A stretch of 33,563 nucleotides of DNA from a virus: the IMG/VR virus record IMGVR_UViG_3300034024_000093, positions 1 through 33,563 of that record; one strand, written 5' to 3'. Below, one piece after another: positions 1 through 33,563 of the stretch (position 1 is the stretch's first letter; every line of letters begins with the position of its first letter). The notes beneath the pieces are model-generated. The model saw only the letters and a list, made by a program, of their open reading frames with translations. It searched no databases and was not told the DNA's origin. The position numbers and the translations under genes are program-made.

Positions 1-1047
1 TTAAATACTATTAGATTGAAACCATTGTTCTCTAATAGCATTTGCGATATTAGCGGTCATTAATGGCGGTACGCTCATACCACATACATATCGTACAGGT
101 GAACCACAAAAATCAAAATCAGAAGGAAAACTACTTACTCTGATATACTCTGTATTATTTAAATGGCGGGCCTCATCATAATAGACTGTTGCCCCACTAC
201 TCGTTAGTGTTGGCATTACAACATTATCATACACTATAACCGTATTATAAAAAGCTTTAGGCTCATTTAAGTTTCGGTATTTGCTATCTGCAAACTTTAA
301 ACTTTGGTCACCATATTCAATATATGGCCAACGTTTGGTGATAGAATCCATCAATGTTCTATGATTATTAGAACCTCTATCCACTACGTCTCCGAAATAA
401 ATCGGTTTTTCGTTGAATTTAAGCGTTAAATTTGGCAAGCCTATATCTTTACGCCTTGCGACAAAGAAAATCCTTTCACGGCTTTGTGGTACCCCCATAG
501 TAGCACTATTTAATTGAAATATCTGAACGTCATAGCCGATCGCATTTAATCTTTCATGTATTTTAATAGTATATGCTTTTGCCCTACCTGCAACAATTCC
601 ACAAACGTTTTCTAATATCGCAACTTTTGGGCGTAATTTCTCGATTGTATCACAATAAACAAAAACTAAGTCGTCTAGTGTTTGTTTTTTTTGGCCCTCC
701 CTAAAAACTTTCTCTTTGCCCCAATCAAGCTCACGGTTACCACTTATTGAGAATGTAGAGCATGGAGGCGATCCATCTAAAATATCTAAGTTGTAAAGTT
801 CGCTTGGTAAATCAGTACGTTGGTTAAAATCACGGATGTCTTCTAAATAAAAATATTTTGGGTTGTGATTGGTTTTATAGATGGTTGCCATTCTTTTATC
901 AATTTCTACACCTCCTAAATGTACAAAACCTGCCAATTTGTAACCCATTGTGGAACCGCCACCACAGACGAATGTGCCAAAAACCTTTAATCCGTTTTCT
1001 TTGGGATAATCATTCGTTTTTGTCCAATCGTATTTTAATCTTTTCAT
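1..1047 (-). CDS. DNA (cytosine-5) methyltransferase
   Basis: Transfers a methyl group from S-adenosylmethionine to C5 of cytosine in DNA. Visible family motifs, in order: motif I around residues 25-41 (TFVCGGGSTMGYKLAGF, a variant of the usual FxGxGG), motif IV DGSPPCSTFS at 91-100 with catalytic Cys96, motif VI ENV at 146-148, motif VIII QSRER at 188-192, and an FPxxF-like element near the C-terminus in the target-recognition part. At 348 aa it is normal length for a single-domain enzyme and looks intact. No restriction endonuclease gene is visible beside it, so it is best read as a solitary phage methylase protecting phage DNA from host restriction. It lies at the end of the prophage opposite the repressor, where Mu carries mom. 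The specificity cannot be read from sequence. Confidence 0.93.
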   Translation of the reverse strand: MKRLKYDWTKTNDYPKENGLKVFGTFVCGGGSTMGYKLAGFVHLGGVEIDKRMATIYKTNHNPKYFYLEDIRDFNQRTDLPSELYNLDILDGSPPCSTFSISGNRELDWGKEKVFREGQKKQTLDDLVFVYCDTIEKLRPKVAILENVCGIVAGRAKAYTIKIHERLNAIGYDVQIFQLNSATMGVPQSRERIFFVARRKDIGLPNLTLKFNEKPIYFGDVVDRGSNNHRTLMDSITKRWPYIEYGDQSLKFADSKYRNLNEPKAFYNTVIVYDNVVMPTLTSSGATVYYDEARHLNNTEYIRVSSFPSDFDFCGSPVRYVCGMSVPPLMTANIANAIREQWFQSNSI

Positions 1048-1177
1048 AATCTTTTTTTATAGTGTTAATATCTAATTCCTTATTAATAAACTCCCGCTGT
1101 TTTTTCCTCATTGTAATTAAATAATTTTGTTAAAGTCTTTCTTATGCCACACGATGCTTGTGGTTTCTATTCCATTT

Positions 1178-1206
1178 TTTGATTGATGATTATTTACTAT
1201 ATTTGC
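1178..1206 (+). promoter_or_regulatory. Bacteroidota-type promoter for the small RNA
   Basis: A perfect -7 box TATATTTGC (TAnnTTTGC) lies at 1198-1206, with TTTG at 1178-1181 as a possible -33 element 16 bp upstream. The predicted start is about 4-7 nt downstream, at about 1210, exactly where the long hairpin begins. No protein gene lies on the plus strand downstream, so the promoter appears dedicated to the RNA. The -33 spacing is slightly short for the consensus. Confidence 0.6.
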
Positions 1207-1209
1207 AGT

Positions 1210-1309
1210 CCGAGAGTATTTAGAAAATAGCAAAGCCACAGCATAGAAGACTTATGTCCTCCAGCGCTGTGGCTTTGTAGCTATTTAAAAATACCCTCGG
1301 AAGTTTTTT
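1210..1309 (+). ncRNA. putative structured small RNA with its own promoter and terminator-like end
   Basis: A long inverted repeat pairs 1210-1242 with 1266-1300. The outer segment CCGAG (1210-1214) pairs with CTCGG (1296-1300), then GTATTT pairs with AAATAC, AAATAGC (1225-1231) with GCTATTT (1280-1286), and AAAGCCACAGC (1232-1242) with GCTGTGGCTTT (1266-1276), leaving a 3-nt bulge and a few mismatches. The loop (1243-1265) contains a smaller GAC/GTC hairpin and the sequence GTCCTCCA. Three bases after the stem is a run of six T (1304-1309), as expected for intrinsic termination on the plus strand; the minus strand has no T-run. It sits in the 300-bp gap between the methylase and the membrane protein gene and has no ORF. 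Its function is unknown. It could alternatively be only an outsized terminator or a DNA site, but the promoter box placed exactly at the 5' edge favours an RNA. Confidence 0.6.
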
Positions 1310-1347
1310 AAATGTTGGAGGACTTTTTTAAATATGCCTCCTAAAGA

Positions 1348-1689
1348 TTATTTTCGTGCGTTAATTTCTATATTGGCTATCCAGAGCGAAATTTTTTGTA
1401 TTCCGAACCCTAGCCCTAATGCATAATACATAGTTACCTTAGTGCCGGCATATTCAACAGAAAAACGCAATGCCAAAAGTAATAGTAGTAAGCCTAGTAC
1501 AACTTCTCTAAGGTTATCTATAATTAGAAACCAAAAGTTGAATTTATAGGGAGTTGAACTACTTGTTTTATCTCGTTTTTGAGCTTTTAAAAGCAACACT
1601 ACGACCACACCCAATAAGGCAAAAACCAAGGAGGCACAATAAGTAGGAATGTCGTTTGTTCCTAACAGTAAATCGATAAATTTATTCAT
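1348..1689 (-). CDS. small inner-membrane protein of the late region (holin candidate)
   Basis: A 113-aa protein with about three hydrophobic stretches: roughly residues 17-35 (SLVFALLGVVVVLLL), 52-75 (FWFLIIDNLREVVLGLLLLL) and 85-106. Short charged loops follow the first (KAQKRDK). I recognise no family. It follows the tail-fibre-like genes with a 6-bp gap and is the last late gene before the small-RNA region. Phage membrane proteins of this size with 2-3 segments are often holins, and no other clear multi-pass holin candidate is visible in the lysis cassette at 12818-14066, so a holin role is possible but only inferred. The stop codon is followed by GGAGG/CCTCC complementary segments (1317-1341) without a T-run. 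Confidence 0.7.
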   Translation of the reverse strand: MNKFIDLLLGTNDIPTYCASLVFALLGVVVVLLLKAQKRDKTSSSTPYKFNFWFLIIDNLREVVLGLLLLLLALRFSVEYAGTKVTMYYALGLGFGIQKISLWIANIEINARK

Positions 1690-1695
1690 ATTTAT

Positions 1696-2583
1696 TTAAT
1701 TATATACTCTTACTTCAATACTTCCATTAGTTAGTACTGAATCTGGACCATTGGTTTTAATTTCAATATTATTTGCATCAATAACTCTAAAAGATAAGGT
1801 ATAAAACATATTATTATGTGTAGTGAAACCAACTGTTTTATTTGTAACAAAAAGATTGCCTGGAGAGCCAACCACTCCTCTATAAGTGGACTGTGAATCT
1901 CTCACCCAAGTTATAGTTGTACCCAATGTATTTTCTAATACAGTTGCAACTGGTGCATTTGTTCCTGATTGACTAAGTAATGCTACATAAGATTTATAAA
2001 GCTTAGGAGGTACATCACTCAACATTGCTACTGTTTGACTTCCTGTCTTACCAGTAGGAAAAGTCATTACACAATTTGAAGTTGGATTTGGAATAATTAC
2101 ATTATGTACAAGTAGAGTACTTCCAGTACTAATTAATCTGGCAAAGTTTGTTTCATGCTCACCAATATACATGCTTCCTGATTTACCACTTGGATTATAT
2201 GAAGTTTGTATACCAATTCCCATTGCATTCTGTGTATACTGGTGATTAAAACTATTAGAGTTATCTCCTAATTGTAAACCAATGAACCTACCTGTACCAT
2301 TATCTTGTAATAATGCTACTCTACTATTTCCATTATTATATGTAGCAAATGGGCTTGCATCCAAAACAGATTGCAAAGGGACCGCCGAACCTCCTCCAGA
2401 ACCTGCCAATAGGTTAGATTTTTTTATAAATTTCACAATTCCATTAGAACCACGAACAAGTATTGAGTCTGAGGCAGAACCTTGCGGAACATTAAGTAAT
2501 TGTAATGGATTATGTATTTTGCTGTTTTGCGCAGAAGCAATAGAAACTGCAACAAGCAGAAGTAATGCATATATTTTTTTCAT
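1696..2583 (-). CDS. putative tail fibre / receptor-binding protein with an N-terminal signal peptide
   Basis: A 295-aa protein. Residues 1-19 (MKKIYALLLLVAVSIASAQ) are a textbook flavobacterial signal peptide ending in ASAQ. The rest is Gly/Ser/Asn/Thr-rich with short beta-prone segments, typical of fibre or adhesin domains; the C-terminal 100 residues (from about YKSYVALLSQSGTNAP) look like a compact beta domain often seen at the ends of Bacteroidota phage tail proteins, which is recollection and not a search result. It is downstream of the baseplate and collar-like genes, where fibres are expected. The odd feature is the secretion signal: a virion protein assembled in the cytoplasm should not need one, so it may instead be a surface protein made late in infection. 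Confidence 0.6.
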   Translation of the reverse strand: MKKIYALLLLVAVSIASAQNSKIHNPLQLLNVPQGSASDSILVRGSNGIVKFIKKSNLLAGSGGGSAVPLQSVLDASPFATYNNGNSRVALLQDNGTGRFIGLQLGDNSNSFNHQYTQNAMGIGIQTSYNPSGKSGSMYIGEHETNFARLISTGSTLLVHNVIIPNPTSNCVMTFPTGKTGSQTVAMLSDVPPKLYKSYVALLSQSGTNAPVATVLENTLGTTITWVRDSQSTYRGVVGSPGNLFVTNKTVGFTTHNNMFYTLSFRVIDANNIEIKTNGPDSVLTNGSIEVRVYN

Positions 2584-2587
2584 AATT

Positions 2588-2812
2588 TTATTTTTTTATA
2601 GTTACTCTATTTAAATTATCTATAGATTCAAGTGGCTTTACCTGAGTGGTAGTAATTTCATTCACAGTCGAAAATGTATCATCTTCATATTTTATGATCA
2701 TTTTTTCATTTGGGTTTGAACTATTAACCAGTGTTATGGAACTGCCAGTAATAATTGATTCCAATGTCTTCAGGCGTTTCTTTAGTTTTTTAATCTTTTT
2801 AGTTTTATTCAT
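2588..2812 (-). CDS. small hypothetical protein, late operon
   Basis: A 74-aa protein with a very basic start (MNKTKKIKKLKKRLKTLESI, likely a short coiled coil) followed by a polar, beta-prone C-terminal half. I recognise no family. It is packed 4 bp upstream of the secreted fibre-like gene and 14 bp after the 2827-3234 gene, so it is co-transcribed with the tail genes. The basic amphipathic start suggests a short coiled-coil stalk or an accessory fibre component; this is inference only. Confidence 0.55.
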   Translation of the reverse strand: MNKTKKIKKLKKRLKTLESIITGSSITLVNSSNPNEKMIIKYEDDTFSTVNEITTTQVKPLESIDNLNRVTIKK

Positions 2813-2826
2813 AATTATAATTGGTT

Positions 2827-3234
2827 TTAAAATTCGTTTTCTATAGCAATTGAATAACTCGCTAATAGTAGAGGATTACCGCCACGATATATGCCGTCGA
2901 TTTTTGTACCTTCAATATTTCCTACTACATTATCGCCAATCTCCAATGCATTAGGTGTAGTATATCCTGTTTTTTTAAATATTTGCAATTCTCCCGGCAA
3001 ATAAATCCTTGCTTTAGCAACCAATGCCGCATGGGCATTTACATCGGTTAGATGAGCGTTTAACTGCTGCCGTTCTGCTTTGTTATCAAGATCATTAATC
3101 AGGTTAGCAATTTTATTCTGAGGTATGTTTTCATCTTTATGAAAAAATGATGAAAATGTAGCTGCAAATTGTTGCTGAGTAGGAAAATCTCCTGTTTCAA
3201 ACCAACTTAATATTGTTGTTAGTGCTGTTGCCAT
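2827..3234 (-). CDS. hypothetical tail fibre-associated protein
   Basis: A 135-aa protein. The N-terminal part (residues about 10-60, FETGDFPTQQQFAATFSSFFHKDENI) followed by helix-rich repeats (NDLDNKAERQQLNAHLTDVNAHAAL) resembles the connector segments found in Bacteroidota phage tail fibre proteins; the C-terminal part is beta-prone. It starts 1 bp after the collar-like gene stop and lies in the fibre section of the tail operon. Assignment is by position and general composition; I see no catalytic motif. Confidence 0.55.
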   Translation of the reverse strand: MATALTTILSWFETGDFPTQQQFAATFSSFFHKDENIPQNKIANLINDLDNKAERQQLNAHLTDVNAHAALVAKARIYLPGELQIFKKTGYTTPNALEIGDNVVGNIEGTKIDGIYRGGNPLLLASYSIAIENEF

Positions 3235-3235
3235 A

Positions 3236-4027
3236 TTATCCTACATATTCGATAAACATTATTACTCTGTAAGGATTCAAAACTGTTACTTTTTCATTCC
3301 CACCAATTGTTCTTGCGATATTTAAAGCACCTTCATTTGCATTACCTGTAGTAACTACACCTCCACCAACATCACTTCCTGCTGTTGAATATGCTCTCAC
3401 AACTAACTCAGGTATTTGATTCGCAGTTAGCTGAACGTCTTTTGCACCGCCTATTTTTCCTATCTCATTAAATTCGGTTTGCGTATTGTCAAATCCAACT
3501 GGAATACGGCCGCGCCATTCAACAACCTCTGCAAAGCCAGGTGGTATTTGATTAGCTGGTTTATTCCACAAGAACATGCCGCCATCATTTTGGAATATTG
3601 CGGTTTTTCTTTTGAGTTCGGTAACATCTGTTATTAAATCACTTAATGATGTTTGCAAAGTTTTTAAATTGCTAAGCCTGGTAAATGATGACCACAAATA
3701 GGAGTCTACTTCGGTACTTGTAAATACTACTTTTAGTTTAGTAACAACATCTTTATTAGTGCCATTTTCAAACTCTTTAGCTGTCTTTTCCTCAATTATT
3801 TTTACACGGCTTAAAGTTGATCCGCCCTCAAAAGGATATATTTCGCCAGATATAAATACAAAGCCGTTGCCTGTACTATTACCCGTCTGGATACAGCCTG
3901 TTACTATAGTAAGGTTACCGCCTAAATAACCCAATTGGTTAAATATGCTCCATGACGCCTGCATATCTGCAAGTCTTTCAGTCTTTAGCGGAAAACCGCC
4001 TGTTTGATTAAAATTCTGCTTATCCAT
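3236..4027 (-). CDS. tail fibre/collar-like protein
   Basis: A 263-aa protein. The central-to-C-terminal part shows features of phage tail collar domains: PPGFAEVVEWRGRIPVGFD at about residues 163-181, then IGKIGGAKDVQLTANQIP and a C-terminal NPYRVIMFIEYVG, matching the usual pattern 'W.GR.PVG.D ... G..GG...VTLT..QMP ... PPY..L.....' of collar proteins. The N-terminal 120 residues are probably the baseplate-attachment part, followed by a short helical segment (LSDLITDVTELKRKTA). The start overlaps the stop of the 4020-4508 gene by 8 bp. It is the first fibre gene after the baseplate genes, consistent with a short tail fibre or tip protein. Confidence 0.72.
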   Translation of the reverse strand: MDKQNFNQTGGFPLKTERLADMQASWSIFNQLGYLGGNLTIVTGCIQTGNSTGNGFVFISGEIYPFEGGSTLSRVKIIEEKTAKEFENGTNKDVVTKLKVVFTSTEVDSYLWSSFTRLSNLKTLQTSLSDLITDVTELKRKTAIFQNDGGMFLWNKPANQIPPGFAEVVEWRGRIPVGFDNTQTEFNEIGKIGGAKDVQLTANQIPELVVRAYSTAGSDVGGGVVTTGNANEGALNIARTIGGNEKVTVLNPYRVIMFIEYVG

Positions 4028-4508
4028 TAATTATAAAAATTGAATATCGTTTACCGCCTGCTTTATAAAAATTAATATGAGCCTTGAGGCCGTATATTTG
4101 GGAAGTAAAAACCTCCTGAGGTACCCAGACAATAAAGTCAAGTCCTGTATCTGCTGTTTCTGACTCAGTCCTAATCCAAAGTTTTTTATTTTCCCCTTCG
4201 GTATGAGCATAAACTTGTTGTGATTCTGCCTCTGTATAGATGTATAGTGTATCATATATATTACCATTACCTATATAAATTCGCCTTTGTACAGCGTCAA
4301 ATGTGTCATTTAATGATTTTCGTAAAGAACAAACCTGACCAGTATGTTCAAGTTTATATAAGTTTAACTTTCTCCATTTATGCCAAAGTATATAAACAGT
4401 AATAAGGGGCCTTAGAAAAATTTGTACAAATGCTGCACTTTTTGGCTTTCGTAAAAAAGTAGGTAGCATATTAACGGCAAATAAATTCCAGTCTATACTA
4501 AACCACAT
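4020..4508 (-). CDS. baseplate-proximal tail protein (Mu gp48 position)
   Basis: A 162-aa protein with no catalytic motif that I can see. The N-terminal 55 residues are hydrophobic/basic (NMLPTFLRKPKSAAFVQIFL), the C-terminal half is beta-rich and acidic (YIYTEAESQQVYAHTEGENK). It overlaps the J-like gene upstream by 11 bp and the collar-like gene downstream by 8 bp. In Mu the gene after the J-like gp47 is gp48, a small baseplate protein, so position suggests the same job. Direct similarity is not evident by eye. Confidence 0.6.
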   Translation of the reverse strand: MWFSIDWNLFAVNMLPTFLRKPKSAAFVQIFLRPLITVYILWHKWRKLNLYKLEHTGQVCSLRKSLNDTFDAVQRRIYIGNGNIYDTLYIYTEAESQQVYAHTEGENKKLWIRTESETADTGLDFIVWVPQEVFTSQIYGLKAHINFYKAGGKRYSIFIING

Positions 4509-5373
4509 AAGTAATGTTATTGAAGGTTACTACTTCAAAATATCCACTTACAGGAATAACTGATATATTGATCTGTTGTGCATTTCCATAACCATTGGTT
4601 TGGGGATTTATCCATGCACTTTCTGCATTCATAATCGTTGCATCAAGTACACCAGGCACAAGCTGTAGCCTGTCAACTAAAGCACTTAACCGCAATTCAC
4701 CATTGAACGGAAGTTCCTTCATATAGGCCGCTATTGTATCATTAACAGGATAGTAATTACCATTCAGTATGCTCATTCCGGATTCACTCAATACAAGGGC
4801 ATCCCTTTTAATTTGGATGGTCAGGTACAGCCTATCCGGTAAATAATTAATAATACTGGTATCAACACCGGCAAATTTTATTTCATTAATGTAAGTTTCT
4901 AAAGCTTGTTTCTGAGGAGCTGTTATTGGTGCAAGTTTTCCATTACTGCTTTCTCCAGCAATCTTGATAATTACCCTACTGCTTAATGTAGCCTCATCAA
5001 CCGCTGCATATTTAACAATACGGGCTGCTTCAATTTGCTCAGCAGTTGCGCCTGTTGTATTAAAAATGTCCCGGTCTAATACTAAAGGAAAACCGTGTAA
5101 GAACTTTAACGTCATAGTGCGGTACCAGGAAAGGTTCCCCGCTTTTTGATTTGCCAGCTTTTCGTTTACCTCTTTAGTATGTTGGTCAAAAAACTGTTCG
5201 TGAATAAAATGTGCAAATGATATAATATCAAACCAAAGGTTTTCAATACTTAATTTGCTGAAAACAACTTCAAAAGAACCACCCACTGGAAAGCCATAAG
5301 CCATAGCGAATAATGCATTTTTCATAAATGCTGTTGTAATTTCTTTTTTAATTTCTGCCTGTGTTCTTGCCAT
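4498..5373 (-). CDS. baseplate J-like protein (Mu gp47 family)
   Basis: A 291-aa protein probably forming the baseplate wedge. N-terminal features (VFSKLSIENLWFDIISFAHF around residues 39-58) and the middle ARIVKYAAVDEATLSSRVIIKIA fit gp47/J-type wedge proteins, in which a helical N-terminus is followed by alpha/beta repeats; PITAPQKQALETYI at about 148-161 resembles the 'pt..q..av..yi' element of the family. Order within the operon supports it: hub, spike, gp25-like, LysM-like, then J. It lies 1 bp after the 5375 gene. Confidence 0.7.
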   Translation of the reverse strand: MARTQAEIKKEITTAFMKNALFAMAYGFPVGGSFEVVFSKLSIENLWFDIISFAHFIHEQFFDQHTKEVNEKLANQKAGNLSWYRTMTLKFLHGFPLVLDRDIFNTTGATAEQIEAARIVKYAAVDEATLSSRVIIKIAGESSNGKLAPITAPQKQALETYINEIKFAGVDTSIINYLPDRLYLTIQIKRDALVLSESGMSILNGNYYPVNDTIAAYMKELPFNGELRLSALVDRLQLVPGVLDATIMNAESAWINPQTNGYGNAQQINISVIPVSGYFEVVTFNNITYVV

Positions 5374-5374
5374 C

Positions 5375-5665
5375 TTAACTAACTTTAAATGTGCTTCCTA
5401 TTTGCATATAACCTATACCGCCCGGAGGAGCAACTATACTATTATCTGTTATCATTGTTGCCGGTGCAAAACGCCCTGTAAGTAGTATTGTAAATTCTTT
5501 TTTTATTTCGCCAATGGGTTTAATTTCATGACCAATATTAAGAGATTCTGTAAGGCTTACACCATTCTCAATAGCCATGGATAAAATGTTGGCCATATCG
5601 CCAGTACCTTCTAAAACAATATCAAAAAATGATTGTCCTTGTTTAACTTGAATAGATTGCATCAA
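5375..5665 (-). CDS. LysM-like small tail protein
   Basis: A 96-aa protein whose first half (VKQGQSFFDIVLEGTGDMAN ... AIENGVSLTESLNIGHEI) follows the LysM pattern: 'v..Gqsl.dIa...yG.....l...N.....l..G..l'. Phage LysM-like proteins such as tail protein X usually sit at the tube/baseplate junction. The C-terminal half is beta-prone (KKEFTILLTGRFAPATMI). The start overlaps the 5643 gene by 23 bp; the next in-frame Met (residue 2) gives almost the same overlap. It is in the baseplate gene group, which supports the assignment. Confidence 0.65.
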   Translation of the reverse strand: MMQSIQVKQGQSFFDIVLEGTGDMANILSMAIENGVSLTESLNIGHEIKPIGEIKKEFTILLTGRFAPATMITDNSIVAPPGGIGYMQIGSTFKVS

Positions 5666-5987
5666 TTATTATTGGTTTGTTTGGAAAAAAATCTAGTTTA
5701 TTAATACTTAGCCCATCTTTTTCAAAATGTTCTCTAATCCGGTGCCGGTATACCTGATAATCGTGGTCAAACAATATATCCTGAATACCAACTCCGATGT
5801 CTTGGCATAGTTTAAAATCGCCCGGATGAGCTAAAAGAATCATTCCTTTATTTTGTTCAAGCGTGTTATTTATAACCAGCCCACTTGTAATTTTACCATC
5901 AGCATTGCGAAAAACCTGCACCTTTAAATCTAAAATAGTTCCTTGGTCATTATTGTCTATTAATTGTATTCCAATATCTTTGGCCAT
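5643..5987 (-). CDS. gp25/gpW-like baseplate protein (Mu gp46 position)
   Basis: A 114-aa protein. Family-like points: an N-terminal beta part (IGIQLIDNNDQGTILDLKVQ) and a C-terminal part where VGIQDILFDHDYQVYRHRIREHF would be the conserved helical segment of gp25-like wedge proteins ('Y.lg....l.e.......l...I...l...'). Its place between the gp45-like spike and the J-like protein matches Mu gp46. It starts 1 bp after the small 5989 gene and is co-transcribed. The assignment depends largely on gene order. Confidence 0.6.
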   Translation of the reverse strand: MAKDIGIQLIDNNDQGTILDLKVQVFRNADGKITSGLVINNTLEQNKGMILLAHPGDFKLCQDIGVGIQDILFDHDYQVYRHRIREHFEKDGLSINKLDFFPNKPIIIDAIYSS

Positions 5988-5988
5988 A

Positions 5989-6198
5989 TTATTCTAATCT
6001 TCCGTTAAATGCCCCTGTTACTGGCCCACTAGGCGATGTTAAACCACTTGTATAAACTATAACAGCTTGTTTAATATAATTGTCAATTGCTTCACTTAGG
6101 CGTGTTGCATACTCATTATCTGACACCTCTATACGTTCACGCATATCAGTTACGATCTGTAGTATTTCGTTCTTTAAATTATTCTTGTTTAAAGGCAT
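5989..6198 (-). CDS. small baseplate-region protein
   Basis: A 69-aa protein: a helical N-terminal half (NNLKNEILQIVTDMRERIEV) and a short Gly/Ser/Pro-rich tail (GLTSPSGPVTGAFNGRLE). It resembles small proteins encoded between the spike and gp25-like genes of Bacteroidota contractile-tail phages, but I cannot name a family. The gene is tightly packed (1 bp to the next gene, 7 bp after the previous one). It is probably structural or an assembly helper; its function is unknown. Confidence 0.55.
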   Translation of the reverse strand: MPLNKNNLKNEILQIVTDMRERIEVSDNEYATRLSEAIDNYIKQAVIVYTSGLTSPSGPVTGAFNGRLE

Positions 6199-6205
6199 TT
6201 TAAAC

Positions 6206-6709
6206 TTATTTTAAAAGCTTATTAAATTTTGTTTCAAGACTTGTAATAGCTGCTATACTGTCTGGCAAGGGCGTTCCAGATGGACCTGCCGGAGTACTTA
6301 CTTTTAATTGTTTTAATAGCCTTCCTAAATCGGAAAAAATATCCTTAAGGCTTGTATCGTTATTTTTTATAGATACCTTGCTATCAGAACTATCAAAAAG
6401 AACAAGTAATCCGCCCTGCCTTATTTCAACTTTTTGTACCTGGTCAACCTTTATAACAGTTAAGTCATTAAGGGTACCATCACCGGATATCAATAAAATA
6501 TCAGAACCTATTTGCGGTGTCATTAGCAAATAATTAGTACCTGGATTTATTGTAGCTTTCAAACGAATATTTGACAGAACTAAACCTCCAATAACTTTAG
6601 CTGAGCATGTTTGACCATCAATTGCAGTTACTATAGCCCGGATAGGATAATTTGGGTTGCTTGCTACAACAGCACGTAATTTTTCCTTTATTTCAGTATG
6701 TGTTGCCAT
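6206..6709 (-). CDS. baseplate spike/assembly protein, gpV-gp45-like
   Basis: A 167-aa protein. Residues about 20-75 form a beta-rich OB-like stretch (IRAIVTAIDGQTCSAKVIGG ... LVLSNIRLKATI), followed by PQIGSDILLISGDGTLNDLTVI, which matches the 'P..GS.Vl....g....' pattern of phage spike proteins at their N-terminal OB fold. The C-terminus is helical with a Pro/Gly-rich turn (TPAGPSGTPLPDS) and could hold the protein in the hub. The start overlaps the stop of the hub gene by 1 bp. The order (hub then spike) is the same as Mu gp44-gp45. Confidence 0.68.
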   Translation of the reverse strand: MATHTEIKEKLRAVVASNPNYPIRAIVTAIDGQTCSAKVIGGLVLSNIRLKATINPGTNYLLMTPQIGSDILLISGDGTLNDLTVIKVDQVQKVEIRQGGLLVLFDSSDSKVSIKNNDTSLKDIFSDLGRLLKQLKVSTPAGPSGTPLPDSIAAITSLETKFNKLLK

Positions 6710-7686
6710 TAACCTAATTTTATACCGGGCGTTATTGTTCTTACCCCACCTGAAGCACTAAAACTGGTTTTTACAGAAACAACATAGTAACGCCCCGTTT
6801 TATATTCATAATCATAATCCTCTATTATAGCGGTATAAGTTGGTTTTACAATAGGTATAAGCCAAGTATCAAATGAACCCTCATAACCATCAAAACTATT
6901 TTTTTTTAATGCCGATTGTGCTATTTTTAGCATGTCAGACTTATTCATTGGCCCTACCTTAAGTGTTGTTTTATCCCCACCTGTGACACCAGCCGAAACG
7001 CTTGTTACTTTACCATTCAAATCAGTACTTTCAACTGTTACTTCAATCTTTTTATCATCTGCCTTTTTATATTCCAATGATGATTGTTCTATGTTTAGGT
7101 GCAAATTATATTTTGTTTCGCCCCCCTTTTCAGTATATGGAGGGTGTATATGAAGAACCTTTAGGGCTGTATCAAAATACATATTAGCCTTTGTTTCTTC
7201 CTGCAGCTTTTTTAATACATCATAAGCAGTAGCTTGGTGTATCGTAAACTTTTCGTAATTAATGTCATAATCACAATTCACAGTAAAAGACCTATCAATT
7301 TGATCAACCAGAGATTGAGCTATTTTTTTTAAACTTGTAGGTTTCAACTCTACATCTTTAACACTTTTACGAAATAAGAATAAGGCATCTTCACATATTA
7401 TTTTTAATGTGCTGTCGTTAGTAGTAATATTTTGAACATAACCAATGAACTCAGTTTCAAGTTTACCATCATATCCTAATCTTATTATAACCTCTGAGCC
7501 ACGTCCTATTTTGCTTTCAATGTCCCGTAATATAGTTTGGTTCATAAAGGCTTCGGGTAATACTATTGTTGCTACATCAGTAAGATTGTCAACACTGCAC
7601 TCAATTTCACAAGAGTCAAGTGTAAGCAAACGCCTTTCTACACCATTAGTTTTAAATAATATCTCCCAGTCCATGTCAAAAAACAT
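6709..7686 (-). CDS. baseplate hub protein, gpD/gp44-like
   Basis: A 325-aa protein. Features of the late-control D/gp44 hub family: N-terminal 'D...EI..sVDNLTDVATIVLPE' (about residues 24-45), the segment FIGYVQNITTNDSTLKIICE (80-99) and the LysM/hub-like block PTSLKKIAQSLVDQ...TIHQATAYDVLKKLQEETKA (about 117-168). The C-terminal third is beta-rich and Gly/Ser-rich at the end. Three upstream in-frame Met candidates are within the first few codons (MFFDMDWE); the first leaves a 1-bp gap to the DUF6046 gene. In the virion it would sit beneath the tail tube and carry the spike. Confidence 0.75.
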   Translation of the reverse strand: MFFDMDWEILFKTNGVERRLLTLDSCEIECSVDNLTDVATIVLPEAFMNQTILRDIESKIGRGSEVIIRLGYDGKLETEFIGYVQNITTNDSTLKIICEDALFLFRKSVKDVELKPTSLKKIAQSLVDQIDRSFTVNCDYDINYEKFTIHQATAYDVLKKLQEETKANMYFDTALKVLHIHPPYTEKGGETKYNLHLNIEQSSLEYKKADDKKIEVTVESTDLNGKVTSVSAGVTGGDKTTLKVGPMNKSDMLKIAQSALKKNSFDGYEGSFDTWLIPIVKPTYTAIIEDYDYEYKTGRYYVVSVKTSFSASGGVRTITPGIKLG

Positions 7687-7687
7687 A

Positions 7688-8356
7688 TTATGTAAGGATT
7701 AGTTTAAAACTAAAATCAGAATAAGCCTTAATATCATAGGCCTGAACATTTTCCCCTTTTGTGAAAGGGAAATTAAAATCTTCAATGGCTATTCTTTGAA
7801 TGCCTAACATTTCTAAAGGTGGGCTTGAAACCATTATAACCTGTGGATGCGTTAAAATTTTTCTAAGTTTTTCAAAGTCGTCTCTTGGGAAGCAATCTTC
7901 AAATTGACCATGAAGCAATGCCCCAATTAAAACACCAGTGATTGTTATTTCATAATCACCTTCATTCCATCGCTCTTTTACTGTTCCTTTCCGCGGTTGC
8001 ACCCCTGGTATTTCTTTCCATTTAGCGACATTCCTACGTATAAGAGTATTTTTACCACTAATTGAAATCATCGTTTCATAAGGAAGCAAGAACCACGTAT
8101 TACCTTCATCAATAGAAAATGACAATGGGAAAAATTGCTTTTCGACCGGAGTAGGTGCATCGGCCGTACCTAAATTTTCAAATTCTTTACTTTCATATTT
8201 GGTAATATCTACTCTATTTTGTACTAGCAAAAAAGGCAGAACCGGCAGTACATGTTTCTGCAATTCATTTTGTATTACGTTTAATCGTGGTATGGTTTTT
8301 ATAACTCCCTTGCCGACTAAAGCCGTAAATAATATATCTGTTTCGTTAAGTGCCAT
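7688..8356 (-). CDS. DUF6046-like tail protein
   Basis: A 222-aa protein that I match to the DUF6046 group of Bacteroidota phage tail proteins from its place and content (NLGTADAPTPVEKQFFPLSF, IRRNVAKWKEIPGVQPRKGT, WNEGDYEITITGVLI). Such proteins follow the tape measure gene and precede the hub, where Mu has its DNA circularisation protein gp43, so it is probably a tail/baseplate connector. It starts 2 bp after the tape measure stop. There is no enzyme motif. The identification is from memory of the family pattern and should be treated as moderate. Confidence 0.68.
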   Translation of the reverse strand: MALNETDILFTALVGKGVIKTIPRLNVIQNELQKHVLPVLPFLLVQNRVDITKYESKEFENLGTADAPTPVEKQFFPLSFSIDEGNTWFLLPYETMISISGKNTLIRRNVAKWKEIPGVQPRKGTVKERWNEGDYEITITGVLIGALLHGQFEDCFPRDDFEKLRKILTHPQVIMVSSPPLEMLGIQRIAIEDFNFPFTKGENVQAYDIKAYSDFSFKLILT

Positions 8357-8358
8357 AG

Positions 8359-10374
8359 TTAATTTGCTGCTGTTGTTGACATGGCCAGTATCCTTGCTAA
8401 TGCATCTACCACCTGAGCCTCCATTTGTTGTGCGCTATCTTTAAAGTCCTTACCTTGTATATTCAGGACACCTACTAAATCTTTTAAGTTGATTGTTATA
8501 TAATTATGTTTGGTGCCACCGGTGGCAATAGCCTGATTTGTTTTAGTCTTTTCGGTATTGCCGCCTCCAGCACCCATGCCTTTTGTATTTTTATTATCAA
8601 TGCCGGGTATTACGGGATCACTTATTCCTGCTTCTTCTTTTTGTTTAAATTTTACAGATTTAGCAGCAAGTACAAATTCGTCTGCTCCTTGTTTAGAAAG
8701 ATCGGCTACCTTTTTAGCACCATCGACAATCGCATTTTTTCGCGCTTCCGTATCAGCATGAATCTTGGCTAACATTTTGTTATTGTCAGCTTCGTCGCCA
8801 ATGCCCATTGAATTCTTAAACTCGTACCATCCCTTTTTTATGTAATTGATGCCTATCATAATTCCGTTGACCATTGTATTGAAAAAATTTTTTACACCTT
8901 CTACAAAAGCCTGAAAAATTAGTTTTGAACCTTTTACCGTATGATCCCACGCATCGCCCCAGCCTTCGGTTGCGGAAGCAACCCATACAATTGCTGCTAT
9001 TAAAGCCATCACACCAAGTACTATCAAAACAATAGGGTTCATTGCCATAACAACATTAAAAGCACCTTGTACAGTTGTCCACACTGATGTTGCGCCTGAA
9101 ACTATTCCAGTCCATAATGCCTGTAATTTTGTTGCACTCGTTAATGTTGAAAACACTTTACCAGCACCACTTATGATTGGCAATAAATTCCCGAAATCAC
9201 TTGCTGTCTGACCTATTACACTTGCATAACCGATAAGCCCATTAGAACCGTTAAAAATTGATATTTTGAAATCGTCAATTTGCGCCTGGAGCCTTTTGTT
9301 TTTTTCCATTGGGCTTTCCATAATAATTGCAGCCTGATCATAAGCTGCATTAGTATCAGTAATTGCAGCAGTAAGACGGCGCTGTTCATCAATACCATTT
9401 ATCAATGCAAGTGCGGCATTACTATTTTCAGCTCCAAATAGTTTTGTAACTAAGGCACTATCTCCCATAATCTTTTTAAGAGGTGTAAGCCTGTCTGCAA
9501 GTGATAGCGATTTATCACCAAGCGTGTTTATATTGACTCCCGCGGCTGCCAGTTCATTTTTAACATCTTTTGGTAAAAACCGCCCTTCAGATAATTTTGC
9601 CAATGTATTGCGTAATGCAACACCACCTTCACTACCTTTTTTACCCGCCTTATCAAGCACTTGTATTGAGGCTGCTGTTTCTTCAAATTTTACACCTGCT
9701 GCACTTGCTGCCATACCACTTTGCTCCAATGCAGCCTGTTGTGCCGGCAGCTCAGCTGATCCCTCACCAGCCGCAGCCGCCATTGTATTCATCATTTTTG
9801 CCATTACAGCACTTGCCTGTACTGGGTCATCGAGGCTTACGCCATATTGATTCATTGCTGTGGTTAGTAAATTTGCCGCACCTACCTGGTCATTACCCAT
9901 AAGCTTAGAGGTAACAGCCACACTTTTACCCATGGCACTAAGTACTGTTGGAAATTTTGCAATTTCAGGGGATAACTGACCAAGGATAAGCTTAAAGGAT
10001 TCTGCCCCACCGGCAGCTCCAAGACCAAATTCTTTCCCTGTGTCACGGGCATACCCTTCAATTTCTTTTAACTTATTACCAGCAACACCTGTCATTGCGC
10101 TTAATTCATACATGTTAGAACTTAAATCCATACCAGGCTGGTTAAGGCTTGTAATGCCACTAGCAGTACGATCAATTTGATTTAAAATAGAATCAAGTTT
10201 AATAGTTTTAACGTCATTTCGGATATGATTAAAGGCAGCAGTAAAACTTTTATCAAGATGTGTAGCACCATTATCAACTTTAACAACCGATGCATGAAGC
10301 TTACCCATATCGGCGGTAACGCTTTTTGCATCGGATGTAATTTTAAAAATATAGTTGAATAAATTATTTGGCAT
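8359..10374 (-). CDS. tail tape measure protein
   Basis: A 671-aa protein that sets tail length and passes into the host membrane at DNA ejection. The core (residues about 75-330) shows the TP901-type tape measure pattern: ELSAMTGVAGNKLKEIEGYA, AAAGEGSAELPAQQAALEQSGMAA-like region and GGVALRNTLAKLSEG (each repeated Ala/Gly-rich helix). A hydrophobic segment at about 446-472 (MNPIVLIVLGVMALIAAIVW) is the expected membrane-active part. The gene directly follows the tail assembly chaperone, and its start overlaps the end of the chaperone frameshift extension by 11 bp, the usual arrangement. For a contractile tail this length predicts a fairly short tail. Confidence 0.9.
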   Translation of the reverse strand: MPNNLFNYIFKITSDAKSVTADMGKLHASVVKVDNGATHLDKSFTAAFNHIRNDVKTIKLDSILNQIDRTASGITSLNQPGMDLSSNMYELSAMTGVAGNKLKEIEGYARDTGKEFGLGAAGGAESFKLILGQLSPEIAKFPTVLSAMGKSVAVTSKLMGNDQVGAANLLTTAMNQYGVSLDDPVQASAVMAKMMNTMAAAAGEGSAELPAQQAALEQSGMAASAAGVKFEETAASIQVLDKAGKKGSEGGVALRNTLAKLSEGRFLPKDVKNELAAAGVNINTLGDKSLSLADRLTPLKKIMGDSALVTKLFGAENSNAALALINGIDEQRRLTAAITDTNAAYDQAAIIMESPMEKNKRLQAQIDDFKISIFNGSNGLIGYASVIGQTASDFGNLLPIISGAGKVFSTLTSATKLQALWTGIVSGATSVWTTVQGAFNVVMAMNPIVLIVLGVMALIAAIVWVASATEGWGDAWDHTVKGSKLIFQAFVEGVKNFFNTMVNGIMIGINYIKKGWYEFKNSMGIGDEADNNKMLAKIHADTEARKNAIVDGAKKVADLSKQGADEFVLAAKSVKFKQKEEAGISDPVIPGIDNKNTKGMGAGGGNTEKTKTNQAIATGGTKHNYITINLKDLVGVLNIQGKDFKDSAQQMEAQVVDALARILAMSTTAAN

Positions 10375-10534
10375 CGCCTTTTTCTAGTTTTCGGATATAT
10401 TCCAAGTCTTTTAAATATTTTGACCACTCAGCATCGCTCAGGCTGTCAGGATCATCAATACGTAAATAGTAACGTAATTGAGCATTACTAATCCGTATAA
10501 AATCATTCGGGTCTACTTCTGCAGCCTTTAAAGC
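10364..10534 (-). CDS. -1 frameshift extension of the tail assembly chaperone (G-T type)
   Basis: Between the chaperone stop and the tape measure gene lies an open frame, -1 relative to the chaperone, encoding about 56 residues (KAAEVDPNDFIRISNAQLRY then DDPDSLSDAEWSKYLKDLEY and a basic end) with no ATG, so it can only be read by frameshifting. The likely slip site is G GAA AAG (10534-10540 on the plus-strand numbering), close to lambda's G GGA AAG and just before the zero-frame stop. The -1 frame is closed a short way upstream by a TAA, so the shift must occur in the last ~17 codons of the chaperone. The long form would be about 159 aa. This matches the conserved tail chaperone frameshift of long-tailed phages. 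The slip heptamer is not perfect, so the exact site is uncertain. Confidence 0.65.
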   Translation of the reverse strand, partial: ALKAAEVDPNDFIRISNAQLRYYLRIDDPDSLSDAEWSKYLKDLEYIRKLEKGDAK

Positions 10535-10842
10535 TTTTCCAGTGTTGCCTCCTGTGCTTTTACTATTACAGCAAGCTTTTTACCTACTGAAAGAAATAGT
10601 TCATCATCTGTCTGAAATTCCAGATCACCACCCAGCCAACAATTTACTAAGATGCTCTCATTGAATTTTAAAGCATCTGTTTCACCTGCCTTTGAAGCAA
10701 AGCTTAATTCCTTTCTTCCTGGTTTCCTAAGAAAACAAGCTTTTGTGCCGTCTTCAGAAGTAATTTTAAAAATATCTGTGTGTTCTTCTTTCCATCCCGC
10801 GATATCAGCCGCAGTAGGGTTTGTAATATTTGCTTTTTGCAT
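10528..10842 (-). CDS. tail assembly chaperone, short form
   Basis: A 104-aa protein between the tail tube and tape measure genes, the standard place for the chaperone that coats the tape measure before tube assembly. It is acidic/mixed with a helical C-terminus (LSVGKKLAVIVKAQEATLEK) and a middle part (CFLRKPGRKELSFASKAG) typical of the family represented by Mu gp41. The final codons overlap the -1 frame extension described at 10364-10534. The start is 12 bp after the tube gene stop. No named family motif is certain; the assignment rests on order plus the frameshift. Confidence 0.7.
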   Translation of the reverse strand: MQKANITNPTAADIAGWKEEHTDIFKITSEDGTKACFLRKPGRKELSFASKAGETDALKFNESILVNCWLGGDLEFQTDDELFLSVGKKLAVIVKAQEATLEKL

Positions 10843-10854
10843 TATGTTTTATAT

Positions 10855-11265
10855 TTAAACGTTAGTTACTAATCTTAAAAAGAGGAAAGGCACAGTTACT
10901 TCCATAAACTTATCCCCTTGTTTCATGCCCATTTCAACTTTGCCAAACCGAACCCCTTCAAGCTTATCTGTTACAATTGCACTTAATTCAGAGGGGTTGC
11001 CATAACTAACTAATATATTAGCAGTGATGTTTTTTAATGATCCATTACCGGATTGTCTAAGTGCTAAATAGTCGCTTTGTAACATTGCAATTTCTCCAGC
11101 GTACTTAATGTTACCAAACTGTATAGAATGTGCAAAACGTCCTTTAGCAAATATGGCTTCCATTTCAGGGTCTTCCTCATATTTAATAGCTCTAAGACCG
11201 AGAGTGTCTCGACCGCCTATCATCGCTGTAATATCACCCCATTCGTATTCTCTACTATCAAACAT
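10855..11265 (-). CDS. tail tube protein
   Basis: A 136-aa protein immediately after the sheath gene (1-bp gap), the usual place of the inner tube protein in contractile tails. It starts with an EWGDITAMIGGRDTLGLRAI segment and continues with beta-prone stretches including NITANILVSYG and MEVTVPFLFLRL at the end. Mu gpM and other tube proteins are of similar size with the same all-beta look. Alternative: another small structural tail protein, but context makes tube by far the best fit. Confidence 0.78.
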   Translation of the reverse strand: MFDSREYEWGDITAMIGGRDTLGLRAIKYEEDPEMEAIFAKGRFAHSIQFGNIKYAGEIAMLQSDYLALRQSGNGSLKNITANILVSYGNPSELSAIVTDKLEGVRFGKVEMGMKQGDKFMEVTVPFLFLRLVTNV

Positions 11266-11266
11266 A

Positions 11267-12499
11267 TTAATTAGTGGTTATAGGCGCAAAGCCCAGTGGA
11301 ACATCAACAAATCTATTATAGCCTTTAGGTAAAACCTGAAGCTGGGCCAGTTTTAATCTTGAAGTAGACCTTACGTTGTTCGTTAAATCTATTTTGCAAA
11401 CTACCCCTTTACTTTTCGGGTCGTTAGGATCATAACTTAATTCGCCCCGTGTTGTCATTTGGCTAAATATTGTAGATACTACGTCGTCTTCAATAGATTT
11501 AGCATATATAGCTGATATAGTACCATTAGGATTGATAGTGTTATCATCAAGTACATATTCAACTAGCCTACTGTAGGCAATTCTGAAAGCTTTATCAATG
11601 ACCCTCCTGCCAGTTCCATAATGGTAGTCATCAGTTTCTGCACATGCCATTGGGTCGTCAGAAAAGTAATATCCTGATTTATTTGTATGCTTTGTAAAAG
11701 TTACATATCCTTTGTCATGCAGTGCTGCAACATCATATTGCTCAGCTTGTAGGTCTACTATATAAGCAGTGATATTAGCTAAAGCACCATCCCGAACTTT
11801 TCCAGGATTAACATGCACTTGTGACTTTGCTTTTCTACCAGCTATCACACCAATAGCAGCACCTTTACTACCTGGTATACCAATACGTTTTTCAGTGTCG
11901 CCAATAATAACCTGGCAACGGTTAAAATCTGCCATTAGCAAATTCCTTAAATCCGTTTTAATACCTGTAAATGCATATCCTTCAAAAAGTACATAAAAAG
12001 GTGCATATTTTACATTAGTATAATTTTTAGCCAGTGTTTGTGCTAAAGCCATAGCACTCCATACATCAGCATCAATAGCATCTACAATTACCGGCACGTA
12101 AGTACTAGATGGTGAAAATGCTGTAAATAGCATTGTAAGTTTTCCATTTGCACCATCAAGAAGTGTTTCTGCAGGTGTTTTTCCAGTACCTGTAATGGGT
12201 GTAAACCAATCACTTACTTTAGTAGTTTTCGCTAATCCCATTAGCCATAGTTCTGTGCCATCCCCTGCTTCTGCATAATACTCTTTTAAAGTTTTATACA
12301 ATACATAATTATCGGTGTTAGGAATAATTCCTAAGGCGGCTACATCAACCATACTACGCAACTGATAAGGTGTATTTAATAGAAATGTAGTACCTACTGC
12401 AACTGCACTGGCCAATAAGCCGAACACACCATCTGGGGTATTAAGAATTTGACCAGATTGGCCATTCAAAAATTTTATACTTACTCCTGGTAATGACAT
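11267..12499 (-). CDS. contractile tail sheath protein (DUF2586-like, Mu gpL analogue)
   Basis: A 410-aa protein forming the contractile sheath. The start MSLPGVSIKFLNGQSGQILN with the following GVFGLLASAVAVG, and the C-terminal part with NLTNNVRSTSRLKLAQLQVL-like and PKGYNRFVDVPLGFAP, fit the DUF2586/Bacteroidota sheath pattern: an N-terminal 'PGV.i......' handshake strand and a C-terminal domain that reaches the tube. Middle residues (about 170-230) contain the variable insertion (GDTEKRIGIPGSKGAAIGVI). Followed by the tube gene with a 1-bp gap. It shows the phage to be a myovirus, as Mu is. Confidence 0.85.
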   Translation of the reverse strand: MSLPGVSIKFLNGQSGQILNTPDGVFGLLASAVAVGTTFLLNTPYQLRSMVDVAALGIIPNTDNYVLYKTLKEYYAEAGDGTELWLMGLAKTTKVSDWFTPITGTGKTPAETLLDGANGKLTMLFTAFSPSSTYVPVIVDAIDADVWSAMALAQTLAKNYTNVKYAPFYVLFEGYAFTGIKTDLRNLLMADFNRCQVIIGDTEKRIGIPGSKGAAIGVIAGRKAKSQVHVNPGKVRDGALANITAYIVDLQAEQYDVAALHDKGYVTFTKHTNKSGYYFSDDPMACAETDDYHYGTGRRVIDKAFRIAYSRLVEYVLDDNTINPNGTISAIYAKSIEDDVVSTIFSQMTTRGELSYDPNDPKSKGVVCKIDLTNNVRSTSRLKLAQLQVLPKGYNRFVDVPLGFAPITTN

Positions 12500-12501
12500 T
12501 G

Positions 12502-12813
12502 CTAATTAGTATTTGCAGTAAGCTCAGCGGTTCTAGTCTCAATAGCTTTTAGTACCGTGCTCCTGGTGTCGTTTTTAAATTGTTCCAGTCCTTCAAGTGT
12601 TGTAGTTTCTTTAATTGCTAAAATAAAATCTTCAGCTTTTGCAGGTTTTTCTTTTACAGGTTCTGAATCTTTAGTAATTGTTTGTACTTCTTTATTATCT
12701 AAAGTACGTGCATGGGAATTTGCATCAAAATCTTTGTAAAATGCTTCGCCATCACTTGTTTTATAGTAACAAGAAATAGTTGGGTTGTTTTCAAATACAG
12801 GGTCTTTTGCCAT
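12502..12813 (-). CDS. hypothetical protein upstream of the sheath (connector candidate)
   Basis: A 103-aa acidic protein. The middle is Lys/Glu/Pro-rich (TKDSEPVKEKPAKAEDFILA) and the C-terminal part helical (TLEGLEQFKNDTRSTVLKAI). The gene lies 2 bp before the sheath gene and 4 bp after the spanin-like gene. Position just before the sheath could suit a head-tail connector or tail-terminator component, but no family feature is visible. Function unknown. Confidence 0.5.
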   Translation of the reverse strand: MAKDPVFENNPTISCYYKTSDGEAFYKDFDANSHARTLDNKEVQTITKDSEPVKEKPAKAEDFILAIKETTTLEGLEQFKNDTRSTVLKAIETRTAELTANTN

Positions 12814-12817
12814 AGTA

Positions 12818-13336
12818 TTAATTTTTAGGTTTTAAATAATTTCTAATTGAAATAAATATTATATATAATAGGGCCAATCCGCCTAAGGACATAAAAGGAT
12901 ACAAGTACCAGGGTATATATTTTTGTAAAACTGGAATTTTCTCAGTTTGCTTAAAATCTGTCTCCCGGATTTTATAAACTTCGATTAGCTCTTTTTGTAA
13001 TCTAATAATCATTTCAAGTTCATCAAGATTACAGTCGGCTATTATAGTATTACCTTCGCGGCGTAAACTTGCAGTTACGTTGTCAAGTTTCTTTTGTATT
13101 ACCTGTCCATCAGTTAATTCATCGATATTAGAAGATACCTGCACTTTAGTGCCTGGCCTCTTAATCAGTGTATCAAAAGGTGTTATTGTTTTAGATACCC
13201 ATGTACTATCTTTTATAGTTTTTGAGCTTGTAATACTCTTAGATGTACTGCATCCTGACAATAAGAATGATTGTCCTGCTAAGATTATCAGAAAAAGAAA
13301 CCATGCACAAATGATTATTTTTTTTGTATTTTTCAT
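12818..13336 (-). CDS. lipoprotein with C-terminal membrane segment: unimolecular spanin candidate
   Basis: A 172-aa protein with an N-terminal lipoprotein signal: basic start, hydrophobic core about residues 8-24 and lipobox LLSGC with Cys29. The periplasmic part (30-140) includes a helical region (ELEMIIRLQKELIEVYKIRE). The C-terminus has one membrane segment at about 144-165 (WYLYPFMSLGGLALLYIIFI) followed by a short basic end. A lipoprotein anchor at one end and a membrane helix at the other is the layout of unimolecular spanins (known in phage T1), which join inner and outer membranes at lysis. It is immediately downstream of the DUF5675 endolysin-like gene with a 4-bp ATGA-type overlap, supporting a lysis role. 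An alternative is an unrelated lipoprotein. Confidence 0.65.
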   Translation of the reverse strand: MKNTKKIIICAWFLFLIILAGQSFLLSGCSTSKSITSSKTIKDSTWVSKTITPFDTLIKRPGTKVQVSSNIDELTDGQVIQKKLDNVTASLRREGNTIIADCNLDELEMIIRLQKELIEVYKIRETDFKQTEKIPVLQKYIPWYLYPFMSLGGLALLYIIFISIRNYLKPKN

Positions 13337-13740
13337 TTAATTGTAAGTTCAAAGCCTTGTGGGGCTATTTCAATAAGTTTTTTCATAGTGGCTTTGCTCG
13401 ATGTAACATCTTTAAAGCCATCTTTATTAATGTCAATATGTGAAGTTCCTACAAGTATACAGCCCAAAATTTCAGTATGATAATTACCCGCATGTATTAA
13501 AATAGTATCCCTACCAGGGACGTCATTAACTAAAAAATGAAAGCCGTATTTTGTGGATTTTCTCGGAGTGATTTTATATATTCCCTTTGGGATACAGCTT
13601 TTTCGCGATTTATTATTTTCCCAGTCCAGTTCAAGTGTTTTGCAAGTGAATATGGTAATACTGGTAAAATCTTTTAGCTCAAGACTGCCTAATGTTTGTT
13701 TTGTATCCGATGTTTCACGTATTAATACGGCTTTAATCAT
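13333..13740 (-). CDS. DUF5675-like protein, probable lysis enzyme or cell-wall protein
   Basis: A 135-aa protein. It matches the DUF5675 pattern: N-terminal TLGSLELKDF, then CKTLELDWENNKSRKSCIPKG (the 'tLE.pwk.N....SCIPaG.Y' signature), and C-terminal IHAGNYHTEILGCILVG ('iH.GN...d..GCil.G'). Such small proteins are common in phage late regions of Bacteroidota. Their activity is not established to my knowledge; the conserved His and Cys (HAGN, GC) suggest a catalytic or metal-binding role. It sits between a membrane/coiled-coil gene and the spanin candidate with 4-bp overlaps on both sides, a compact lysis-type cassette. Confidence 0.75.
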   Translation of the reverse strand: MIKAVLIRETSDTKQTLGSLELKDFTSITIFTCKTLELDWENNKSRKSCIPKGIYKITPRKSTKYGFHFLVNDVPGRDTILIHAGNYHTEILGCILVGTSHIDINKDGFKDVTSSKATMKKLIEIAPQGFELTIK

Positions 13741-14066
13741 TGTGTTTTCCCGTTTAATTGTTTGAATTTTTGTAGTTCCTCAATAAGATGCCTATTCTCT
13801 TCCATCATTAATTGTAGCTGGCTATCTGATCTTTTTAATTGTTCTTTGGCTTCTTCAAGCTGATAAATTGCTGCTTTGTATTTTGCACTAAGATCATCGA
13901 CATCATGAATTGCCGCTTTGTATTTTGAACTTAAGTCCTCTATTATATCGCGGTATATCTTTACGGATTTTTCAGTGTTTGCCAATTCTGTTGCTCTTCT
14001 TCCTACAAACCATCCTGCAAGAGTTGTGGCAATACCATAAATTGCCGTTAAGATATATTCATTCAT
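13737..14066 (-). CDS. membrane protein with coiled coil and a 14-residue internal duplication
   Basis: A 109-aa protein. One N-terminal membrane segment (about residues 4-22, YILTAIYGIATTLAGWFVG) is followed by a long coiled coil. Two near-identical 14-residue units, LSSKYKAAIHDVDD and LSAKYKAAIYQLEE, lie in tandem; in DNA the period is 42 bp (copies at about 13866 and 13908). The C-terminus is a Gln/Glu/Lys-rich helix. It precedes the DUF5675 and spanin-like genes with a 4-bp overlap, so it could be the holin or an accessory lysis protein; single-segment plus coiled coil is also the layout of inner-membrane spanins. Function not certain. Confidence 0.65.
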   Translation of the reverse strand: MNEYILTAIYGIATTLAGWFVGRRATELANTEKSVKIYRDIIEDLSSKYKAAIHDVDDLSAKYKAAIYQLEEAKEQLKRSDSQLQLMMEENRHLIEELQKFKQLNGKTQ

Positions 14067-14079
14067 GTTTAATCAGTGT

Positions 14080-14988
14080 TTAAACAATCGCCCCTATGTA
14101 CATGTTCTGGAATGGAACAGCTATAAAGTAGTGACGGTAGTTCAATTTGTTAGTTTGTGTTTCTGGATCGTTTTCAGCTTTAGCAAAATATTGTTTTGTC
14201 ATACCTGTCTTTTTAGCTATACCGGGCTTCCAGAAAGCAATAGATGCTTGACGGTCTGTAGGTAATTTAGCCGAACCAAATGGTTTTTTAACACCGGCAT
14301 CAGTATATAATGGGTTACCTCCATATTGGAAAATCTCAAAACCTGCAATTTGCGGGGCTGGTTTACCTGTATTATAATTTACCAACTGATCGCCAAAATT
14401 TTTACGGTCACGTAGAAGATCATTCCAGTGACGGGTACAAAGTACTAAGCGCCTTTCGTCATCCGAAATACCCTCAATAGCATCGAGACTACCCTTGAAG
14501 GTTACTAAATCTTCATAAGTGAGTGTTGGTATACCGCCAGTAACTAGTGGTGCTCCTGTAGCAATAAGAACCGGAGTGGCAGCTGTATTCTGTGCTGGGG
14601 CAATAGAGTGTATTGCTTTTTGATTCTTTTTAGTTGTAATAGCACGTGTATGACCTTTAGTAACCACATCGATTTTATCGTAAGATGCACCTATAATCTG
14701 GTCATCACTTAAAGTTGTAACCTTTGTTTGATATTTGTCCAGTCGCACAATTACGCTATCATCAGTATAACCTTGTAAGGCAATTGGATAAGCGGTATTG
14801 TTTATTAAAACCTCAGGGTTGAAGTTTGTACGTGGGATGTGAATAATGTTAGATTCACTGGCATCACCAGAACCAACTTCTATAATTTCGGTATCCAATT
14901 CAGGAATTCCATCAAGCCAGGGTGCTACATTTTGATCAGAGAGGTTTTGGATAACACGATTTAACCATACCTCAGGAAAGTTTTCCAT
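14080..14988 (-). CDS. major capsid protein
   Basis: A 302-aa protein directly after the protease/scaffold gene (15-bp gap), the standard place of the major head protein. It opens with NFPEVWLNRVIQNLSDQNVA and includes the segment TLSDDQIIGASYDKIDVVTK and the C-terminal part HYFIAVPFQNMYIGAIV, in line with HK97-fold coat proteins of Bacteroidota Mu-like phages. Length is right for a Mu gpT analogue (305 aa). No decoration domain is obvious. Position and length carry most of the weight; the fold is inferred. Confidence 0.82.
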   Translation of the reverse strand: MENFPEVWLNRVIQNLSDQNVAPWLDGIPELDTEIIEVGSGDASESNIIHIPRTNFNPEVLINNTAYPIALQGYTDDSVIVRLDKYQTKVTTLSDDQIIGASYDKIDVVTKGHTRAITTKKNQKAIHSIAPAQNTAATPVLIATGAPLVTGGIPTLTYEDLVTFKGSLDAIEGISDDERRLVLCTRHWNDLLRDRKNFGDQLVNYNTGKPAPQIAGFEIFQYGGNPLYTDAGVKKPFGSAKLPTDRQASIAFWKPGIAKKTGMTKQYFAKAENDPETQTNKLNYRHYFIAVPFQNMYIGAIV

Positions 14989-15003
14989 AGTGTTTTATTT
15001 GGA

Positions 15004-15483
15004 TTATTTAAATAGTTTTTTGTACTCTTCTGGCTTGTTGGCTTTAAAAGCCAATTGCACACTTATATCGGCTTTTTGAAAATCGTCAAGAGTTTTGATG
15101 TTAGCATCTTTTGTAGTGCCACCAGCTGGTATTTCAGCAGACAACTCAGTTTTGACAGGAATAGCATCAATAATGCTTTTTACTAATTCAGGATTAGTTT
15201 TCATCATACCCAGATAAGCTTCAACCTGGTCAGCTTTAATTTTACCGGAGGCGACAGCAGAAAGTAAGAACGTTTTCCCTGCAGCAAGGCTTGCATTTTC
15301 TTTTTCTGCTTTTAGGTTTTGATTTTCTTGTTTAAGTGTTTCAAGCTCAGTTTTAGTTGTTGATAATTCAGCCGAAAGCCCCATAATTTTTGTTTCTATT
15401 TCGCTTTCTTCTACACCATCCTTTGGCGCATCCTTAAAGCCCAATGCTAAATAGGCTGCAAGACTTAAAATGATTTTCTTCAT
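15004..15483 (-). CDS. candidate nested scaffold start within the protease gene (Mu gpZ-like)
   Basis: An in-frame ATG at codon 175 (MKKIILSLAAYLALGF) lies right at the junction between the protease part and the coiled-coil scaffold part; starting there gives a 159-aa protein. In Mu, gene Z is nested in gene I in the same way. The stretch just before it (NPELNPKNN) looks like a linker. The sequence before this ATG (caaaaaacaat) shows no strong ribosome-binding site, but such sites are weak across Bacteroidota. Support is the domain boundary and the Mu precedent, not direct evidence. Confidence 0.4.
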   Translation of the reverse strand: MKKIILSLAAYLALGFKDAPKDGVEESEIETKIMGLSAELSTTKTELETLKQENQNLKAEKENASLAAGKTFLLSAVASGKIKADQVEAYLGMMKTNPELVKSIIDAIPVKTELSAEIPAGGTTKDANIKTLDDFQKADISVQLAFKANKPEEYKKLFK

Positions 15484-16005
15484 ATTGTTTTTTGGATTTA
15501 ATTCTGGATTTAATTCAGAGCCAAGTGACAGGCATAAGCCTTTTACTTCAGCCTCAGTTAACGGAGTATCTTCTTTACCTTTTAGGTAAAGCTTTAAGGC
15601 ATTGGGATTTGATGGTACAGGAATAATAGTGCCTTCTACTAATTCACATGATTTAAGCCAAATTCTACCCCCCACATAAACCATATCTTCTTGATTAAAA
15701 AGAAGCCCCATGGATGCGCCTTTAATGAAGTCCCGATTTACTTTGCCTTCAATTTTTGCGGCATCTTCGTCATCACTGTCAAATTCAGGAATACCTGTAA
15801 GCAGACCATTTTCTTTTTTTAAGTCGGCCCATCTGCCTAAGACAAACTCATTGCCATTCCGGTGATTTGAAAGCATAACCGGATTCTTTTCAAAACGGCT
15901 CAGATTTATGCCCTCAGAGGACACAAAGAAGCCATAGGAGTTTTCTATGTTCTCATCATTAAGTATAAAGCGTTTATTAATTTTTGCCATCGAGGTTGTG
16001 GTCAT
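15004..16005 (-). CDS. HK97-type prohead protease with C-terminal scaffold
   Basis: A 333-aa protein. The N-terminal 140 residues have the prohead protease pattern: NPVMLSNHRNGNEFVLGRW with His48, RDFIKGASMGLLF with Ser98, and a C-terminal LKSCELVEGTIIPVPSNPNA matching 'l.E.S.V..PAnp.A'. His and Ser are the expected catalytic pair. From residue about 200 the protein becomes a coiled coil (SAELSTTKTELETLKQENQN) and then a helical tail, i.e. an attached scaffold as in Mu gene I. The first Met overlaps a candidate promoter; an alternative start is Met6 (15990). First gene of the minus-strand late block. Confidence 0.85.
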   Translation of the reverse strand: MTTTSMAKINKRFILNDENIENSYGFFVSSEGINLSRFEKNPVMLSNHRNGNEFVLGRWADLKKENGLLTGIPEFDSDDEDAAKIEGKVNRDFIKGASMGLLFNQEDMVYVGGRIWLKSCELVEGTIIPVPSNPNALKLYLKGKEDTPLTEAEVKGLCLSLGSELNPELNPKNNMKKIILSLAAYLALGFKDAPKDGVEESEIETKIMGLSAELSTTKTELETLKQENQNLKAEKENASLAAGKTFLLSAVASGKIKADQVEAYLGMMKTNPELVKSIIDAIPVKTELSAEIPAGGTTKDANIKTLDDFQKADISVQLAFKANKPEEYKKLFK

Positions 16006-16160
16006 TTGTGAGGCAAAGATTAGACAGGTATTCGGCTTAAAAAAGTAACTGTTCTAATTATAAACACCTATGTATAAATAATTTACACACTTGTACAAAA
16101 ACTGTACACGTTTTTTTTTACAGAGGTGTTGTAGTGGAATTTTGTTATAAATATGGTATA
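16006..16160. promoter_or_regulatory. divergent late control region with symmetrical repeats
   Basis: The only gap between the two late blocks. It holds an inverted pair AACACCTATG (16063-16072) and CAGAGGTGTT (16121-16130), 9 of 10 bases matching, and between them two TGTACA hexamers (16092-16097 and 16103-16108) exactly 11 bp apart, one helical turn, on the symmetry centre of the outer pair (about 16097-16100). A run of T (16111-16119) follows. On the minus strand a near-consensus box TAATCTTTGC (16022-16013, one base too long between TA and TTTGC) could serve the protease operon; on the plus strand only a TATAAT-like sequence just before the terminase start is seen. The layout fits an activator site shared by both operons; weak -7 boxes fit activator dependence. 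Confidence 0.5.
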
Positions 16161-16598
16161 ATGGCAAAAACTAAGCAGCTAGAAAAAGATTATGCAAAAA
16201 CGCTTTTTGTGAATGAAAACATCTCACAAAAAGAGATCGCTATGCGTCTTAAGGTTACAGAAAAAACAATTGGAAAATGGGTTAAAGATGGCAATTGGGA
16301 AACCATGAAAAAATCTATGCTCACTACCAAAGAAAATCAGTTATCGATGCTGTATGATCAGCTGGATTTTTTAAATAATGACATTAAAGGACGTGTTTTT
16401 AAAATTGCTACCCCAAAAGAGGCTGACATTATCAGCAAACTTACCGCTGCTATAAATAGGCTAGAAACTGAAACTTCTATTGGTGATACTGTTGAAGTTG
16501 CAAAAAAGATTATTCAATTTACACGTACACAAGATATCGTATTCGCTGCGCAACTTACCAATTACTTTGATGCCTATATAACTTCACTTTCAAGATAG
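16161..16598 (+). CDS. terminase small subunit-like DNA-binding protein
   Basis: A 145-aa protein that probably recognises phage DNA for packaging. Residues about 11-45 form a helix-turn-helix (YAKTLFVNENISQKEIAMRL then KVTEKTIGKWVKDGNW), a common N-terminus of small terminase subunits, followed by helical oligomerisation segments (MLYDQLDFLNNDIKGRVFKI). I choose ATG at 16161 (MAKTKQLEKD) over one at 16134 because the extra nine residues lack family character and 16161 is next to the TATAAT-like sequence. It is the first gene of the plus-strand late block and overlaps nothing: large terminase begins 1 bp after its stop. Confidence 0.8.
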   Translation: MAKTKQLEKDYAKTLFVNENISQKEIAMRLKVTEKTIGKWVKDGNWETMKKSMLTTKENQLSMLYDQLDFLNNDIKGRVFKIATPKEADIISKLTAAINRLETETSIGDTVEVAKKIIQFTRTQDIVFAAQLTNYFDAYITSLSR

Positions 16599-16599
16599 T

Positions 16600-18120
16600 A
16601 TGGCAAAGAGAACCGACAAATCATATTTTGATAGCTGGCAGGAATTTAGAGACAATACTCGTAAAGCAACACCGGTAGACCTTAATGAAACACCAACCCA
16701 AAAAGCAAGCCGTATAAAAAGACTGGAAGCTGATGATGAGGCATGGTTTAAATATTATTTCCCAAATTTTTATACGTCAGACCCGGCACCATTTCATAAA
16801 AAGGCAACCCAAAGGGTGATGAACAATATGGAGTGGTTTGAAGTTCGTTCCTGGTCTCGTGAATTGGCAAAATCTGCCAGAACAATGATGGAAGTTATCA
16901 AGCTTGCCATGACAGGTAAAAAGAAAAATATTCTTTTAATATCAGCTACTTATGATGCAGCTGAAAGACTTCTTTTACCGTACAGAGCTACACTTGAATC
17001 AAACAACCGGCTTATAAATGATTATGGAGAACAGGAAAGTATAGGAAATTGGGAAGCGGGAGAATTTATAACTAAAATGGGTGTGGCATTTCGTGCTATA
17101 GGTGCGGGACAATCACCACGTGGTACTCGTAATGATGCTGCACGCCCAGATACAATTCTGATAGATGATATTGATACAGATGAGGAATGCCGTAATGCTG
17201 ACAGAGTAAAAAACAAAATGGAATGGATAGAACAAGCTTTGATACCTACAAGGTCTATATCGGTTCCATTATTAATTATTGCCTGTGGAAATATTATAGC
17301 AAAATACTGCTGCATAACGGAAATGGCTAAAAAAGCTGATGTACACGAAATCGTAAATATTAGAGACAAAAATGGGCGTTCTACATGGCCACAAAAAAAC
17401 ACCGAAGCAATGATCGATAGGGCTTTAAAGCCTATAAGTATTGGTTCGCAACAAAAAGAGTATTTCAACAACCCTATAAAGATTGGAAAACTATTTAAAA
17501 AAGTCGTTTGGGGAAAATGCCCGCCATTAGCAAGCTGTGAACAAGTATTAACGTATGCTGATCCTGCACCCTCTGATAAAAAAAGTGAAAATGCATCTAC
17601 TAAAGCAGTAGGCGTTATTGGCTATTTAGCGGGTAAATATTATTTATATAAGGTATGGGTTTCGAGTATGAGGCAATCAGAATTTGTAGATGCTCTATAC
17701 AGTTCTAAAAGCTATATAATGAGGTCAGGTGTAGACACAAACCATACATGGATTGAAAATAATTCTTTACAAGACCCACATTATCAACAAGTTTTAAAAC
17801 TAATGATTTTTAAAATGGGCCAACAAAAAAATATGCGTCTTTCGGTATCCCTTGATGCAAGGGATAAAAAGGATAAGTATACACGTATTGAAGCCACCCT
17901 TGAGCCGATATGGCGTGCAGGAGACCTAATTTTTAATGAAGACGAAAAAGATAATCCACACATGCAAACTATGGAAGAGCAGTTTGTTGGTGTATCTCCA
18001 AATTCAAGCCAGATGGATGGTCCTGATATGCTTGAGGGTGGTATTTGGTTAATTCAAAATCATGCAACAATGAGCACAAATACTTATTCTGTAGGCCTTA
18101 GGCAAAATCATAAATACTAA
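16600..18120 (+). CDS. terminase large subunit
   Basis: A 506-aa ATPase/nuclease motor for DNA packaging. Degenerate Walker A-like SRELAKSAR at 86-94, Walker B TILIDDIDTDEE from 185, coupling motif region around 226-230 (IIACGN), and a C-terminal RNase H-like nuclease with acidic residues in TYADPAPSD (Asp321), in WIENNSLQD (about residue 386) and in DGPDMLEGG (near the C-terminus). Length is normal for the Mu gp28-like group. In a transposable phage it would pack by headful including flanking host DNA. The next gene (DUF1320-like) starts 18 bp downstream. Confidence 0.92.
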   Translation: MAKRTDKSYFDSWQEFRDNTRKATPVDLNETPTQKASRIKRLEADDEAWFKYYFPNFYTSDPAPFHKKATQRVMNNMEWFEVRSWSRELAKSARTMMEVIKLAMTGKKKNILLISATYDAAERLLLPYRATLESNNRLINDYGEQESIGNWEAGEFITKMGVAFRAIGAGQSPRGTRNDAARPDTILIDDIDTDEECRNADRVKNKMEWIEQALIPTRSISVPLLIIACGNIIAKYCCITEMAKKADVHEIVNIRDKNGRSTWPQKNTEAMIDRALKPISIGSQQKEYFNNPIKIGKLFKKVVWGKCPPLASCEQVLTYADPAPSDKKSENASTKAVGVIGYLAGKYYLYKVWVSSMRQSEFVDALYSSKSYIMRSGVDTNHTWIENNSLQDPHYQQVLKLMIFKMGQQKNMRLSVSLDARDKKDKYTRIEATLEPIWRAGDLIFNEDEKDNPHMQTMEEQFVGVSPNSSQMDGPDMLEGGIWLIQNHATMSTNTYSVGLRQNHKY

Positions 18121-18138
18121 TAGCTAACAATATTAAAA

Positions 18139-18591
18139 ATGTTTCTACAAAAATCAGATTTAGGACAGGTAATTTATGGTTATCAACTAAATGAAATTAC
18201 TGAAAACGATGATAATATCGTACTACAAGCTATGGCTGCAGCTGAAGAAGAAACCCGTAGTTATATAGAAAACAATATTAATAAGTCAGACAGCCTTGAC
18301 GGGAGGTTGATTTATGATACTAATGCCATTTTTACAGCTCCCAGAAATAATAGGCATCCCCTAATACTTCAACATTGTGTAACAATCGCAAAATGGCATG
18401 TGATACAACTTTGTAATATGGATTTAATTTATGAACAGGCTAAAGAAAGATATGACCGTGCTATATCCTGGCTTAAAATGTTATCCAGAGGCGATATTAT
18501 GTTATCGTCATTACCAAAAAAATCAATCGATAGCGATAAATCTATTTTGCCCTTTAGCTCAGGTTCCCGTTTAAAATATAATCACGAATAA
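18139..18591 (+). CDS. DUF1320 (Mu gp36-like) head-tail connector protein
   Basis: A 150-aa protein. The start MFLQKSDLGQVIYGYQLNEI ('fl...dl...i......i') and the helical ILQHCVTIAKWHVIQLCNMDLIYEQAKERYDRAISWL region match DUF1320/gp36 proteins, small head-completion proteins that join head and tail. The C-terminal 40 residues (LPKKSIDSDKSILPFSSGSR) are probably disordered. In Mu gp36 lies after the capsid gene; here it sits between terminase and portal genes, a rearranged order that is seen in Bacteroidota Mu-like prophages as I recall them. The gene is 2 bp from the portal gene. Confidence 0.8.
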   Translation: MFLQKSDLGQVIYGYQLNEITENDDNIVLQAMAAAEEETRSYIENNINKSDSLDGRLIYDTNAIFTAPRNNRHPLILQHCVTIAKWHVIQLCNMDLIYEQAKERYDRAISWLKMLSRGDIMLSSLPKKSIDSDKSILPFSSGSRLKYNHE

Positions 18592-18593
18592 CT

Positions 18594-19814
18594 ATGCCAC
18601 GTAAAAGAATAAATACGAATAGAAAAAATATTTCACTCGCTTTAGGAACAGGAGGCCAAACTACAACCCCAAAAATTAGTGGAAGTATAGCACCAAAAAG
18701 TATATCACGTACAAGACAGGATATACTTTCGTGGAACCTTGCACTTAACCAGGCACGGGCATCCGAAAACCCAAAATTTTATGGCTTACAGCTGCTATAC
18801 AACGAAATTGTTAGCGATGCATTACTATCATCTCAGTTAGAAAACAGAAGGCTTAAAAGCCTTTCTACGCCTTTTATATTTAATGATCTAAAAGGTAATT
18901 TAGTTGAAGATTTAACAGCACTTTTACAAAATCAAACATGGGTAGCAGACCTTAATAGGCATATACTTAACAGCCGCTATTATGGACATTCGCTAATAGA
19001 ATTCACCTATGTTAACGGAGTACTCAAAACCAACCTGATTCCTCGAACTAATGTTGATCCTGTAAATGGGCGTGTATATCCAGATTATACAGATGATAAA
19101 TTTATTGAATACCGTAAAATGAACGAATATGGATCATGGATATTAGAATTCGGAGACGCTAATAATTTAGGACTTCTTAATACCTGTGTACCTCATGTTT
19201 TAATGAAACGTTTTGCGCAATCCTGTTGGAGTGAATTGTGCGAAATTTACGGAATCCCACCACGTGTAATGAAAACTAATACGCATGATCAGGGCATGCT
19301 TCGTAGAGGCGAAAAAATGATGAAAGACATGGGCGCGGCCTCGTGGTTTATTATTGATAGTAGTGAAGATTTTCAATTTGCTACAGGCGTAAGTACAAAC
19401 GGCGATGTATATAAAAACCTGATCGGATTATGTAATAATGAAATGAGCTTAACCATACAGGGTGCAGTCCTTGGGCAGGATACTGTAAATGGCAATCGAT
19501 CTAAAGAAGAGGCTTCACAGTCAATGCTACAGGATTTGGTTGATAGTGATTTAACACTTTTAGAGCAATATTGGAATAGCACCGTGATACCTGGTTTAGT
19601 ACAGATTTATACAGAAATAAAAGGCGATACAATTTATGCTTATCCAAAAGCTAAAGATTTAGATAAATTGTGGACAATGGTTAAAGAAGCGTGGACGCAA
19701 TATGATGTATCGGCTGATTGGGTTGCTGATACATTTGGAATACCTGTTGAACAAAAAAAACCGTTACAGGCTGGTAATACAGGCCTAAATTTCGGAGCAG
19801 ATTTTTTCGTTTAA
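18594..19814 (+). CDS. portal protein, DUF935 (Mu gp29-like)
   Basis: A 406-aa protein forming the ring through which DNA enters and leaves the head. Family features: NLALNQARASENPKFYGLQL at about residue 49, then VSDALLSSQLENRRLKSLST ('d..l.s.l..Rk.av...') and the C-terminal core MKRFAQSCWSELCEIYGIPP with R and the MLRRGEKMMKDMGAASWFII helix; GAVLGQDTVNG and later EQYWNSTVIPGL complete the DUF935 look. The reading frame ends at 19814 just after T TTT TTC; a -1 shift there would fuse it to the MuF protein (see 19802-19847). Usual DUF935 proteins are longer (about 500 aa), so the short form may lack a C-terminal segment that the fusion supplies. Confidence 0.88.
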   Translation: MPRKRINTNRKNISLALGTGGQTTTPKISGSIAPKSISRTRQDILSWNLALNQARASENPKFYGLQLLYNEIVSDALLSSQLENRRLKSLSTPFIFNDLKGNLVEDLTALLQNQTWVADLNRHILNSRYYGHSLIEFTYVNGVLKTNLIPRTNVDPVNGRVYPDYTDDKFIEYRKMNEYGSWILEFGDANNLGLLNTCVPHVLMKRFAQSCWSELCEIYGIPPRVMKTNTHDQGMLRRGEKMMKDMGAASWFIIDSSEDFQFATGVSTNGDVYKNLIGLCNNEMSLTIQGAVLGQDTVNGNRSKEEASQSMLQDLVDSDLTLLEQYWNSTVIPGLVQIYTEIKGDTIYAYPKAKDLDKLWTMVKEAWTQYDVSADWVADTFGIPVEQKKPLQAGNTGLNFGADFFV

Positions 19815-19847
19815 GCCCCAAAGCCTGGAACGGGTATTTTGGGGCTT
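19802..19847 (+). promoter_or_regulatory. candidate -1 programmed ribosomal frameshift signal
   Basis: In the portal frame the heptamer T TTT TTC (19802-19808) has the canonical X XXY YYZ form; the portal stop TAA is two codons later (19812-19814). A strong hairpin follows: AAGCCCCAAAG (19813-19823) pairs with TTTTGGGGCTT (19837-19847), 11 bp ending in one G-T pair with a 13-nt loop, four bases after the heptamer. No T-run follows the hairpin and the coding sequence continues through it, so it is not a terminator. The -1 frame runs open into the MuF protein at 21421. A homopolymer sequencing error is the simple alternative. Confidence 0.6.
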
Positions 19848-21421
19848 TAAATTCCCGGTTATTATATTTATATGATTGCGATTGCGATGATTGCAAGCAT
19901 GGAAAAGTAAATATAAATTTAGCTGCAAATACACCATTTAAAAGGGCTTTAAAAAGTGCTGAAAAGGCATTTAAGAAGTTACATACTAATGGAACTTATA
20001 GCCCAGACGAACTTGTAAATGTAAAAGAATATAAAGAATTAATTAATCAAACTGCTACAATTCTTAATGGTGCGATCATTGACAATGATATACCAAATGA
20101 AATGCTTGAAAAGCTAAAACAGGATGTTTTTATATTCTCAGGACTAAAAACACATGCCGAACTTCTTGAAGCTTCAAAATTACTGCTAACTGATGATGGT
20201 AGAATAAAGCCGTATGCCATATTCGCTAAAGATATAGCTCCTTTAAAAAATAATTATAATCAAAACTATCTGGAAGCAGAATACGAATTTGCCATTACAT
20301 CATCTCAAATGGCAGGAAAATGGGCAGGGATATCACAAGAATACAATTTACAATACCGAACAGCTGCTGATGATCGCGTAAGAGAAACTCACGCTGTATT
20401 ACACAATATTACTTTACCACCTGATAATGAATTTTGGCTTAATTATTATCCTCCAAATGGATGGCGTTGCCGTTGTAATGCTATAGAGGTTCGTAAAACA
20501 AAATATACTGAAAGCGATACCGCAACAGCAATAGCAGCGGGAGAAAAGGCCACAACACAAATAGATAGTAGCGGTAAAAACAAACTTGCCATATTTCGAT
20601 TCAATCCTGGTGCACAAAAAGTTGTTTTTCCGCCTGAGCATCCATATAATAAAGTTGAAGGTGCAAAAAAAGCCAAAGAAATTCTTAAAAATGAATATGG
20701 TTTTAAAATCAATAAGGACCTAAAAACTAATACCGATTTAAGCAATAGTTTAGGAGATTTTGCAAAAATATATCCTGAATATTATTCACATGGTTATATG
20801 TACACAAAATCCACATCCAAAAGAGGTGTTAATGGTTATACAACTATGCGTGGGGATGTTTATTTAACATCTGAAAGAATGGTTTTAGTTCGTGAAGGGT
20901 TTAATAACATCAGAAATGGTAAAAAAACAACATTTGAACAAGAAGATGCAATTTCAACTTTACATCATGAAATGTGGCACAATGCCAATAAACCAGGATA
21001 TGTATATATGACTACAGCACAAACCAGAACAATGGAGCTTGCAAATGAATTTGTAAGCAGAAAAACACTTCCTGAATTTATGAATAAGCTTGGAGGTAAA
21101 TTACAAAATGAAAGTTTAATTAATGACAGGAAAAGTACAGGATATAATACTATGGTAAAAAACTATGATTTGCTCATTGATTGGTCAAAATCTAATAAAT
21201 ATAATGTTTTAGAAGCTGTTAAAGACCATCTTATTAATGGAAAATATGATGATCAATTAAAAGGATTAGTGGATGGAATTAAAAAAAACACAGATTATCA
21301 GTTAAAAGAGGGTACTATAAAAAACCTAATAGGTTATGCACAAGATCCAAATATTGACAACGACACTTTTAAAAAATTATTAGAACGAAACAATGAGTTA
21401 CTCGTTAAAAAAGGCAACTAA
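19808..21421 (+). CDS. MuF head morphogenesis protein with a C-terminal HExxH domain, probably translated by frameshift from the portal gene
   Basis: The frame is open from 19778; no ATG, GTG or TTG occurs in it before ATG 20102, yet coding-like sequence precedes that ATG: LSPKAWNGYFGALNSRLLYL, the Cys-rich DCDCDDCKHG and VNINLAANTPFKRALKSAEK. I therefore start it at 19808, the first codon after the putative shift; from 20102 it would be 439 aa. The Phage_Mu_F signature YRTAADDRVRETH...FWLNYYPPNGWRCRC is at residues 85-125 counted from 20102. From about residue 220 there is a second domain with TLHHEMWHN (HExxH at 289-293), a zincin-type metallopeptidase motif, followed by ELANEFVSRKT that may hold a third ligand. 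MuF proteins with variable C-terminal toxin or enzyme domains are a known class. A portal-MuF fusion would be about 942 aa. Confidence 0.78.
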   Translation, partial: RLSPKAWNGYFGALNSRLLYLYDCDCDDCKHGKVNINLAANTPFKRALKSAEKAFKKLHTNGTYSPDELVNVKEYKELINQTATILNGAIIDNDIPNEMLEKLKQDVFIFSGLKTHAELLEASKLLLTDDGRIKPYAIFAKDIAPLKNNYNQNYLEAEYEFAITSSQMAGKWAGISQEYNLQYRTAADDRVRETHAVLHNITLPPDNEFWLNYYPPNGWRCRCNAIEVRKTKYTESDTATAIAAGEKATTQIDSSGKNKLAIFRFNPGAQKVVFPPEHPYNKVEGAKKAKEILKNEYGFKINKDLKTNTDLSNSLGDFAKIYPEYYSHGYMYTKSTSKRGVNGYTTMRGDVYLTSERMVLVREGFNNIRNGKKTTFEQEDAISTLHHEMWHNANKPGYVYMTTAQTRTMELANEFVSRKTLPEFMNKLGGKLQNESLINDRKSTGYNTMVKNYDLLIDWSKSNKYNVLEAVKDHLINGKYDDQLKGLVDGIKKNTDYQLKEGTIKNLIGYAQDPNIDNDTFKKLLERNNELLVKKGN

Positions 21422-21667
21422 ATCATCTGCAAAGATTTCTTTTAGCTGCTTAACAAGTTTTGGTATATTATTTTCTTCTGCATATTCAAGCATATTGAAA
21501 ACATGATTTTTTGATTTTGGACCGACCATTTGTAAGTAGTCTTCTTTTGATTTTATTCCAAGTTCTGGCGATAAATAGCGGCTTAAGAAATCCGCATCAT
21601 TCGTCAGATCAAAGACAGTTGCAGTTCTTAAGTCGATACCGTTGTATTTGTAATTATCATTATTCAT
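21398..21667 (-). CDS. small acidic protein convergent with the MuF gene (immunity/regulator candidate)
   Basis: An 89-aa protein (MNNDNYKYNGIDLRTATVFD start) on the opposite strand to every neighbour, overlapping the 3' end of the MuF gene by 24 bp. Start chosen at 21667 because a TAnnTTTGC box lies 4 nt upstream and the longer frame upstream is hydrophobic antisense of the 21720 gene. The protein is helical: SRYLSPELGIKSKEDYLQMV then KNHVFNMLEYAEENNIPKLV and a final acidic helix. The 'vfnmleyAeennipkLvkql' part resembles the last helices of effector-associated/Death-like domains such as EAD1; that is a visual impression. As an independently promoted gene beside a MuF protein with an enzyme domain it could be an immunity protein. 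Confidence 0.65.
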   Translation of the reverse strand: MNNDNYKYNGIDLRTATVFDLTNDADFLSRYLSPELGIKSKEDYLQMVGPKSKNHVFNMLEYAEENNIPKLVKQLKEIFADDLVAFFNE

Positions 21668-21671
21668 AAAC

Positions 21672-21680
21672 GCAAAGATA
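21672..21680 (-). promoter_or_regulatory. TAnnTTTGC promoter box of the 21398-21667 gene
   Basis: On the minus strand the box TATCTTTGC ends four bases (GTTT) before the ATG of the 89-aa gene. The expected start of transcription is at or next to the ATG, so the mRNA would be leaderless. The same geometry occurs at 22952-22960. No clear -33 TTTG is seen at the standard distance. Confidence 0.55.
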
Positions 21681-21719
21681 TAAAATTTTATAAACCAATA
21701 CATTGCTATTAATAAAAAT

Positions 21720-22268
21720 ATGGAGTTTGAAGAATTGGAACAAAGAATTGTCCGCGATTTAGCTGTAGAACTTGCCGACGAATTCGACAGGAATTTTGAA
21801 AGGAAAGCATTTTTTACCGAAACATGGCCAGCTACAAAATTAAGAAATAGTAGAGGCTCAGTAATGATGCGTAGTGGCAAGTTAAGGCGTTCAATAAAAT
21901 ATAATATTAGTAATAACCAAATCACATTTAGCAGCTCTTTGCCTTATGCTTCGATAAATAATGAAGGTGGGGAAATTAAAGTAACTGATAAAATGAAGCG
22001 ATTTTTTTGGGCTATGTATTATAAAGCGGCAGGGGCTGTAATCACTAAAAAAGATGGTGAGCAAAGTAAAAGTAAACGCAATGTAAACCTTACTAATGAG
22101 GCAGCACAATGGAAAGCGCTTGCTTTGATGAAGGTAGGGCAAATCATAAAAGTAGAAAAAAGACAGTTTGTGGGTGATCATCCCATTGTGGGGATGACAG
22201 TTGAAATAATTATTAATGAAAACATGCAGGTATTTAATGATGAACTTGCAAAAACCTTTAAAAAATGA
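21720..22268 (+). CDS. virion morphogenesis protein (Mu gpG-like)
   Basis: A 182-aa protein. It has the features of the phage virion morphogenesis/tail completion family: N-terminal helix (ELEQRIVRDLAVELADEFDR), then MMRSGKLRRSIKYNI ('l..tG.Lr.si.....') and SLPYASINNEGGEIK ('Ya..h..Gg.i'), and C-terminal KRQFVGDHPIVGMTVEIIIN ('R.FlG...........'). In Mu the related gpG lies after gene F, as here after the MuF gene. It resumes the plus-strand block after the inserted minus-strand gene, and its stop overlaps the next gene's start by 4 bp (ATGA). Confidence 0.82.
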   Translation: MEFEELEQRIVRDLAVELADEFDRNFERKAFFTETWPATKLRNSRGSVMMRSGKLRRSIKYNISNNQITFSSSLPYASINNEGGEIKVTDKMKRFFWAMYYKAAGAVITKKDGEQSKSKRNVNLTNEAAQWKALALMKVGQIIKVEKRQFVGDHPIVGMTVEIIINENMQVFNDELAKTFKK

Positions 22269-22717
22269 AAGAACTTTTACAAGCCATACAGGCAAAGGTT
22301 ATGGAAATAACCAAGATTAGGTATGTTGATGAGGATTGGGGCCAATTAGATGATTACAGCCCAAATTATCCGGTAAAGTGGCCATGTTGTTTAATAGATA
22401 TTCAAGGGGCAAACTTTAGTGATATTGGAATGGATAAAAGTGCAAAACCACAAAACAGGCAGGAAGGCACAGCAACAATTGTATTTATTTTTGCGAACCA
22501 AAGATTAACTAATTCTAGCGGAAAAGCACCAGAAAGCCAAAAGCAAGCCGCTTGGCTTATACATACAATTATTGAAGATGCTCATAAAATATTGCATGGT
22601 TATAAACCTATAACAAAGTTTGGTAAATTAATGAGGACGGCACAAAGAAAGATAAAAAGGGATGATGGTGTGCAAATGCAACAGGTAATTTATACTATAG
22701 GGCTGCACAATGTCTAA
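22265..22717 (+). CDS. tail terminator/gp37-like protein
   Basis: A 150-aa protein, last gene of the plus-strand block. The start LLQAIQAKVMEITKIRYVDE, the central PVKWPCCLIDIQGANFSDI and the ATIVFIFANQRLTN strand followed by a helix (KQAAWLIHTIIEDAHKILHG) resemble small tail terminator or neck proteins, which join the tail to the head. Coupled to the 21720 gene by an ATGA overlap. Its stop overlaps the stop of the convergent HTH gene by 4 bp. Assignment is by position and general fold pattern. Confidence 0.65.
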   Translation: MKELLQAIQAKVMEITKIRYVDEDWGQLDDYSPNYPVKWPCCLIDIQGANFSDIGMDKSAKPQNRQEGTATIVFIFANQRLTNSSGKAPESQKQAAWLIHTIIEDAHKILHGYKPITKFGKLMRTAQRKIKRDDGVQMQQVIYTIGLHNV

Positions 22718-22947
22718 AAAAGGGTTTCCTGCTTATTATCTTCAGCTTCTTTTAATTGCTTTTCTACGGGAGTAAAAAGGATGTTATACAGAGTACTGCG
22801 TGAGATAGGATAAACCGGATAAATGTATTCACTTAATATTTTTGTGAGTGGGATGTGTTTGTTTTTATGTTCGTTATAAATATCCATAATAAGCTTATAA
22901 CGCCTAAGCTTATTGATACTGATACGCTTTTTTACACTAACTGACAT
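22714..22947 (-). CDS. small basic HTH-like regulator candidate
   Basis: A 77-aa basic protein (MSVSVKKRISINKLRRYKLI) with a predicted helix-turn-helix in its C-terminal half (LTKILSEYIYPVYPISRSTL then YNIL). It stands alone: its own TAnnTTTGC box, a terminator separating it from the secreted-protein operon, and convergent with the late plus-strand block. In Mu the small activators Mor and C sit between early and late genes; position, size and HTH-like C-terminus make this a candidate for the same role, possibly acting on the divergent region 16006-16160. The final helix of Mor-family proteins also ends in '..rqvYkii', comparable to STLYNIL. No direct evidence. Confidence 0.6.
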   Translation of the reverse strand: MSVSVKKRISINKLRRYKLIMDIYNEHKNKHIPLTKILSEYIYPVYPISRSTLYNILFTPVEKQLKEAEDNKQETLF

Positions 22948-22951
22948 AATG

Positions 22952-22960
22952 GCAAATATA
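22952..22960 (-). promoter_or_regulatory. TAnnTTTGC promoter box of the 22714-22947 gene
   Basis: On the minus strand the perfect box TATATTTGC ends four bases (CATT) before the ATG at 22947. Transcription should start at about the first codon, so the mRNA would be leaderless, the same layout as at 21672-21680. Upstream the box is preceded by the hairpin terminator of the previous operon. Confidence 0.6.
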
Positions 22961-22975
22961 ACATTTATTTCACAT

Positions 22976-23002
22976 AAAAAAACCCACTATAATAAGTGGG
23001 TT
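22976..23002 (-). terminator. intrinsic terminator of the accessory/early operon
   Basis: A perfect 8-bp stem pairs AACCCACT (22981-22988) with AGTGGGTT (22995-23002) around a 6-nt loop ATAATA; on the minus strand it is followed by a run of seven T (22982-22976). It begins 8 bp after the stop of the 23010-23537 gene and ends transcription before the next promoter at 22952-22960. Confidence 0.88.
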
Positions 23003-23009
23003 CAAGATG

Positions 23010-23537
23010 TTAATAAAACTTTGTCAATGACCAGTACGGCGTGTTTTCTTCTTTAAATTTATAGAGCAAATTGCCCTGCTTATAATTTTGTAGCTTGTAG
23101 ACATTGGGTAATGTGTTTACATCAGCTGAAGGTTGAAAATACTTTTGCCATATTGGAAATATATCAAGGTATTTCATTACTACAGTATTAAATTTATATT
23201 TTTTAGTGCCTCTTATTTCAAGGTTTTTATTTTCGCCTTCATAGAAAGTAATAAAGGAAACCTTTAAACATTCACCTGTTTCACAAAGTGATTTACCAGT
23301 TTTAATTTTATTAATTTGCTCAGGATTCAAAGATGCATCTACATACCATATAGCTATACTTTTATCATTTTCTTTATCATAAAGCGGTATCCATTTAGAG
23401 CGTGAGCTTGCTGCAATCTCATTGGCGAAACTTTTAGCCTGGTCAAAATCCATTTTATCAAGGCCATCTATAAATGCTATATCCTGAGCGTATGTAAAAG
23501 AGGTTATAAATAGCGTTATGAGGAGTAATTTTTTCAT
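23010..23537 (-). CDS. secreted protein of unknown function
   Basis: A 175-aa protein with signal peptide MKKLLLITLFITSFTYAQ (residues 1-18; cleavage after AQ likely), so it should act in the periplasm or outside. The mature part has a helical start (DGLDKMDFDQAKSFANEIAA), a beta-prone middle with a Cys pair (CETGEC), and an aromatic/basic end (YKFKEENTPYWSLTKFY). No family recognised. The start overlaps the previous gene by 4 bp (ATGA), and it is the last of three coupled genes (23010-24093) that end at a strong terminator, a typical cargo layout. A role in altering the lysogen's surface or in exclusion of other phages is speculation. Confidence 0.65.
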   Translation of the reverse strand: MKKLLLITLFITSFTYAQDIAFIDGLDKMDFDQAKSFANEIAASSRSKWIPLYDKENDKSIAIWYVDASLNPEQINKIKTGKSLCETGECLKVSFITFYEGENKNLEIRGTKKYKFNTVVMKYLDIFPIWQKYFQPSADVNTLPNVYKLQNYKQGNLLYKFKEENTPYWSLTKFY

Positions 23538-23779
23538 TTTTCTATCTCTATTTTAATTGTTGGCATTGGTGATAATTCCAATTTCGTTTTGAATTCATTT
23601 ATTAGATTGTCCTGATTTAATATTAGCATTTCTATTATATTATAGGGATTATCTCCTCTTATAAGTGCCTCAATAATTTTTCTTGTGAGCGGATTGTAAT
23701 TGTATGTTTTATCAATAAATCCTTGTGTAAACTTATTAATTATTTCCTGCCGTTTTTTTTCGTAATATTCTAAATTCAT
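23534..23779 (-). CDS. hypothetical protein, accessory cassette
   Basis: An 81-aa protein with helical stretches (YEKKRQEIINKFTQGFIDKT and IIEALIRGDNPYNIIEMLIL) and an acidic, Lys/Glu-rich end. No membrane segment, signal or known motif. Linked by 4-bp overlaps to both neighbours (23010 and 23776 genes), so it is translated with them. Function unknown; possibly a partner of the other two. Confidence 0.6.
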   Translation of the reverse strand: MNLEYYEKKRQEIINKFTQGFIDKTYNYNPLTRKIIEALIRGDNPYNIIEMLILNQDNLINEFKTKLELSPMPTIKIEIEK

Positions 23780-24093
23780 AATACTAATATTTTAGGTTGA
23801 TCCAATTCTTCGTGTATTTCAAATTTCTTGCAATATACTACAATTTCATTTTTATAATGTGGATAAACTTCAATATCATATAATTTTCCTCCTCTAAGTT
23901 GCTCTACTATCGTTTGATAATTAGTAACAATTCCGTAATAATTTTGCATCATATAATTAATTGATTCAGGCATTAAGATTCTTATGTCTTCTTTATGCAA
24001 TCTCATATTTTCGAATTGATATAAAGAGTATCTAACGAATCTAAATATCTCATCCAGTTTATCATAAGTCATATTTATTATTTTACTTTGCAT
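23776..24093 (-). CDS. hypothetical protein, accessory cassette
   Basis: A 105-aa protein: an N-terminal helical half (NMTYDKLDEIFRFVRYSLYQ) and a C-terminal beta-like half (DIEVYPHYKNEIVVYCKKFE). No recognisable family. First gene of a three-gene set joined by ATGA overlaps. The 96 bp upstream hold only the decayed fragment at 24108-24149, and I see no clear promoter there. Confidence 0.6.
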   Translation of the reverse strand: MQSKIINMTYDKLDEIFRFVRYSLYQFENMRLHKEDIRILMPESINYMMQNYYGIVTNYQTIVEQLRGGKLYDIEVYPHYKNEIVVYCKKFEIHEELDQPKILVL

Positions 24094-24107
24094 ATATTTA
24101 ATATTTT

Positions 24108-24149
24108 AAAATCCGTCTAATGAATTATTTTGCTTTTAAAATCTTTATT
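24108..24149 (-). pseudogene. decayed copy of the 3' end of the ASCH-like gene
   Basis: On the minus strand this stretch reads NKDFKSKIIH, stop, TD, against NKDFKGKIIHWTDLRY at the end of the 25111-25602 protein; in DNA about 80 percent of bases over ~45 bp agree, with TGG (Trp) changed to TAG. No start codon or remaining gene body is present. It is best explained as the remnant of a second copy of the gene left after recombination. Confidence 0.6.
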
Positions 24150-24189
24150 TTTTTTGTTATTGAGTTGATTATTCATCTTATCTATTATA

Positions 24190-24462
24190 TTAATCACCAA
24201 TCACTAAGTAATCAATTCTGCATCTGGTAACTCTATATTGGCCTGATTCTTCGAGTTGATTTGTAACCGCTTTCCTGGCGTTTTCTAAATTTGAGGCGCA
24301 AACTAACTGAGTTAATTTTTTCTGTTCATTAAGATAACTAATATCAAAACTTGGTGCATATTCAAGTATATTCTTTTTTGCTTTATCAGTATAATAATAT
24401 TCGGAATGAGACAAATAGTATCTTTTTCCTATTGTTGGTAAATTATCTTCTAAATCCTCCAT
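24190..24462 (-). CDS. hypothetical protein
   Basis: A 90-aa protein, N-terminus MEDLEDNLPTIGKRYYLSHS, then a KLTQLVCASNLENARKAVTN helix and a short beta end (RVTRCRIDYLVIGD). It looks like a small alpha/beta protein; no family recognised. It stands apart with gaps of 96 and 118 bp on either side; a possible promoter box TATTTTTG lies at 24493-24500 on the minus strand. The gaps hold no other gene. Confidence 0.55.
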   Translation of the reverse strand: MEDLEDNLPTIGKRYYLSHSEYYYTDKAKKNILEYAPSFDISYLNEQKKLTQLVCASNLENARKAVTNQLEESGQYRVTRCRIDYLVIGD

Positions 24463-24492
24463 AAAAACTAAATATTAAATTCATAGTTAATC

Positions 24493-24500
24493 CAAAAATA
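24493..24500 (-). promoter_or_regulatory. weak TAnnTTTG promoter box upstream of 24190-24462
   Basis: TATTTTTG on the minus strand matches TAnnTTTG and is 30 bp before the start codon. In AT-rich intergenic DNA such a match can arise by chance and no -33 element is seen. Confidence 0.25.
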
Positions 24501-24580
24501 CTTTTTTTATTGATTAAGGAAAAGTTTTTTTAAAATCCGCAATTTCAAATAGTGTTTTCATATTTTATTTTTATTAGTGA

Positions 24581-25108
24581 TTAATAGTTATAGTCAGTAT
24601 ATTCTATTGGTGTTGTTTCACCTTTTAAATAAAGAGGATGCCGTGGATTGTTTTTTTTTGTTAGTCCTAAATGGCATAATTTTGATAATCCTGACAATGG
24701 TGACACAAAGTCAATTGGCGGATTGCCCCAGGCACAAATTACTGTTTTAGATTCATAAGCCATTTTATTTAAATATTGTGCATTCTGATCAGCGTGAAAA
24801 TAATCTAATTCAGTTGATGGAACTTTTAAGTCTTTGGGGTTTGACGAGCGAAATGCAAAAATATTCCCGACTTTTATGCTTCCATAGCCCCAATTTTTTG
24901 CAAAATTCATACACCTTCTGATTGTCGGATCATCTTTTAACGCATCAGCCGTTGAGGGGTTTAGCATTACAAACATTACACATGGTTTAGATTTATCCCA
25001 TTCCCGCCATAACTCATATCTATATTTTTCGCATGGTGATAAAACCGCACCGCTTTTAAATTTTGCACTGTTATTTTCAAACGTTAAATCTACTTGCAGA
25101 TGTTTCAT
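24581..25108 (-). CDS. DUF1643 domain protein
   Basis: A 175-aa protein. The DUF1643 pattern is clear: N-terminal PCEKYRYELWREW, then CVMFVMLNPSTAD ('..f.mLNPSTAd'), DDPTIRRCMNFAKNWGYGSI ('.DpTirr...fA...G.g'), NIFAFRSSNPKDLK ('N.fa.R.t.p..l'), and VICAWGNPPI ('v..AWG'). The biochemical role of the family is not known to me; it is frequent in phages and mobile elements. The gene is 2 bp from the ASCH-like gene and probably expressed with it. Confidence 0.85.
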   Translation of the reverse strand: MKHLQVDLTFENNSAKFKSGAVLSPCEKYRYELWREWDKSKPCVMFVMLNPSTADALKDDPTIRRCMNFAKNWGYGSIKVGNIFAFRSSNPKDLKVPSTELDYFHADQNAQYLNKMAYESKTVICAWGNPPIDFVSPLSGLSKLCHLGLTKKNNPRHPLYLKGETTPIEYTDYNY

Positions 25109-25110
25109 AA

Positions 25111-25602
25111 TTAATATCTTAAATCCGTCCAGTGAATAATTTTTCCTTTAAAATCTTTATTAAAATAAGCTAAAAAGTCTTCTGTTGTGTCAAAGCCATC
25201 TTTTTGAGCAAATTGCTTCAGCTTGTATTGATGGTCAATAGAAAAGTCTTGTATACAAAAGATTTTACCATCGATGAATATAACTGCTTTCCCATTATTG
25301 TTGTAGCCAATTGAAAATTCTTGTATGCTCACTACCGGTAAAACCGGAGCAAATTTAAACATGCTTTTTTGACGAACATTTATAAAAAAATCTATTTTAG
25401 TACCTGCTTTCCAACGGTTATTTTTGTCTTCTCGGATAGAGTGTAATTTTGGTTGGCCGGTCACTAATTTTTCAAGGTCAAAATTATAATCTTCCTTTAA
25501 TTCAAAATCTCCCATTAGATTATGTTGCAATAATCCAGAGTGGATCTTTTCAACAAAATAAGTGGGCTTTCCATTTAAATTTGTACTGAATGGTAGTATC
25601 AT
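25111..25602 (-). CDS. ASCH/PUA-like domain protein
   Basis: A 163-aa protein. PKLHSIREDKNNRWKAGTKI near residue 50-70 resembles the 'K.htiR.d...rwk.G..i' element of small phage ASCH-like proteins, and the C-terminal LKQFAQKDGFDTTEDFLAYF plus GKIIHWT resembles '..la..dGF.s..dF..wF.....g.iihWt'. ASCH domains are PUA-like folds thought to bind RNA or nucleotides; here no catalytic residue can be chosen. A decayed duplicate of its 3' end lies at 24108-24149. Upstream (25603-25679) is a 77-bp AT-rich gap with a one-mismatch TAnnTTTGC box (25628-25636). Confidence 0.7.
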   Translation of the reverse strand: MILPFSTNLNGKPTYFVEKIHSGLLQHNLMGDFELKEDYNFDLEKLVTGQPKLHSIREDKNNRWKAGTKIDFFINVRQKSMFKFAPVLPVVSIQEFSIGYNNNGKAVIFIDGKIFCIQDFSIDHQYKLKQFAQKDGFDTTEDFLAYFNKDFKGKIIHWTDLRY

Positions 25603-25679
25603 GTTATTATTATTAATTTAAAAAATTGCAAACACATTTATTATCAAAATGATTATTAAAAACTTTTATTGTGTTTTCT

Positions 25680-26138
25680 TTATGCCTTGTTCCAATCATC
25701 ATTATAATATTGCCGATTAATAAATGTTGCAAGGTGTGCTACTCCAATACCCGTTTTAGACAGGTATTTTTTATATCCAGGTATTGACAAAAAACATTTG
25801 ATTTTATCGGCATCTTTTAATTTCTTATAAGCTTTTTCTGCATCCCATTTGGCGACTTTGTGGCCGTATAAATTCCAAAGGTTTTCAAAATCCAAAACTG
25901 GTTCTGCTTTTACGATTTCAAAATTTGCTTTTAAATCTTTTGCCATCCAAACTCTTTCCATGACCTGATTTGTTGCCGGAAAATTAGAGCCTGAAAACAG
26001 CCATAAAATTTGTTTTTCAGACAATGTGCCGTCGAGTATTTCAAAGCTCTTAAAACAGCCGTTTAAGTGGTATTTAAACAGCCATATAAAGCCGGAAGCT
26101 TTACTCTTTACAGTATATGTAATTAACTGCTCACTCAT
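25680..26138 (-). CDS. phage replication-type protein with a C-terminal FxxLW domain
   Basis: A 152-aa protein. The C-terminal part (from about residue 83) runs DFENLWNLYGHKVAKWDAEK then AYKKLKDADKIKCFLSIPGY and ends in HLATFINRQYYNDDW; this is like the tail segment of phage replisome-organiser/DnaD-associated proteins ('f..lw..YP.k..k..A..aw.kl.......i...l..y......'). The N-terminal 80 residues are not recognised and include KASGFIWLFKYHLNG. It overlaps the next gene upstream by 4 bp. A DNA replication or transposition accessory role is inferred. Confidence 0.55.
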   Translation of the reverse strand: MSEQLITYTVKSKASGFIWLFKYHLNGCFKSFEILDGTLSEKQILWLFSGSNFPATNQVMERVWMAKDLKANFEIVKAEPVLDFENLWNLYGHKVAKWDAEKAYKKLKDADKIKCFLSIPGYKKYLSKTGIGVAHLATFINRQYYNDDWNKA

Positions 26139-26470
26139 GATAGTTGTTTATGAATACTGTCGGCCGTTTCCTGTAGTAATGATATAGACAGTGGATTATT
26201 TACGGTCGGCAATAGGTTAATGATGATACTATGTAGTGCCCAGGCTTCATAAAATTTAAGACTTACTTTATGCTTCTTCTTATTGTCAAAGAGTGTGGCT
26301 TTTTTAATATTTGACTTTTGAAGTTTATCAAATTTGTCGGCTAAATCAAAGCAAATGGAGCCGTAAATTTTTTGTGTTAACAAACTTGGTGCTTCCGCAC
26401 TATACACTCCTTGCAGGAGCCTGTTAATTGCGAAAATTGTTTCAATTTTAATTTTAATTTCTAGTTTCAT
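26135..26470 (-). CDS. hypothetical protein, early operon
   Basis: A 111-aa helical, basic protein (MKLEIKIKIETIFAINRLLQ, then YGSICFDLADKFDKLQKSNI and KKHKVSLKFYEAWALHSIII). No known motif. 4-bp ATGA-type overlaps on both sides place it in one translational chain with the zinc-ribbon gene upstream and the replication-like gene downstream. Function unknown. Confidence 0.6.
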   Translation of the reverse strand: MKLEIKIKIETIFAINRLLQGVYSAEAPSLLTQKIYGSICFDLADKFDKLQKSNIKKATLFDNKKKHKVSLKFYEAWALHSIIINLLPTVNNPLSISLLQETADSIHKQLS

Positions 26471-26652
26471 CTACAATCGGTGTTAGGTTCTTCTAATTCT
26501 TTGCCACAATCTGAACATATTAAAACAGTGGTTTCACAAGTTCCGGCAACGGCAATTACTCTTAATTCAGCTATATCGTGCAGGCAGATTTCTGTAATAC
26601 TGTGGCTACAAGCTGTTGCCAAAACTTTATTAACAATTTTGGATGCGATCAT
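26467..26652 (-). CDS. small zinc-ribbon-like peptide
   Basis: A 61-aa protein. A C-terminal CSDCGKELEEPNTDC and an earlier Cys/His set (ACSHSITEICLHD, CETTVLICSDC) could form a zinc-binding ribbon, with ICSDCGKEL the recognisable knuckle. Coupled by 4-bp overlaps to the genes on both sides. Early Mu-like regions commonly hold small zinc-ribbon proteins of unknown role. Confidence 0.6.
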   Translation of the reverse strand: MIASKIVNKVLATACSHSITEICLHDIAELRVIAVAGTCETTVLICSDCGKELEEPNTDCR

Positions 26653-27134
26653 TGTCTTGTTTTATTTAAGTTCCCGAATTTTTTAACTGTCATGGATTCT
26701 AAAGCAGCTATGAACTTATCAAGTTCATCAGAATTCATTTTTTTAAGAGGCTTTTGAACCGGACAAAACTTTGAGTGCATCCATTCATTAAGTTTGTCAA
26801 GGTTTGCAATTTTGCCAAATTTTGCAGACCATTTACTCCAGCCATACGTAATGCATAATGATAATATATATTTATGGCGGTTGTTCGTTTTGTCGAATAC
26901 CGCATAATTAGATGCTTTATGCGGCTCTTTACCTAACTGTACAAGGATCATATTAGCCTGTTCAAAATTAAGGTCGTTACAGCTAATCTTTTCTATACTA
27001 TCAGTGGCCCACTGTACAAATTCTTCTTTAATATCACGATTGGGTGTATTGATGTGTATTAGCTGTTTTTGAATTTTAGTAGCATTCATTTGTTTTAAAA
27101 TATTGTTTAACTTTAAATTTTGAGTTTCAATCAT
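26649..27134 (-). CDS. GemA/Mu gp16-like regulator
   Basis: A 161-aa protein. I place the start at 27134 (MIETQNLKLN), where ATGA overlaps the stop of the upstream gene; the longer frame begins inside that gene. Residues about 17-70 (IQKQLIHINTPNRDIKEEFV and NFEQANMILVQLGKEPHKAS) recall the DUF1018/gp16 pattern 'rkqLi.kIh.a........y...l......ss..dLt..q...il..l', with a C-terminal helical domain including NKLNEWMHSKFCPVQ-like residues. In Mu GemA modulates host gene expression. Similarity is moderate by eye, context good. Confidence 0.6.
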   Translation of the reverse strand: MIETQNLKLNNILKQMNATKIQKQLIHINTPNRDIKEEFVQWATDSIEKISCNDLNFEQANMILVQLGKEPHKASNYAVFDKTNNRHKYILSLCITYGWSKWSAKFGKIANLDKLNEWMHSKFCPVQKPLKKMNSDELDKFIAALESMTVKKFGNLNKTRQ

Positions 27135-27508
27135 TCGCCAATTGATAATCTGCCATACATATACTCGAAAAAAGCTTTTAATTCGCCTTGATTTAGTATC
27201 TGCTTTCCAATCCAATTGCCGTTACTATCTTTATAAACCTCTTTGCCATTTATAATATAGTGGCTATCTTTTTCTAATTCTGTTATTTCAACAGGCTTTG
27301 ATTCTCGTTTTAACTTTTGTAATTCAGCTAAATATTCTCTAATACTACCTAATACAGATAATGCACTACGCTCACGACTTTTATCCTCACTTTTTTTTGC
27401 TGTAATTGCCCTTGCAATTGATTGTTCATAAGAAGTTTGTATTGTTGCTTGTAATTCTTGAAGAGGCAATTTTTTAAACTGTATCTCTTTATCTTTTTTT
27501 ATTGCCAT
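27131..27508 (-). CDS. hypothetical early protein
   Basis: A 125-aa charged protein (MAIKKDKEIQFKKLPLQELQ) with a helical centre (SYEQSIARAITAKKSEDKSR and GSIREYLAELQKLKRESKPV) and a short beta element (HYIINGKEVYKDSNGNWIGK) near the end. The start at 27508 is preferred because it follows the stop of the DUF3164 gene directly; an upstream Met at 27547 would overlap that gene by 37 bp. It overlaps the GemA-like gene by 4 bp. Its role is unknown. Confidence 0.6.
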   Translation of the reverse strand: MAIKKDKEIQFKKLPLQELQATIQTSYEQSIARAITAKKSEDKSRERSALSVLGSIREYLAELQKLKRESKPVEITELEKDSHYIINGKEVYKDSNGNWIGKQILNQGELKAFFEYMYGRLSIGE

Positions 27509-27510
27509 TG

Positions 27511-28209
27511 TTATATGCTTGAAAAATTTAATAATATACTTTGCCACTTACCATCCGCACCTTTAATTTTGAACTCATAGCCGTAACCTTTCATGTGACT
27601 ACTGTATGATTCTTTTATGAGGCGTAAACCTTCCTTCCATCTGGGATCATCAAACTTGGCTTCATGCTGGTATAAGTCCATTACTCTTCCATATTCTAAG
27701 TCACCATTGCCATTCCTTTCTAAAAACCCAATAAGAATTTCGTAAAGTTTAATATCTCTCTTTTTAATTGTATCGCCTAAAAAGTCTTTAATTAACTCTA
27801 TAGCTTTTAAAGACCGCTCATCCCAAACAGGTTCAGTATCCCGCCTTCTTGTTACTCTCATTTCACCATCACCATGTGTAAGATTAAAACCTCCTTTTGA
27901 GTTACTTCTTATCTTTCCGTACTCAGATAGTTTAGCAGCCTGGACATCCATTTTAATGTGGCAATTTGTTTTAAATTCTAGTAATTCTTTAGCTAAAGCC
28001 TGTGCAGTATTTACAATTGAATAAACAACATCGTCACGTTCTTTTTCGTATTCCTTTTTGGCTTTTTCTTGTTTTTTAAATTCTCTCTCTCTTGCCGCAG
28101 CCAGTTCGGCTTCCAATTCAGCAATGGTTTTTACAGTATCATTCATTTTATAATTTATTGTTGTTGATAATATTTCGACTTCTTTGACTTCTATATTATT
28201 AATTTGCAT
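27511..28209 (-). CDS. DUF3164 protein (Mu-like early gene)
   Basis: A 232-aa protein. Its core matches DUF3164: coiled region (EREFKKQEKAKKEYEKERDD), then LEFKTNCHIKMDVQAAKLSE, and KGGFNLTHGDGEMRVTRRRD ('kGn.tl.s.dG..kv....') and a C-terminal IKKRDIKLYEILIGFLERN. The family is always found near Mu-type transposition genes; the function is unknown though linked to early replication regions. A later start Met (28146) is possible because the first 20 residues are not family-like. The start overlaps the upstream gene by 11 bp. Confidence 0.8.
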   Translation of the reverse strand: MQINNIEVKEVEILSTTINYKMNDTVKTIAELEAELAAAREREFKKQEKAKKEYEKERDDVVYSIVNTAQALAKELLEFKTNCHIKMDVQAAKLSEYGKIRSNSKGGFNLTHGDGEMRVTRRRDTEPVWDERSLKAIELIKDFLGDTIKKRDIKLYEILIGFLERNGNGDLEYGRVMDLYQHEAKFDDPRWKEGLRLIKESYSSHMKGYGYEFKIKGADGKWQSILLNFSSI

Positions 28210-28456
28210 GGTTAATTTCTTTTGGTTCCCAGTTAGTACTCTTTATCAGGTATAGTATTTTGTTTATTTTTATATTAATAACATCAGACTGTATAAAGTC
28301 ATTTGGTATTCCGTCTAATGCTTTAAAAAGTTTTGCGCGCTGCTGATTTACCATTATTCTTTCTCCGGTTGTCAGTGCTGTTTCAATCCAGGCGTGCTCA
28401 GTTGAATACTGTAGAACTAAATGCAGTTCCTGCAGTTCGTTTAAAATTTGTTCCAT
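28199..28456 (-). CDS. hypothetical early protein
   Basis: An 85-aa mostly helical protein (MEQILNELQELHLVLQYSTE, then GERIMVNQQRAKLFKALDGI, and DVINIKINKILYLIKSTNWE). No recognised domain. It lies between the 51-aa gene and DUF3164 and is translationally coupled to the latter (11-bp overlap). Function unknown. Confidence 0.6.
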   Translation of the reverse strand: MEQILNELQELHLVLQYSTEHAWIETALTTGERIMVNQQRAKLFKALDGIPNDFIQSDVINIKINKILYLIKSTNWEPKEINHAN

Positions 28457-28461
28457 ATATT

Positions 28462-28617
28462 TTAGCTAAGGGTTTTGTTATCGTTTTCAATGTCTTTTAT
28501 ATCTGATTCGAGTGCTTTTTTATCACTCAATACCTCTCTATAGTTAGGATGGCTTGGATTTTTAGTAAGCCAATTTTCTAACTTCTCTTTTTTATCAATC
28601 ATTTCAGCTTTATTCAT
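28462..28617 (-). CDS. 51-aa hypothetical protein
   Basis: A short gene below usual ORF length cut-offs. It reads MNKAEMIDKKEKLENWLTKN then PSHPNYREVL and SDKKALESDIKDIENDNKTL before TAA. It fills the only gap between two early genes, starting 1 bp after the stop of 28619-28963 and ending 5 bp before 28456; tight packing and a sensible helical, charged composition make it a likely real gene. The composition suggests a coiled coil. Function unknown. Confidence 0.6.
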   Translation of the reverse strand: MNKAEMIDKKEKLENWLTKNPSHPNYREVLSDKKALESDIKDIENDNKTLS

Positions 28618-28618
28618 T

Positions 28619-28963
28619 TTAATTAAGATTACCAATTATGTTTACTTTCTTAGCTACATCAAATAGAGGTTTCGGATAATTGGTATAGAGCTCTATCATT
28701 ATGGTTTTATAAATTGTGTTAGCCATAGTTCTGCTTATTTTACCAAATGTTGGTTTTAAGGTTTCGTAAGCCTTCCATTCCAGTTCTTCATGCCAGTTAT
28801 TGTACCAATTGCAAATTGCTGTATTAGCCATTAAACTTTGTAATTGAATACCAAATTCATTGCTCCATTTTTCGCACCATCGCATATAACCAATTAGGTA
28901 TTGATCTAAATATTCGTCGTACGTTATGTATAAAAATTTACTTATTGATGATGTGTTTGTCAT
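28619..28963 (-). CDS. hypothetical early protein
   Basis: A 114-aa protein rich in Trp and Tyr (LIGYMRWCEKWSNEFGIQLQ, then AICNWYNNWHEELEWKAYET). Helical in character. No recognised family. It follows the RecA-like ATPase gene by 6 bp. Function unknown. Confidence 0.6.
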   Translation of the reverse strand: MTNTSSISKFLYITYDEYLDQYLIGYMRWCEKWSNEFGIQLQSLMANTAICNWYNNWHEELEWKAYETLKPTFGKISRTMANTIYKTIMIELYTNYPKPLFDVAKKVNIIGNLN

Positions 28964-28969
28964 ATTTTT

Positions 28970-29596
28970 TTATTTAATATCTATCCAGTATTTTGCAGCC
29001 GCTTCCGGCCATATTACATAAGGTTCGCCGCCGCCAAATCGGCTTATTGCAAACGCTTTAAAACCTTCAACTCGGATTTTTATATCCGCATCATATCTTA
29101 TAAATTCTGCTAGTGCGCCTTTAGGCTTTCTGCCATCAGCATGGCTTATAAATATGAATAGCACCTTTTTTTGAAATTCTTCTTTAAGTTCTTTGTATTG
29201 CTTTTTAGTCATGTCAGCATATTGCAGACTATCTATAATTACCACACTGGGAGCTTGTTTTTTACGCAGTCTTATTTTTAAATCTTCTATCGATTCCCGA
29301 TCTAGTATTATAAAATTTTTCTTTACCTCACTCATTTTATGAGTTCTTACAGCATCGACTAGTGCTTTGCTTGTACTCATTTCAAGTGAATTAAAGGCGA
29401 CCTTTTGGCGATGGGCAAGGGCTTTGGCTATTTGCATTGTTAAAGCGGTTTTTCCGTTTCCAGATTCCCCAAAAATTATCCAGACCCCCGATGCGACCGC
29501 TACACCAAAAAAAACCTCCCAAATTTTATCTAATTGTAATTCAATGAACTTTTTGCTTTCAATATTATCTACAGAGTATGCCCTGTTAATCTCCAT
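28970..29596 (-). CDS. RecA-like P-loop ATPase
   Basis: A 208-aa ATPase. Walker A GESGNGKT at residues 43-50 and Walker B VVIID at 118-122 with SLQY following, as in RecA/DnaB/RadA-like proteins; the order and spacing fit a stand-alone RecA core with no helicase N-terminus. Late residues ADIKIRVEGFKAFAISRFGG are the RadA-like end strands. It starts inside the last codons of the MuB-like gene (11-bp overlap), so it is coupled to the transposition genes. It may load or remodel the transposition complex or act in replication; the role is not established. Confidence 0.78.
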   Translation of the reverse strand: MEINRAYSVDNIESKKFIELQLDKIWEVFFGVAVASGVWIIFGESGNGKTALTMQIAKALAHRQKVAFNSLEMSTSKALVDAVRTHKMSEVKKNFIILDRESIEDLKIRLRKKQAPSVVIIDSLQYADMTKKQYKELKEEFQKKVLFIFISHADGRKPKGALAEFIRYDADIKIRVEGFKAFAISRFGGGEPYVIWPEAAAKYWIDIK

Positions 29597-30488
29597 ATTG
29601 TAATTGTTTTTTTATTGCGTGTACCTTACGTTTTACACGCCGTAAATCACCATCGCTATCTGCAAATATTTCTTGTATTGCATTTCTCTTTACTGATTTA
29701 CCATTATTATCCTGTACTGTTATTTTTATATCAACTCCAATTCCGTTCGCTACACAAACCTTTGTTACATCAGTATAGCTCACATCAGGTAGCTCAATAA
29801 AGTTTCTACCTACACGGCTATATATTTCATTGTATCCCTTTTTGTTAAGTTTAATGCCTCTTAAAATCCTTTTTCTTAAATGATCGGTTGCACATAATAC
29901 TATACCGCAATGACCTTCAAGCTCATTATAAAGAGTGATAAAGAAGTACAGAACCTGATCGCTTAATTTGTCAGCTTCGTCAAGTATTAAAATTGGTTTA
30001 TCTTTCTTTTTCAGCTGGCTAACTGTTTCCTTCATCATTTCCGCAACTGTAAGCCCTGAACTATCACGGCCCATTACAGCCAGTAGCTCTTCTAGGAAAA
30101 ATTTACGATTCCAGAATTCAGAGCATTGAAGTCGGAATGCCTCAGAGTTTTCTGAATACGCTTTCATAGCTGTTGTTTTAGTAGAACCTGCCTTACCTAT
30201 TGCAGCAAAGACATTAGAATATATTTGTGCATCTGTTAAAAGGCTGTTTAAAAGCTTAAATGCGGCAGTTTCGACTATCACCCAATGATTATCATCATTC
30301 ATTCCGATTTGAGCTGCTACATTGCGCCACATTTCGTCTTTAATAAGTTCCCATTTTTCATTTACCATTTGGCTAATAGTGGCTGCACTCACATTTTTTA
30401 GAGAGTTAGCCGCTTTATTTTGACTAGTAAATTTTGCGATGTAAACCTTAAGGTTATCAGTAATTTGTTGTTTTTCAGAATTTGTCAT
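29586..30488 (-). CDS. MuB-type transposition ATPase
   Basis: A 300-aa AAA+ protein that binds DNA and directs transposase to target sites. Residues about 21-50 form an N-terminal helix-turn-helix (SQNKAANSLKNVSAATISQM), as in Mu B; Walker A GKAGSTKTT starts at residue 98, Walker B ILILDEAD at about 166-173, then a sensor region LCATDHLRKRI and FIELPDVSYTDV. Length matches Mu B (312 aa). Upstream there is a 54-bp gap to the transposase gene without a promoter motif, so both are probably on one transcript. Confidence 0.9.
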   Translation of the reverse strand: MTNSEKQQITDNLKVYIAKFTSQNKAANSLKNVSAATISQMVNEKWELIKDEMWRNVAAQIGMNDDNHWVIVETAAFKLLNSLLTDAQIYSNVFAAIGKAGSTKTTAMKAYSENSEAFRLQCSEFWNRKFFLEELLAVMGRDSSGLTVAEMMKETVSQLKKKDKPILILDEADKLSDQVLYFFITLYNELEGHCGIVLCATDHLRKRILRGIKLNKKGYNEIYSRVGRNFIELPDVSYTDVTKVCVANGIGVDIKITVQDNNGKSVKRNAIQEIFADSDGDLRRVKRKVHAIKKQLQYGD

Positions 30489-30542
30489 AATTTTGTTGTT
30501 GTATTGATCCCGGCTAGTTTCTCAGGCCATGCCGGATTGGTT

Positions 30543-32540
30543 TTACATTATTGAATAAATATCTATTTCGGTATTGTCAGTTGGAACCGCATTGGAAACT
30601 TCTTTTTGAAAGTGACCGATGTCGGTTTTTTCAATTTTGGCTTGCTTCTTTTTGCTGCTTTCTACTCCATGAATTAGTGGGCTTCTCAATCCATAATCTT
30701 CAGCACGTCTACCATGATCTGCTAAAATGCTTTCCATTTTATCACGCTCTTGTATTCTAATGCGTTTGTTCTCTTCAGTTATATTGGTAATAAATGATGC
30801 CTCCCAATCTTGCTGTTGTTGCCTGTTTCGGTATATTTCAATTTTAGTTTCGGCAACTGCAACATGTCTTAAACCTAAAGGTGTTTGTTCATATAGGTAA
30901 ATCGTAGTCATGTCATCAGGGTCATACTTAATGATAAATTTTTTATCTATATTTTCACGAAGCCACATAACATCAACATTTCGTTTTTCATCATATACAA
31001 CATAATGGTATTCCTGTTTTTTCTCTTTGAAGCTAATACCATAAGCTGTGCATGTAACAGGTTTTTCGCGTTGTATCCAGAAAATATTAACCATATCCCA
31101 AATATTGATTTTTGATGTTTCAGGATTATGACTAGTTAAATAAGTTTCAATCCTTGACATCCCTGACTTCGGATGTAGGGCCTCATTCCATTCTTTACGT
31201 CTTTTAGCATAAATTTCTTTAACCTGGTCAAGAGATGGTATACTGCTTTTATTGCGTAAAATCATTTCCATATTAGCTTTGCTTTCGTTTCTTTTTGCAG
31301 TAATATTTTGTCCAGTAAAAAACCAATCTTGTTTTAAATATTGTTGCTGAAAACGACTAAATGCATTTTCAATAGTTTTAGATTTACCATTATATGGAGC
31401 AGTATTAGTACAAAGCCTTGAAATTTTTCCTAAAAAACTGTTAGATTCTAATTTTTTATGACCTCCTTGGTTATCAAACTTGATTTCATAAGGCTTATGT
31501 CCTGCTATTTGTAAAGCCATTTTATAAGCATGATATTGAGCTTCATAATCTTCGGTCTTACTAATATGATAACCTAGAAAAACCTCACTGTATGCATCAA
31601 AGACTTCATATACTTGGCAAGTTTCCATTTTTCCAGATGCATCCAAATAATAATAGTTAAGTTTTGTACCATCACTATACCAAAGGCTATCTCGCATTGA
31701 GGGGAGTTTTGTTGAAAACTGGAAACTATACTTTTCTTTGCTTTTGAGTTCTCCAAACCGATAGCCATACCAAAGTGGTTCGATTTTAGGGTCTTGTAAA
31801 AAATTAACTAATGTTAGTTCAGTTTTTAAAAGCTTCCAATTCTGTTTTAAAGCCTCTTCATTATATTCTCTTAATAATTGTGCGTGTGTTGCACATCTTT
31901 GAACCCTGTCACACCACCTTGCTAATACCCAAGGCTTAGCATCATCACCCAGTTTTTCAGCATTTTTGTGGCAGAAACCTTTATGAACAAGACTTTTATA
32001 ACCATCATTTTTATATGTATTCAGTTTATCTCTTAAACGACGAACAGTTGTAGGTAAAGAATGTGGATACTGGTTACGTGGTAATTCAGTAATAATTTGA
32101 ACAAGTTTATCCCATGGTTTAATCTTTGAACCCAATGCCCTACGTTTACTCATAGTAGTAGACATAATACTATCAATTGCATTAAGAACTTCTGCATTAG
32201 CAATATATTCAGCAATTTTCTTTTCAGGAAGTGAGCCACCTCCATCAAATTGATAAGCATTAAAGAATATAACCGCATTACTATCTGGTTTCAAATAATC
32301 CATAAATGCTATATAATTAGCCTTTTCAGATGGGTCTACTTCCGCAACAGCAATGATTTTTTCTTTTATATCTTTCCTAATGGTAGCAAATTCAATTAGT
32401 GCAGGACGTCCATTACCTCCTTTCTGTAACCTGGTCAAATGACCTCTACTAATAAGTGCATCGTAATTAGCTTTAGAAATAATTTCTTCTAATAGCCAAC
32501 CAGCCTGCACACACAATATATTTTGATGATATTCAAACAT
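30543..32540 (-). CDS. Mu-type DDE transposase
   Basis: A 665-aa recombinase for insertion and replicative transposition. DDE triad visible: Asp290 in WYSDGTKLNYYYLD, Asp356 in KFDNQGG and Glu391 in ENAFSRFQQQYL, with spacings of 66 and 35 residues. The N-terminus (LLEEIISKANYDALISRGHL to RPALIEFATI) is a DNA-binding domain like the Mu A-type start; the C-terminal part after about residue 470 (QEYHYVVYDEKRNV, then IIKYDPDDMTTIYLYEQTPL) is the beta-barrel domain, and it ends with a region that could contact MuB. Length equals Mu A (663 aa). It is the second early gene. Confidence 0.94.
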   Translation of the reverse strand: MFEYHQNILCVQAGWLLEEIISKANYDALISRGHLTRLQKGGNGRPALIEFATIRKDIKEKIIAVAEVDPSEKANYIAFMDYLKPDSNAVIFFNAYQFDGGGSLPEKKIAEYIANAEVLNAIDSIMSTTMSKRRALGSKIKPWDKLVQIITELPRNQYPHSLPTTVRRLRDKLNTYKNDGYKSLVHKGFCHKNAEKLGDDAKPWVLARWCDRVQRCATHAQLLREYNEEALKQNWKLLKTELTLVNFLQDPKIEPLWYGYRFGELKSKEKYSFQFSTKLPSMRDSLWYSDGTKLNYYYLDASGKMETCQVYEVFDAYSEVFLGYHISKTEDYEAQYHAYKMALQIAGHKPYEIKFDNQGGHKKLESNSFLGKISRLCTNTAPYNGKSKTIENAFSRFQQQYLKQDWFFTGQNITAKRNESKANMEMILRNKSSIPSLDQVKEIYAKRRKEWNEALHPKSGMSRIETYLTSHNPETSKINIWDMVNIFWIQREKPVTCTAYGISFKEKKQEYHYVVYDEKRNVDVMWLRENIDKKFIIKYDPDDMTTIYLYEQTPLGLRHVAVAETKIEIYRNRQQQQDWEASFITNITEENKRIRIQERDKMESILADHGRRAEDYGLRSPLIHGVESSKKKQAKIEKTDIGHFQKEVSNAVPTDNTEIDIYSIM

Positions 32541-32543
32541 GTG

Positions 32544-32759
32544 TTACTTATTTATAAAATTTTTTACTGTTTTTGTTATTATTGCATTTAGTTCATTAAC
32601 ACCTTTGTTGTAATCCTTTACTAACTGATCAGGTACAATACCGGTACTAGTGCCTTTTAAACTTTTCCTCACATAATCAAGTGACACATTGTGACGAATT
32701 GCAACAGCATTTAATATTTGGTCATTGTATTTGTTTCTTTTTTTTGTTTCTTTGCTCAT
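32544..32759 (-). CDS. Ner-like small DNA-binding protein
   Basis: A 71-aa basic protein: a basic start (MSKETKKRNKYN), a helix-turn-helix-like part ILNAVAIRHNVSLDYVRKSL and a helical end. First gene of the leftward early operon, 3 bp before the transposase gene and the place where Mu has Ner, which turns down early and repressor promoters. The HTH is seen only by pattern, so the Ner assignment is positional. Confidence 0.65.
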   Translation of the reverse strand: MSKETKKRNKYNDQILNAVAIRHNVSLDYVRKSLKGTSTGIVPDQLVKDYNKGVNELNAIITKTVKNFINK

Positions 32760-32778
32760 TGTTTAAATTGTCTTTTAT

Positions 32779-32826
32779 TATGTGAAATATGTCGTTTCGT
32801 ACAGGACAAATATAAACCACATATTC
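32779..32826. promoter_or_regulatory. early promoter and candidate repressor operators
   Basis: On the minus strand a TATATTTG box (32814-32807, TAnnTTTG) should start early transcription near 32800. A 19-bp imperfect palindrome, TGTCGTTT-N3-ACAGGACA (32790-32808, 6 of 8 paired), overlaps the start region, placed to block the promoter when repressor binds. A second pair AATATGT (32786-32792) and ACATATT (32819-32825), and ATGTG (32780-32784) with CACAT (32818-32822), flanks it symmetrically. No clear -7 box for the repressor on the plus strand was found. Confidence 0.5.
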
Positions 32827-32843
32827 CGCTTAAAAAAATTATT

Positions 32844-33563
32844 ATGCAACAAATTTCGTCTATTAAACAAAGAATATCTGAATACCTTAGTTTTAAAGGA
32901 GTTTCAGACTACGAGTTTTATAAAAATTCAGGTATTGCACGTGGTGTTTTAAAAAAAGATGGTGGTATATCTGAAGACAATATAGCGAAATTTATCGCGT
33001 ATGCGCCACAAATAAATCCTGGTTGGTTGCTTACTGGCAAAAGTCCAATGCTGTTAGAAGATTTTGATGTAAATGAACCTGATACAGTACGTGAGCCTCT
33101 AAAGAAATCATATAAAATGAAAACTGATCGAGATATAAAAGAGCAGTTAATACCATTATATAGTGTAGAGGCTACAGCTGGCATGGTAGGATTATTTAAA
33201 GATGGTCATGAAACTGAACCTATCGATCATATTAAAGTACCTAATCTTCCAAAATGTGATGGCGCAGTGTATGTAACAGGTGATAGTATGTACCCTCTTC
33301 TTAAAAGTGGAGATATAGTAATGTATAAAAACATTAAAAATATGCCGGATGGAATGTTTTTTGGTGAAATGTATCTAATATCTTTAGATGTTGACGGTGA
33401 CGTATTTATATCTGTTAAATGGTTACATAAATCAGAAATGGGAGATGAATATATAAAATTGGTTTCAGAAAACAGACATCATCCTCCAAAGGATATCCAA
33501 ATAAAGCATGTTAAATCATTAGCATTGATCAAAGGGAGTATCCGTATAAATTCAATGTATTAA
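32844..33563 (+). CDS. phage repressor, S24/LexA-like
   Basis: A 239-aa protein holding lysogeny. Start at 32844 (MQQISSIKQR) chosen because the longer frame from 32718 would add a hydrophobic, Cys-rich 42 residues across the operator region. N-terminal HTH-like part (RISEYLSFKGVSDYEFYKNS to NPGWLLTGKSP, the latter the common '.W.L.G.g.M' of CI-like repressors), then a linker, EATAGMVG (a possible Ala-Gly cleavage site), and the S24 catalytic pair: Ser in TGDSMYPLL and Lys in FISVKWL. Autocleavage under RecA stimulation is possible. Transcribed away from the early operon. It is intact and ends at the window edge. Confidence 0.92.
   Translation: MQQISSIKQRISEYLSFKGVSDYEFYKNSGIARGVLKKDGGISEDNIAKFIAYAPQINPGWLLTGKSPMLLEDFDVNEPDTVREPLKKSYKMKTDRDIKEQLIPLYSVEATAGMVGLFKDGHETEPIDHIKVPNLPKCDGAVYVTGDSMYPLLKSGDIVMYKNIKNMPDGMFFGEMYLISLDVDGDVFISVKWLHKSEMGDEYIKLVSENRHHPPKDIQIKHVKSLALIKGSIRINSMY

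Follow-up and report, generated by a model that had tools for sequence, protein, structure and literature searches.

A Mu-like phage carries, between a divergent C5-cytosine DNA methylase gene and its last late gene, what the comparative evidence makes very probably a plus-strand non-coding RNA gene of a new family, and this RNA probably controls when the neighbouring modification genes switch on. The family appears to be undescribed. A search of Rfam 15 gave no match for the window (the whole 33,563-base stretch of phage DNA analyzed here) or for 14 related loci, the best weak match being mir-7131 at 23.9 bits against a cut-off of 74, and we found no paper on this RNA in the open-licence literature. 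The original prediction of an undescribed RNA is thus supported as far as these two sources show. A palindromic candidate from Bacteroidetes that lies close to phage genes, HMP2_4078 (PMC8040213), could be related.

The Mu-like nature of the phage is indicated by a Mu-type portal protein (PF06074, E 1e-66), a capsid protein and an AAA ATPase; the match to a Mu/rve transposase was weak. Within the gap at 1050-1347 there is no open reading frame of at least 60 amino acids. A box of the form TAnnTTTGC, with the sequence TATATTTGC and perfect for Bacteroidota, occupies 1198-1206, and a long hairpin begins 2 nt 3' of the box and spans 1209-1301. The RNA fold of 1205-1312 has a predicted energy of -43.1 kcal/mol compared to -19.2 +/- 3.3 kcal/mol for shuffled sequences (z -7.3; 0 of 200 shuffles), a signal far beyond chance. 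The empty gap, the box, the hairpin and the T-run at 1304-1309 were all part of the original prediction and all proved to be present. A general descriptor consisting of box, hairpin, loop-complementary tail and T-run gave one match when both strands of the window were scanned, exactly at the element. No tandem or direct repeats were found at the element, which is a single unit in the window. The component parts are listed in Table 1.

Table 1. Features of the RNA element and its flanking genes in the window.
Feature	Position	Strand	Basis or remarks
Upstream promoter region TTTTTTGATTGATGATTATTTAC	1175-1197	+	Possible -33 element, weak
Bacteroidota -7 promoter box TAnnTTTGY (TATATTTGC)	1198-1206	+	Sequence; relatives
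RNA gene	1209-1329	+	Covariance model match 1206-1335, 129 bits; ends inferred from promoter position and T-run
Basal stem, 5' arm	1209-1221	+	Partner 1289-1301; 11 modelled pairs, two-sided changes in all (relatives)
Upper stem, 5' arm CAAAGCCACAGC	1231-1242	+	Partner 1266-1277; two-sided changes in 12 of 13 modelled pairs
Loop	1246-1265	+	GAAGAC 1246-1251, 4-nt turn, tail-complementary GTCCTCCAGC 1256-1265
Upper stem, 3' arm	1266-1277	+	Partner 1231-1242
Basal stem, 3' arm	1289-1301	+	Partner 1209-1221
Linker	1302-1313	+	Includes T-run 1304-1309; sequence variable; median 12 nt (114 elements)
Tail GTTGGAGGAC	1314-1323	+	Complementary to loop 1256-1265
T-run right after tail, probable 3' end	1324-1329	+	Sequence; common to aligned members
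Third segment CCTCC	1337-1341	+	Again complementary to tail
C5-cytosine DNA methylase, divergent neighbour	1-1047	-	PF00145 E 1.7e-42; phrog_116 E 1.7e-64
Small membrane-type protein, last late gene before RNA	1348-1689	-	No family match; relatives in L003, L004, L005

In relatives of the element, the T-run at 1304-1309 corresponds to the variable linker, and the conserved 3' part consists of the tail and the T-run at 1324-1329. The RNA is on this account more likely to be 115-120 nt in length than the approximately 100 nt originally predicted; the free-standing RNA stands, and its end moves about 20 nt further to include the loop-complementary tail. The loop GTCCTCCAGC and the tail GTTGGAGGAC of the window are complementary with one G-U pair, and GAAGAC in the loop resembles an imperfect copy of the tail (GGAGGAC), with a weak competing mini-hairpin predicted with 1256-1261. 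A third loop-type segment (CCUCC-like) was noted 3' of the T-run for the window (1337-1341) and 113 elements, frequently within a small hairpin loop; a tail-complement score of at least 7.5 was obtained for 57.5% of elements compared to 8.5% of shuffled sequences. On the other side of the RNA, a TTGATTGATGATT-like stretch in the upstream promoter region is common to many Flavobacterium copies and missing from others, and a TTGATTGATGATTGAT-like stretch located 5' of the promoter in many copies (Flavobacterium loci L011, L023 and L094; 1179-1192 in the window) is a possible operator or -33 variant.

More than 50 distinct phage or prophage members share the promoter, hairpin, loop, tail and T-run, their hosts including Flavobacterium, Tenacibaculum, Chryseobacterium, Myroides, Paenimyroides, Polaribacter, Aquimarina and others. 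These members came from scans for the loop or for the loop plus tail, and from one scan of bacterial genomes. Note that the later scans selected on the loop motif, TAnnTTT and tail, so that conservation of these features there is no evidence; the spacing, the stems, the base after the box and the covariation of loop and tail do count as evidence. The -7 box was present in 55 of 55 aligned members at a near-fixed distance to the stem, with the nn positions free and G followed by C or T; TAnnTTT had been used in selecting the members, and the spacing and final pyrimidine had not. An exact scan for the upper stem only (AAAGCCACAGC...GCTGTGGCTTT), which made no demand on loop or tail, matched 11 viral contigs. 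Ten of these also have the promoter box, where the sequence extends far enough, and the same ten have a loop of the form GAAGAC-N4-5-GTCCTCCAAC (longer in one) and, 3' of the hairpin, GTTGGAGG(A/G)C and then a T-run.

Of 299 Flavobacterium species genomes searched independently with a pattern, 18 (6%) contain the element, sometimes with two to four copies per genome. Two genomes (G1063 and G942) contain four and two RNA copies, some of them identical, representing multiple related prophages per strain. A copy in Flavobacterium sp. TAB 87 (L246) has a replaced 5' basal arm and abuts host-like genes, and is probably a prophage end or remnant. Transposable phages carry the RNA, a transposase relative being found in 13 of 20 records, and so do phages that have a tyrosine integrase and lack such a transposase (L023 and L033, with weaker evidence for L130). 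A search of plasmids for the element found none. A rigid sequence pattern applied phylum-wide matched none of 395 genomes, the pattern being too strict to be informative on absence, and a weak BLAST match to Cellulophaga phages (E 0.2) was not used since it covers the promoter region only.

The element also occurs in the hankyphages, which are common in the gut and belong to Bacteroides. Hankyphage p00 (BK010646.1) contains an unannotated copy at approximately 40,555-40,693 on the minus strand, preceding a Mor-like small gene, a thymidylate synthase gene and an N6 methylase gene. Between the RNA and the thymidylate synthase gene, phages of Bacteroidales have a small Mor-like HTH gene (2680-2919 of L380, which is p00; also L326-L355). 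A 2025 hankyphage study with public stranded RNA-seq of Bacteroides thetaiotaomicron jmh43 (ArrayExpress E-MTAB-14274) makes no mention of such an RNA in those parts of its text covered by our search (PMC12135933).

We used a covariance model built from 10 members, with the window among the seeds, to align 53 members; RNAalifold applied to the first large alignments had recovered the loop-tail helix only, with the stems misaligned. Compensatory base changes in the stem had been proposed as a check on the original prediction, and two-sided changes with pairing kept were found for 23 of the 24 stem pairs, with 93.6% of cells pairing across the 53 members. The stem thus does not vary without compensation, nor is the hairpin merely part of an unrelated repeat. 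Covariation was 0.476, where shuffling gave 0.123 and sliding the partners 0.03-0.05; fitting the alignment to the structure somewhat favours covariation, but the slid controls are still tenfold lower. The 10-pair loop-tail helix of the same 53 members contained 14 G-U pairs, no A-C pairs and 3 mismatches. Among 114 distinct elements there are approximately 50 loop/tail sequence pairs, the two halves changing together, with 44 G-U compared to 3 A-C pairs when both were allowed equally. Because the loop-tail wobbles favour G-U over A-C, the plus strand is taken to be the RNA; promoter, T-run and loop-tail wobble all point to this strand. The promoter spacing and the comparative evidence together support an autonomous structured phage RNA that would begin at the hairpin. 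What the alignments say of this RNA is that it would pair its loop with its tail, the sequence being free and the complementarity kept.

The turnover of loop and tail also bears upon possible targets. Pairs found outside the window include CCCCCGG/CCGGGGG, GCCCAAGG/CCUUGGGC and AGCCCCGUCC/GGAUGGGGCU. That loop and tail differ between phages while complementarity is kept argues against a fixed seed for host mRNA, which was among the targets originally proposed. An anti-Shine-Dalgarno or other fixed-seed role for the loop (CCUCC) was rejected on the same kind of evidence, the relatives swapping loop and tail together (GCCCCCGG/CCGGGGGC, CCCUUGG/UCAAGGG). A second reason for the rejection is that the window contains no other good match to the tail. 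The geometry of the element places a further constraint on the pairing. Stem base and tail are separated by a linker of 12 nt (8-14) whose length does not increase with that of the stem. Even when stretched, this linker falls short of the folded hairpin in almost every element, by a margin smaller than the raw median of 1.33 suggests, since the base-pair count includes the apical mini-hairpin. With the linker apparently too short for the pairing to form within one intact hairpin, tail-loop pairing probably needs either an open basal stem or a second RNA copy. The imperfect copy of the tail in the loop, taken with the linker geometry, looks like a two-state switch.

Conserved neighbours had been suggested as a second check, and were found. 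The first recognizable divergent neighbour is a DNA/nucleotide-modification gene in 55 of 60 RNA-first loci: D12 methylase of type a (16) or type b (5), thymidylate-synthase-like (16), ATPase/acetyltransferase with or without formyltransferase (13), C5 methylase (2), Mom (2) and N4/N6 methylase (1). Clear DNA methylases and Mom account for 26 of these 55, and the sets with thymidylate-synthase-like and ATPase genes are presumed modification genes. The other five loci comprise three contig ends, one false positive of the descriptor (L137) and one true exception, L038. This locus and L241, the same prophage in Flavobacterium tiangeerense, have an intact-looking RNA and no recognizable modification gene, possibly due to decay of the cassette. 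In the independent Flavobacterium set, the same kind of neighbour was found in 15 of 16 scored loci, the sixteenth being a contig end. Searches that began with the proteins gave a similar result, the RNA lying beside 17 of 17 Mom relatives with at least 59% identity and beside 4 of 4 relatives of the window's C5 methylase (Dcm) with at least 72% identity; it is almost never present beside distant Mom or C5 homologues in other contexts. Unrelated families of modification gene are thus exchanged behind the same RNA. Late phage genes were among the targets originally proposed, but the constant companion is the divergent modification gene and not the late membrane protein gene, which points to control of that cassette.

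The association extends to elements of different sequence. We assembled 102 protein-first loci (80 thymidylate-synthase-like and 22 ATPase), and the covariance model located the RNA directly upstream and divergent in 52 of them; many of the remainder have the same plan in different letters. A sequence-free descriptor (box, 9-pair stem base, tail pairing with loop, and T-run, without specified loop or tail letters) matched 77 of the 102 loci and none of 102 dinucleotide shuffles; in 3.5 Mb of other sequence its matches were limited to a few unrelated places. Two of the cassettes have a composition of their own. An ATPase, a GNAT acetyltransferase-like protein and a formyltransferase-like protein are conserved to the left of the RNA in L076, L078, L093, L259, L261 and L269, and this set may constitute a DNA-modification pathway that has yet to be described. 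Behind the RNA, a thymidylate-synthase-like gene and a D12 methylase gene often stand as a pair, in either order (L247, L249, L253, L242 and others), which suggests that hypermodified pyrimidines are combined with methylated adenine.

The first modification gene mostly has its ATG 9-41 nt from the -7 box of the RNA. For the ATPase set this distance is 141-162 nt, with a reading frame of approximately 45 residues apparently located between (read by eye), and in the window the methylase ATG is 150 nt beyond the box. Only 1 of 55 members has a promoter box of this type on the minus strand, and the last late gene usually ends within about 10-30 nt of the T-run. On this geometry, the modification gene would most simply be transcribed as an extension of the late operon that crosses the RNA gene. 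Given such read-through, the RNA would be antisense to the leader of the modification gene.

The reading we favour, to which we give a little less than even confidence, is that of a cis-antisense RNA keeping the modification genes silent until late infection. From the RNA gene, strand, structure, linkage and orientation established by comparison we infer transcription, read-through, repression and timing as follows. A host-type promoter would produce the RNA from the base of the hairpin to an end probably within the T-run after the tail, the whole RNA lying within the leader that the late-operon transcript would cross on its way to the modification gene. In the quiet prophage the RNA would hold the modification gene down, by a leader duplex or by head-on transcription, and as late transcription rises the RNA would be overrun and DNA modification would come on late. 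Pairing of tail with loop beside the T-run, which probably joins two copies of the RNA or requires the basal stem to open, may set the 3' end or the activity of the RNA. Drifting sequence combined with constant architecture is what is expected when the target is the opposite strand. Three points count against the antisense reading: tail-loop pairing would mask the loop, which should stay accessible in an antisense RNA that acts loop-first; the thymidylate-synthase-like and ATPase sets are only presumed modification genes; and L038/L241 is a true exception. As an unlikely extension, we also consider a self-recognition code specific to each phage, in which the loop of one RNA copy would recognize the tail of another. 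The RNA would thereby gauge its own abundance, and through it the number of phage genomes or the level of late transcription, and would release the modification cassette only after replication. If true, phage DNA modification would be timed by an RNA whose code is private to each phage lineage.

The strict linkage to genes that protect phage DNA could alternatively reflect a trans-acting phage RNA, for instance one that counters a host defence or binds a protein of host or phage, which moves together with the modification genes as a counter-defence island. Conservation of plus-strand structure and promoter, and presence in transposable and integrase phages alike, would agree with such a role. 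We consider it doubtful, since almost no sequence motif survives across the superfamily besides the promoter and the C-rich loop/G-rich tail, and since a trans RNA would have no need of the rigid position and orientation to the modification gene. Less probable than this is that the transcript is a by-product, the strong promoter and unusual terminator serving as a head-on block or insulator between late operon and modification gene. Sequence conservation would not be required for a block, and the promoter position, T-run and convergent arrangement suit one; a simple promoter and ordinary terminator would suffice for the purpose, however, and the loop-tail complementarity and covarying two-part stem would be left unexplained.

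A potential concern with the strand assignment is that the complementary leader also folds strongly, raising the possibility that the opposite strand is functional as a leader hairpin in the modification-gene mRNA, inhibiting translation as in Mu mom and possibly opened by a phage protein. Simple folds are indeed richer in minus-strand G-U (151 compared to 47, with a second count giving 164 A-C to 50 G-U). Most of this excess sits in the conserved loop and a single column of the stem, for which reason a minus-strand leader was rejected as the main product; the stems proper are balanced, with 26 G-U and 23 A-C pairs. The loop-tail helix favours the plus strand, on which the promoter and T-run are also found, and the hairpin does not lie over the start codon of the modification gene, the ATG being outside it in the window and elsewhere. 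We rate a functional leader hairpin as slightly less probable again than the head-on block, and a translation-inhibition leader of the Mu mom type was rejected since the start codon is not sequestered. It is very improbable that the hairpin is recognized in DNA as an exchange site at which modification cassettes are swapped: non-homologous genes do change behind a constant element, but the phage has a single copy without a partner site or linked recombinase, and the G-U bias, promoter and T-run indicate RNA. Two known types of element were also rejected, an integron attC site, which needs sites flanking cassettes where the window has a single copy, and a ToxI-like type III toxin-antitoxin RNA, since there are no tandem repeats and the neighbour is a methylase, not an endoribonuclease toxin.

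As a regulatory idea, the element is most likely a variant of cis-antisense control. IS10 RNA-OUT and plasmid CopA/RNAI are hairpin antisense RNAs with their own promoters, encoded opposite the leaders they control and drifting freely in sequence, and the promoter-bearing hairpin described here likewise drifts opposite a candidate leader. Those RNAs are not known to have a loop-complementary tail before the T-run; such a tail is present here, where antisense action is putative. P4 CI RNA and P1 C4 RNA are small stable immunity RNAs with a loop complementary to a segment of their own transcript, tied to termination. The element resembles them as a small phage RNA with this complementarity, but they control downstream genes on the same strand and the genes here are divergent. 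The complementary segments of phi29 prohead RNA covary and can pair between copies, as may be the case here, although the element has a link to modification genes and none to packaging genes. We know of no such RNA in Mu. Mu Com protein opens a translation-inhibition structure in mom mRNA (PMC6483171). The element shares with com-mom the setting of a last-gene DNA modification in a transposable phage, Mom homologues occurring here too, and as mom is kept off by RNA structure until late, the element is a proposed RNA counterpart of that layered control; in place of an mRNA leader structure and Com it would use a separate plus-strand RNA with its own promoter. In the EcoRI restriction-modification system, the 88-nt antisense Rna0, made from the reverse promoter PREV0, arises inside the restriction gene and acts against the methylase promoter (PMC3874152). 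The phage element, as proposed here, would likewise be a short antisense RNA from a reverse promoter that controls a modification gene. Unlike the bacterial Rna0, the phage element is a stand-alone structured RNA with many unrelated modification genes and a loop-tail code.

With these data, the transposable and integrase phages of Bacteroidota, hankyphages of gut Bacteroides among them, gain an RNA family that appears to be undescribed, located at the one site where these phages swap DNA-protection genes. The RNA can be used as a search tag for new DNA-modification cassettes, such as the ATPase/acetyltransferase/formyltransferase set. To our knowledge, the means by which phages delay potentially harmful DNA modification until late is well understood only for Mu mom. 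If the antisense reading is true, the family would represent an RNA solution to this problem that is used across unrelated modification chemistries.
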